From the NCBI GenBank assembly GCA_021234155.1, contig JAJEKV010000036.1, forward strand, positions 5,774,209-5,838,208: a stretch of DNA of 64,000 bases. Direction: 5' to 3'. A program made the translations under genes and the position numbers. Numbering within the stretch: position 1 is the stretch's first letter; every line of letters begins with the position of its first letter. Shown piece after piece: positions 1 to 64,000 of this stretch. A model generated the notes under the pieces. That model saw only the letters and a list, made by a program, of their open reading frames with translations. It was not told where the DNA came from and did no database searches. This stretch comes from Isoetes taiwanensis (Eukaryota > Streptophyta > Lycopodiopsida > Isoetales > Isoetaceae).

Positions 1-1337
1 GTCTCTAGCTAGTTTCTTAAGAATAGACATGTGCTCTTCTTTTGTGGGAAGTGTTCGAGTTTTGTACTTTGAAAAAATATTATAAATAGATTGATCTTTT
101 TTGCAGTCAACAATGACTGTTTAAGCATAGAAGAAAGCAAAAGGCAACCATTTCTTAACGCTCCTGCAACAATATTATAGGCATCCTTCTTTCACGGATG
201 CACTATTGCCTACTTGAGTCTCATCAAGAACTATATACTGCCATATTCTTGCCTTCAACAAAAAAGAGTATTCCAAAATTACAGCTGTACAATTTAACAT
301 CTACAACCTTAAAGCAAAAAATACAGAGGCGAGCAGCATGCAAGTGTCAGCGACAACAATGCTATTGCAGTTGTGGACTACAGAAAGGTAGATGAACAAT
401 GAATTGTTCCTTAACTACTTGATAAAAAAAACAGCAATATTTACTTAGAAACAAATAGGTGAAGGAGGAGAACATAGATAATTAACATAGTGCATGCAAA
501 AAAGAAATTTATCATTGCAACAAATATTCGCTGGTTGTAGGCATCACAACGAACATATTAGTTCTAACTTGCAGCACCAAAGAAAGTCACATACAATACA
601 TATGGCATCTGGAAAATAGATGCCATCCTACCAGTCACATGCTGCTAGAAACCAATGTTAAAATCCAGGAACACATCATTCCTAAGAATGAATCACAAGG
701 CAAAGGACGGGGTGATATGATTTCTCACATTCAAACAAAAGAAAAAGGATCTATAGATGGCATTTCTCACAAGAAAACAGAATAAAAGCGATGGGGTAAA
801 AGTGTTTCTGACAATGATGTAACAGAGATAGCAACTCATGATAGAAATGACCCAAGCAACTACAATATGCCGGTAGAGTTTGTCTTGCTTTACATGAAAT
901 ACAATATGCTTGTGAAGATTGTGTTCCTTTCTTCTTCTTCTATATTTGAATATCTATATAACAAACTGCACTTTGGCAAAAACCAAATTGGGAAGACTGT
1001 TGAAGCACACCATGCAAAGTTCATAGAAGACAAACTCCACAGACTATTTTCTGTTTCCTGCACAGTAGTAAAATTCGATCTTAGATTGCTTATGCTATTT
1101 TATGTACTGTAAATTTTGACCACCAACAGTTGAATAGTTTTATTGATTTTCAAGATAAATTGCATCAAAAATTATGCAGGTATACACAAAATTATATTCT
1201 TCTTCAAAAAGATAAGTAGTAAATTATATTATTTCCTGTGATTACAAAGCATGAACAGTCAGTATATAGTCATGCTAATAGTTATAAGTGGAAAACTCAC
1301 AGAGGCAACAAAATATCTATTACATAAAACTACATAT
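1..1337. other. Intergenic DNA, no gene recognised
   Basis: AT-rich sequence downstream of the B3-domain gene. Short open frames occur on both strands but none shows a domain, a signal peptide or exon-like borders. The part next to 1337 is presumably the 3' untranslated region of the minus-strand B3 gene. I see no repeat structure beyond A/T runs. Confidence 0.5.
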
Positions 1338-2229
1338 TCAGAACTTCTTCTCGTTATGCTGTGCTCCACCACGATAGATATTCATTGTCCATTCAAGCTC
1401 GCCTACGACTTGGAATTCCAATATATCACCAACTTTAAGAGAATAGTGGCTGACTAGCAGGTTCCAATTATGACTCAAACAATATCGACTGGTTTTTGCT
1501 TTCAATTTAGTGTCAATACCATCTGGTCCATGAACAAGGATTGCAGAACCCCTTGGAGGCATTCGCCAACGATCTTCCTCCTTCAATCTCTGACACAGAA
1601 AATAGAGAGCTAAGAATTTCTGGAAGGAAAATTAATCAAAGGGGAAATTTTTACTCACCAATCCTGATGAATAAATACGTTTGAGCAGTGGAACTTTAAA
1701 AGCTTTCTTAATGTCTGGTTCATCATCTGATACATTAACAGAGTCTTCTGGTTCTTTTGCTACACGTCTTTGTCGAGCATTAACAACTTCCTGCCGTGCT
1801 TTTTCATCCTCTACCTGCCAAATTCCAAGGGCTTTGGTCCGATTGCTGCCATCACACTTCTTTGCAAATACTCTGTTGCTATCCTCCGATATCACACATA
1901 AAATAACATCACCATCTACGAAAAGATTATCAGTCAAGAAAGCTTCCCATCCTTGGCCAAAAAACAATTTTGGCCCTGCAGATGCCACAAAAACTTGATG
2001 TTCTTTCCCATTTGGTCCTACAACTATCACATAACAATCTGGGCGCAAAGGAACATGATGGAGCTCCTGGAAATAAGAAAAATGAGAAATACATAGCAGA
2101 GAGATAAAAAAAATCTACTAGAGCAACCTATAAGTAAAAAACGACTGGGCTTACAAGCAAATGTCCATAATCGACATGTATTAGAAAACTTCTTTCCGTC
2201 GCCATCAGTCTACCTCCGTTCATCTCCAT
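1338..2229 (-). CDS. Two-B3-domain (REM-like) putative transcription factor, three exons
   Basis: Probable nuclear DNA-binding protein of the plant B3 superfamily. The reading is three exons, 2229-2155, 2066-1659 and 1589-1338, of 75, 408 and 252 bases. All are in phase 0, joined across introns of 88 and 69 bases with GTAAGC/CAG and GTGAGT/CAG borders, giving 244 codons plus stop. The first B3 domain spans about residues 12-110, with the family pattern of a GPNGKEHQV strand, then GWEAFLTDNLFVDGDVI. The second spans about 145-240, with KAFKVPLLKR, a GPDG turn, then LKVGDILEFQVVGE. An acidic and basic linker lies between them. Paired B3 domains are typical of the REM group. The start at 2229 is the first ATG in the open frame; in-frame ATGs at 2223 and 2205 are alternatives. 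No stop or frameshift is seen, so it may be functional. Targets cannot be told from sequence. Confidence 0.8.
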
Positions 2230-4292
2230 GCAAGATTAACTCGTTCTGCTGGAGGATATTTGACTGCTTCAATATAAAAAATAATATAATAAATATGGTT
2301 CTTAAACTATATGATTCTTATTTAATGATGACGTTGCTGACATCTATACTACACATAATCCTATAAAATACACAAACACACTAATGGTTGTATAAAAAGA
2401 AAATATGCAATTAGTGCACTATGATAGTTGAGTAAATAAAATATCCAATTATGCCTAATGAGGCATTCAAAATTTAGCAAAGCCTGAGTTTATAGTAAAG
2501 TAGGAAACAAAAGGATATTACAAGGCCCATTGTTACATGGAGAATGTGTACTTGTGATCTTTGTTGAAGGTACATATTTGATAGCAAAGATTTTATTAGC
2601 CAACTCTACGATGTAATAAAACATCTTATTGGGTATTCAACTAGTCTCCATAATACTTCACCAAGCCAAATCTTATTCCCGAGCAGAACTCAATGCTTTA
2701 TCTAGTCAACTAAGTGCCTTTCACATGTTTCAAAGGCAAATCTTTCTGGATTGTTTTAATGTCTTTGAAAATCTGTCTACTATAAGTCATAGATATAAAT
2801 CTTCCTGTTTGTTAACTACACCTAGTTTTTTCTATGTGCACGTTTGTAGGGGTCAGCTTTGTGTAGTTCTGGAATATTATTTCGTAGCATCACAAACTAT
2901 TATACAATTTCAAGAATTGCGAATATACTTCTCAAAGTTCAAGTGTAACATGTAGAAATGAACGTGAGATATCCTCCATTACGAATGTACTAATTGCAGG
3001 CATCTCATGAGATAATGTATTAAATAATATCTTATGGAAATCCATATGTAATTTGAACATTTGCACCCTTTTTCATCGAGATAATTATATCAAATTACTC
3101 TTCCTTATAGACATCTTCTTTACATTCACAGCCATCCATTACTATTACATGCAAAGTCAAATATTTGGCCCAAAAATATTTCTCTTTAGTAACTCAGTCC
3201 ACTAAATTTAAACGAGTCGGAAAAGAGAAATCTTCGTGGCAAAATGAGAACATCTCTAAGAGAAAAGTTCTTATAGAGTGCCCAAGATCTCTAAATTATG
3301 ATCTTCTCCTACATGATGTTAAGGCAATTCGTAGATATTCATTCTAACTAACATAACCGGATCCGGAACCTTGAACAATCCCACCAAAAATAAGTCTGAG
3401 GAAAATTTATTCGTACAATACACAATTCATTTTGCATAGACCTTAAATAACAAGGGACTTGTTTTTATTTACGTTTAGTAGTGGAGAATTTGGCCGAAGT
3501 CATTGATTCTCCAAAATGCAAAGTTGGAACGTGCAATCTCCTCCCACATGAAAAAGGTATATTGTTAGACGTACCGATTACTTCATATTCATAACAACTT
3601 GCTCACTCAACACCTTGTCTATGCCCATATGATGTCATATATGTACGTCCATATGATGCCATATCTACGTTGCATATTCTCGATTTGATTTTCTCGACTT
3701 ATGAGCCGTTTGCTTCTTATACTTTTCAATAGTACCTTCTTTAAGTAGTTGTAGTAGAGAAAAATTTGCATGAGCGCACTTTGGGTTGCATAAGGACTTT
3801 TCACTTTCCTCTTTTTTCCACATTCGATTAAGGCTACACCATATACCTTGCATTAGAAAAGAATAGAAAAGAAAGAGAACAAAATTAGCCACAATGGCAT
3901 TTTTAAGATATAGATAATGACAGTCTCAATCATAAATTGATTGGTAATCTAACATCCAATGTTCATCACATATATGAAGTTCTATATCTCTTAGACATGG
4001 CACCCATGAGAAATTTGGGGCCTTGTGGCCTTGTACGTATTAGAGATTATCGAGTGAAAAAAAAATAAGATAGATAGATAGATAGATAGATAGATATAAG
4101 CTTAAGGTCCATTGAGCCTACCAAGAACCATGAGGAGGATCTCAGGGTTTGAGCAACTCGGATTTGTTTTTGCAAGAAATAGCAAGGAAATTTTTGAACA
4201 CCTCTTTTTTTTAAGCTTATTTCCCAGATTTTTGTTTTTTGCAAAAAAATAGCCAGAAATTGCAGGGAAGTTTTTGAACTGATCGGAAATCT
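2230..4292. other. Intergenic DNA with an (AGAT)n microsatellite
   Basis: This holds the upstream region of the B3 gene and the downstream region of the receptor kinase. An (AGAT)n tract lies at about 4066-4093. Two related A/T-rich stretches at about 4163-4205 and 4232-4282 share a TTTTTGCAAgAAATAG-like core and look like a decayed local duplication in the kinase 3' flank. Open frames at 2629-2955 and 3165-3347 show no domain and are probably chance. Confidence 0.45.
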
Positions 4293-5996
4293 CTAAGGAT
4301 GGCCGGATTGTTCGGGGGGAACCATGGGATAGGTGCTTCCCTGCAGCATTTTGAGAGCGTCAGCTATGGCGGGACGGAGGCCAGGCTCCGGCTGGCTGCA
4401 CCACAACCCCACTTCCAGTACTCTGACGGCCTCTTCGTACACGAAGCTTGCATCCCCGACTAGGCTGTGGTCCACCACATCCATAGCCTCTCCTTCTCGC
4501 ACCTTCCTCTCAACAAATTCCGTCAATATCCTCAGGCTCACCTCAGAACTCACTGATTCCGGAATCTCATACGGCTTTTTTCCGCTCACAAGCTCTAGCA
4601 GCACTACTCCAAAGCTGTACACATCGGTTTTGTCAGTCACCCTTGAGATCAGCCATTCCGGTGCCATGTATCCTGGAGTTCCTCTTATCTCAGTCTCAGT
4701 AAAAGAGGAGCTTTCATTCAGCTTTCTAGCCACTAGCTTCGAGAGCCCAAAATCTGCTATCTTGGGCCTGAAATTCTCATCCAAGAGTATGTTCTGCGGC
4801 TTCAGGTCCAAATGTAGCACTTGATCTCGGCATCCATTGTGCAGATACGAGAGCCCTGTTGCCACATCTAGTGCTATTGTGAACCTCTTCTTCCAGTCCA
4901 GAACATTTTTGTTTTTCTCCACGAAGAGCCACTTATCCAAGGAACTGTTGCGCATGTACTCGTACACTAATATATACCAGGGCAGATGCACACAGAACCC
5001 TCTTAATCTCACCAAATTCACGTGGTGGATGCTTCCCACCGACATCACCTCTGCTGCAAATTGCTTCTCAACCTTGTTCGCATTTTCCATCCGCTTCACT
5101 GCAATCTCAGTTCCATCTGTAAGTACTCCCAGATACACAGACCCAAACCCCCCAGAACCCAGTTTATTACTGAAATGCTTCGTCGCGACTTCTAGCTCTG
5201 TAAAATCAAATTTTCCAGGCAGTGCTTGCACGCTATTCGTCAATTTCTCATTATTTCTTCGCTCCCTTATCCGGCGCCTGCATTTAATCCAAACACAGAT
5301 CAGACATGATACTACAAATATAGCAGCAGCACTGACAGTTCCTGCTATTTTCCCCGCATCGCTACGTTGCCCTGATTTGACAAATTCCCAAGTTACATTC
5401 ATGGTGGCGCCGTCTGTTACATTTTTTATCACACCAAAAGCCTTCCAGATTGAATTGGTAGCAGACAAAATATTGTTGGCACATGGTTTATGGTAATCCA
5501 TGTCTTGGCTGCATCCTTTGGTGGAATCACATACGTCGATAACTGTGGCGGTAACAGAGGTGCCATTGGCTCCAAAAATTCTGATAGATTTTCCGCAGCT
5601 CTCGCCATTCTGGAACCATCCGGTGGACATGGCCACTTGGTGGGCAGATGCGTTGAACAGATCCCCACACAAACCTTTGTATAGATCTCGAGTGATGGCG
5701 ATCATGAGGGCACTGGATCTATGCTCGGATGTTGGCGAGCAGTAGTAAGCTGAGTAATTGCGGTGCACTTCGCAGCAGAATTGGTCGCAATCCTTTGGAC
5801 GGCTTTCCATGCTCACATTTTTGCTGCCGTTCTGATCGTCGTCGCATCTTCTGTTGATGCATTTCAAGAGGCCGCAGTCTGCATCTCTGCGGCATTTTGA
5901 TCTGCAAACAGCCTGCAACTGTGCCCCCGATTGGACTGTGAAGAGTAGGAGGAGGAGAACAGGAAGATTTTGATATGAAATCGAACGGAGATCCAT
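4293..5996 (-). CDS. Receptor-like kinase with a kiwellin ectodomain
   Basis: Single-pass membrane receptor kinase, 567 codons without intron. An upstream in-frame ATG at 6032 would add 12 residues. The ATG at 5996 is preferred because the signal peptide (about 1-25, LPVLLLLLFT core) follows it directly. Residues 31-51 form a Cys module (C-x3-C-x5-C-x4-C-x4-C, then DDD) like the kissper part of kiwellins. Residues 92-205 match the kiwellin double-psi beta-barrel core: MSTGWF, IDVCDSTKGC, PCANNI, then IWKAFGV. The ectodomain has 14 Cys and seven N-glycosylation sequons. A transmembrane segment lies at about 214-237, followed by an RRRIRERR stop-transfer. The kinase domain is about 276-552: GSGGFG, K301, E316, HLD with D397, DFG 415-417, APE 445-447. 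HLD lacks the Arg of RD kinases. Kinase style resembles the SD2-5/LRK10-like group. Known kiwellins are secreted defence proteins, and some bind a fungal chorismate mutase. An immune or cell-wall-sensing role is inference. Confidence 0.88.
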   Translation of the reverse strand: MDLRSISYQNLPVLLLLLFTVQSGAQLQAVCRSKCRRDADCGLLKCINRRCDDDQNGSKNVSMESRPKDCDQFCCEVHRNYSAYYCSPTSEHRSSALMIAITRDLYKGLCGDLFNASAHQVAMSTGWFQNGESCGKSIRIFGANGTSVTATVIDVCDSTKGCSQDMDYHKPCANNILSATNSIWKAFGVIKNVTDGATMNVTWEFVKSGQRSDAGKIAGTVSAAAIFVVSCLICVWIKCRRRIRERRNNEKLTNSVQALPGKFDFTELEVATKHFSNKLGSGGFGSVYLGVLTDGTEIAVKRMENANKVEKQFAAEVMSVGSIHHVNLVRLRGFCVHLPWYILVYEYMRNSSLDKWLFVEKNKNVLDWKKRFTIALDVATGLSYLHNGCRDQVLHLDLKPQNILLDENFRPKIADFGLSKLVARKLNESSSFTETEIRGTPGYMAPEWLISRVTDKTDVYSFGVVLLELVSGKKPYEIPESVSSEVSLRILTEFVERKVREGEAMDVVDHSLVGDASFVYEEAVRVLEVGLWCSQPEPGLRPAIADALKMLQGSTYPMVPPEQSGHP

Positions 5997-6236
5997 CACA
6001 TGCCCAAGGATCCTAGCTTCACACATTACCAACCAATAAAAATGAAGGAGCCATTTGGGGAAAAATCAACTCTGATATTCATTCAGTTACTCTGTTTGTC
6101 AAAGATAAGTCGCATGAATAAGAGACTATTGCCTCTTTTAATCCAAATGTCTACAGGTCCCTTCTACTATACGCTACTAGTACGAGTCATGCTCCTTCCT
6201 ATATCTTATCTTATCTTAAAATATATAATTCCTATC

Positions 6237-8312
6237 CAGGGTTGGAAATTGAAGGGCTGCCCTGACTTTTTTTTGAAGGTCACTCTAAAAAGTGGACTTT
6301 CAAATTGCAAGGCATAATATAAATTAGACTTTCATGTGCATTGTTAGTGTAAAAGTAACAATGCGCAGACTTAATTTTTTTTTCTCCTTAAAATACTTAA
6401 ACATAAAAAAGCACTCGCAATATTTAACACATAAATATTGTATTAACATCGTTAAATTCCAGCAAATCATTTAATTCATAAGAATTTAAAACATAAGAGT
6501 TAAGCTAAATATATAAAAGTCATATGATTATAGTCAATTTTCAGAAATAAGTACAACTTGCAAATGCATTGATGCATAGAGAGCAATACATCCTTTGACG
6601 ACCATCATCAAGAATCTTTCTAAAAACCCATGGATGCTTAATAATCCATTCATCTCTAAATTCTCTCTCACTTGTGACCTTCCTTTTTTTATTCTCTGCT
6701 CCAGAACTATTCCCTTCCTCTCCCTCTATTGGAGTATTCAAATTTAGCACCACGGCCTTTTTAAAAACTGAAATTAGAGAAGCTTGCCTCTTGTCCTTCT
6801 TTGGGCGTCCCATCTTCTTCATCTCTCCTTCCAAAATTGTGAGATTAAATGCCTCTCTAGTTCCTTTTCCTGTAAGGTAATTTGATAGGAGAAAAGATTC
6901 AGATTTGAAAAGAAGAATAGCAATACAATCAAATACAATACTAAGTAAACAATCAAATTCAAAAAAAAAAAATCATGTTACGTATCATTTGCTTTTCTTT
7001 TTAAATAGGCTTAAAAAATTGTTGGTGGCGATTCAATTGAATCATTGGAGCTATTATTTTGCTTTTTTTGCCCAATGCATTTCAAAGAAGCCTTAGAGAT
7101 TTTAGCATTATGCCATGGCGGGGAATATGGCATGACGGCATCCATGGGAAATCGGCATATATGGGCTTTTTTTCGGATAGTTAACAATCTTTTCTATGAT
7201 CCACCATAGAAATTTCGATTCATTAAACTTTGCTTCTCTTGTAATTTTGCCTTGATCATATGAAGGCAATGCGGCAATGCACGGTACAACTACAATACAT
7301 GCAGGGAACTACTACAAACATCGGGGCAGTCTACAATAGCGTGTTTAAAATTGGCCTCTTTGGAACACTCGAAGCGCCAGAGAAAAGTTCTCTTCGCTAA
7401 AACATTCTATAGAATTTATCCTCCAGTAGATTCCTAAGTTCAGAAATCTGTTCTTCTCGGGATTCAATTTCTAGATAAGCAACCATCCGTTTCAGCTGAT
7501 AACAAATGGAAGAATGAGCTTACAGAATGATGCCGGAGCCCGAAGTTGCTCTTCCTGCCTCAGTGCCTGGGCATTCAAATTGCTACGATTTTGCCTGCGC
7601 ATCTGCTTTCTACGATTCTGCATGGAATAAGAGATTTTTAGCACAACCCATTGATCCATCTCAATCTCATGCTTTGAGCTGCAAAAAAATCTTACCTTTG
7701 AACTTGGGTTGGTCACTTAACTTGAAATCAAGGTCGCCATTCAGGGAAATACATAATCGGCCAGCATCATCTCATAATCGGCCAGATCAGAGAAAGAAAA
7801 GGGCTTCTTCATGCTCAATTTCGTAACAATACTTCAATTCAAGAATCGGATTCAGTCCAGTCTCAGAATTTTAGAAGAGGGAATTTTGGTTGGCAATATT
7901 AATTGCCTACCATTCCAGATTTAAGTTAAGCCATAATATAATAATGATCCCTGATTTCATTCCATTCATTCATATTCATATTAACGTAATGCCAATTATG
8001 CCAAGCCAATGCCAAAAATATAAAAAAAAATTATTCTCTAATTTCTTTATTTCTGTCCTTTATTTTTATATATTATGTATGGGAATTGCATAAATATATA
8101 TTTTAATAATAAAATTTAAAATAGGGGTAGGTATAAGTGCATGGCTATACTAAAAGTAGACTTTTTGCTGCAGGTCAATTTTTTTTTTTACTTTCATTTT
8201 GCAAGGCTACATAAAATGTAGACTTGTTTTTGAAGGTCTATCTTTTTCTAGACTTTATTTTGCATGGTAAAAAGGGTCTTGCAAGGCCTGCAGCCTTCAA
8301 TTTCCAACCCTG
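6237..8312 (-). mobile_element. Non-autonomous hAT-type DNA transposon, copy 1
   Basis: The element is 2,076 bp, bounded by terminal inverted repeats that begin CAGGGTTGGAAATTGAAGG at the left and end with the complement at the right. The flanks carry a perfect 8-bp target duplication TTCCTATC (6229-6236 and 8313-8320). CAGGG ends and 8-bp duplications are hAT features. Both subterminal regions repeat TTGCAAGGC and TAGACTTT-like motifs, likely transposase binding sites. The only coding remnant is an N-terminal BED-like zinc-finger segment at 6541-6834 on the minus strand. The catalytic and dimerisation regions are absent, so the element depends on a transposase elsewhere. Copy 2 lies in the opposite orientation at 16347-18416. 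Confidence 0.88.
6541..6834 (-). pseudogene. hAT transposase N-terminal fragment (BED-like zinc finger)
   Basis: Open frame of 97 codons inside hAT copy 1. It begins with a basic GRPKKDKRQ stretch (nuclear localisation or AT-hook-like). It ends with REFRDEWIIKHPWVF, then MYCSLC, the start of the BED/TTF-type zinc finger found at the N-terminus of one hAT transposase group. The second half of the finger and the whole RNase-H-like core are missing. The same frame is preserved in copy 2 (17819-18112), so it was already truncated before the copies separated, or it is kept intact as a DNA-binding peptide. Confidence 0.6.
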
Positions 8313-8320
8313 TTCCTATC

Positions 8321-8984
8321 GGCAAGATGCTCTAGGCATATTCGCCTAAAAGTGCACGTATTTCCGGGGCGAAAAAATAGGGAAACGGAAAAAATGCCAG
8401 AGAAAATGAAATCGGAAAAAAAAAATGCTCGGATGTGTCGTTCGAAATGCTTTGTGGAGCAATGCCGAAATGCTTGGTGGAGAAATGTTCGAAATGCCGA
8501 ATGCTTTGTGGAAAACCATTTGGGGGCAAAAAATGCTCCTGCTCTGTATCCAGATACATTATTTAAAGGCAGGAGCCATTGGCAGAGATTTTGATCGCTG
8601 GCGCTGGCCTGTGAAGCGAGATCCGAGAGAAGGGAGATGCGGATTTAATGGCAGAGCGCCATGCCCGATTTATGCAAGCAGCAGATCCGACGTTCGGTCA
8701 TGAAATTTTTGGCAACAGATTGTGGAGCACTAAGATCTGTGGGAAGCTCCGAAACTAGAATTTGGTCCTACTCGATTTCCATTGTGTAAGAATGAAGAAT
8801 TAGTCTAGGACGCAGAAGCGCTTTTATAATGCAGTCCGTAATGTCGAGGAAGTCGTCCCTAATCTGCTTGGGTCGTATGCAATGCCGGCCCCGATTTTAG
8901 TCCATCTTCCTTTCTATCCTATTCTTATCTATCTATTCTATTTTAGGGCACGGTATTTCCTTGGCTAAAATTTAACTGCTTGCT
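8321..8984. other. Intergenic DNA with short internal repeats
   Basis: Between the hAT target site and the foldback repeat. At about 8425-8520 a GAAATGCTTTGTGGAGcAATG-like phrase recurs three times imperfectly, giving open frames on the plus strand that look like repeat artefacts. No gene or known element is recognised. Confidence 0.35.
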
Positions 8985-9660
8985 ATTTCAACATGGACTT
9001 TCAAACTTTTTCAACAACCCGCGTAAATATTGGACTACCATTAGAGGAAAAATGAGATCACATTTTGTCCCATTAAGGGATGCTTAAAATGCCATGTCAG
9101 CTTTTCAAACTGTCCAATAAGAGAAGAGCTCCAGTGTATTTCATTCCAGTATTATGTGGCAACCTGTAATTAATGCAACTGCAACTATCTTCTGTAGTAT
9201 CTTTTTTTCATTATAACTTTTGATCCAGAACTCCGATTCAAAAACTTTTTGTAGCAATGGGTTCGTCTTCAAAAGATCTATCTAGTGATAACCCATTCAT
9301 ACGTCTTTTATAATATAAATGTACAAGAAATAAGCAAAAAATCATATTTTCTAAAGGTTAACGCATATGACCATATTGAAATACATCATAACCATATATC
9401 ATTGGAAAGATCTTTTCATTTCACATCTAATGCAACAAACGCCGCAGCATTTTGATAAGTGGATCAAAAGTTATGTGGGAAAAACAATAGCAATGAAGTT
9501 GTTGGTGCTGCATTAATTGCAGTTAATAGAGGGTAGCCATTCCATTGGAGGATTCTTATAGGGATGAAATGAGATCTCAAATTTCCTCTAATGTTACTTA
9601 CTATTCCACCATGGACTAAACTTTTTGAACCATCCGTCACGATCCGTGTCAATATCGACA
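8985..9660. repeat. Foldback-like imperfect inverted repeat
   Basis: The two ends of this stretch match each other in inverted orientation at three places in the same nested order. CATGGACTTTCAAACTTTTT near 8993 pairs with a related block near 9610. ATTAGAGGAAAAATGAGATC near 9040 pairs with the complement near 9560-9590. TAATTAATGCAAC through ATAACTTTTGATCC (9168-9225) pairs with 9459-9525. This could be an old foldback/MITE element or two inverted copies of one repeat. No coding capacity or target duplication was found. Confidence 0.5.
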
Positions 9661-10073
9661 TGGTCATGTTTACATCAGCCTTAAATTACAAAAATTCATT
9701 GTAAGAACTTTCTAACAAGTCCAAGATGTTGACACATGTCCCCTTGAAGGGTTGGCAAAAACTTGGCTCAGATGGTCCCATGAGTCGCTCTCCGAACAAC
9801 ACCCAAAATGAACACCATTGAATATGATTATTTGTGGTAGCTACACTACTGTAGATTATTGAGGGCCCTTTTTTTTTAAGCCTTTTTATTATTTTCACAT
9901 GTTGCAAATTCATCCATGGGTGTTTTACAAAAATGACTATTGAACTAGGGAAGAACGCTTTGAGAACCTCACCACATAGTAAACTAAGGGATTGAGCAGC
10001 AGAGGGCATGTGCTGGACACCGAAGGGAATTAATGCTATTGACTTATAAACCCTGAGTCCTTCACTTCCATTC

Positions 10074-10080
10074 TATAAAA
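10074..10080 (+). promoter_or_regulatory. TATA box of the Cys-rich peptide pseudogene
   Basis: TATAAAA lies about 70 bases upstream of the ATG at 10151. It is followed by a leader rich in CAAGTTCAAG-like repeats. The spacing suits a transcription start near 10105. This is inferred from position only. Confidence 0.4.
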
Positions 10081-10150
10081 CACCAATAGCTCAAATCAAG
10101 TTCAAATGCTCAAGTGCAAGTTCAAGTCAAGCTCAAGCTCAAGCTTAGCT

Positions 10151-10399
10151 ATGGTGTCCATGCTAGTTCCTGCGGCTATGGTATTGCTGTTGGCCATGGC
10201 TGTGCAAACTGCATATGTTATCTACAGTTAAGACAATTTTCCTTGCAACAACACCCCTAGGCTTTGCTAGTGGACGAGCATTCCTTGCCCTTCTGACTGC
10301 CCTCTAAAGTGCAACTTCAACTGCAGAACTTGCAAAAGCAAGTGTGGTCACATATTACGCAACCTCCTTATGTTAGCTCATTCTAACCTTACCGAGTGA
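10151..10399 (+). pseudogene. Broken Cys-rich secreted peptide gene
   Basis: The frame from ATG 10151 opens with a good signal peptide (MVSMLVPAAMVLLLAMAVQT) and then meets TAA at 10229 and TAG at 10268. The same frame continues to TGA at 10397 and encodes a Cys-dense stretch, PCPSDCPLKCNFNCRTCKSK then CG, with about ten Cys in total. The C-P-x-x-C-x3-C-x2-C-K-x2-C pattern recalls Cys-rich N-terminal regions of plant root-cap-like secreted proteins, but that assignment is weak. A TATA box at 10074 and a purine/pyrimidine leader support a former real gene. The 5' stop could instead lie in an unrecognised short intron. There are no neighbours on this strand. Confidence 0.45.
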
Positions 10400-12314
10400 A
10401 GGTAAGGCATATCAACAAAACTAGGTTACAAAAGTAAGACAATTCTTTCAAGCAAACCCAAATGTTAATACACTCCAAGACTTTAAAATGCATCTCAAAT
10501 ACATAGGTACTGCTTGATGTTAGTCAGTTGGCCTGTATGCTCAGGTAAATGTTTAGCTATATACTGAGTTGATGCCTAAGAAAAAGGCCTTAAAGTAAGT
10601 TGTGCTCATGCTGATAGCAATAATACGGCATTTGTGAAATAAGGCTTTTGCTGCCCTTTATTATGTTATCGACATATCGTAGCAAGCAAACAATAGAGGA
10701 AGAATCTCTAGATTGCAATTTCTTATGCACCTTTAGTTCCCGTTTAATTCTTAGATCATTTCATTCACAGTCTCTACTATCTAAAATTTCCTTCACTGCC
10801 ACTTCTTTTTTGTGCCATGTTGCGGTATATAAGATTAAAAATGAAGCATTTTTCAAATTACATATTCTCTGCACATCCATTAAAGGTGCATCTTCATTAT
10901 TTAGAAATCAATGTTCCTTAATCTCGGCATGATGCTTCTGTGGATTCTATCGTTGTGTGATATTATAGCTAGCATTTGATTTGATTTGCAATTATCTTTT
11001 GACGTGAGCAGAGATAGCACAGATGAAAGAAGAAGTCCTACCTCATTGAACTAAATCTAGGTGACTTTTATGGTGGATGAGCGCCTTTGGTAACTCACAA
11101 GCCTTTGTGTCGAGAGATGCTATATTAGAGGTCCCTTTGGATTTATTTCGTAATTTATATTATTCACAAAAATATCATCCTAGTGATGATGAAGCATCTT
11201 CAGTTATAAATGATGTTAAATGTGATGTTTAATGTATTGTGAACACGTGAACCTTCAATAACAAAAGGTAATGATCAACGATGTTAAAGTAAAAGACTAA
11301 ACTAAATAAATATTGTACTGCATAATTTCTAAATAAAGGTGAGAACTGCACAAGTTTTGAACGAAAGATGTTCGCGTTCTTATAATGATTTGTATGTTAA
11401 TCAATGGTAGTCGGTTATAGCACCTATCTATCATATGGGCGCAAAACAGGTGGCAATTATGCAAGTTCGACTCCTGCATGTTGAATGTCCAGAATTGAGA
11501 ACTATTTGACTTCGCACAAAACTTCTTTTTGCAGCAGGTTGGAGGAGAGAAATGTTCGCAGCGGCCTTATAGTTAAATCCTAGGATTAAGATTCACACCA
11601 TCAACATCCTCCGGACATTAATGATTTTTTGAATAGCAATGAGGGGCTATGGAAGGGCAATAAGCACGCTTCTCTGTCGCACAATGAGTAAGTTAAGACT
11701 CATATTTGATGGTTGTAGTTTTGTCGTACTGATGCTAAAATATGAAAAACTTCGTGTGTTTTTCCTTTTTTTTTTGGCTTTAACATGACAACACGAAAAA
11801 ACTCTCTAAGTCCACAAAAACACCGTTTGGTTCATACATGACAGTGGATAAAATTTAAGATGATCCGATGTGCCATGCTAAGGCAGGTGTGAGAAGCCCA
11901 CAAGGCCCTCTCCTCCACCTTGAGAGTTGTGGAGTCCACTTGGCCAAATTTAGCAAATTTAATCATAATTTAATTGTTCTGGTTCATTCACCATTAAGTT
12001 ACCTAATTATTACTACTTATAACTAGCTCCAATCCCAGAAAAACTATTTCCCATTAATCGTGGTTCTTGCTTGGGTTTTAATTTCAAAACTGAATTTCTA
12101 AGATAGTCCACTACTACTGGATAGATGGCCAGTGGTCAATCTTGGCATGCCAAGATCATCGCTCTGATAACTTTGTGGCCATGGGGCTGATCATGTGCTA
12201 TGAGAATATATAAGAAGCATGGGGCTGGTCATGTGCCAGATGACCTTGCAAGTGGATTGGTAGAACTTGCTCAATCTATGAAGCCATGAATGAAAGAAAA
12301 CAGATTTTATACCT
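10400..12314. other. Intergenic DNA, no gene recognised
   Basis: AT-rich unique-looking sequence. Open frames such as 10648-10932 (plus) and 11297-11479 (minus) carry no motif I can name. No element ends, RNA gene or satellite were seen. Confidence 0.4.
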
Positions 12315-12330
12315 GCTTCGCAAGACACTT
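12315..12330 (+). repeat. Target-site duplication (left) of the L1-type LINE
   Basis: GCTTCGCAAGACACTT is repeated exactly at 13302-13317, on the other side of the LINE. A 16-bp duplication next to a poly(T) run (poly(A) on the minus strand) is the signature of target-primed insertion. Confidence 0.9.
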
Positions 12331-13301
12331 TTTTTTTTTTTTTTGAAGAATATAAGAATATATTAAACCACTAGAATGCGATAAGTACAATGATAAGTGT
12401 GGTGCTAAGAAATGAAGCGCCCATCATGATCCACAATCTATAGGAATGTCAACCAAATTTCCCGCTTAACTGTGCCAGACAAGCTTGAGACTTGGTAAGC
12501 CTGCCACAACTTATGCCTCAAGATCAAAACCAACCGAAAAGGGCTAAGCACTGCATTCTGAAAGACCTTCGCTCTCCGTCTTTTCCAAATCAGCCACAAA
12601 AGCCAAGCTCTGCATAAATGAAACGCCTGTCGCTTGGCCACTGCCCACCTACTAGAAAGGACTCCCAAGAGAATCTTCTGACTGCATAGTGAAGTTTCAA
12701 AGAGGGCTCTCACACAGGACCAAGCTGCCCCTACCTCTGTGCATAGGACAAAGCAGTGCTCAATGGTCTCACGTCACCTCCCACATAAAGGGCATGTTTC
12801 CGCTACCTGAGGCTTGAACCTGTGGACTCGGACATTCACCCTGAGGCTAAGTGCAAGATCTGCCACAAAAGGGTACGGATTTTTGGAGGAGACAATGTAT
12901 TCCACGCCCACTTCCACTTCCACATGGCGGGCCACTTACTCCCTGGAAGCTTAAGCGACCACTTATCCGAAGGCGGCAACGTGTCCTGAAGCGCTAGGAG
13001 CCCATAAGCCGATGCTACAAACTGAGATGCATCAAGTCCACTATGTGACTTCCAAACATGATTGACTTGAGAAGACAACTGCAATGGAATAGCATTGGAA
13101 ATTCTGGCCCAAGTCCGTATGTCCCACCGCCGAAGGCCAAATCTCTCCCTAAAAAACTCCCACGGCGCCAGATGACCCTCCCAATACCAGTCACGGATGG
13201 ATGTCACCCCTGCAGCAATCCATCGGCACTAAGTACCTGGGTGTAGGGAAGAGGCCAAGGGAGATGCAGAGTCCAAGGGTACCCAGAGAAAGGGCGATGA
13301 G
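12331..13301 (-). mobile_element. 5'-truncated L1-type LINE with zf-RVT region
   Basis: Insertion of about 970 bp on the minus strand, bounded by the exact 16-bp duplication and ending in a poly(A) tail (T run at 12331-12345). It encodes the C-terminal part of a plant LINE reverse transcriptase. From 13207 to about 12870 there is WNTLSPPKIRTLLWQILH, the start of the zf-RVT domain. After a frame change come TCPLCGR and RETIEHCFVLC, then LLWLIWKRRRAKVF (12713-12438). The palm and endonuclease are lost by 5' truncation, so it is dead on arrival. The perfect duplication suggests a fairly recent insertion, while the internal frameshift suggests the source copy or this copy has decayed. Confidence 0.9.
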
Positions 13302-13317
13302 GCTTCGCAAGACACTT
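13302..13317 (+). repeat. Target-site duplication (right) of the L1-type LINE
   Basis: Second exact copy of GCTTCGCAAGACACTT; see the left copy at 12315-12330. Confidence 0.9.
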
Positions 13318-14036
13318 GATATTCTCAAAGTAGAACTGGGTGCAGCTCCAGGTGTAGAAGCTCATACGCTTATATGAGAAAAGTATTTTGAACCTTATGC
13401 TGCCCTCAAGAATGCCACAAAATAGCTCCGAGTAAGAACAGAAAAAACGAGCCATTCTCCTAAATCAAATGGGACCGGCACGCATAGAATTATATGAAAC
13501 TCCAAATTATGCCTTCAATTAAAAAAAACATATATATATTAAACTCCAAATGCCATTGTGTTGTTTGAAGAAGCAAAAAGGTCTTGGGAAGAGACTATTG
13601 GCCCTCATCTTCCAGACACTCTTGTAGTTTGTAATAACCTTGCTAATGTATATGATGCCCTCGGCAAGTAAAACAATTTTACATCATCATTGCTTTTCTT
13701 AGTTCATCGGTGCAAACAATCGGAACCTTGGTCAAAAATGTGATTGGTATCTGAGCTGGCAATATAGACTATGGTGTTTTAAATTGATGCATCAGGTAAG
13801 CAAAGTCTATCTCCTTTTTTTAATCACTTTTGATGCCCAGGATACTAGAGACTTAGATATATTATTCCAACATATATAAGGCACCCAAAAATGAACTACT
13901 ATATAATAATAATGATATCAAATAATCTAAAATCCATGATAGACATGGTTTTTCATACAACAATTTATAAAGGCTCACTCAGTATGTTGTACCTTTTTCT
14001 ATAATTAATGAAAAAAAACCCCATTCACTCAAAAAA

Positions 14037-14068
<32 letters not shown>

Positions 14069-14225
14069 CATATTTGATAGCAGAAAACCACATGGTTTCC
14101 AACATGGTTATTTATGTCAGTTGCTAATGGTTTGCTAAAACTAGTTGTAGTTTATGGGACCATTTCAAATACAAACTAAAATTATTAGTGGTTTATTAAA
14201 ACTAGTAATGTTTTTTAAACACCTC
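13318..14225. other. Intergenic DNA with a retroposon-like 3' end
   Basis: At about 13975-14069 the plus strand reads a GTATGTTGTACCTTTTTC-like sequence, then AATTAATG, an A-rich stretch, a run of about 25 A and (TA)n. This resembles the 3' end and tail of an L1-derived or SINE insertion on the plus strand. No 5' boundary or duplication was found. The rest is AT-rich without a gene. Confidence 0.35.
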
Positions 14226-14703
14226 TAAATGAATAATAGAATAGAATAGAATAGAATAGAATAGAATAGGTTTTTTAGCGTCCACGGAGACCAATTAGCC
14301 TATGGGACCCAAACAAAAAGAGAGCAGCAAGCGTATTACTGTCAGGATTAAAAAACCCCCGCCCCGAAGGGTTTTTGAGGGAAAAACCTTAGCAGTAATA
14401 AGTATGCTGGCACGCTGTACAATTGTATAGGACAGTTCAATACCATCTCGGAGGACACAACTGAGTCCGTGCATCCATAACCTCCTGGAGGTATGACCCC
14501 AGCAAACCCACTGATACCGTATTCAATAACTCATGCAACGGTTGGCCAGGCACTAGTAACCGGACATACCGTTCTCGGATATGGGCAAACGCTGGGCAGA
14601 CCTGGAGGGCATGACATTCATCCTCAATGGCGCCCTGGAATGGTTTGAAGATAGATTCATTGCCTTCGAGAAACATGGATGACAATATGGTCCCTGCAAT
14701 CAC
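14226..14703 (-). mobile_element. LINE 3' fragment with (TATTC)n tail
   Basis: On the minus strand a degenerate C-terminal LINE coding stretch (14703-14437, with DECHALQVCPAFAHIRERYV) is followed by an untranslated part with a strong hairpin (14333-14400). It ends in a pentanucleotide tail, seen on the plus strand as (ATAGA)n at 14231-14269. The same order (Cys domain, hairpin, GGGACCC block, pentamer tail) recurs at 61683-62330, which defines a LINE family distinct from the poly(A) LINE at 12331. The 5' part is missing. Confidence 0.65.
14333..14400. other. Conserved hairpin, copy 1 (LINE 3' region)
   Basis: Outer stem TATTACTG/CAGTAATA encloses the shared core GGATTAAAAAACCCC, then GCC, CGAAGGGTTTTTGAGG and AAAAACC. 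The core itself can fold through A5C3/G3T5. The same core occurs at 38681, 48871, 58319 and 61773. Confidence 0.7.
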
Positions 14704-14871
14704 AAATGATTTATTAAGCGTTATTATGGCTTATGCCATGGTGTATCAACAACCATTGACCTGCATGATTAGACCACATATGTTTCTACTTTACTACGTT
14801 TACAACAACATCAGACAATAAATATGTTGTTTCTTCATCCAACAAATCATTTTCGGAAACATCATGCATGC

Positions 14872-15232
14872 TATTAAAGCAAGCATTATAATGAAAATCC
14901 ATTAATTTTCACAAGATAGCTATGCAGATTGCATATTTTTGCAATAAAAAAAGTATAATGATTTGTAGTTTGCACAATGATAGGTCATTCGCAACATCCG
15001 ACAGTTGGAAGTGCTACAAACACACAACCACCCTTGAGGCAAGGGGGGTGCAGCATTGGACGACCGTCTTGGACACTCCGATAAACCAATTGCACCATGG
15101 CGTTCAAACTTTCATTATTACCCTAGGGATTAAGTTTCATGGGGAGCGGAGAAAGGTCCAAAGTCTAGAACAACCAGAATAATGCATGAAGTCCCATGTT
15201 CAACTGGAAGTTGAACACGTGGAGGTGCCGAT
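14872..15232. repeat. Dispersed repeat, direct copy 1
   Basis: About 360 bp that recurs in direct orientation at 15552-15915 with roughly 80 percent identity by eye. Shared blocks include CAACATCCGACAGTTGGAA, ATTGCACCATGGC and GTCCAAAGTCTAGAACAACC. No coding content was recognised. An inverted scrap of the same family occurs near 20880-20925. Confidence 0.75.
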
Positions 15233-15551
15233 ATATCAGATGACCATAAAACTTGATCTCTAGGGTATTATTAGCATTCTGAACATTGTGAAATCATGCA
15301 GGGTAAAAGTATGCTGGTGGGGTACAAAAAAACATGACCCCAGCACTTAGATCAGCACCCTAGACCTACTATTCTATCATAGTATTCCACTTGTCATTAA
15401 TTGGAGTTGTTACATGTTTCTATTGATTACCTAATTACCATGTGCTAGTACCAATCACACCCTAAACAAGCTGCCATATAGGGTGCTATATGAGTGCTGT
15501 CAGCATGAGTCTGGATGCTTGCTTTTGCACCCCACAGCATACTTTTGCTCT

Positions 15552-15915
15552 GCTTGCTATTAAAGTGAGCATTAATAATAAAAAGCCATTAATTTTAACA
15601 AGATAGGTATGCAGATTGCGTATTTTTGCAATAAAAAGGTATAATGATTCGTAGTTTTGTATAGTGGTAGGTAATTTGCAACATCCGACAGTTGGAACTG
15701 CTACAAACGCACAACAGAACTTGAGGACAAAGGGGTACAACACCGGACGACCATCCTGGACACTCCGCCGAACCGATTGCACCATGGCATCCAAACTATC
15801 ATTATTACCCTAGGGATCAAGTTTTATGGAAGCGGAGAAGGGTCCAAAGTCTAGAACAACCACAAAATGCATGAAGTACCATGTTCAATTGGGAGTTGAA
15901 CAAGTAGAGGTGTTG
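15552..15915. repeat. Dispersed repeat, direct copy 2
   Basis: Second copy of the 14872-15232 repeat. The 15233-15300 spacer that follows copy 1 (ATGACCATAAAACTTGATC onward) is itself repeated at about 20832-20885, so these pieces belong to a larger family that has been rearranged. Confidence 0.75.
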
Positions 15916-16346
15916 GATAGGCATATTCACCCCTTATTCCTTAATCTACACCGTACGTAAAGTTCCTCGTTTGTGGGGTATGCAAGTACAAAATTTGCTA
16001 TACTGTATAACAAGATTCGCAAAATACTATAAGATTTCAAACGGAATACTATATGGTGTTGATTTCGTACGTGCAAAATACAATTATGAGGGCTCTCGCT
16101 GCCCTACGTCACCCCCCGTGTGAATATGCACCCAAACCAAAGGGGGTTTAAGGGGGATTTTAATTTAAATGTGTTGGACCCAATGGTTGTGTTAATTAAT
16201 GTCAATGGTAGTTATGTATTGGTTGTTAATGTCAATGGTTGTTATGTGTTGGGGGATTTAATTTTTATATGTTGGATGTTAATGGTTTGTGTTGCAAAAA
16301 AAAAAAATTTGGCCCCTTCGGGGCCTTAGGGGATCACCCAGGTGTG
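15911..16346. repeat. Repeat mosaic flanking hAT copy 2 (left)
   Basis: 15911-16080 matches 19310-19475 in inverted orientation (TGTTGGATAGGCATATTCAC at one end). 16088-16280 matches 19478-19662 in direct orientation (GTGAATATGCACCCAAACC, then a tandem TTGGTTGTTAATGTCAATGG region). So one module kept its direction while its neighbour flipped. No gene is seen. Confidence 0.65.
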
Positions 16347-18416
16347 CAGGGTTGGAAATTGAAGGCTGCAGGCCTTGCAAGACCCTTTTTACCATGCAAA
16401 ATAAAGTCTAGAAAAAGATAGACCTTCAAAAACAAGTCTACATTTTATGTAGCCTTGCAAAATGAAAGTAAAAAAAAAAAAATTGACCTCAAAAAAAAAA
16501 AGTCTACTTTTAGTATAGCCATGCACTTATACCTACCCCTATTTTAAATTTTATTATTAAAATATATATTTATGCAATTCCCATACATAATATATAAAAA
16601 TAAAGGACAGAAATAAAGAAATTAGAGAATAATTTTTTTTTATATTTTTGGCATTGGCTTGGCATAATTGGCATTACGTTAATATGAATATGAATGAATG
16701 GAATGAAATCAGGGATCATTATTATATTATGGCTTAACTTAAATCTGGAATGGTAGGCAATTAATATTGCCAACCAAAATTCCCTCTTCTAAAATTCTGA
16801 GACTGGACTGAATCCGATTCTTGAATTGAAGTATTGTTACGAAATTGAGCATGAAGAAGCCCTTTTCTTTCTCTGATCTGGCCGATTATGAGATGATGCT
16901 GGCCGATTATGTATTTCCCTGCTGCAACAGCCTTCGATTTCCAAGTTCGTGACCAACCCAAGTTCAAAGGTAAGATTTTTTTGCAGCTCAAAGCATGAGA
17001 TTGAGATGGATCAATGGGTTGTGCTAAAAATCTCTTATTCCATGCAGAATCAGAGAAAGCGAGATCTTGAGCAAAATCGTAGCAATTTGAATGCCCGTGC
17101 ATCGAGGGAGAAGAGCAACTTCTGCCCGGAGATCATTCTCAGAAGCTCATTCTTCCATTTGTTATCACCGAAACGGATGGTTGCTTATCTAGAAATTGAA
17201 TCAGAGAAGAAAGCATTTCCGAACTTAGGAATCTACTGGAGGATAAATTCTATAGAATGTTTTAGCGAAGAGAACTTTTCTCTGGCGCTTCGAGTGTTCC
17301 AAAGAGGCCAATTTTAAACACGCTATTGTAGACTGCCCCGATGTTTGTAGTAGTTCCCTGCATGTATTGTAGTTGTACCGTGCATTGCCGCATTGCCTTC
17401 ATATGACTGTTGCAAAATTACAGTAGAAGCAAAGTTTAATGAATCGAAATTTCTATGGCTGGATCATAGAAAAGATTGTTAACTATCCGAAAAAGCCCAT
17501 ATATGCCGATTTCCCATGGATGCCAGTCATGCCATATTCCTGCCATGGCATAATGCTAAAATCTCTAAGGCTTGCTGGAAATGCATTGGGCAGCTGCAGA
17601 ATAGCTCCAATGATTCAATTGAATCTGCCACCAACAATTTTTTTAAGCCTATTTAACTGCAACAGTAGTCTGTAACATGATTTTTTTTTTTTGAATTTGA
17701 TTGTTTACTTAGTATTGTATTTGATTGTATTGCTATTCTTCTTTTCAAATCTGAATCTTTTCTCCTATCAAATTACCTTATAGGAAAAGGAACTAGAGAG
17801 GCATTTAATCTCACAATTTTGGAAGGAGAGATGAAGAAGATGGGACGCCCAAAGAAGGACAAGAGGCAAGCTTCTCTAATTTCAGTTTTTAAAAAGGCCG
17901 TGGTGCTAAATTTGAATACTCCAATAGAGGGAGAGGAAGGGAATAGTTCTGGAGCAGAGAATAAAAAAAGGAAGGTCACAAGTGAGAGAGAATTTAGAGA
18001 TGAATGGATTATTAAGCATCCATGGGTTTTTAGAAAGATTCTTGATGATGGTCGTCAAAGGATGTATTGCTCTCTATGCATCAATGCATTTGCAAGTTGT
18101 ACTTATTTCTGAAAATTGACTATAATCATATGACTTTTATATATTTAGCTTAACTCTTATGTTTTAAATTCTTATGAATTAAATGATTTGCTGGAATTTA
18201 ACGATGTTAATACAATATTTATGCGTTAAATATTGCGAGTGCTTTTTTATGTTTAAGTATTTTAAGGAGAAAAAAAAATTAAGTCTGCGCATTGTTACTT
18301 TTACACTAACAATGCACATGAAAGTCTAATTTATATTATGCCTTGCAATTTGAAAGTCCACTTTTTAGAGTGACCTTCAAAAAAAAGTCAGGGCAGCCCT
18401 TCAATTTCCAACCCTG
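16347..18416 (+). mobile_element. Non-autonomous hAT-type DNA transposon, copy 2
   Basis: 2,070 bp and near-identical to the reverse complement of 6237-8312, with the same CAGGGTTGGAAATTGAAGG terminal inverted repeat. The flanking 8-mers are CAGGTGTG (16339-16346) and CCCGTGTG (18417-18424). They match at six of eight positions, a target duplication with two later changes. The BED-like frame lies at 17819-18112 on the plus strand. The degraded duplication suggests this insertion is older than copy 1. Confidence 0.87.
17819..18112 (+). pseudogene. hAT transposase N-terminal fragment (BED-like zinc finger), copy 2
   Basis: Encodes the same 97-residue product as 6541-6834, with basic GRPKKDKRQ and terminal MYCSLC motifs. 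It is truncated within the zinc finger, with no transposase core anywhere in the element. Two identical frames in a non-autonomous element point to recent common descent. Confidence 0.6.
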
Positions 18417-20394
18417 CCCGTGTGACAAAAATTTTAGAATTCAAACCAGAAAAAAACTAGAATTTATTTGAGGTTTCATCACCTGTAGCTTTTGAATTTC
18501 ATCACAATAAAAGAATAGAACATAAGTAAAAGTTACCATAAAGATAGAACAGATTGATCCCATTATTCTGAAAGTTTGCAACACCCATACACAAACATTT
18601 TTCAACTGGAATTTAACAGCAGCCTCTGGCCTCCATGGATTCTTGTGGTGCGAAACCAAAGTGAAAAACTTTTCTGCTTGTTAGCACAAGGATGTAGAAG
18701 CCTTGGAATTTGCTTAATAACTGCCTCAAAATCTAGAAATGCATGGTAATTTTTTGGAAGCTTCATTCGGAATGAGCCATAAAACAATATCCAATAGCGC
18801 AATCCTGTATTAATCAGCTGGTAGGATGTGAAAGCCTACCAAACCCGGCCAAAAAATTGTTATTTTAGCATAGATAACTTAACCAAACATATCCATATCA
18901 TACACTATCAAAAAGATCTTGGAGAGAGCTTTCCAACGGAATAAAAATCATCTCAAACAGAGCTCTGGATCAAAAGTTATGATAAGAAATGTGTTGCTGG
19001 CGGGGAAACTGCACTACATGCGCCCTTCATGTGCCCATTATGCACCACACGCACAAAAAGAGGGCTTTTGTTGTGAGCCATTGGTTTTCAAGCCCTTCAT
19101 GTGCCCATTATGCACCACACACAAAAAGAGGCTTTTGTTGTGAGCCATTGGTTGTTGACCATGAAAAAAAAGAGGCTAAAATCAATGGCTCAGAAATGGT
19201 GCACTCTAGATGTACGCATTAGTACATCCATTTGAATACATCACGAAATCATAGGAAAACCTTAGTGAAAAGCGTACAAAAACACAAAGAAAACCCCCTG
19301 TTATTATGCTACACGTACGAAATCAACACCATATAGTATTCCGCTTGAAATCTTATAGTATTTTGCAAATCTTGTCATACAGTATAGCAAATTTTGTACT
19401 TGCATACCCCACAAACGAGGAACTTTACGTACGGTTTAGATTAAGGAATAAGGGGTGAATATGCCTATCCAACAGCTCTCGTTGCCCTACGTCACCCCCC
19501 GTGTGAATATGCACCCAAACCAAAGGGGGTTTAAGGGGAATTTTAATTTAAATGTGTTGGACCCAATGGTTGTGTTAATTAATGTCAATGGTAGTTATGT
19601 GTTGGTTGTTAATGTCAATGGTTGTTATGTGTTGGGGGATTTAATTTTTATATGTTAGATGGCTCATAATTGTATTTTGCACGTAACTAGAATTCACTTG
19701 AGGCTTTCATCTGTAGCTTTTGAATTTGATCACAATAAAACAAATAGAACATAAGTAAAAGTTACAATAAAGATAGAGCAGATTGATCCCATTATTCTGA
19801 AAGTTATAAAGTTTGCAATACAAAGAAAGCCCCCTGTTATTATGCTACATATTGTTACTTCCGCTACAATTATTTCTCTTTCACAATGACACCATTGTTT
19901 ATCAATCCATATGATTTTGGATGCTTCATCTCTAGCTTAAAGGTAATGCATGATTCACCTTATGGTTCGATTAAAGTTCCAAACCTACAATGTAAATGCA
20001 TTCTTGTGGCCACTGTTTGACTGATCTACGTGACATGGAAAAGGGCGTGGAATAATCCGCCTGTTGTGTGCATAAGAATCCGTTTGTTGATTGAAGCTAA
20101 AGGTCGGGCCGCTATGAACAATTCGTGACGAGTGAATATCCAAGAGTTGGAAGCAAACATAGGGCCTAAACTCTAAACTCTTTTTGAATCTGCAAACAAA
20201 TCTTAGGAAGGAAATAAAAAGGGGTTTTGCAAAGACTACATTGTAGAATCAGGAAACCAATACCTTGTAAAAAAAAAAAAACATTATGCTAACTGAAGAA
20301 ACATTAAAAAATAAATACCTTTGTAAGTGTGAGCAAAAAATCCATCTCATGGTAGTAAAATCCACTTCGGCAATAAGAATCCAAGAGGGCAAGT
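18417..20394. repeat. Repeat mosaic flanking hAT copy 2 (right)
   Basis: 18450-18590 and 19688-19820 are direct repeats (CTGTAGCTTTTGAATTT onward). 19022-19094 and 19095-19160 are a tandem duplication of about 70 bp (GCCCTTCATGTGCCCATTAT). 19165-19310 recurs at 20688-20828. 19310-19475 is the inverted copy of 15911-16080. A common GAGCTCTGGATCAAAAGTTA phrase sits at 18960. I see no gene; the whole stretch is shuffled repeat DNA. Confidence 0.6.
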
Positions 20395-20660
20395 ACACAT
20401 GCATATGCACACATGCACACACATGCACACATGCACATGCACTTGCACTTGCACTTGCACATGCACAATACACATGCACATGCACAATACACATGCACAT
20501 GCACATGCACATGCACTTGCACGCACATGCACATGCATACACATGCGCAGTGTTCATGCACAAACACTGCGCTGTGCATGTGCACATGCATGTGCATGTG
20601 TGTGCATGTGCATGTGCGTGCATGTGCATGTGTTCATGCACAAACACATGCAGAGAAAGA
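20395..20660. repeat. Palindromic CACATG/TGCACT microsatellite
   Basis: The left half is built of CACATG and CACTTG hexamers, and the right half of their reverse complements (TGTGCATG). The two are joined around GTGTTCATGCACAAACACTG. A further GTTCATGCACAAACAC copy ends the array. Overlapping His/Met/Cys-rich open frames on both strands are by-products of the repeat. Confidence 0.9.
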
Positions 20661-21418
20661 CAACAACCCTCGGATTGTTCCAACCAACAAAAATCAACGG
20701 CCCATAAAGGGTGCACTCTAGAAATACTATTTAGTACACCTCAACGAATACAACAACGAAATCATAGAAAAACCATGTGAAAAAACGTATAAAAATCTAA
20801 AAGTAACCCCCTGTTATTGTGCTACATATTCAGATGACCATAAAACTTGATCTCTAGGGTATTATTGGTAGTCTGAACATTGTGGAGCAGCCAATTCGTC
20901 GGAGCATCCAGGATGGTTGTCCAGCCAAGCCCAGCCCCCCCCCCACCCCGGCGGCGTCTGCAAGGCTGATGTGCATTTGTAGCTCTTCTAACTGTTGGAT
21001 CTTTCCAAAAATTTGTAGATACTTTTTTTTTTCACATGTATTGACTATTCAACGGTGAATTTAGGAACTGGCATGCAACAAAAAAAAAGGCCCCTTTCTT
21101 CTGTAAAGGGGGGTCTGGAAAGGCAGGTTGCGCTTAGAGATTCGATTTCATGGGTAACTTGCACTTAGAGATTCAGTTTCATGGGCGAGTGGACTCATGC
21201 TTCCACCTCACCACATATAAGGGTAACTTGGCACTATGGGATTGGCTGGCAAGGTGAACTGGCAATGAGCAGGGAAAACTAGGAGCAGATAAGCATGGGA
21301 GGGCTCATACAATTGGGGGGAACCTGCAATGGAAACAACCATCATGTACATGGGTCGTTCACCATCAAGTGTACAATATATGTCCAAGTTTAGAACCCCA
21401 TACCATCTTGCCTTGGGG

Positions 21419-21498
21419 AATGCCACAACCAAGACAATTGGGCACCATGCCATATGGACATGCCACAACCAAGACAATTGGGCACCATGCCATATGGA
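21419..21498. repeat. Tandem duplication, 2 x 40 bp
   Basis: The unit ATGCCACAACCAAGACAATT, followed by GGGCACCATGCCATATGG, occurs twice in immediate succession with almost no change. Confidence 0.85.
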
Positions 21499-21829
21499 AA
21501 AACAATAATAATCATAGCTAAGTATCTCATCCATAAGTAAACTCATACCTGCACCATGAAAAAATACAAGTGTCCTAAGGTACTCTATAAAATCAACTCA
21601 GTCCGATTAGTCCAATCAATACATGGGGGATTCATACCTCTACTATGCACTCAATACGAAGGCCCTAAACCCTACACACCATGTGCCCCTGGGGCGTACA
21701 CTTCGTGACACAACCATAACCACCATAAGAATCTTCACATGAGGGGATTCATACCACCATGGAATACATAATTACAAGAGTCATAAAGAGTAAAAAATAA
21801 AGGCACTCTTGATGCTCTCCCTTACCTCC

Positions 21830-21900
21830 ATTGAGTCAAGGGTTTCAACCCTTGATCTCGAATCCTCGAGGCATACCACTAGACTTAGCCCTTTAACCAT
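21830..21900 (-). ncRNA. tRNA-like SINE head or tRNA pseudogene
   Basis: On the minus strand a box-A-like GTCTAGTGGTATG (21884-21872) is followed by a box-B-like GGGTTGAAACCC (about 21850-21840). These are the internal Pol III promoter elements of tRNAs. The cloverleaf is incomplete, so a tRNA-derived SINE fragment is more likely than a working tRNA. No tail or duplication was found. Confidence 0.35.
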
Positions 21901-23123
21901 GCCATTTTTTTTTTTTTTTTGAAGGGTTATGGATGTTGTGGTATAACGCTCAGATTTTTTCTATTCTCGGCATGTGCAGGTGTTGGATTGCCTATTGCTT
22001 CCATGTGGAGGAGGGGGTCAGAAGCCATAGCTTCAACTTCAGCTTGGTTTTGATTTATTTTTTGTTCTTGCTGGAAATCTTTTAGTGATGGCGGTCGGGC
22101 TTCTGCTGGAAGCCATGCTTCACATGGATAGCATACCAGGATCGACGGCCATAGAGGTCTATCTGCTTTGATTTATAGCCAAGGCTGCTTTCTTTCAGCT
22201 TCCAGGAATAAAAATAATGCTGGATTTGAGCTATTTCTAATAACAAAATATATAACCACGAATTGAATATGAAACAGATTACAGGTATGTTTTTTAGGTA
22301 ACCGCATTCAATAGTGTTGCAACTTGTTTCTTTCTTGCACAAGTTTCTGTGCCACAGGTGGAAACTACGACAATACTTACTTACCACAGAAAAAGTTGGA
22401 CAGGGTCATTACTCCTAGGCCTTCATTGTATAACAAGCTTCTGGTGAAATATAGAGGTTCAACTACTCTGAGCATTGTTCTAGTTTGTCTTGGAGGCATT
22501 GGCATCTCATTGGGGTTGGATTCCCCAAGTGGTCCCTTACAAATCGGGTCAACGTGGGGCGACCCTATCTTGACTTCAAAGGCATGGACCATATGGATGC
22601 TCACGGAATATTCCTCAAGATGTTCCATGTTTTGATGGCCACGAAACTTTCTAATACATACCCCACGATTTCTAAGTCTGAATTGGAAAAGAGCTTATAA
22701 GTCTGTATTGAAACTTAATGATTCTAATATTATGTGCTAATTTGGCTATCATGGCCGTCAGATCAAAGATAAATCAAGGGCTTAGATCTAGATCCTCGTC
22801 TTTTTATCTCATCGGTTGCATTTTTTGGTGGTGGGCAGAGGGCTTTTTTGGCGGGCTCAAATCCTCTTCTTCTTTTCTAAATGCTGATTCTTGTCCTTTT
22901 TCCGGCCTTCTATCTGCTTCTGATCATATTCTGCGAGGCCTCCTTCTCTGCTTCTCTTCAAAGATCAAACTTTGATCAAGCTTTGGTCTCTGAGATTTTT
23001 CAAACATACCCCTTTGATTCAAATTTTGTTCTCTGAGTTGTAGTCTCTAAGCTTTTTCCTCAATTTGCCTTTTTTTTTTGCCGGATTCATCCTTGCAGTC
23101 TTCCACCATATCCAAACCGTGTG

Positions 23124-23384
23124 ATGCCACACAAAACTCTATTTTTTGCTATTCTTTTATGTGCTTTGTGGTGGAACACAGCTCCGAGTTTCAAATTAGC
23201 AGGGCCAAGAGGTGGCAGTCCTGGATTTGCTCCAAATATTTCCAGAAAGGTGTGTTGGTGCCAAGAACATGGCTTGGAGGAAAATGAATCGCATTGTCTG
23301 CTACCCAATATATTATTATGTCACACAATAACGCGTAGCGATTGGCATGAGATATCAATGTTATTATTGGGGCAAATTTCTTGA
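23124..23384 (+). CDS. Uncertain ORF with signal-peptide-like start
   Basis: The frame MPHKTLFFAILLCALWWNTA has a basic start, a hydrophobic core and a plausible cleavage site. It is followed by a short tail containing VCWCQEHGL and SHCLL Cys residues and ends at TGA 23382. It could be a small secreted peptide, a first exon, or chance. No homology is recognised. An antisense frame of similar length overlaps it, so coding status is doubtful. Confidence 0.2.
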   Translation: MPHKTLFFAILLCALWWNTAPSFKLAGPRGGSPGFAPNISRKVCWCQEHGLEENESHCLLPNILLCHTITRSDWHEISMLLLGQIS

Positions 23385-24143
23385 CCCTAGATTTAGGTTT
23401 GGCTTGGATTTGTAATAGAGAAACTTGGTCGAAAACATAGCATTTTCCCCATTTCTCTATGGATAAAACGATGGGAACAATGGCAGCTACAAGTCTTATT
23501 TTTGTAACAATCTAATTTGTGGATTTTATGGCTTTATTATATCTTGTTGTTCTGGAGCCCTCAAAAAGGCCAAAACTATCGTAAAAACAAAATATGCTTG
23601 GCCAACTTCTTATTTCCTAATTTTCTTTCATAGTCTGAACATTTATAACGATGTTGTGAATAGTGATGCATCTGCCACAGCTATTTGTTTTGAATATAAG
23701 TGCCTTTTAAAGTTTCATGTTGTTTTTAAAATCACATCACTTATTGTTTTGGAAAAACAACACCGGAAAACATCTATTTTTATAAAACTGTATGTGTTTT
23801 TTATAAAATTATATATCACAATTTTTTCTTGGGAGAAAGCCAATACTCGAAAACAACAGTGATTTTTTTACCTTTTTTGGCAAAAATCACATTGAAAAAT
23901 TATATGCAAACTCATTATTGAGGTTACTATCTTGTGCAATTGAAGAATGGAGTGGGTATTACATATGGTTTTGCATCGTTTAAGAGGGTATTCGTATACC
24001 AAAATAGTATTTTGTTGATGTCAGTAAATGGGTTTTGGATTCTGTAATGTGTCTCGATTTCTTCTTTTTATAGGGTTTTTTCTCTTCTTGGAAACTAGGG
24101 TTCGTGGCCGACTGCCTGGCCATGGCACTTGGATGCGATGGAG

Positions 24144-24148
24144 TAGAG
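24144..24148 (+). repeat. Target-site duplication (left) of the chromovirus
   Basis: TAGAG, repeated at 37294-37298 immediately outside the opposite LTR. Confidence 0.9.
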
Positions 24149-25786
24149 TGTGACGCTCCCTGAACATATACGACCCTCGGACGTATACATACGGGGACTT
24201 TCCCCTCCCATGGCGACCAACTCGCCATGAGCAGGGCCCTCCGTCTATTTCGGGCCATCTATAATACGATGCCCGAAAGAAGGACACGAAGGGGTCATTC
24301 GGCCCACGCCTTCAATGGGGCTCCTACGTCGCGGAAGCGTGAATACAAGGGTTAGCACACAGCATAAATCACATATAAATGACCACCACGAAGGGTGGCA
24401 TATCCATCCAAATACCAATGGCAAAGAATATGCATCTAAACCTAAGAAAACACCCCAAACCCATGGTTCTACCCCGGTTCAGACTCCAGTGAGGATCGAC
24501 TGACGGCTAGGCCTCAAGAGATCAGCAGACAGAATCTTGACATGGCGTTGGCTGGCATAGAACATTGGCTAGGGTTGTCCACTCCATCCGCCCCTCCTGT
24601 GCACACTTTGCAGATGGGTCAATTCACGCTATGGCGTCGCTATAGCCTTCCGGAGACGCAGGCTCGAGGCATCACCCTGCTGAGCCTACTCCAGGGTTCA
24701 TGAAGCCCCGGTCCGATGAGGCAGGTCAGGGAAGCGTCCCCTTCCAGAATCACAGTGGCTCCATGGGCGAGCTAGAGAATACGTGCCGCATCAGCGACCC
24801 CCGCATCCGTACCCGACTTACTCACCCTAAATCTACTCAAAGTGCAAGGTGCCCCATACGGGTCACACCTTCCCACCCAGGGAGTGTCAGACCCATACCC
24901 GGCCCTCTACGTGACCGGCTATCAGGTCTAGCTCGCTATAGGAGTCCCAGGAGCCTTTTATGTTCGTGCAAGACCCCACCTCCACTTCACCACTGTGTTC
25001 CTTGTCTGGTGCTAAGCCAGTACCATAGCATCTATGACCCGGTGGGCTCTTGTGCACAGGCCGCATTTAACGGGATAATACAGGGCTCTATCTAGGAGCA
25101 TACCACAATAAATAGCCTCAGAGGTCTCTACCCCCCTTAATCCCCCATTTCCAGAGTAACCCTAGGCTAACAACCACCAATCCATCCATTACAAGCAGAA
25201 CCAGAATCGAAATATATATAGAGAGAACCTACCTTTACAATCAAGGGTTAGTTCCTACGAGTAAACACAAAGAGAATAGATCAACAACCCAAACAGGTGC
25301 CCAACAGGGGCGCTTATCCTAGAATTCACAACTACACTAGCCACCCACCTGTGTTTCGGCTCGACCCATTGTCATTGGGGATCTCCATCTTCTTGATCTT
25401 GGTGTTCAACTTGTGTAAGAAGGGTGGCGTCCAATTGCTCAAGGTGGCGCTCAGCTCTGGTCACAAGGGTGGCGCTCCACTGCTCCAGGTGAGTTGTGGC
25501 TGATATGGGGGTGGTGATCCACCCTATTGACCCCAATTAGCATTATCATGCTAGCCAATCGAGGGTGGCCACGTGGCGCCTTCCCAAACCATAATTAGCT
25601 TAATTATGGTTTTTAAATATTAGTTCCTTAATTATAGGTTATTATTGTCAATAATTAAATTAGCATAGCTAATTTAATTCCTTTTAAGTGAACCACCTAG
25701 GTTCCCATACCCCATGTGGCGTATGTATCCTTGGTGACGTGTCAACATATTTATACTTATACCGTATAAATACTTGGAACGTCACA
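24149..25786 (-). repeat. 3' LTR of the chromovirus
   Basis: 1,638 bp starting TGTGACG and ending CGTCACA (plus-strand reading), with a 7-bp inverted end. It is the direct partner of 35654-37293. Many differences from that copy are of the type CAG here versus CGG or GG there, plus homopolymer-length changes. In element orientation it lies downstream of the polypurine tract. Confidence 0.93.
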
Positions 25787-25799
25787 TTCTCCCCTCCTT
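25787..25799 (-). other. Polypurine tract of the chromovirus
   Basis: Minus-strand AAGGAGGGGAGAA abuts the TGTGACG start of the 3' LTR, as expected for the plus-strand primer of reverse transcription. Confidence 0.85.
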
Positions 25800-26338
25800 A
25801 GAAACAATGCTGTCCTCAGCATTGAGGTTAGATAGAAATATAATAAATGACAAGAAGGAAATTCCTTATTTCAGAAGATAATGTATTAAAACTTCAAAGT
25901 TTAAAACAGTTCAAGCACCGTGGTGCAGTTGACATGATTATCATAAGCAACAAGTTCAAGGACCGAAGTCCAATATCAAAAAGCAGCGTAACACTAAAGA
26001 ACTATGTGTAAACACCATGAAAACGGAGAAAGTCGGGTCATCAGCAACCCCCTATACATGGGCAGGTCACGTACTGCTCACTGGCCTGCACATGTCAATA
26101 TATCAGTTTTCATAGATAAAAATAATTAGGTTGTGGTTGAAGGGTCCACCCCCTAGAAGAAATGAAAGAAAATTTATCTACAAGGAACCTATTATGCCTA
26201 CGGTTCGCAATTCATTGCGGCGTAAGGAAGTTCATGCTTTACAAGCGGTTAGGTGGTCGTGTCCACATTGGCGATACACCACGCCCTAAGGAACACGAAG
26301 GTGATCCCATCATCGAATCGTTGTTAACTACGATGCAT

Positions 26339-27810
26339 CTACCCTCTCCGATTCTCGTGAATCAAGTCTTCAAGCTTACCGTAGGGGCGGGGTTGATAGC
26401 ATCGTTGATAGTGCGACCTTGAGATTCGGCGCATGAAATCCGGGTAGTGCTTCTCAAGATCTGTTTGCATCACCCGCGTAGCATCCTCCAGCGGCAAGTG
26501 TTTCCACTTGACCAAGTATTGTAGCATTTGAGTCCTCACAGTGCGTTTTATAAGCTCGATCAAGAAGAGCTTGGTACTATCTCTAGCTGCTCCTCTGTCA
26601 TTTCCGGGAGGGTTGGGGTTTCCAAAACCTCCCTCCGGATCAGGGGTGTCTTTGCTTGAGAAGACTCACATGAAAAACCTTGTGGATCTTTAAGCGGGGT
26701 GGCAAGTCGAGGCGATATGCTTGCTCCCCAATACGTTCGATTGATTTTGAGCGGCCCAGCCCATCGGGTGCCAACTTCTTGCAATTACCAATCTTAAGCT
26801 TGGCTTGTTTTACCTTAATCTTAAGCCAAACCGATTCACCCACGGAAGACTCGTGAGGTCCCGCGTGCTTATCTCTGCTACACTCTTTTGACGATTGCGC
26901 GTGCACCTAACAAGTAACCACGTGCCGTCGACCAAAGCTTGCATCTCGGGGAGGAGTTGTTGAGAAACCTCCACTTCGAGGCCGGGGTTGTGCCATGTGT
27001 CGGGAGTAAGGCATTGATAACCATAATTTATCATGAAAGGAGACATTACGGAAGACTCTGTTTCATCTTTGTTATAGGCAAACTCTACTAGATAAATATA
27101 GTCGACCCATTGGGATTGCTTACTCCACACATAACCGTAGCATATCCTCTATGATACGGTTGGTGCGCTCTGTCGACCATCCATGCGAGGATGATATGCG
27201 GTACTCATAGCAAGCTTGGTCGGATGGTGGTGAAGAAATCCTTCCGAATGCACTTACAAATTTGGGATCTCATCGGATACAATAACCCGTGGCATTCCGT
27301 GCAAACCGAAGATCTCCTTTCTGCGAAAAGCAAGGCGATTGTCGGCGATTGTCGGTGATGCGACATGGCAAGAAGTGAGCCATTTTTGACAATTTGTCGG
27401 CGACCACCATTAGTGCATCATAGCCACGGAGAGTTAAGTAGAAGGCCCACAATGAAATCCATGGTTATTACTTCCCATTTGCGTGTGGGGCACATCCAAA
27501 GGCTGCGACTCTCACGGAACTCTTAGTTGCTCCGCCTTGGTTTCTTTGACACACTTGACCTTCGCTTAATGTATCTAGCAATATCCTTCTTCATGGAAGG
27601 CCAAAAGTAACTAGAGCGGATTTTAAAATAGGTCTTCATAAAACCCGCATGTCCAGCTATAGGGCTGTTGTGCGTGTCATGGAGGATTAACTTACGCACC
27701 CCGGAAGTCAGAGGTACACACAACTTATCCTTGTGATACAACAAATTGCCCTCTTTCTTATATGAACGGAAAGCTTCGCGTTCTTTATCTGTGCGTGCCT
27801 CCTTACTCAA
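26339..27810 (-). pseudogene. Chromovirus integrase and chromodomain (frameshifted)
   Basis: In element order: the integrase zinc-binding region (27810-27523, with HDTHNSPIAGHAGFMKTYF and SYFWPSMKKDIARY). Then part of the catalytic core (27452-27270, DALMVVADKLSKMAHFLP) and the later core and C-terminal regions (27130-26640, FAYNKDETESS and VGESVWLKIK). Last is a chromodomain (26563-26339, QYLVKWKHLPLEDAT, HYPDF). The pieces fall in different frames, so several indels separate them. A chromodomain on integrase directs insertion to modified chromatin in this clade. Confidence 0.85.
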
Positions 27811-27811
27811 A

Positions 27812-29025
27812 CTAGCCCAGATTTTCAGAATTCGGGATCCGTGGCCAAAGGTGCGTTTCTATCTGTTTCCCAAACTCACTTGTGAGTGTAGAAATTGCAT
27901 TACAATGGGTTCGGGTTACCGAGGGGTGGCGTGACAATGCATCCGCAACCACATTGTGCTTTCCAGGCTTATACATGATGTCAAAATCATATTCTTCAAG
28001 AAATTCCATCCATCTCCTCGGCGGAGATTGAGGTTCGGTTGGGTGGATAAATAGCGGAGACTTTGGTGATCCGTGTCCAAGCTGGAATCTTCTCCCAAGG
28101 AGGTAGTGTCTCCATATTAGCAAAGTATGAACAACGACTAACAACTCGATCATGGGTAGGATATCATTTGTTCCGTCTCGTTCATCTTCTTTGAATCATA
28201 GGCAATAACCCTCCCTTCTTGCATCAGGACTCCACCAGTGGCAATTTGACTGGCATCTGTGGCCACTAGTTTATCCTTATCAGGATCGGGCAACGTGAGA
28301 ACGGGTGCTGAGGTTAAGGCATCTTTAAGCTCTTTGGAAATTTCCACGAACCTTAGTCTTCCAGTGCTCCATCCAATCCTTTACCTTCTCATGCTTGGTC
28401 AGATTTGTAAGAGGGACTGCAATCTTTGCAAAATCCTTTACAAATTTTCGGTAATATCCTGCTAGCCCCAAGAAACTTCGGACCTCGGAGACATTTTCTG
28501 GAATAGGCCATTCCCTTACGGCCTCTATTTTTGCTGGATCTGTAGCAATTCCCTCTGCAGAAATGATATGGCCCAAATAGTCAACCTTTGGAGTGGCAAA
28601 CTTGCACTTAGAGAACTTGGCAAAAAGCTGATGACGTCTTAACTTTTGTAGGGCCAATTTAAGATGTTTCTCATGCTCTTCTAGAGTCTTACTGTAGATG
28701 AGAATGTCGTCAAAGAAAATGACAACAAAATCATCCAAGTATTGTCGGAAAACATCGTTCATTAACCGCGCATAAGCGTTCTTTGGGGCATTAGTTAATC
28801 CGAAGGCATAACGGTAAACTCATAATGCCCATATCTAGTGCGAAAAGCAGATTTATGGATGTCCTCCTCTTTAATCCTTATCTGATGATATCCCGAGCGA
28901 AGGTCAATCTTTGAAAAATATTTGGCCCCTTGCAACTGGTCCATTAGATCATCTGCTCTCGGCAAAGCATAGCGATTTTTGATGGTATGCTTGTTGAGTT
29001 GCCGATAATCAATACACATTCTCAA
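27812..29025 (-). pseudogene. Chromovirus reverse transcriptase and RNase H (frameshifted)
   Basis: RT begins at 29025 ([31 protein letters not shown]) and breaks near 28800, where a short T run appears one base short. It resumes at 28762 with [19 protein letters not shown] and [11 protein letters not shown]. RNase H follows (28347-27812, VATDASQIATGGVL, later PGKHNVVADALSRH). The order RT, RNase H, integrase is the Ty3/gypsy order. Most catalytic residues are present, but no single frame spans the enzyme. Confidence 0.88.
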
Positions 29026-29387
29026 GGAGCCGTCCCTTTTTCTTTACAAAAGAATAGGGGGCCAAAGGGCTTAAACGCTAGGTCGAATAAAACCTAGGTT
29101 TAGTAGCTCTTGAAGTTGCTTCTTAAGCTCGCCAACTCACGGGGGACTCATGCGGTGCGGGGCCTTCTTTGGTAGGCTTAGTGCACGGCTCTAAAGCTAT
29201 CTCACATTCTACCCCTCTAAAAGGAGGAAGCTTCTGGATCTCGTCGGGGAAAAGATCGCTAAATTCATGGAGAATACTGGAAATCCCCCGTGGCAAGGTG
29301 TTGATTACTTGGTTTTGCTTAGCATCGACTCAATGGAAGCAAGTCTAATACTTTGAGAGGAGCTTTTGCTAGCGCGTATAGCTTTAT

Positions 29388-29990
29388 CTAACTGTCGAAT
29401 GGACATAGGCGCATGATAGGGTTGAATGGTTCACCTTTTATAGTTACACGGGCTCCATTAGGCTGCGTTGAAAGTAACTTCTCTCTTTCGCGATCTATGT
29501 TGGCTTTTGCGGATGCCAAGAATTCCATTCCAACAATGAGGTCGTATTTGCCAATATCCATTAACTCGGCACCCATAGCAACTGGTGCGCCTGGCAACTG
29601 CATCTTAAGGTTGATGCGACGACCATGAGTATGTCTAACCTTACCACTGGCTAAAGTGACAGGCCTCGGTCGTGACCTTAGGGTTTCGGTTGTAGGACTG
29701 GGCCATTCTAGGAGAAGCAAAATTATGTGTACCCCGTATCCATAAAATTACAAAAGGCTTACTATCTATTTGGCCTATGGTGGAAATGACAGCAGGCTGA
29801 CTTTCAGCATTGCCAGTTTCTATAGCTGCAAGGATATGAGACGCACCGTGAATGTACTCGGGAGCGTCCTCGTCAGCAGGTAATGTTGACTCAATATCGT
29901 CCCGATCAAAGGTCGGCCATGGCCGGTAGGCGTCACGGGTAACATATGGGCAAGTGCATGAAGTGTCGGGCCTCATACACCGTAACATGC
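29388..29990 (-). pseudogene. Chromovirus protease region (frameshifted)
   Basis: Two overlapping frames give a retropepsin: PFVILWIRGTHNFAS near 29750, then INLKMQLPGAPVAMG and YDLIVGMEFLASAKA (29650-29520). In the frame as read, the catalytic Asp-Thr-Gly position is lost; a one-base shift exposes it, so closely spaced indels are likely. Inactive as read. Confidence 0.7.
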
Positions 29991-30996
29991 CTTATCCCGG
30001 TAGCGGTGTTCTTCAGCCTCTTTAGGAATGGACTGTAAGAGGTTTGAACTTCCTTACCGGCATTGTTACGCTTATCGGCGTGCTAAAAGCGACTTTCTTC
30101 TCTGGCGGCCGTAAGAGTTCTCTTGAGAGGGCCCCGGACTTGGAGGCGGGGTTTGTAAAGGTGTGGGCGGCCGTGGGCTGCGCGGTAAGGGCGGGGACGC
30201 GGATCTCGATTCCTTGGTATGTCCTCCTCGAGGCTCAATGCTTTAGCCTCGGCTTACGCAAGCCGATTTTGGTCGATGGCCTTAACCATCCGTTTGATCG
30301 ATGGTGCCAAACCCTCAATATAGCCCTCCGCGCCCTTTTCTCATTCATACCCGGTACATACGGTCTCGGAGCATAAACTCATCCGTGTAAGCACATGCGG
30401 ACATACTCTTACGCTCCAACTGTAGAAAGTGCGGATCTGTTGGCATTTATGTGCACAAGGCACATAATGCGATTTGAAGGCCTTGGCAAACTTTACGAAG
30501 TTGCATCTACTCTGTCGGATGTTTGGCTCGGCATAGCCCTTCCACCAAATACAGGGGCAGCTCTCGGTAAGGTTTGTGGTGGCAACCTTTCTGTATCCTT
30601 CTCTGTCATGCCATAGGACCTGCCGAACTCCTTCATTTCGTCCAGCCAGGATTCGGCATTCAAGCCGCCTCTAGATTTCCCATCAAACTGGGCCAATTTC
30701 CTATTCTTCCATATACTAGTTATGGCTGTATCAACTGTCTTGCGGTACTCCTTATCTCGGCGCTTTGCATGGCCCCGGATGATGCGGATGATTCGGATGA
30801 CAGTGGCGGCGGACTTTGAGGAGGTGGCCTTGTCTCTAGAGGAGCTCCGTCGGCGTTTAGAGTGGGACCTCTTTCGCGCAGATGCGGGGCTGGTTCGTGG
30901 TGGGGCGAGGCTCTTTGTCTGCGAGGTGGACTAGGCGGCAGCGGAGGTAACTCCGGTGCATCTGTTGTACATCTTTGTGGTGGGTTAGCATGCAAG
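29990..30996 (-). pseudogene. Chromovirus gag region (degenerate)
   Basis: Fragments of a gag protein occur in several frames. 30696-30493 has FDGKSRGGLNAESWLDEMKE, the plant gag capsid-like opening. A Pro-rich start lies at 30995-30720. A damaged Cys-rich stretch near 29990 may be the zinc knuckle. It precedes the protease in element order. Confidence 0.6.
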
Positions 30997-30999
30997 GCG

Positions 31000-33595
31000 T
31001 AGACACGTAATTAGCCTAACTTGTCTTTTCATCAGCATCAATTCTTGTTAGGGTGTTAACCGGTGGCGTTTGAGGGTGTATGCCGCGGCGGCATTTGCGT
31101 GCAACCGTCTATATTAAACATCACGATGATATAAGAAAGATGCGATAACGGTAAGTGTTATAACAAAGTCATTTTGGGTAGTATCGAGAAACACAAAGTG
31201 AACACGAAAAAGGACGGAAGATTCAAATTACAAGCGAAATGACGGTTACATCAAAGAAGTTCATACGGAACACAGTTATAAACTTATAGTTATATAATAC
31301 ATAAAGAGGCCTGATACAGGCCATTTCCTAGCCATAGTGAAGCATAGGAACACACAAAACTGGAAATTGCGGCTTAAGGGTTTGCGTGGGGATACATGGC
31401 GGCATAGCGCACACTCTCACGCGACGGCTCGGCGAGCTTATAGCGTGCCCAAGCACGGATAATAGCGGGTTGATAATCCCAAGTGGGGCTAATAATCAGA
31501 AGGTTGAAGAGCCTTAGCGGTCGCGTAGAAGATTTGCGGAGATGATCATTAGCATCCTCAAAAGCTTGATGTGGGGTCATATTCCAATAATCCCAAATGC
31601 GGGAAAGAGTCCATTTCGGATCATCGTAAGTAGCGCGTTCGAAGAAGAGTAACTACTTCCATGCCCTTGTCGGGATCATAAGGTTGTTCAGGCACCCTAA
31701 GCTCCGCTATCTCATCGTCAACTTCCGTTCGGGATACTCGTTTGTATCGTTCCCCATAGTCTGTTCGGGGAGGTCCCTGTTCATCTCTCCTTATACGGGA
31801 TATTATCCTATCTTAGTATTACTCATGAGTGTTTCTTACGCAAGGCGGCGGGAATAATTATATATACATTGAACAATTTCCTTCTACTCCAACTTTAAGG
31901 AAGATAATTAATCATTAAAAGGAGAAGACAATTCAATGGTTTTCAACAGTGCAAGGAACATAAGAAGTTATCACGAATATATATAAAATTGAAACAGTAC
32001 ATAGATTTTAGTGTTGGCCCACTAGAGGTAATGCCAATCAAGATTAATAAAATTTCATACGATGACCCAATGAAACCTAAAACTAAGAGGTCGATCCTTC
32101 AACATCTTGTGCTTGAGTATTAAAGCTGGGGCTACGGTCGATCTTTGTAGGAGTAGCACGCTAGGATTAAGCGATGAGGCGGCTGATGAAGCTATCTACG
32201 GAGGAACATTTGTAGCCAATGGGCCGCAACCAGCAGACTCATGTTCATCCAAGAACCAATCTCATGGTCAAAAACTGCAATGGCAAGATCACGGTTCACT
32301 AGGATGATGCGCTCAAGGTTAGGAGCTAACTTCTTGTGGCGGCTGTGGTGGAAAGTGCCCTTAATGCCCATCTGACCGCCCGCTTCGGGGGCAATTGCCT
32401 TAGCAAAGAAGAGAACACATGCGCTTGTAAAGCCGGCGGGGGAAGAATCAGTAATATGGCATTTCAACCCCGAACCATCGGATGGGTTGAAGAGGCCAAC
32501 TTCGGACTCAAGTTAGGGGCAGCTCCTCCTCCATGGCAAAATCCTTCTCCTCCCGAGCATCACCGACTCTCATCACATAAATCCTCCATGGTTGGGTCGT
32601 CCTCCCGGCTGGCGGCGGCGTCGTTGATGTTGGGCACATGTGGCCCGTAGCTGGAAAGCCGATTCGAGGAGGCGAAGATGGGGTACCACGAATCATTAAT
32701 TGGCGCCAAAGACAAGAGTGTCTTTGATAGGCTCAACATCAAAGAGGTTGATAGTTGAGCGCTGATGTATCTCGGCGCGCATAATTGGGGCGAGTAATCA
32801 ATGAAATCATCTTGACGACCACGACAATATTCGGCCAGCTCATAGAAGGTGGCGGTCCTCTGCTTACCCTTATTGGCGATATCGTCGCCCATTGAATGTC
32901 GCTTCGGTGACAAGTAATCCTGATCCCCAACCTTGATGGTAGCAAGCGAACTCAATCCCACAAGTGCTTGGCCCTTACTACGAGGTAAAGGCCTCTCTTT
33001 AGCTAACTCCTTCCATCGTACAAAATCAGCAAAGTTTATGCGCTTTCGTCCTCCTCGGATGCGGAGGAAGTGGGGCCTTAGCTTGCTCTAAAGCGGTGTC
33101 GGTACCATCAACATACACTGTCCATAATAAGAGCAAGGGCAACCGGGCTTCAAAGTATAGCCCATTAGAGCCCAATCGATAATGGGGCGTGCTTAGCTGC
33201 GTCGATGATGCCCTTGAGGATGTCATAGGCTGTGGCGATCATCTCCCAACATATGCTCCACAATATCTCTGTGAAGATAAGGTTGGGGCGGTTCCCCAAA
33301 GAATTCCGCCTCAGGCAATATTTCCTCATCATAGAACTCTACAAAGGTCGCATAGTCAGGGTGGGCGCGCATATTGTCGATGAGGTCGACTGAACTCTGC
33401 AACATATAATCCAAGAGAGGGTAAGGAACCTGGGGGTCCCATTGCTCGCCTCCCATATACCATGCTAGTCGGCCAGCGTAGTCCATCACTGCAGGCGGAA
33501 GATGGGAGGAAGAAGGAAACAGGAGTAAGAAATGATGAAACCCTAAAATGAATCGAGTCTTTAACTTTGGGCGCGGCGTTCGAGGCATGACTCAT

Positions 33596-33632
<37 letters not shown>

Positions 33633-35640
33633 GTAGGAAAATTCACAATTTAAAATAAGAAGTCAAAACAGTTCTGTATTAATATATATACCGATTTACA
33701 TAGATACAAAATTGTTATGTACATAATTATGACCGTTCCCCACGGATCCGGCGTGCCAACTGTAGGTCTTTTGTCATGATGGTTACTCGCTTGGCATGGA
33801 TGGCACATAGGTTTGCATCGCCAAAGAGGGCCACCAAGTAAGCCTCGGCCGCCTCCTGAAGTGCTAGAATGGCATGAGTTTGAAAACGAAGGTCCGTCTT
33901 AAATTCTTGGGCAATCTCTCGGACCCCATTTTGGAAAGGAAGTTTTTCGTACTTGAAACTTCGATTGGATTTACGGTACTTCCTTATCTCGAAGTGCCGC
34001 GGTACCGGGCTTGTAACGATGCCTCCTCCTAGGTTGGGGTGCGGCTCGGGGTAGAGTCTTCCCTTTGTTAGGGATTGGGGCTTTTACGGATGATGTTGTC
34101 CCGCCGGTTATCCCCTGCAGCCTTAGCGATTCCTCCTCGAGCCCTAAGCTGATCCTTATACTGAGCACCAGATCTTTGGGGTGTCTTCTTTTGTCTTCGG
34201 CGAGGAACACGGACTTCTGCAGGTGGTTGCTCTTGCCGATGCCTTTCTTCCTCTTCCTTCCTCGGCCCGGCTCCTTCCGCGGCCGGTTGCCTCTCTTGCT
34301 CTACGCTTTCTGCCGTCACGCATTCTCTTGATTTTGCTCTTGTTCTACTGCTGGCGATGGATAGTATCCTCCGCGAAGCTTGGCGCCTCCTCAAATCAAG
34401 CGTGTTGCCTTACATTGCTGCGCGCGGTGTGGCTTGCTCCTCGCTTGCTTCTCTTTGGCTATTCTTGATCTCCGTTCTTCTTGTAAGCTCTATGAAGTAG
34501 CGTGGGGGATTAGCTTGCATATCTCGCTCAACAATCCCGGCTGAAAGTGATGCGTGAAATACGAGGGTGATCCAGCTTCCCGGAGGAGGATACGGTTGGT
34601 CTCCTCTTCATATGAAAGCGATGGGAGAGTGTAGGCTCCCCATCAAAGAGGCACATCCGTTTCAGTAGCGGTATCCCGGCGGATCATCCGATGCTAGCCC
34701 TTTGTAGGTCCGCCTCTTGGGCCATTTTGCAAAGCTGTTTTTGGGGCTGCGTTTGTAGGGCCTCCTCCTCAACTTGTTCATCCCCTGGCGGGAAGAAGAG
34801 GGGCATACCACGGGCGCCATCTTCTGTTCAACTACCATGCGGGTCTCGAATGGCGTTGAGCTTAAATACAAAAGCGCTCATTATAGCAAAAGAGCGGGTA
34901 TGGTATTACGACCCCGCCATTAGAAGCGCTTCCGCGAAAATATTCGGTATTTCCTCAGTTTTTGCTTCTGCGTCTGGCGCGGGGTTTTGTTGTGGCATCA
35001 GCTCAGCCATTAAGAACTCTATAGGGGTTTGAGAATGACGAGGTTTGCGCTTATACACTTGCTTGGGTGTCTCCATCCTTGAAAGGTAGGCGCTAGGCGG
35101 GCGCTGGGCAGGCGCTTGGGGGAGGAAGGTGAAGGCCGAGGTTTGGCTATGGCGGAGGCCTCCTTCTAGTTCGGCTATGGCGGCTATGGGCTGAAGGAGC
35201 TCAAAAGGGCGCTAGGTATTCCAGAAAAGTGAAAGAAAAAGTCACTCTTAAAATTTTAACCCTAAAAAAAACTTTTTATGAAAAAGTGGCGGAGCGCGCT
35301 TTTCGAGGTGGCGGGCACCCCCTACCTCGACATCGCCACGGGCGCCAGCGGCGTCCGGGTACCCCCTGCCCGCCACTTAGGGTTAGGGTTTTTTTTTTTA
35401 CGAGGTGGCGGGCACCCCCTACCCCGAGGTTTCTACGGTCGCCAGCGACACCCGGGTACCCCCTGCCCGCCACTTAGGGTTAGGGTTTGGCACCGGGTAC
35501 TCACCTCTTATTTACTCTTAAACCACGTTAAAGCAATCATGACGACATCTACTACACCACCCCAAATCTCATACTACCCAAAAATCCTCACACACTAGCT
35601 AACGATCGGGCAGTGCAATAGTTTGGCTTCCCAGAACCAG
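31000..35640 (-). other. Extra leader region of the chromovirus with coding-like ORFs
   Basis: About 4.6 kb between the primer-binding site and gag, larger than usual for chromoviruses. On the element-sense strand, frames at 34394-34068 (basic, Glu/Arg/Gln-rich, coiled-coil-like), 33588-33223 (ATG at 33486, MDYAGRLAWYMGGEQWDPQV), 32961-32560 (LSSLATIKVGDQDYLSPKRH) and 31580-31374 look protein-like and are broken by indels. I recognise no domain. They may be a decayed extra ORF or captured host sequence. A run of 27 T (33601-33627) splits the region. Plus-strand frames here are probably shadows. Confidence 0.5.
35288..35490. repeat. Tandem leader repeat with telobox motif
   Basis: Two copies, of about 105 and 90 bp, share GAGGTGGCGGGCACCCCCTA and end CCCGCCACTTAGGGTTAGGG, then TTT. 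The end is two telomere-like TTAGGGT units, read AAACCCTAACCC on the element-sense strand. AAACCCTAA teloboxes are known promoter elements of plant growth genes; here they lie just downstream of the 5' LTR. Confidence 0.75.
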
Positions 35641-35653
35641 GCTCTGATACCAC
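35641..35653 (-). other. Primer-binding site, initiator Met tRNA type
   Basis: Minus-strand TGGTATCAGAGC lies one base after the 5' LTR end, complementary to the 3' end of plant initiator tRNA-Met. This fixes element orientation. Confidence 0.9.
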
Positions 35654-37293
35654 TGTGACGCTCCCTGAACATATACGACCCTCGGACGTATACATACGGG
35701 GACTTTCCCCTCCCATGGCGACCAACTCGCCATGAGCAGGGCCCTCCGTCTATTTCGGGCCATCTATAATACGATGCCCGAAAGAAGGACACGAAGGGGT
35801 CATTCGGCCCACGCCTTCAATGGGGCTCCTACGTCGCGGAAGCATGAATACAAGGGTTAGCACACAGCATAAATCACATATAAATGACCACCACGAAGGG
35901 TGGCATATCCATCCAAATACCAACGGCAAAGAATATGCATCTAAACCTAAGAAAACACCCCAAACCCATGGTTCTACCCGGTTCGGACTCGGTGAGGATC
36001 GGTGGCTGGCTAGGCCTCAAGAGATCAGCGAGGGGAGAATCTTGACATGGCGTTGGCTGGCATAGAACATTGGCTAGGGTTGTCCACTCCATCCGCCCCC
36101 CACATTGCACACTTTGCGGATGGGTCAATTCACGCTATGGCGTCGCTATAGCCTTCCGGGAGACGCGGGCTCGAGGCATCACCTGGCGAGCCTACTCGGG
36201 GTTCATGAAGCCCCGGTCCGATGAGGCAGGTCAGGGAAGCGTCCCCTTCCAGAATCACAGTGGCTCCATGGGCGAGCTAGAGAATACGTGCCGCATCAGC
36301 GACCCCCGCATCCGTACCCGACTTACTCACCCTAAATCTACTCAAAGTGCAAAGGTGCCCCATACGGGTCACACCTTCCCACCAGGGAGTGTCGGACCCA
36401 TACCGGCCCCCCTCGTGGCCCGGCTTATCGAGGTCTAGCTTCGCTATAGGAGTCCCGGGGGAGCCTTTTATGTTCGTGCAAGACCCCACCTCCACTTCCT
36501 GCTTGTGTTCCTTGTCCGGTGCTAAGCCCGATTACCATAGCATCTATGACCGGTGGGCTCTTGTGCATGGGCCGCATTTAGCGGGATAATATAGGGCTCT
36601 ATCTAGGAGCATACTACAATAAATAGCCTCAGAGGTCTCTACCCCCCTTAATCCCCCATTTCCAGAGTAACCCTAGGCTAACAACCACCAATCCATCCAT
36701 TACAAGCAGAACCAGAATCGAAATATATATAGAGAGAACCTACCTTTACAATCAAGGGTTAGTTCCTACGAGTAAACACAAAGAGAATAGATCAACAACC
36801 CAAACAAGTGCCCAACAGGGGCGCTTATCCTAGAATTCACAACTACACTAGCCACCCACTGTGTTTTATTTCGACCCATTGTCATTGGGGATCTCCATCT
36901 TCTTGATCTTGGTGTTCAACTTGTGTAAGAAGGGTGGCGCCCAATTGCTCAAGGTGGCTCATTTCTCGGTCACAAGGGTGGCTCCCACCACTCCGGTGAG
37001 TTGTGGCTGATATGGGGGTGGTGATCCACCCTATTGACCCCAATTAGCATTATCATGCTAGCCAATCGAGGGTGGCCACGTGGCGCCTTCCCAAACCATA
37101 ATTAGCTTAATTATGGTTTTTAAATATTAGTTCCTTAATTATAGGTTATTATTGTCAATAATTAAATTAGCATAGCTAATTTAATTCCTTTTAAGTGAAC
37201 CACCTAGGTTCCCATACCCCATGTGGCGTATGTATCCTTTGTGACGTGTCAACATATTTATACTTATACCGTATAAATACTTGGAACGTCACA
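35654..37293 (-). repeat. 5' LTR of the chromovirus
   Basis: 1,640 bp with TGTGACG/CGTCACA ends, partner of 24149-25786. In its first 800 bases several CAG triplets of the partner read CGG or GG here (for example near 35985, 36118, 36166 and 36200), and G or C runs differ in length. Outside such sites the copies are nearly identical. Confidence 0.93.
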
Positions 37294-37298
37294 TAGAG
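37294..37298 (+). repeat. Target-site duplication (right) of the chromovirus
   Basis: TAGAG, matching 24144-24148. Confidence 0.9.
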
Positions 37299-37920
37299 GA
37301 CCAGGGCGTTCAACTTTTCCATGTCATTCTCTGCAAGTGGAAGGTAGATATGGCCTTCTGCCAAATTCGTATGCTAAAACAGGGGTTTGATGAAGCATGA
37401 TATGGCCTTCTTCCGGCTTTGCATGTTGACAGGGTTATGGCGGATCAATATGTTGAAGGTAGATGGATCTGTATGCTTCAAGCAGGGTTAAGATGCAGCC
37501 AGAACAGTTTTACAACCACGGTTGGCATATGGAAGTATCTGGAAGCTGCGAGCCGGAGCCACCCTTCAGGAGCTTGGATTTTCAACTGTGCTATTTTTGC
37601 TTGAATAGTATGTGGCAATCCGCAAAGTAATGGTTTATGTGTCGTTCTTGTTTCCCATTTCTATTATTAAGCAGGCACAGATTCAACTCGATGTTGTTCA
37701 AATCTAGCAGGGGAGGGAAGCGTGACCATGACAGGGCACGATTCACAGCAGCTGGTTTCCAGAGATGCTCAGATGTTCAAGAAGGTTGTTTTTTCTTATG
37801 TTCCTTTAGAGCAACTTTCAATCTGGGTGAAAAGCTTAGCTCTGTTACTCGATAGCTTCTCACTGCAAATCTCTTTTTTTATTCTTCCCTCTGGAAACTC
37901 GAGAGCTTTGGAGCACCAAA
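37299..37920. other. Intergenic DNA, no gene recognised
   Basis: Continues the sequence that was joined to 24143 before the chromovirus inserted. The GATATGGCCTTCT phrase occurs twice. No coding or element signal was found. Confidence 0.4.
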
Positions 37921-39075
37921 ATTCCATCGATCCGAGCCTTCGAATCGAGATTCTGGAGGGGGCAGCATGCATGTCTCGCATGCCTGCTTGCATGCCTTCT
38001 CTGGTTAGGAGATCGCTATATTAAGCGAGGTTCTTCATCAACGTCTCATCAACGCTTCCTCATCCCTCTCAGCAGTACCTTATTCTCTATTCTTTGAAAC
38101 CATGCAGGGGAGGGGCTTCTCCCTGCTTGGATTGACCAATTTGGCGTTTCTTTCATGCTGTGGCACGTCCTTTCTCGGCCTTGCCTCTTCTTTAGCCATA
38201 ATCCTTTGACCTTCATCCTCGATCCCGTTTTGATAAGAAAGTTCTCTTCTATTCGGGAGGTTTTTGTCATTTTCATGCGAGCCCCATTCTAGAATTCCAT
38301 CGATCGGAGCCCTCGGATCGAGATTCTAGAGGTGGCGATCATGCATGTCTCGCATGCATGCATCGCATGCCTTCTCTAGTTGGGAGATCGCTATATTAGG
38401 CAAGGTTCTTCATCAACGTGTCATCGGCGCTTCCTCTTCTCTTTCAGCAGTTTTGTCGCCTGGCACGCGTGACCAGCCCCTCTATTTGAGGAGGTTTTTG
38501 TTTTGTTGTTGCATAGCACGCGTGATCAGCCTCTCCACTTTGGGAGGTTTGTTTTGTCATATTTTTTCTAGTGTTGATAATGTGCAGGTACAGGTTGGCA
38601 AGCGGCAACAGCTTCAACTGCTCCATTCATGGGTTTTTTGGGAGCGAATTCCCAGCCTTACGTTTGTCCAAGCCCCTTGCCGAAGGCTTATCACTAGGGT
38701 TTTTCCTCAAAAACCCGAAAGGGCGGGGTTTTTTAATCCCAGTGATAAGCTTTCGGCAGGTACACAGACCAAACATCTATTAGCATTGTATTTCATAGGG
38801 TCCAAGTTGTATAATTGGACATTCCCTTTATTTTTCTTTATGGGTAGTTCGCATGTGTGTAGCCCTATCCACCATTGTAGAAGATATGCTGAGATGAATG
38901 AGAAGCCTATGAGGTTTTTGTCGTTTTCATGCGAGCCCCATTTTAAAATAGGCATCGATCTGAGCCATCGGATCGGCATTCTGGGAAGGGACAAGCAGCT
39001 ATATATGCACTATTCATTATTGTAGTTCGTTATCGGCGTCTTCTCACAGCAGCATCTCTTCCTTGCCCATTGCTT
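37921..39075 (+). repeat. Promoter-like dispersed repeat, copy A
   Basis: Built of units that start with a CATCGATCCGAGCCATCGGA-like block. They continue with GCATGCATGTCTCGCATGCA and have a CTATATTA TATA-like box before CTTCATCAACGTCTCATC. Units start near 37927, 38292 and 38950. The last has a stronger TATATATGCACTATTCATT box. A collinear copy lies at 57500-58480 and an inverted one at 48640-50300. The hairpin core is at 38681-38755. Probably the regulatory end of an unnamed retroelement; no coding content. Confidence 0.6.
38681..38755. other. Conserved hairpin, copy 3
   Basis: Perfect 15-bp outer stem, CGAAGGCTTATCACT with AGTGATAAGCTTTCG (one G-T pair), around the shared core (AGGGTTTTTCCTCAAAAACC, then CGAAAGGGCGGGG, TTTTTTAATCC). 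This is the reverse complement of the core in the LINE copies. Confidence 0.8.
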
Positions 39076-39091
39076 CCCTTGGCTCTATCCA

Positions 39092-39215
39092 TCCTCTTTT
39101 CTTCCCTTTGAGATTGCTCTTCCTCTTTTCTTCCTCTTTAGATTGCTCTTCCTCTTTTCTTCCCTTTTAGATTGCTCTTCCTCTTTCCTTCTCTTTTTTG
39201 CTTGCTCTTTCTCAT
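39092..39215. repeat. Pyrimidine-rich minisatellite
   Basis: About four copies of an ATTGCTCTTCCTCTTTTCTT-type unit of about 30 bp. Confidence 0.8.
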
Positions 39216-39270
39216 GGTTTCTTGAAAGAAAATTTTTGCTTTACATGCTATGAGGAGGATTCACAAATTG

Positions 39271-39884
39271 AGGCGTGATTTATTCTTCCTTAGCACAATT
39301 GCTTCATGAATGCTAGCTGATTTATGCATGTCAATTGAAGGAGTAGCTTTTCTCACATGCAGCTCTAGTCCAGATTGCTTTTTTTGGATGGAACCCTCAA
39401 TTGCTTTTTGTATTTTGCACAGATAGCAGACGGTTGATTTCCTCACAGGGACACCAACGGTTTGAAGGCGGACCTGGTATCTTTCTTTGTGGTATTTTGT
39501 TGCATGCAGGGCGGATTCGTCAGAATCGACTCAATTCATAGAGACTTTGGCAGCTCAGGCATCTTGGAAGTATTTGCATTTTGCAGGCGTGATCTATTCT
39601 TCCTTCGCACAATTGCCTCGTGCATGCTGGCTGATTTATGCATGTCAATTGAAGGAGTAGCATTTCTCTCATGCATCTCTGGTCCAGATTGCTTTTTCGG
39701 ATGGGGTACCTCGATTGTTTTTCGTATTTCGCACAGATAACAGACGGTTGATTTCCTCACAGTGATACCAACGGTTTGAAGGCGGCCCTAATATCTCTCT
39801 TTTTGTTATTTGGTTGCATGCAAGGCAGATTCGTCAGAATAAAATCAATTCATAGAGACTTAGGCAACTCAGATTACTCTGACA
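39271..39884. repeat. Tandem duplication, period about 316 bp
   Basis: Two near-identical units carry GATTTATGCATGTCAATTGA, CAGACGGTTGATTTCCTCAC and ATTCGTCAGAAT. The second starts near 39587. The short frames in each (on both strands) are repeat by-products. Confidence 0.85.
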
Positions 39885-40075
39885 GATCATCTCATCTCGG
39901 CATACTCTCAATTTTAACTGTTCTTAACCTATCCATGCATGTTGTTCTGCTTTCTCCAGGTGCGCTCTGCGCTCCCTTCTGCTGTTCGAATTTTGCACAG
40001 ACAAGTTTAATTGCCCTTTTTCCATTTTATACATTTATAGGAATTCCATTTTACATAATAACAAATGTAAAAATA

Positions 40076-40136
40076 TAGTGTTGTTGTTAAGGTGTAGGTT
40101 TGTCACCTTATAGATGAGGGTTCAAGCCATGGTACT
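40076..40136 (+). ncRNA. tRNA-like SINE head or tRNA pseudogene
   Basis: GTTGTTAAGGTG resembles box A and GGGTTCAAGCC (40118-40128) fits box B, about 30 bases apart. The acceptor stem is not convincing. A T-rich stretch follows 3'. Most likely a SINE remnant. Confidence 0.35.
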
Positions 40137-40999
40137 GTTAATCCATTTTTTTTAGCTTTAGTTGGTTAAGTTTAATATTCCCGCTAACGTATGCTTCTTA
40201 TCTTCTAATCATCATACAGACTTCGCTTTCGCGGGCCTCATCTCGTCCACTTATGTTATTATCCTTCCATAATAGATAGCTTTAACTGGACTCCTCTTGC
40301 CAACTTATGTTTTTGATCCTCTCGTATTAGATCAAGCTTGACCGCTGCCAATTCAATGAGTCGTTGTTCTTAACCCAGTCATTTATGCTTGCCCTCTTTA
40401 TCCATTTTGGCTATGCCTTTGACCTCAACCTCGACTTTAAATCGATCTTCACCCAGTCCCCCTAATACTGTTATTTTCTTTTTTCATTTTTTGGAGTTAA
40501 ATTTTTGTATTTTCTTGGGCATTTCCTTTCTTGTTGCATGGCACATATTGTCGTGCTTTAAAAATTGATTTGTGTGATTATTTTGTGTGTTATTATGGTG
40601 AACTTTACTAGATACATTGTCTAAGGTTCCATTCCACACAATTTGTTTTTGCTCGTTCTATTTTTCAACTAGCATTGGGATGCTATTTTGCAATAGTTAT
40701 TTCTTGAATCACTTCATTCATCACCTTGAGGATTTATAGTTTGGGGATTTTGTGGCATGTCTAAATGGTAAATCCATATGATTTCCAGCATGTATTTTTG
40801 GCTTAAATAATTTTGGGACCTTGTGCGAGGTTGGTTTCTTGTTGCATTTGTTTCATTGGCTTGCATTCCTCTTTCTCGTATGTGTGCTTGCACTTAAAAC
40901 ACGTTACTTTGTTGTCCTTTTTGTGCTATGAGATCTGGCCTTATGTTGGCGATTGTCCTTCATCATGTAACATTGAAACTTATCGAAGTTGCGTTCTAT
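40137..40999. other. Intergenic DNA, no gene recognised
   Basis: T-rich sequence up to the target site of the Tat-like element. No domain, repeat or RNA feature was recognised. Confidence 0.4.
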
Positions 41000-41004
41000 G
41001 TTCT
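41000..41004 (+). repeat. Target-site duplication of the Tat-like element (5' side)
   Basis: GTTCT directly precedes the TGTTAG start of the LTR. The same five bases, in element orientation, follow the other LTR at 52541-52537 on the minus strand. Confidence 0.75.
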
Positions 41005-41597
41005 TGTTAGTCCTGTACGTGCTGGTACAGGACTATTCATGCATACGATGGACCAAGTCAAGGCCAAGGATCCACAGCCAGGCACAGGTCAGTCGTCAAA
41101 GGCCCAGCAGAAGACCAAGCAGACCACGCAGTCAAAGGCCGCGCCGGCCGTCAAGAGGAAGCGCTCAGACAAGTGACGGGCCGTCACCGCCAGCGTCAGC
41201 GTCAGCGTGATTTCAGGCACTTCAAGAGGCACCGCCAGCATTCCTGCAAATCAGGCCTCCTTCCAGGAATCGGCACAGAAATCAGTCAGAGTGTCTATAT
41301 TGGGCCAAAGGCCATTGTACTATATATATGAGTAGAGCTAGTACATGAGTTTTTAGATGAGTTTTGAGTCTTGTCTCACTTCAGTTTTCTCTCGATTGTG
41401 AGAGCTCATGTATCTTCATTGACATCAAGGAAGTTGTTCTCATTATTGTGTTCTCCTTGTTCCCTTTGTTGTCTTTTCTCTTTTTTCTTGTTCTTTTGCA
41501 AATCCCGCGTGACATAGCTCCCCGGATTCTCCTGTTTGATCCAAGGGTCCTCACAGAGGGCTGTCTTGCAGGAGTTCCCGAACCCAGACCCCAAACA
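41005..41597 (+). repeat. 5' LTR of the Tat-like element
   Basis: 593 bp, TGTTAG to AAACA, almost identical to 52542-53134 on the opposite strand. It contains a TATATATATGAGTAG box near 41322 and encodes, near its start, a lysine-rich tail (KRKRSDK, stop at 41174-41176). In the other LTR that tail is the C-terminus of the long extra ORF. Confidence 0.92.
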
Positions 41598-41615
41598 CTG
41601 TCGCCGCTGCCGGGT
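41598..41615 (+). other. Primer-binding site, tRNA-Asp type
   Basis: TGTCGCCGCTGCCGGG lies one base after the LTR. It differs at two positions from the TGGCGCCGTTGCCGGG PBS common in Tat/Athila elements. Confidence 0.75.
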
Positions 41616-41638
41616 CTGATCTCTCCTTTCTTTCCATC

Positions 41639-44275
41639 ATGTCGGCTCGAGGTTTCACTCCTGAACTTCTTTGCCAAACGGCGGCTCGACTGGAGCGCCA
41701 TCAACGACGCGAGGCTGTTCGGGATATGTATGATACTGCTTATGATATTGAGAGTGGTCGTGTCCGCTCCAGAGCTCAGTCGGCACCTCCTACCCCTCGT
41801 CCTCATTCTCGACCAGGGTCTCCCCCTGTGTGTAGGCATTGTTCTCAACCTCAATCTCCACAGCATACCCCTGTTCAGCCCACGCCTCACTATTTCCAGA
41901 CTCCTGAGAGCACCTATATATATCCCTTCAGGCCGTCACAACCATCTTCACCTCCTGCTGGGATGGCCTACCATCAAGTGTCCTTTGGCCCTCCCCATGT
42001 TCACGAATTTCAGTCTTCTCCATCTTTTCAGTATGCTCTTCCTGTTTATCAAACCACTGATCTCAAGCCTAATGAGGATGGCTCTCAAGACCCTTCCCCA
42101 CCTAATGCTACTTTCTATGGACCACCGGGTTTTTCAGTTCCACCCCCTTGCTCTCAATCCCAGGCGGTTCCACCTCTCTATGCTTCTGCATATCCTCCAT
42201 CACATCCACCTGTCTATCAGCAAGTTCCACCTTCATCTCCCACTCATAATTTGAAGCTGACTTATCCCACTTTTGGCAACACTAAAGGCAAACCTCTGGA
42301 TCAGAGTGCTTCAGCCCACATGGAGGAATTTGAAGCCTTGGCCATTCTCAATGGTCATGCGCAGTCACAACTCAAATTTCATATCTTTTCGACCACGCTC
42401 AGAGGCACCCCTCATTAGTGGTTAATGGCCAACAAAAGTCACTGGAAACAAAGTTGGCATGAAATGAAAACTGCCTTTCTGTCTCATTATGGCACCACGG
42501 ACGACGATCAGTTACTCCTCAAGCAACTTAATGACCTTCAGCAGGAGCCCACGGAGTCAGCCAGGGATTTTGCGGACCGTCTACACATTCTTGTCAGTAA
42601 ACTCCAGAAGTACCCCACGCAAAGCCAGATTCTTGTCTGGTTTCTGCAGGGCCTTCCTCCTGCCATTCGACTCATGACAGAATACCTGCGTCCAAAGTCT
42701 TTGGAGCATGCCATTGAATTGGTCAATCATTCGGTCAATGTTTCTTCTCGAGGTGTTGCTCTCACGGAACTCCCTTTCATGCCCCCCGTCATGGTTCCAC
42801 AGAACTCTGTTCAGCCTCCGCAAACCAATCCACAACGCTCTCAGATCTGGTGTACTATTTGTAAATATCAAGGTCATCTGGCAAATGAATGCAACTCCTC
42901 AAATGGACCTCCTCATTATAAAAGATGCAATATGTGCAATCACGCCACGGAAGAATGCACTCGTTCTCGTCCTACACCCTTTCGAAATAAAATGGTCTTT
43001 CAAGTCCAGACCATGCCTCAACAACCACAGTCATATCAGCCTCAGCAATATCAAACTCAACAACCTCAGTCGTATCAACAAACGCAGCAGCAGCTATGGG
43101 GACAAGGCAATCGTCCTCCCTTTGATCCTTCAAAGGCTCAATGTTACCATTGTCATGAATGGGGTCACACCACCACGGCGTGTCCTCAACTTCCTCAAGT
43201 TCAAGTCCAACTTCCAGGTTCAAATCAACCAGCTTCCGTACGTCTCACGGCTTATCAACTCTGGGTGGCCAATGGTAAACAGGGCCCTCGTCCTGTTTTG
43301 AGAAAGCCCCCTCGGCCGCCGCAACAACAGCGACCTCAGCAAGCAGCATCTACCTCCAATCCTATGGATCAACAAGCCCAAGAGGAGATTTATCAGGCAT
43401 TAAACCCTCCGGTCCAGCAGTCCAATTGGGTTGGGCTCGTCACACGTCACACACGGGCTTCATGTCCTTTGACCATCATCCCTCACGACACGCAACCTGC
43501 CTTTGCTGTTGAACCAGTTCCTCATGAAGAAGATAAAAAAGTTCACTTTGCGCCTGATCTTGACAAACTCATGCCTCACGTCATGCCTAAAGTACGACAA
43601 AGTATTTTGAAACTCATGCAGGCTGCGGAAGGTCGCACACTGGCAAATGTTCATGCTACCACTAGAGCTCAACAGCGTCAGGCCGCGCCGTCATCGTCTA
43701 CCGGCCCACGCTCTCAACCGTATCCAAATATTGCTGCTGAGGTAGCGCTTCTCAAAGAAGTCTCTGCTTCTTTGCCCCAGTCTCCAGCTCCACTGGACCC
43801 TGCGGACCCCTTTTCACATGTTCCTTTGGAACTTCAGGAAGAACTCGCCAAGATCAAGATTCCTTTGAGCCTGGCCACCATTTTGAAACTTTGTCCGGCT
43901 CTTGAAGATCAGTTACCTCTTCCCATGGTTCTGGTTGGAGCTGTTGCGACCTCCACACCCACGGTGCATGCCACGGTGGGCAATCAGCACATCAATCATG
44001 TCCAAATTGATGGTGGTAGTGCCGTCAATCTTATTACTGATAAATTCCGGAAGCAATTGGGCATCAAACAATTATACCGTGCCCCGTATGACATCAAGTT
44101 GGCAAATGGCCATATCACGTGCCCTCAAGGTGTCACTCCTCTTCTCCATATCAGCATTGGTGATCTCAAATTCCCATTGGAATTTGGTGTTTGGAAAGCT
44201 GGCGAAGATCCTGGTGATTATGAAATGCTGGTTGGACGACCTTTTCTCCGCCAGGCTAAGAGTATTCATTACTAG
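41639..44275 (+). pseudogene. Tat-like gag and protease (one in-frame stop)
   Basis: From ATG 41639 a Pro/Ser/Gln-rich N-terminus leads into the capsid-like domain. TAG at 42416 interrupts it, and the same frame continues (WHEMKTAFLSHYGTTDDDQL, ESARDFADRLH). Next come two CCHC-like knuckles (about 42850-42960, and CYHCHEWGHTTTAC at 43142). A long linker follows, then a retropepsin region at 43950-44270 (VQIDGGSAVNLITDKF, GDYEMLVGRPFL). The protease active site reads DGG instead of the usual DTG/DSG. A second TAG at 44273 ends this frame, which continues open for about 60 codons. Structural protein plus protease of the particle. Confidence 0.85.
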
Positions 44276-47195
44276 GCCACGGACCAACTGGTTATCACTG
44301 ATGGACATCTCAATGCCACAATGGATCTGGAAACTGGCAAATTGATCTCTGTCGAGAATGCCGAACCTTCAATCTCAGATACCGATTCTAAAGAAGCACA
44401 AAACATTTATCATGTTCAAGCTCCTCCAGCGGGACTGCCTCTCTCCTCCTACCCTGAATGTTGATCCTTGGGGAGAGATGACGCTGGACCAGGACCAGGC
44501 TGTGGCTGCTCTCTTGGACCCATACCTGGATTCCTGCAATCGGATTCAACGTCTTGATCATTTTTCTGACCCAACCCCTTCTTCGGAGACCGTCGATGTT
44601 CGTGCTGTCATGAAGCAACCCTTGCTTGATGACATGCAGCAGCCTTTTTTCTTCACCACTCAAAATGCTGCTGCTCCTCCTGTCATGCTTCAACCTCCTG
44701 CTCATCAGGTTCAGGACACGGAGGTTATTCCTCATATTCAAACTCCAGAGGTCGACATCGTGGACATTGGAAACAATCAACCGGTCCGTTTGGCTGCTCA
44801 TCTTCCATCCACCTATAAAGCACGAAAGTTCAAACATATATTTGCTTGGAGCTACAAAGACCTTCGAGGTATCAAAAAAGAATTGGGGGAACTCACCATT
44901 CCTACCAAACCTGATGCACGCCCAATCTAGCAACGACAGTACAGGCTCAACCCAAATTACCGTGACCGCGTCAAGGCTGAACTTGACAAACTCTTAGTTG
45001 CTGGCCTGATTTATGAGGTCAAACATTCTGAATGGGTGAGCCCCATCGTCATTGCTCTCAAACACAATGGTAAGATCCGCGTTTGCATGGACTACAGAAA
45101 ACTCAATCAAGCTACGGAGCGCGATCACTTTCCGCTTCCCTTCACTGACCAGGTTCTTGAAGAAGTTGCTGGTCATGAGATGTACTCTTTCATGGATGGT
45201 TTTTCTGGGTACAATCAAATCTCTATCAAGCAAGAGGATCAACTCAAAACTACCTTCACCACCCCGTGGGGCACTTTTGCCTACAAGGTGGTCCCTTTTG
45301 GTTTGTCAAACTCTCCTTCAACGTTTCAGCGCATCATACTTTCTGTCTTTCACGATTTTATGAAGGATAAACCTTTTCTTCAGATCTTTCAAGATGATTT
45401 TTCAGCCTACAGCTCCATGGATGATCATTTGGAAAAATTGGAGCTTGTCTTTCAAAAATGTGATGAATCTGGCATTAGTCTCAATCCTGAGAAGTGCACT
45501 TTTTGCGTCACCTCAGGTGTTCTGTTGGGACATGTGGTCAGTCAAGAAGGCATCACCACGGATCCCGCTAAAATCAGTTGTGTACTGAAAGCTCAAGCAC
45601 CATCTAATATCAAAGAGACACGCTCTTTCCTGGGTAAAGTTAATTATTATTCCACCTTCATTCCTGGACTTGCAGCTATAGCTGACTCCATTCATAAACT
45701 CACGGGTGATGAATCCACTTGGGCTTGGAATCCCCAAGCGGAAGCTGCTTTTCAGAAGTTGAAGCTGTTACTTACTCAGGCCCCAGTACTTGTTCCTCCT
45801 CAATGGGACAAGCCCTTCCATGTTCATATTGACGTCTCTGCCTTTGCAATTGGTGTTGTTCTCTCTCAGGCCTATGATGACACCACGGATAAACCAATCC
45901 GCTATGCCAGCCGAAAACTCAATCCTGCTGAGCGCAACCACTCTGCCACGGAACGCGAAGCTTTGGGCTTAGTTTTCTGTGTCCAACGTTTCAGACATTA
46001 TTTTTTGGGTAGCCAGATTAAGTTCTTTGTTGATCATCAAGCTCTTCTTTCTTTGATCAACAAAGCCACGCCCACGGGTAGAATTGCTCGTTGGGTCCTT
46101 CTTCTGCAAGAATTCGCTCCCTTCGAAATTGTTCATAAGGCAGGCAAATCTCATGTGGTGCCTGATTATCTTTCACGTATCCACACGGATGATCCCTCCA
46201 CGGGTGTTTCTGACGCCTTTCCAGATGCACAATTGTTCATGATCACGGCCACGCCCCATTGGTTTCATAACTTTCAGCAATATCTTCTCACTGGAGCTCT
46301 TCCTCCTGAAAATCCGACGCTCTCTGCAGACAAGCTTCGTTCTCGTCGCCGTCAATTTCTCAGAGAGGTCCGTGACTACACCATGGTTGCAGGTCACCTC
46401 TATAAACGCGGTAAAGACATGGTCCTCCGTCGTTGTGTCCTCCCTCATGAGGTGCCCGATATTGTTCGACAAGCTCATGACGGGCTTGGTGGTGGTCATT
46501 TTCGTGGTGACGCCACGGCACGCAAAATTCTTTTGGCAGGATATTTCTGGCCCCCGCTCTTTAAAGATGCCCACGCTTATGCTCGCACGTGTGACGTCTG
46601 TCAGCATATGGGAAAGCCCACGGCCCGTGACGCTCTTCCATTGACGCCGGTCGCCACGCCACTTCCTTTCAGCAAATGGGGAATGGATTTTGTGGGGCCC
46701 ATGGACCCACCGGCGCGGCACACCCGTGCCCGCTACATTCTGGTCATCACGGATTATGCTACTAAATGGGCGGAAGCTTGTGCACTTCCAGACAACACTG
46801 CTGCCAGCACAGCCAAGGTTCTCTACACGCACATCATCACGCATTTTGGTTGTCCCACGGAATTTGTTAGTGATCGTGGCGTGCATTTTGTAAATCATAC
46901 TATCAAGGAGCTGACGGATTATCTTCACATACAGCACAGGAAGAGTACACCTTACTATCCTCAAGGAAATGGCTTGGCTGAAAGTACCAATAAAATCTCA
47001 TCATTGTTCTCAAGAAAATTTGTGACGCTTCTCGAATGATTGGCAAGACAAGCTGCCTACTGTTCTTTGGGCTTATAACACCAGTTTTAAAATTGCTACT
47101 GGCCACACTCCTTTCAAGTTGGTTTATGGTCAAGAAGCTCTTATGCCTTTCGAATATATTCTTCCCACTCTCCGTTTCCAACTTGCTACAGCACA
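44276..47195 (+). pseudogene. Tat-like RT, RNase H and integrase (broken)
   Basis: A frame change near 44450 leads into 44358-44930, a linker with IFAWSYKDLRGI. TAG at 44928 follows, and then one long frame to 47039. RT: CMDYRKLNQATERDHFPLPF, SFMDGFSGYNQI, and FQDDFSAYSS where the usual YxDD is FQDD. RNase H: HVHIDVSAFAIGVVLSQ. Integrase: GHFRGDATARKIL zinc region, then GMDFVGPM, SDRGVHF and GNGLAESTNK carrying the D, D and E. After the stop at 47037-47039, shifted frames give VLWAYNTSFKIATGHTPFKL and EALMPFEYILPTLRFQ, ending at about 47193. Inactive as read. Confidence 0.88.
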
Positions 47196-48500
47196 TAGCT
47201 TTAGCTTTAAGGAATGTGCAATTCATGGTTGTTTTTGTTTCCAGTTCAAGTTTATTACTAAAAAAGTGAACACGCTTTTCATCAAAACAAGTGTGACTTT
47301 GTGTATGATCTTAGTTTAGTAAAGAAATTAAGACATTTCATTTGTAAGCCAATAATAGCTTTAGCTTTAAGGAATTTGCAGTGTATGGTGGTTGCCTTGT
47401 ATACTCATACTCGTTCCATCTTGGCCGTTGATCCAAGGGATATACCAGAGGATATTCTTTATCCTCCAACCCTGACTGTCATGCCAAAAAGAAGATGGGG
47501 TCAAACCCCATTTTCCACGTCAGCCTATGATTTATAGGCCATGGTTTTAAGTCAATCATGCAGTCAATTAAACAGCACACCCAATGAACAATATAAAGGG
47601 GAACAAAGCATCCATCTTACATGAAAGAGTTCCTGAAATTTTCCATGAAGTGTTTTCATTCCTCTAGCAGTTTACAGCAGTGCATGTATGCAAACGGCAT
47701 ACATTGACATTACAAAAACATGAAGCTCTGATCGAGCTAAACATAAAACTCTGAGCTCTGCCAGAGGATTTCTCCGTACATTGATGTTAAAACTAAAAAT
47801 GAAGCTCTATGTCATTTGCAAACCAATAGTAGCTTTAGCTTTAAGGAATGTGCAATTCATGGTTGTTGTCTAATGAACCCATTGTTGTTTCCAGGATCAA
47901 TGGTTCAAGTTTATTACTAAAAAAGTGAACACGCTTTTCATCAAAACAGGTGTGACTTTGTGTTGTTAAACATTTAATTATATTTTGGATAAAGAATGAT
48001 CTTAGTTTAGTAAAGAAATTAAAACATTTCATTTGTAACCAATAATAGCTTTAGCTTTAAGGAATTTGCAGTGTATGGTGGTTGCCTTGTATACTCATAC
48101 TCGTTCCATCTTGGCCGTTGATCCAAGGGATATACCAGAGGATATTCTGTATCCTCCAACCCTGACTGTCATGCCAAAAAGAAGATGGGGTCAAACCCCA
48201 TTTTCCATGTCAGCCTATGATTTATAGGCCATGGTTTTAAGTCAATCACGCAGTCAATTAAACAACACATCCAATGAACAACATAAAGGGGAACAAAGCA
48301 TCCATCTTACATGAAAGAGTTCCTGAAATTTTCCATGAAGTGTTTTCATTCTTCTAGCAGTTTACAGTAGTGCATTTATGCAAAAGGCATACATTGACAT
48401 TACAAAAACATGAAGCTCTGATAGAGCTAAACATAAAACTCTGAGCTCTGCCACATGATTTCTCCGTACATTGATGTTAAAACTAAAAATAAAGCTCTGA
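47196..48500. repeat. Tandem duplication next to the integrase break
   Basis: Two units of about 634 and 670 bp (second from about 47830) share AGCTTTAGCTTTAAGGAATG, AAAGTGAACACGCTTTTCAT, TGATCCAAGGGATATACCAG and AAGAAGATGGGGTCAAACCC. The first lacks about 50 bp in two small deletions. Each unit includes a GAAATTAAGACATTTCATTT stretch (KLRHFICKP when translated). It resembles the start of the inverted integrase half at 57480 (KLRHVICKP), so part of the unit may derive from the retroelement. Confidence 0.75.
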
Positions 48501-48870
48501 TATAGTGAACCACGAAGGCCTGAGCTTTGCCACAGGGTTTACAACAGTGCAACACCCCAATGAAGGAGGCAACACATGCGTCAACAATGCCCATCGAACT
48601 GTTCCATAGAAGTTCCTCGGCGTGCCTCTTGGAAGAGCATAACATGAAACAAAAAACAGACTATTTCTAAGAAGAAAAAGAATCCCTTCTCAGATCCAAA
48701 CGTACGTAATTTTAGAATGGGGACTCGCAAAGAACACAAAAACTGGCCGATAGATAGGCTTGTCATTCATCACAGCAGTAGTATGCAATGTGTGGTAAAA
48801 TCTGAATGGGGAGCTGACCATAGGAACAATGTCTAGCTACCCCATAATGAAATAAGAAAATATGCAAAAC

Positions 48871-48930
48871 TTCTCATCGGGATAAAAAACCCCGCCCTTT
48901 CGAGTTTTCGAGGAAAACCCTAATGAAATG
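48871..48930. other. Conserved hairpin core, copy 5
   Basis: GGATAAAAAACCCCGCCC, then TTTCGAGTTTTCGAGG and AAAACCCTA: the shared core in the LINE-copy orientation, with only a short TCAT/ATGA outer stem left. Confidence 0.6.
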
Positions 48931-49394
48931 GTCGCAAACGGCCTCGAGGATGCCTTGAAGAGCTAGGTAGGAATTGGTGAAGCTAGCCCAAATGTGCATC
49001 AACGCCATGGAATGTGTGAAACCTGGAAAAAAGGAAAAACGCCTAGAAAGTACCTGTTAAACGTTAATAAAATAGGTACAACCATGACAGGCGAGCATCC
49101 CCTAAGAAGATAGTCTTCAGAAAGCAAAAACATCTATTAGACGTTAGAAACCGTAAACAAACATATATAGACAAGAAAATTAATCCGTCCTACGGCGCGT
49201 TGTTCCAGTTTTAGCATGTCCTTATATTCCCTTTAATTCTCCTGGATTCCCTTACATTCTAGAAATTTCTAGAACATTTTAGAACTTTCTGGAACATTTT
49301 GAAACTTTCAAAACATCCTAGAATATTATAGTCTATTTTATCTTAATTAGAACATTACCCTTAAGTATATTTGAAACATAAATTATTTATAGAA

Positions 49395-49468
49395 TTAATG
49401 CTTGGTCTAGTGGTTAGAGTGGGGGGTTTGGGGGGTTGAGGACCAGGGTTCGAATCCCCCCAATAATA
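49395..49468 (+). ncRNA. tRNA-like sequence (SINE head or tRNA pseudogene)
   Basis: TGGTCTAGTGGTTAGAG is a textbook D-arm/box A (TCTA/TAGA stem) and GGGTTCGAATCCC (49446-49458) a textbook T-arm/box B. The acceptor ends pair only partly (TTGG/CCAA), and the anticodon arm is replaced by a G-rich stretch. A working tRNA is unlikely; a tRNA-derived SINE or pseudogene fits. Confidence 0.5.
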
Positions 49469-50300
49469 TAAAAAATTTTAAAAGCCTTTCCTTAAGGAAC
49501 GAGCATTCAATATAAGCCTCAGGATCTTAGACTTGATCAACGATCAAGATCTCACCATATAAAAGCAATATGAGCCGTAGGATCTATTACATATAATTCC
49601 CAAAGCCACGTGGACCGTAGAATGTGTCCCCAAGCCACGTGAGCCGTCGGATCTCGGACCGACGGTCGAGATCAGATCAATCTGGACCATAGGACCATGG
49701 TACACATATTATATGTAAACTCCCAGGCCATCTGGGCCATAGGATATGTCCCAAACCCACATGAGCCATTGGATCTCGAACGGACGGTCGGATAAGCGCG
49801 AAACATAAGAACATATATAGAGAGATCAGAAATAGAAAACATCACCGAGAACAAGTGGAAAATCATCTAGCATCACCTAACGGGTGGAAAAATATATACA
49901 TAGCATCACCCAGTGGTTGGAAAATAATTTGCATCGGCCATCGGGTGGAAAAAAAGCATCACCCAACGGATGGTCAGTACTGAACAAAAACATATAAAAA
50001 ATAGACGACAATAATCACCATAGCAACACCCAATGAGTGGAGGATAATGGAGTTAGTATCGAAAAGGAAATAAACATGAACATGAAACAAACTCAAAACT
50101 ATATAAAAGGGCGTGTAGGGAGGGAAGCAATGGGCAAGGAAGAGACGCTGCTGTGAGAAGACGCCGATAATGAACCACAATAATGAATAGTGCATATATA
50201 GCTGCTTGTCCCTTCCGAGAATGCCGATCTGATGGCTCGGATCGATGCCTATTCTAGTAAGGGACTCGCAAAGAACACAAAAACCGGCCGACAACTAGAG

Positions 50301-52536
50301 AACTTCCTTTATATCAGCCACGCTGAAGAGAAATATCAAGACATTGAATTAGAGTCCAAATGACATAGCAAGAGTGAGAAGACGACGATTGTCGTCTGCC
50401 TTAAGCAGGAGCACCATCATGCGAAACTCCTTGGGCCGCTCCTACTGAGGCACTGCTGCAACGAGCAGAGTGCGTACCGAGTTTGTATAAGGCGAAGACA
50501 AGATGATAGGGTCAGAATGTCAGAAGGAAATTTGATAGCATGCCGAAACATATGAATAGATGCCCCAATATAAATAACACTTACCAGAACGGGAACGAGG
50601 TTGAGGTAAAGGTGGAGCCATGGGAGTGCAAAGTCAAGAGGAAGGTCAAGAAGAAAAATTAAATTGAAGGCAAATCAGATTCCCTAACGAGGAGATTCAC
50701 AAAGTGCGAGGAATGTGCATGAACAAGAATGGGAGAGCGAAGGTGGAGATTAAGAGTAGGCAAGGTGGGGTCAAGCTAGCGGAATAGAAGCGGGCAATAA
50801 TGCAGCTAATTAACGACGGTTTGAAAAAATGGAAAGCAGGCCCTGAAAGTGGAATTCGCTCTCAAGATCCAAGTGAGGCCCCTGATAATACGCTAAGAGG
50901 GTAGAGTAAACAACTGTCAAATATCAAGCTCACTTTCATACGAGAAATATGTACAGTATAAAGTTAAAGCAAGTACCTAAAGCTCAAATGATGCATTTAA
51001 GCTCAAATGATGCGTTTAAACTCAAATGATGCACACCAAGATGTAAACACAAAAAAGATAAATTTAATAACAAACCTAGGTGCAATAATGGACAACTCAA
51101 GACATGTATCCCTGGAGATTTGGCCTGAAAAATTAAAGCCACGACTGCCAACCTCGTATGTAAAAGAAGCATGTAATCCAAAAATGAACCTAGATCACCT
51201 GATATGTAATGACTAATTCAAATCCAAGTGGAAGTACAGATGCCGAAAATGGAATTCAGGATAGGCAAAATACGTGCAAATATAGAAGAGCAATAAACAG
51301 AAAATAGTGGATAAAGAGTTCCATGACCAAAATCAACAAGAAAACGTATATTCTAAATACTCCGAATAGGAAATCACAAAAATAGCTAGATGAATGAGGC
51401 AAGACTAACTCTCGAAAAGCATGATATACGTGCAAAAAGATCTCAATAGCTAGCTAGAAATGGACTCCTCGAGACGATTAGAATCAGGCAGCACAATGCA
51501 CAAAATTAGAATGCGCTCAATACAATACCTTGTGCGCAACAACTCAGTATACTCCACATCTAGATAAAGATAAGCATCAAAAATAAAAAATGATCTAATA
51601 GAAACCCATGTCAAAAATTGCAATGGAGTGCCAACGCAATATTTGGCATATCCAGATAAAGCTAAATAGCGAATATGCAAATGAAGTATAACAATAGTGC
51701 CAAAAAAACCTAAAAATGTAAAGAACAACTTCAAGAACGCGACGTCAAATTACAAATGGCCAAATAGGACGTATTTCGACAAATAATGCAATGCAATGCA
51801 ACGCATTTTCAAAACAATATGGAAATGAGGAATGAAAGAGAAATGACTGTGTTAAATGAGATGTCATAAGGAAAATAAGATCACGAGCTTAGAGCCATGA
51901 GTAGATGCCGCAATATGAATAGTATAGTTAAAAAATAAGGGAAGAGGTTGAGGTAGAAGTGGCAGACATGTCAGCACAAATCAAGAGGAAGGTCAAGACG
52001 GGAGGTGAAATTTGGATCACATCGTGGAGCAAACAAAAAGGAGGCTTAAGTCTGAAGAAAAGTAAGAGGGCGATGCACAAGCAGTTTAGGTCAAATGTGA
52101 GGCCGAAGTCAAGGTGAGGTTATAGCCAAGGAAAAGGAGAAAGTGAAGGCCAACAATGCTTGAGGTCCCAGTTGAGTGCCAGGAGGTGAGCCATATGGTA
52201 GAATGAGAAAAGAGAAGAACAAGTGAAACATAATGACTACGTCAAATGACGTATCAGTAGTAAAGCTAGTGTCGTACAGATGGTCTGCAATAATAAAGCA
52301 AAAGAGATAATGGACATGTGAAATTAAATGACAATAATATGACTATATAAAGTGACATAGTGTAAGTAAAGCTATGCAAGGAAAGAGTAACTGACTGCGA
52401 ATAGAACAAAGTGGAATGAACATAAGTAAAGAATCATCCAAATACGTAAAATTGGTGTTGTTTTCGCAAGAAAAGATGTGTTGAGTCTGAAAAATGAAAA
52501 AACCCACCTAACAACATAACATGTCATCCACTGCCC
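50301..52536. other. Intergenic purine-rich DNA with weak direct repeats
   Basis: About 50555-50680 and 51900-52010 share AGATGCC-CAATAT, GAGGTTGAGGTA and AAGAGGAAGGTCAAGA blocks in the same order, an old direct duplication. No coding region is recognised. If the inversion model is right, this is former downstream flank of the Tat-like element. Confidence 0.4.
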
Positions 52537-52541
52537 AGAAC
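52537..52541 (-). repeat. Target-site duplication of the Tat-like element (3' side)
   Basis: Plus-strand AGAAC, that is GTTCT on the element strand, matching 41000-41004 in inverted orientation. Confidence 0.75.
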
Positions 52542-53134
52542 TGTTTGGGGTCTGGGTTCGGGAACTCCTGCAAGACAGCCCTCTGCGAGGACCCTTGGAT
52601 CAAACAGGAGAATCCGGGGAGCTATGTCACGCGGGATTTGCAAAAGAACAAGAAAAAAGAGAAAAGACAACAAAGGGAACAAGGAGAACACAATAATGAG
52701 AACAACTTCCTTGATGTCAATGAAGATACATGAGCTCTCGCAATCGAGAGAAAACTGAAGTGAGACAAGACTCTAAACTCATCTAAAAACTCATGTACTA
52801 GCTCTACTCATATATATAGTACAATGGCCTTTGGCCCAATATAGACACTCTGACTGATTTCGGTGCCGAACCCTGGAAGGAGGCCTGATTTGCAGGAATG
52901 CTGGCGGTGCCTCTTGAAGTGCCTGAAATCACGCTGACGCTAACGCGGGCGGTGACGGCCCGTCACTTGTCTGAGCGCTTCCTCTTGACGGCCGGCGCGG
53001 CCTTTGACTGCGTGGTCTGCTTGGTCTTCTGCTGGGCCTTTGACGACTGACCTGTGCCTGGCTGTGGATCCTTGGCCTTGACTTGGTCCGTCGTATGCAT
53101 GAATAGTTCTGTACCAGCACGTACATGACTAACA
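52542..53134 (-). repeat. 3' LTR of the Tat-like element (inverted)
   Basis: 593 bp, the same length as 41005-41597 and about 98 percent identical by eye, on the opposite strand. The U3 start encodes the last residues and stop codon of the extra ORF. Confidence 0.92.
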
Positions 53135-56100
53135 CTCCCCCCCACCAAACGACACTCAGGGTGAAGAAAGGGAGGTAGGGTTTCCGATGGCGAGAACCCA
53201 GCAGTCTGAAAGTGATCCTCACGTGAATGAGGGCGGGCGCCATTGTGGTAACTGCCAATGAGGTTCTGGCGTGTTTGAAGAGCGTCAGGAGTGTTGAGCC
53301 CAAGGGCAGGATCTGCATCAATGAGGAATTTAGAGCGCACCATGTCTTCAAGGGCAGCATGAGCTTCCGAAGGAACAAACTGGCACTCCATGAGAAGGCA
53401 GGTCTGGAGACCGAAGGCACTGACGCTGGCATTCGGGTTGCAATAAAAGATGGGACGCTGCCGATTTAAGGAGCTCACCAGGATGCACTTAAGAGCAGCA
53501 CAGAAACCGGCTTGACGGTGAACAGAAGGATCTGGTGAGGTGGCGGCATTCTGTAAGAAGGCATCAAGGCCATGAACAGCATCAGCGGGCTTTTGCCAAC
53601 CACGCTCATTTGCAATATAGATCCAATTTTCTGTAGAGTCCAAAGTGGCACCATCCTCCCAATTGGAGCGTCTGACAAATCGTGGATCCCACCGGAGATC
53701 CGTCGAGATGTGAGGGGGAGTCCACCCAGCGTGGCCATCCAGGACCTTGGTCCAAAAGGGAAGACGCCAATCAGAGGTGAGGAACCGTGGGCGTGGAGGA
53801 ACTCCCAATGAAGCATATGGAGAGCGAGCCAGACCTGTGGGCGTGGGCTGCTTAGCCATTTCCCTAAATTCACCAACAAGATCTTGATTAAGAGCACGGC
53901 ACCACTGGTCCCACGCTGAAGCAGAGAGTTGAGTATAGACAGGAGGATTAACCCAACCCGCTGGGATGGTCTTGCTTTCCAGAAGGCCACGCAGTTGATT
54001 GTAGCCTCCCAAGTGTTGCATATAAATTTGGGCAAACTCAAGATCCTCAGGATGCGCTAAATTTCTCCGTACCTGTTCCAATGTTTCAGCCTGCCATAGA
54101 GGTAAGTGCTGAGCAAGTTCAGGCATGTACTCCTGTTCAAAAGCCTGAGACTGAGCATGATCCTTGAAATACGGGTTGGTTGGCAATAAGAACCAAGCAG
54201 CATGGGAGTCGCCTCGGAAAACACGATGTGCCTCATCGCGGAATTTATCATGTATATCAGCCAGGTAGAAGTCATGAAAAACATAGGCCATGGGCTGAAC
54301 AACTCGAAAGATGACCAAATCTGGATCTTCACTATTGAGTTGATCAAAGACTAAGAGGGCACAAAATAAACCCTTGTCTTCCACAGAAAGATCCGGCCAG
54401 ATCCTTAGAAAATCCGCACTGCGGAGTGGCTGCTGATGAACCTGGCCATTTGCCGCGTACCACTTCAGAAGGAAAAGGTGGCGTCGGGCAACCACATAGT
54501 CCAGATAACTGGAAGGAGTAGAGAAGTCCACAGGGATGTTTGTAGCAATATCAATATATCCCTCCTGTTTATTTTGGGCTTCTTCAGCCGATTGAACAGC
54601 TTGCTGAAGCTGATGTTCGAGGTCACGGATCCGGTTCTCTTTTTCTAGCAGGAGACGAGACTGGTCACGGACCCATTTGTGTGAGAGCGTGCCATGTGAA
54701 GAGGATGGCCCAGGAGTATGAAGGCGAAGCGCAGCAATCTCAGCGTCATCAATGACCTTTTGTTTCTTAGCTTCCGTAAGCTGATCTTGAAGAGGCGTGA
54801 GCTGACTGGTCAGCGTGGAAAGCTGAGCTTCTAAGGAGGTGATGCGAGCGTCACGGTCTGTAAGGTCATGGACTTGAGTGCTGTAACTCTGAGAAAGCTC
54901 ATTATACAAGGTGTTAAGTTTGGCAAGGTCTTTGTCCTTGTCGCCCAGGAGGCTATCCTTGACCTTGACATGCTCCAGCAATTCCTGAATTGTGGTTTGC
55001 AACTGAGCATGTTGGTCAGCAAGCAAACTGTTTTGATCTTGTGCATTCTTGAGAGCCTCACGGGCCTGTAAAAGAGCCTCGTGTTTTGCTTGAAGTGTGT
55101 CCTCTAGAGTTTGAACTTGCGTGTTGGCAGCCTGAAGGTCTCTATGAACCGCGTCCGAGGCCTCCAGGGACGCTTGAACACCTTTCATGAGGACTTCCTG
55201 GGATTCTTGTAACTTGAGGACAGCAGCTTGAACATCCTGCTGGTATTGATACAGAAGCTGGCGAGGATGTGGAGGGGCAGGGGCCTGCTGTTGCTGTGTT
55301 TGTGACGTCTGAGAGACATGATAAGAAGTGGAGGGCATGGATTCCGTGGAGGAAGAAGAGACTGTGACATGCGTGGTATTGCGTTGATCATGACTAGGAG
55401 AAGAAGGGCGTGAAGTGGCAGCCTGTTGGTTTTGAGGAAGGGAATGAAAGGACTGGTGAGTGGAGGCATGAGAAGCAGAAGGTGACCCCAAGAGAGGAAG
55501 GTAATGACAGATGATGGCTTGAAGATAGGCGCCCACCGAGGAATCAAAGCCAGAGGAAGGTGCAGCGCGAATACGATCTACTTCTTGAAGAAGACGGAAA
55601 AACAGCAGTTGGGGCCAATCAATATGGTGAGTGGAGCCGTGATGACAATATTGTAGAACGGTTTGTTGATATGGGTGTTTTTGATGGAGTACCCAAGCAA
55701 TTTGCGCCACAGAAACTTGACAAAAGTGTCATGGGGCTTGGCAATGTTGGCGAGGCAATGCATGTTAGCTTGATAAGGAACATCGCCAAACTGAGTGACA
55801 TCTATGTCCTGTAAGGCAGCCCAAGATAAAGAAGGTTTTTGCAAAGGAATATGAAATACCTCAGAAATCAGTGGCTGAGTAAGCAAAATGGTGGTGCCAT
55901 CAACCGTGGTAGCATAGCCTTCCGGGCTGTTGATGATATGAGCAACAAACTGCTTCAATTGCTCAGAATTTGGTGCCAGTAGGTCCATTTGTGAGAATTC
56001 GTAAAGCTCCTGGCGTTCCGCTACTTCACGACTCGGGCCAACTAGGGCTTCGCGAAAGGTGGGTGTCGAGAAGGTCACAGACTCAAAAAGAGCCGGATCC

Positions 56101-56147
56101 CGTGGAGCAGAAGCCTGGAGGTGAGGAAATTTGGGTGTAGTAGCCAT
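52963..56147 (-). CDS. Extra ORF (aORF) of the Tat-like element, coiled-coil protein
   Basis: Sense-strand ORF between integrase and the 3' LTR. ATG at 56147 opens a frame to about 55700; a one-base shift there joins a 915-codon frame ending at 52963, about 1,060 residues in all. N-terminal about 200 residues (TTILLTQPLISEVFHIPLQ, HHIDWPQLLFFRLLQEVDRI) resemble the putative plant transposon protein domain of Tat/Athila elements. A Ser/Gln-rich linker follows, then a heptad-rich coiled coil of about 230 residues (TLQAKHEALLQAREALKNAQ through RIRDLEHQLQQAVQSAEEAQ). Next is a globular-looking region rich in Trp and Pro. The tail is basic (KRKRSDK, nuclear-localisation-like) and encoded inside the LTR. 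Function of such ORFs is unknown. The single shift could be real decay or a sequence error. Confidence 0.75.
53135..53150 (-). other. Polypurine tract of the Tat-like element
   Basis: Minus-strand GGTGGGGGGGAG abuts the TGTTAG start of the LTR. It lies inside the extra ORF, which reads through into the LTR. Confidence 0.8.
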
Positions 56148-56599
56148 GGCAAAGATCGTCGGAAAGGAATAGGAAGGACTGTCTTGAGAAGCCGGAGGGC
56201 AGAGAGCGGAAGACGAAAGTGAAGATGGACGAAAAGTTGTTTAGGGCGCACAAGTGTTTCTTGAAGGGGCATGAAGCAGCGACCGTTGATGATGCCAGGT
56301 GGCAAGAGATGCGAAGGAGACGATTGAGAGGCAAAAATTTGGCTAAGTCCCCAAACTGTTAAGGGAGAAGAAATGAATGGTAGAGATGAGACGTAATGGA
56401 ATGATCGGATGTGACAGCTGGCGTAGGTACTCATATTAATGTTTGACGGGCGTGAGAAGAAGGAATGTCATTTAATGCAGGCAACTCGAAGTGGGATATC
56501 ATAAAACGAAGATGTCAGAAGGTACCATGGCTAGATATGCGACGGGAGAAAAGATTCCAATATAGAAACGACCTTGCATTGCAACCACGTCGGCGAGTG

Positions 56600-56648
56600 G
56601 TCTGATTGGTCCACGTCGACAGGAATCCCGTCGGTTGGGCTATATAAG
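56600..56648 (+). promoter_or_regulatory. Promoter-like block of the antisense mini-gene
   Basis: On the plus strand, opposite to the retroelement: ATTGG (inverted CCAAT) near 56605, two CCACGTCG ACGT-type elements (about 56586 and 56611) and TATATAAG at 56641-56648. The order and spacing suit a Pol II promoter starting near 56672. Confidence 0.5.
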
Positions 56649-56685
56649 ACGAGCAGTGGGCAACGATGAGACACCCTTGGCGACC

Positions 56686-56938
56686 ATGAGCATTAGTATG
56701 GCGGCGGCTGGATTGAACGAGAACTGCACAATGCCGAGCAATTGTCTGCAAGATGAACTGTCTGGATCTCTGGAAGTGCCACAACCGGGGCATCGCGATG
56801 GACGGCTGGTGCAGTGGGATGGCTGAGCATCCCGACCCTCAGACCAATGCGATGGAGGTGGTGATGCATCTGCGCTGGGATCCGGAGCAGAACTACTACC
56901 ACATCCTCCGCATCACCTCTGCTCCCAACCCGGAGTAG
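56686..56938 (+). CDS. Antisense mini-gene ORFs in the Tat-like spacer
   Basis: Downstream of the TATA box a 7-codon upstream ORF (56666-56689) ends in an ATGA overlap with a 46-codon ORF (56686-56826, MSISMAAAGLNENCTMPSNC). An overlapping 61-codon ORF in another frame runs 56753-56938 (HLRWDPEQNYYHILRITSAP). The GC-rich, codon-like composition contrasts with the AT-rich flanks. A TTTGTAATTT then AATAATATAAAT 3' signal lies at about 57026-57053. I recognise no homology. The two frames may be one gene with an indel. Related elements are known to carry antisense extra ORFs; this one is far shorter. Confidence 0.4.
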
Positions 56939-57060
56939 AGGGGTTTTAATCTTAGGATTTTGTAAATAGGGCACTGCCCATAGAGCTCTGCTCATAGCGG
57001 ATGTAAGTGAGCAATGCTCACATTTTGTAATTTGCCTCTAATAATATAAATATGCCGCTG

Positions 57061-57490
57061 TTAGTCACTATCTGTTGTTTCAGAACTTTGTGGTGCATCT
57101 TTTGTAGAACTGTCTGTAGCGTCTGTATGAAATTGCTTAAGGCGAAAGCCATTAACCAGAGTAGGTAATGGAGTGCCATCTAATTTGGCCAGCTTGAAAA
57201 CACTGGGTTGAACAACTTGAACAATTTGATAAGGACCAAGCCATCTGAACTTTAACTTGCCCAGAAAATTTTTGTAACGAGAATCATAAAGAAGAACCAA
57301 ATCACCTTCTTTGAATGTTTTTGTCTTAAGTCGTTTGTCATGTAACGATTTCTACAACTGTTGTCCATAAAGAACACGAATGTAAGCGTCTCGCCTAAGT
57401 TCATCCAACTGTTCCAATTGATAAACCCGTTCCTTGAGTGCAGTAGGTGGTATTGGTTTGCAAATGACATGTCTTAATTTCATTGCAAAA
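57061..57490 (-). pseudogene. Tat-like integrase C-terminus (inverted half)
   Basis: From 57490 the minus strand reads MKLRHVICKP, ALKERVYQLEQLDELRRDAY, a TAG stop, then KTKTFKEGDLVLLYDSRYKN, GKLKFRWLGPYQIVQV and TLVNGFRLKQFH, ending at 57061. This is the integrase C-terminal (GPY-like) domain. Its first residues continue the sequence that breaks off at 47193 on the plus strand. Confidence 0.82.
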
Positions 57491-57499
57491 CTAACATCA

Positions 57500-58480
57500 T
57501 CTATCCCATCGATCCGAGCCATCGGATCGAGATTCTAGAGAGGGCGAGCATGCATGTCTCGTATGCATGCATTGCATGCTTTCTCTGGTTGGAAGATCGT
57601 TATATTAGGCGAGGTTCTTCATCAACATCTCATTGACGCTTTATATTCTCTCTCAGTAATATCTTATTCTCTATTCTTTGAAACCATGCAGGGAAGGGGC
57701 TTCCCCCGGCTTGGATTGACCAATTTGGCGTTTCTTTCATGTTGTGGCATGCCCTTTCTCGGCCTTGCCACTTCTTTGGCCATAATCCTTTGACCTTTCG
57801 TCCTCGATCCCCTTTTTGATAAGGAAGTTCTCTTCTATCGGGAGGTTTTTGTCATTTTCATGTGAGCCCCATTCTAGAATCCCATCGATCCGAGCCATCG
57901 GATCGAGATTCTAGAGAGGGCGAGCATGCTTGTCTCGCATGCATGCATTGATGCTCTCCCTGGTTGGGAGATCGCTATATTAGACGAGGTTCTTTATCAA
58001 CATCTCATCGGCGCTTCCTCTTGTCTCTCAACAGTACCTTATTCTCTATTCTTTGAAACCCACCCTTCCTCCCTTAATTGTTTAATGCATATGTCGCCTG
58101 GCACGCGTGACCAGCCCCTCTATTTGAAGAGGTTTTTCTTTTGTTGTCGCGTGGCATACGTGATCCACCCCTCCACTTTGGGAAATTTATTTTTGCACAT
58201 TTGTTCCAGTGTTGGTGATGTGCAGGTAAAGGTTGACAAGCGACAGCAGGTTCGACTTCTCCATTCGTGCATTTTTTGTGAATGATGTTCCAGCCTTACC
58301 TTTGTCCAAGCCCCTTGTCGAAGGTTTATCACTAGGGTTTTTCTTCGAAAATCCGAAAGGGCTGGATTTTTTAATCCCGGTGATAAGCTTTCGGCAGGTA
58401 CACAAACCAAACATCTATTAGCATTGTATTTTTTTGGATCCAAGTTGTATAATTAGACATTCCCTTTATTTTTTCGTGGG
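57500..58480 (+). repeat. Promoter-like dispersed repeat, copy B
   Basis: Collinear with copy A at 37921-38830: units start at about 57507 and 57885, with the same GAAACCATGCAGGG, CTGGCACGCGTGACCAGCCC and hairpin blocks. It begins within about 10 bases of the inversion breakpoint. No coding content. Confidence 0.65.
58319..58393. other. Conserved hairpin, copy 4
   Basis: Same position in copy B as copy 3 in copy A. The 15-bp stem is CGAAGGTTTATCACT/GGTGATAAGCTTTCG. Two changes from copy 3 (C to T in one arm, A to G in the other) both keep pairing as G-T. Confidence 0.75.
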
Positions 58481-58990
58481 TAGTTCGCATATATGTGGCT
58501 ACCCACTATCGAGATGTTTCAATCACAAAGTACTACAAAGATACAAAGCCACCACTAGTTTAGTGAATAAATTGTTAATTCTTATAATGTGAAACTTGAA
58601 GCCTTTATTCTATGCGATAATAATGGTTCATGTCGCAAGACATTCATGAGCTAATTAAATTACCATTACGAGTCTGTCTATCTATCTGTCCATTTGTCCG
58701 TCTGTCCACCCGCCAGCCTACCTGCTCTCCTGTTTGTTTGTCTGTCTATCTGTCTAAAATTAAGGTATATTTCTTTTGTAATAGCGATTTCAAGTTCCAA
58801 CTAGAGAAGGCCTTTGTCTTACCTTAGTGTTAGTATAAAATATATACATATTTACATATGCATGACTCAACATATATTGTACATGTCTAGGTGTATATAT
58901 AAATACCCAAATTTTCTAAAATTTTCTTAGGGACATTAGTGATCACAAGTTTCACAAAAGCTATGAAGGTATTACGTTCAAAATGTGTGT
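58481..58990. repeat. Intergenic DNA with (CTGT/CTAT)n tract
   Basis: A degenerate tetranucleotide run of CTGTCTATCTGTCCATTTGT type occupies about 58672-58756. The rest is AT-rich with no gene. Confidence 0.6.
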
Positions 58991-61680
58991 CTCGCGGAGA
59001 TTGTCAGCAGTTACCTTGCAAGAAATGATGCAAAATCTGAAACTAGAAGGTTGTGCCAATATGAGATATGAGAGATTATTTGCAACAGTTGAAGACGTTG
59101 AAAGAGAAATAGTTTAGAGCCGAAGGGATATGGAAGTTGTTAAGTTGATTCTTTATGCTTTGAATGACTTGTCAAGTGAACATTACCAGTATCAATTTGA
59201 AATTAGGATTTTCTTTAGCAAGTTACAACAACAATTATTTAAAGAAGAACGTGACATCAAGAAGAAGAGTGTGCAGGTTTCAACTCAGTACTACAAAACA
59301 CAACAGTCTGTTTTGCCTCAAAATCAAAATCCTGCCTATAGTAGAAGTTTGATTTAAAGTCACGGTCCACCGAACCCTTTACTTGCTGGTATTGTGGTAA
59401 ACAGAGACATGCAAAGTAAGGTTGCAATAAACTCAAGAAGGCATTTGCCCAGTTGTTAAAGATTAGCTAAATCTTAAGTCCCAAAAGTAGTTAAAATGGT
59501 CTAGCATAGTCCAAGTATCAGAAATTACTAGAAATGTTTCCCATATCACAATTAAAAATATTAAGAAGCATTATCATTATCTTAACTTTGATGCGGAGCA
59601 CATTCATGTATCAGAGATGTGGTTGATTGATTCTGTAGCAACCAAGGCAAGGCAAGAAGATTTGTTTGATCAACTTAAACCTTACGATCAATTTTGGTAA
59701 AGATGGGTGATGGGAATGTTACTAGTCCCAAAGTTAAAGGTATAGTTCAAATTCCAGCAAGAAATTGTCTTACTTTGAAACTTGAGGATGTTATTTTGTT
59801 GTCTGGACTGTTGTAGTAAATCTTTTCATTGTCAACAAGTTTAACAAAAAGATGGGGTTCTTGACGTTGTTTATTGGGGGGGTTTGGTGCATATACTGAA
59901 GGAAAATCCATTGCTTTATGTTGATCTAGAGTAGTTTGGTCCTGTAAGATAATAATTTTTTAATGATAACGGACTTTATATTATTCAAAAGAATACTTCT
60001 AAATCTTTAAATTCCAAGACCGTATCCTCAACAATTGCTGCATTTCACAAGACCATGAGGCATTATAACATGTCAGGTATGGATATATAGCATTATTTTA
60101 GCACATTGTGCTAAAATTAATGGTCAAAGGCTTACCTTCCCTCAAATTTCATGAGCTAAACTATCATGCTTATAGGTTGAGTAAGCAAGTCCAATTATCT
60201 TATCCATTTGAAGCTGAATTTCATGCTGAATTTCCTGTTTAACTTGTACAATCTGATATTTTGTCTTGGAGAAAACATGTATTCACTTGTATTTGTTGAT
60301 GACTTTAGTCGATATAACCTGGATATATCCACTTAAGGTTCTATCTCGAGCTTTTGAAACGTATAAGATGTTTAGCTCATTGGTAGAAAACAAATTTTCC
60401 TCCACTATCAAAGCCTTAAGGACAAATGATGCTAAGGAATATCTATCTGCTGAGTTCGAAGTTTACCTTGTGAAGAAAGGAGTGCAAAGTTCATAAAATT
60501 TGAAGATTACCTGCTATTCACAAAATCGGGTGACTTAGCAAGAAATAGTACCTTGATGGATTTGGCATGGTGCATGCTAAAATGCAAAGAGCTATTTCCA
60601 AATTGTTGTGCTGAGGCAGTGATGACAACAGCACATGTGTCTAATAGAGTACCTATCAAAATAGCTCACAATATCCATTTGAAAAGTTTTATGGTGTCAA
60701 GTGATATTTCACATCTCAAAGCTTTTGGATGCTTGGCATATGCCACTTATTCGAGGGCCCTATTGCGAAAGATGATAAGATATTTGACCGTGTACTAAAA
60801 GTTATTTTTATAGGTTATCCACCTAGTATGAAGGCACAGAGTGTTACGATCCAATTCGTAACAAGTATCCTTTTCAAGAAGTGTTCATTTTGTTGAAGAT
60901 GCAGTTTACTCTCGAGAGATTTACAGTCTAAATGGTATCGATTATCTTAAGACCGTTTGCTATCTTCTTGAAGATGATACTTACTGTGAATAGCAGCAAG
61001 ACTTACCGTCCATACCTTCATGGTTAAAGTAACAAACATGACTTGGAAAAAAAAAAAAAACTTGCCATTCCATGCTAGGATTGATATTTTGTACTTATCG
61101 CAATCAATGACAGCTTTTGCTGGTTCCAAATATTCCATGCCGACTATGGGGTCATTCTGTCATAAACATCTCAAAACGTACATATATAGTCATATTTCAG
61201 TTAATGTATCCTAGCAGATTTGTTTATTCCCTTATCGTTAGCTCTTATCAAGATATTGCCTTTGATATTTCTGAAATACCTCAACCATCAGCTTGCATTT
61301 CAGCCATACCTATTTTTATCACCCGATTTGTATATGATTGATATGCATGAATCTCCTAGGCCTAAATTTGCTGAAACTGTTGATGCTCTCTTTGAAGGTC
61401 TTTACGAATGGCTGTTTTGCCTATAGTAGATTATTCGCTGACCAATATTCATTGCAATTATGCCATGATAGCTAAGGTTTGTGCTAAGAACGAACCTATT
61501 AACTATTATCAGGGGGTAAAGCATTCACATTGAAATAAAGCTATACATGAGGAATTGGACATGCTATCTAAACACGGCATGTGGGAATTAGTCTCAGCAC
61601 TCAAAGTAAAAAATATCATTGGTTCAAGATCAAATATCATGCAGTTTTTACACCAGGCCATAACTGCATTCTTTAAAACT
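58990..61680 (+). pseudogene. Decayed Ty1/copia retrotransposon (no LTRs found)
   Basis: Scattered copia homology on the plus strand in the right order. Gag: 59130-59357, with a damaged CCHC knuckle at about 59380-59430 (CWYCGKQRHA). Integrase: 60266-60496, with WIYPLKVLSRAFETYKMF and KALRTNDAKEYLSAEF. Further integrase: 60553-60798, with AEAVMTTAHVSNRVPIK and ISHLKAFGCLAYA. RT start: about 61530-61640, with AIHEELDMLSKHGMWELVS. It stops where the LINE tail begins at 61683. Many stops and shifts show it is old. RNase H and both LTRs are missing. Confidence 0.8.
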
Positions 61681-61682
61681 TT

Positions 61683-62330
61683 CTAAAGAATAGAATAGAA
61701 TAGAATAGAATAGTTTTTTTAACGTCCTGGAAGACCAATAGGTCATGGGACCCATACAATGGGCTAGTACAATCATTACTACTAGGATTAAAAAACCCCT
61801 GCCTCGAAAGGTTTTCAAGGGAAAAACCTTTGCAGTAATGATGATACTAGACAAGCTTAGATAATGACTATTGAGGGCTCAGTAATTGCAGACGTTTATC
61901 TAGAACCTCAAGTATGTATAATGCCAAGTCATGCACAGATGGTGCGCTGAGAAGTTGTGGAAGCGTGGAATGGAATGCTAAGGTCGAAAAATGATTCCGA
62001 ACTATCTCAAAAGCAGGGCAACTCGGAAGAGTATGGCTTTCATCTTCAATAACTTGTAACTGGCAACAGGCACATAGTCTCGCTTCTCGCGGCAATTGCG
62101 GCCGCTCCCATCTACCTGTCTCAATCCGTAGCCTGTGGGACCCCATGCGAATTGATGCAATAGCTACAAGCTTGTTCCTGGACAATGAAGCAAGCAAATA
62201 AGCTTGGGGCCCTGGTGCCAAAGTGGGATTTATGTGTGCATGATAATGACCAGTTTTCACTGGGGTCCAAACATTTATAAAATTGAAAGTAATTGACAAT
62301 TTATAATAAAACATGTTGATTTGCATGTTT
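61683..62330 (-). mobile_element. LINE 3' fragment with (TATTC)n tail, second copy
   Basis: Minus-strand frame 62326-61868 encodes the C-terminal end of a LINE protein: SHRLRIETGRWERPQLPREA, LCACC and ESHTLPSCPAFEIVRNHF, a Cys/His motif. It is followed by the hairpin (61773-61842) and the pentamer tail (plus strand (GAATA)n, 61688-61713). Same family as 14226-14703. It sits against the truncated copia RT, so it may have inserted into it. No target duplication was identified. Confidence 0.72.
61773..61842. other. Conserved hairpin, copy 2 (LINE 3' region)
   Basis: Outer stem ATCATTACT/AGTAATGAT around the shared core. Compared with copy 1 a T-A pair has become C-G, a two-sided compensatory change. 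Confidence 0.7.
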
Positions 62331-63021
62331 TCGTATTTTGTTGCTATTAGATGACATTATATGAAGTCGTCAAACTATATTTAGCTCAAAACTAGCAGTA
62401 TTTATATCCTGAAGATCCTCTTGACTAGGTAATGTAGTGTGGGATAATCCGTAGACCCATATCCATACCTAAATCCCAAACTTTTTTGTTGCTTGCCTTT
62501 GAAATAATTCTCAAGTACGCTGAACCCCAATGCAAGAGATTCCAATCACACTCTGCCTATCTTGAATTCTCTTATCCACAATCAAGAACGATGACACGCT
62601 ACCTCTATTCGTTTCCAGAGAGGCATGGAGATTGAGGTACAATTCTTAATGTCGAAGTAAGTGTCTGCCGTACTTTCATAAACCCTTTAAGAAAGAGGCA
62701 TCCACATAAGGTGTAAATTTGTAGGAGGGCCCAAGGCTTACCACACGGGGAACAATGAAGATTCATAAAATAATGAGAAGCAACTCTAGCCCTTTTTCCA
62801 CATCCCTCTTAATTTATGACTGTCATATTTTTATAAGACACCATTTTGAGTTCCACGTCATATATAGGACATGTCTTAAAAAAATTAGTCTTCGACTAGT
62901 TTAATATAAGACTGTATTATTCATATAACGCGTGTCTTATATTCGTAGTTTTCCACTATGTAGAATAACACATCTCCTATTATTATGAAGACAATTATAA
63001 GCCATAAGAAACATGAACTAC
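62331..63021. other. Intergenic DNA, no gene recognised
   Basis: AT-rich sequence between the LINE and the transposase. A GACAT/ATGTC-rich AAGACTGTATTATTCATATA region near 62850-62960 may be the subterminal part of the PIF/Harbinger element, but no terminal inverted repeat is identified. Confidence 0.35.
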
Positions 63022-64000
63022 TCATAAAAAACATTTTTTAATGTCATCTATCTCCATAGAACAACAAGTACTGTATAGAGCCCTCGCCAAAGCATCCCTT
63101 CTTGCAGTGTCTTCTAGAACTAGCTCTTCAATATTTTTTCCATTTCTATTTTCCTCTCCATTTTCATCAGCTTCCTCAGCATTCTCATTTTGGTGTGCAC
63201 TTACTGCATCTAGTTCACATAAAGCCTCCCTTGCACTCGCCTCATTTCCTTCTAAGTCCAAGGCTGCTTCAGTGACCCAATTCTCATCAAATGCTTCATT
63301 ATGCATAATGCACAAATTGTGCATCACCAAGCAAGCAACTACAACCATTAGCACATGCTTAAGATGTGTCTTTCTTCAATAATATATGAAATTGTGCTTT
63401 CAGTATGCCAAAGGCCCATTCCACAGACATTCTAGTGCTCGATTGGATGAAATTCCAATGTTTTTCATGATCCTTAAATTTGGTACCTTTGTTAATAAAT
63501 GGGGTCAACAACCAAAGCCTTGGAGTATATGCAACATCACCAAGCAAACAATAATTCTTTATTTTTCCAGACTCAAATTTAGTGTAAGTCGTTGTTCGTT
63601 CTGTTAGAGCCCAATCATGCATGCTCCCAGCCCATCCAATGTCATAGTCCCATATCAAACATCTGGAATCCACAATGGCGTGCAGAAGTATCGAATGGAA
63701 TCCTTTCCTATTGTAATAGTCTACATCATGGTCACTTGGAGATGTGATAGGAATATGACTACCATCTACCGCCCCAATTACATTCGGAATACCCTGATTT
63801 GCCTCTAGCAAACTCCTTGCATTGATTTTCGCTTGGCCAATGCAATCCACAATACAGTTCTCTCATTTTTAGCTTCATAGCTCGACTAAATTCCACAACA
63901 CATCTATGAACATTATTGTGGTGCCAACTCTGTAGAGTTCTGCTATATAATAATCTAGTGTTGACCCAGTAACCAGGCGTGTCAGTGCAATGGCAACCTT
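63022..64000 (-). pseudogene. PIF/Harbinger-type transposase, partial and frameshifted
   Basis: Runs off the right edge. On the minus strand HHNNVHRCVVEFSRAMK (about 63920-63870) leads, after a shift, into 63850-63359. That frame holds GIPNVIGAVDGSHIPI (first catalytic D), KGFHSILLHAIVDSRCLIWD, CLLGDVAYTPRLWL (second D) and RMSVEWAFGILKAQF (the E). Another shift near 63360 joins 63354-63022, the C-terminus (VMHNLCIMHNEAFDEN, acidic tail). This is the DDE superfamily of HARBI1-like transposases. The triad residues are present but the frames are broken. The N-terminus and the partner Myb-like ORF lie outside or are absent. Confidence 0.87.

Follow-up and report, generated by a model that had tools for sequence, protein, structure and literature searches.

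The minus strand of the analysed window, a stretch of 64,000 nucleotides of the genome of the aquatic quillwort Isoetes taiwanensis, carries at positions 4293..5996 an unbroken frame for a 567-aa protein, designated KWLK1, which combines a kiwellin ectodomain with the kinase of a receptor-like kinase (RLK). Pfam domains, catalytic motifs and signs of purifying selection all bore out the original prediction of a receptor kinase with an ectodomain made up entirely of a kiwellin. KWLK1 is likely to be a functional single-pass RLK that senses an apoplastic ligand and signals via its kinase, probably in defence. This reading is based on the architecture, a second intact gene, the register of the ectodomain cysteines, the kinase motifs, purifying selection, and the similarity of the kinase to those of B-lectin RLKs.

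Layout of KWLK1 and its kiwellin ectodomain

The open reading frame of KWLK1 spans 4293..6032 on the minus strand, a strand that the original prediction of a single uninterrupted frame had left unnamed; from the ATG (MDLRS) at 5996 it runs through 567 codons to the stop codon at 4293-4295, with no stop in frame between them. On the plus strand frame 1 is closed over 4293-5996, and among the listed frames of at least 80 codons, the antisense ones over KWLK1 are all shorter (163, 219, and 81 codons). No Rfam family was matched at gathering scores within the 64-kb window.

The encoded protein begins with a hydrophobic N-terminus (hydropathy peak of 1.68 over residues 13-31), a probable signal peptide of residues 1 to about 25 (5922..5996, minus strand, as are all features of KWLK1), the boundary of which is approximate, being placed by hydropathy only. 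It is followed by a kissper-like module with Cys 31, 35, 41, 46, and 51 (5844..5906), located by alignment to the kiwifruit kiwellin 4pmk with the Cys counted by eye, and then by the kiwellin domain KWL1 (PF24300, residues 71-203; 5388..5786), a double-psi β-barrel according to Pfam, PDB sequences, and a model with fold search. Hydropathy placed a transmembrane segment at residues 214-241 (5274..5357), with the basic stretch KCRRRIRERR at its end and beyond, and the Ser/Thr kinase domain extends from residue 275 to about 552 (4341..5174), where Pfam covers residues 275-485 and the paralogue alignment sets the C-terminal limit. Judged from the sequence, KWLK1 would thus have the layout of an RLK, with an extracellular domain, a single transmembrane segment (hydropathy), and a Ser/Thr kinase with its catalytic motifs. 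The transmembrane helix and full kinase predicted at the outset were therefore recovered, as were the four kiwellin motifs MSTGWF, IDVCDSTKGC, PCANNI, and WKAFGV, all of which occur in the translation. Both expected domains scored above the curated Pfam cut-offs, KWL1 with E 2.8e-23 and 83 bits (cut-off 27), and Pkinase with E 9.4e-46 and 156.8 bits (cut-off 31.7).

The profile match of KWLK1 begins at KWL1 position 64, and its CC...NYS.YYCSP segment aligns with those of the solved kiwellins and the kiwellins of the same genome; KWLK1 thus possesses the N-terminal extension that separates kiwellins from barwin-like proteins. Residues 1-227 matched the PDB entries 4pmk, 4x9u, 6fpg, and 6ti2 with E values of 8.8e-24 to 1.5e-22. 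Up to E 1, four distinct PDB sequences were matched; two bear the name kiwellin, and two, the maize kiwellins in entries 6ti2 and 6fpg, the name ripening-related protein 3. Pfam found no thaumatin domain in KWLK1 at E up to 1, and no B_lectin, S-locus, or PAN domain in KWLK1 (E up to 1) or in the second receptor KWLK2 described below (E up to 0.1). In a structure model of the ectodomain, which was used for the core only (mean pLDDT 60.5, falling under 50 for model residues 29-64 and 131-148), the first rows of the fold search were kiwellins, and were followed by expansins, a loosenin, and a barwin-like protein, among others. A full-length model (mean pLDDT 47.7, pTM 0.31) was set aside.

Residues 1-212 contain seven N-glycosylation motifs and 14 Cys, the total predicted before and also the number counted by eye in 4pmk. 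The five Cys of the kissper-like module likewise agree with the prediction. The module has five Cys in KWLK1, in KWLK2, and in a kinase-less kiwellin, KWLG, whereas six are present in 4pmk, so that none of the three has the six-Cys kissper part of the kissper-kiwellin subgroup; their 14 ectodomain Cys line up with one another in all three. The genome also encodes conventional kiwellins, for example at loci L010 and L012, which have six Cys in the kissper part (by eye), and several of the conventional kind appear as frame-broken or stop-bearing copies (L011, L013, and L014). Hence KWLK1 is like the kiwellins of the Kwl1 and Kissper-Kwl1 types, such as Act d 5 and ZmKWL1, in its KWL1 profile, double-psi barrel, CC..Y..YxCSP extension, and kissper-like N-terminus, but unlike them in its kissper Cys number and in its form, since the known members are free, soluble, secreted proteins, while the kiwellin of KWLK1 is followed in frame by a transmembrane segment and a kinase.

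Copies in the genome and their selection

The kiwellin profile matched the genome (1,658,258,908 bases in 1110 contigs) 18 times, and four of the 18 matches lie in kiwellin-kinase copies, two of them intact (KWLK1, and KWLK2 of contig C1027) and two decayed (contigs C92 and C1106). The second intact gene, KWLK2 (L009:5499-7262, contig C1027, plus strand), has 588 codons, keeps the domain order of KWLK1, and is 54% identical to it over 555 codons, although the linker, transmembrane, and juxtamembrane part is poorly conserved (26% identity). In hydropathy the N-terminal stretch of KWLK2, unlike those of KWLK1 and KWLG, stays below the threshold, so secretion of the receptors can only be presumed.

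A fifth, decayed copy (L025, L053), outside the 18 profile matches, lies on contig C1041 near 5.69 Mb, about 88 kb from KWLK1. Its protein pieces are 90-97% identical to KWLK1, and it carries a stop, a missing piece, and an insert; nothing in it matches beyond KWLK1 residue 447, and the kiwellin-to-transmembrane join (residues 177-245) is retained in one piece. A frame resembling a retroelement RNase H (by eye) is present in the same locus. In the short decayed KWLK1-like fragments on C92 and C1106 (L019:4428-4727 and L018:4884-5148), the transmembrane part is absent, and the kinase begins shortly after the end of the kiwellin. Both fragments are shortened in this same way and also look alike in their translated flanks (by eye), which points to duplication of a single, already shortened copy.

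The substitution patterns were then compared among the copies. Between KWLK1 and KWLK2, differences at codon positions 1/2/3 were 75/56/169 in the kinase (285 codons, chi-square p 1e-16) and 60/50/95 in the ectodomain (175 codons, chi-square p 3e-4), and the ectodomain dN/dS was 0.21 (NG86); because synonymous sites are saturated, no dN/dS is given for the kinase or for the linker and transmembrane part. Against the decayed copy on C1041, KWLK1 gave dN 0.020, dS 0.121, and dN/dS 0.16 (350 codons, one stop codon excluded), and against the three decayed copies the differences at positions 1/2/3 were 11/6/26, 2/3/11, and 2/0/11 (p 5e-4, 0.01, and 4e-4). These are signs that the KWLK genes are under purifying selection, although a pairwise comparison does not assign the constraint to either copy, and in the comparisons with decayed copies it may have acted in one of the two only. 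The substitution patterns suggest that the fusion dates far back in the lineage and that the gene has stayed protein-coding since.

These copies bear on the reading that KWLK1 is an artefact, be it a chimera of the assembly, a pair of adjacent genes mistaken for a single one, or a pseudogene. Decay of three other gene copies would fit such an origin, but the KWLK1 frame is intact, a second intact gene of the same architecture lies on another contig, and the decayed copy on C1041 keeps the kiwellin-to-transmembrane join and gives a dN/dS of 0.16 against KWLK1. With the second intact gene elsewhere, the three decayed copies, and the purifying selection, a chimera is unlikely, and an artefact of any of these kinds is highly improbable.

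Mobile-element sequences also occur in the window. Gag and pol frames of Ty3/gypsy type (Retrotrans_gag; RVT_1, RNase H, integrase) are found at 42425-44275 and 45036-47039 on the plus strand, and a transposase fragment (DDE_Tnp_4, E 9.2e-25), which we take to be Harbinger/PIF, at 63359-63850 on the minus strand. A 915-codon frame at 52963-55710 (minus strand) matched no Pfam family above cut-off, and probably encodes a mobile-element protein, since frames similar to its C-terminal part (by eye) lie beside KWLK2 (L009:8244-8862, minus strand). At 1338-1586 (minus strand), a partial B3 DNA-binding domain (E 2.1e-4, below the curated cut-off) is perhaps an exon of a B3-type gene.

The kinase lineage and the kinase-less kiwellin KWLG

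The kinase of KWLK1 carries the motifs GSGGFGSV, AVK, HLDLKPQN, ADFG, and APE, and from these it looks active and is of the non-RD type. Its best PDB matches were BAK1 (E 1.1e-59) and a lectin-type kinase, 6cth (E 8.4e-57), and LysM RLK kinases were also among the matches. When the genome was searched with the whole of KWLK1 and 77 of 2834 candidates were scored, KWLK2 and the decayed copy were followed by three kinases with 50-51% identity in frames of 838-892 codons. Overall, the closest kinases after KWLK2 and the decayed copy are found at 27 loci (L026-L052) with 42-51% identity to KWLK1, of which 24 have uninterrupted frames of 824-952 codons and the other three have frames of 592-663 codons; B_lectin was present in all ten of the 27 that were scanned with Pfam. 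In a kinase tree KWLK1 and KWLK2 came together at 100/100, apart from these 27 loci; the decayed L025 was left out of this tree, KWLK2 was flagged as a long branch, and kinases from other RLK families were not included as a root, so the tree is not proof of an origin from G-type lectin RLKs. Such an origin of the KWLK kinase is nevertheless supported by the search ranking. Since the closest kinases of the same genome belong to B-lectin RLKs, the kiwellin may have replaced a lectin ectodomain, in which case it would have taken its place over an intronless kinase gene. G-type (S-domain, B-lectin) RLKs would then be the nearest relatives of the KWLKs in the kinase, but B_lectin, S-locus, and PAN domains were not matched in KWLK1 or KWLK2.

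That the nearest kinases stand under lectin ectodomains is compatible with KWLK1 being a sensor of wall glycans or of an endogenous signal, in which the double-psi barrel would serve as it does in expansins and barwin-like proteins, and the receptor would report the state of the wall or an endogenous ligand instead of a microbe. The expansins, loosenin, and barwin-like protein that follow the kiwellins in the fold search of the ectodomain model may point the same way, as may AtPR5K2, a receptor of comparable architecture that acts in drought and ABA signalling (PMC6822995). However, a shared fold is no demonstration of function, and according to PMC6419657 no hydrolysis of carbohydrates had been demonstrated for kiwellins; we consider this role possible but somewhat doubtful.

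KWLG is a kiwellin of 234 aa without a kinase (L009:3813-4514, contig C1027, minus strand; KWL1 E 3.1e-23), which lies head-to-head with KWLK2, the two genes being divergent with their start codons 985 bases apart. Its C-terminus is a hydrophobic tail with nothing beyond, which by eye and by hydropathy resembles a GPI-anchor signal. In a tree of eight kiwellin sequences of this genome, several of them partial, KWLK1, KWLK2, and KWLG were grouped at 99/98. Within that group of the ectodomain tree KWLK2 and KWLG were joined at only 73/76, which favours neither a loss of the kinase in KWLG nor a KWLG that predates the fusion. The arrangement raises the idea of a membrane complex built of kiwellins only, in which one of the two, KWLK or the GPI-like KWLG, would be the ligand-binding partner or the brake of the other. 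The divergent pair with 985 bases between the start codons, the same 14 Cys, the hydrophobic end tail, and the 99/98 grouping with both receptors are consistent with it, while the GPI signal was judged by eye and hydropathy, and tblastn with KWLK1 found no KWLG-like neighbour of KWLK1 in the window or within the preceding 10 kb (L022). Such a complex is rather unlikely.

Known receptors, the presumed ligand, and the proposed function

Kiwellins were surveyed in 20,630 proteomes, from which 915 were obtained in 142 land plants and one fungus, and of 61 larger kiwellin proteins mentioned, 26 are duplications, two are triplications, and in 30 no additional domain was identified (PMC9813671). The main text of that survey, which has a separate supplementary list of fusion proteins, contains neither the word kinase nor the word Isoetes. 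In the titles and abstract openings of the open-access journal papers surveyed, no kiwellin-receptor kinase fusion was found described, and the consulted parts of two RLK papers (PMC10868138, PMC7333395) mention thaumatin-type RLKs and no kiwellin. Within a set of 5.8 billion proteins, KWLK1 gave 108 candidates with none at E up to 1, and the ectodomain alone gave 17 with none at E up to 0.01; ordinary plant kiwellins were also missed by the ectodomain search, so this set apparently holds few or no plant proteins, and the absence is uninformative.

A close architectural parallel is PR5K, in which a signal peptide, a feature that is probable in KWLK1, is combined with a transmembrane segment and a Ser/Thr kinase under an ectodomain of a pathogenesis-related secreted protein type (PMC6822995). 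Its ectodomain is thaumatin-like, unlike the kiwellin of KWLK1, and the likeness is one of architecture. LysM RLKs resemble KWLK1 in having a defence- or wall-related module as ectodomain, but with another fold. The same applies to CHRK1-like chitinase RLKs, the ectodomain of which is a defence- or wall-related module with a fold different from that of kiwellin. By analogy, we rate KWLK1 as an RLK with a defence-protein ectodomain, a kind known from PR5K, in which kiwellin would be the new ectodomain.

As an alternative to a general sensor, the ectodomain could be an integrated decoy, as had been suggested originally, which imitates a soluble kiwellin engaged by an effector, whether a Cmu1-type chorismate mutase or a different one, and turns the binding into a signal. 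The same genome encodes kinase-less kiwellins, kiwellins are what the ectodomain resembles most, and the kinase is non-RD, a class that is often linked to immune receptors. In addition, two maize kiwellins bind and inhibit secreted Cmu1 (PMC9813671 and, for ZmKWL1, also PMC6419657). Against this, at 33-37% identity the ectodomain is distant from the kiwellins of conventional type in this genome, and kiwellins may have other ligands, and we regard the decoy as improbable. More doubtful still is its extended form, in which a kiwellin would have turned into a direct effector receptor at the cell surface, with the membrane-anchored, kinase-less kiwellin as its head-to-head partner, that is, an integrated decoy at the surface and not inside an NLR.

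In the preferred reading, an apoplastic receptor, the kiwellin with its kissper-like module and double-psi β-barrel would sit in the apoplast, one helix would pass through the plasma membrane, and the intracellular non-RD kinase, of the type found under B-lectin ectodomains in this genome, would signal. Most likely, the ectodomain would bind an apoplastic ligand, which could be a protein secreted by a microbe or a molecule derived from the wall, and this binding would trigger kinase-dependent signalling, probably in defence, as may be expected by analogy with RLKs that have a defence-related ectodomain. A defence role is not to be assumed, since AtPR5K2 acts in drought signalling.

KWLK1 suggests that a protein known from defence has been taken into use by this plant as a sensor, and it extends the receptor kinases of a lycophyte by an ectodomain of the defence-protein kind; its GPI-like sister KWLG suggests an anchored intermediate or partner. 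Because the kiwellin makes up all of the ligand-binding part of the receptor, KWLK1 is also a natural construct for finding the ligands of kiwellins, and it offers a readout of their binding.
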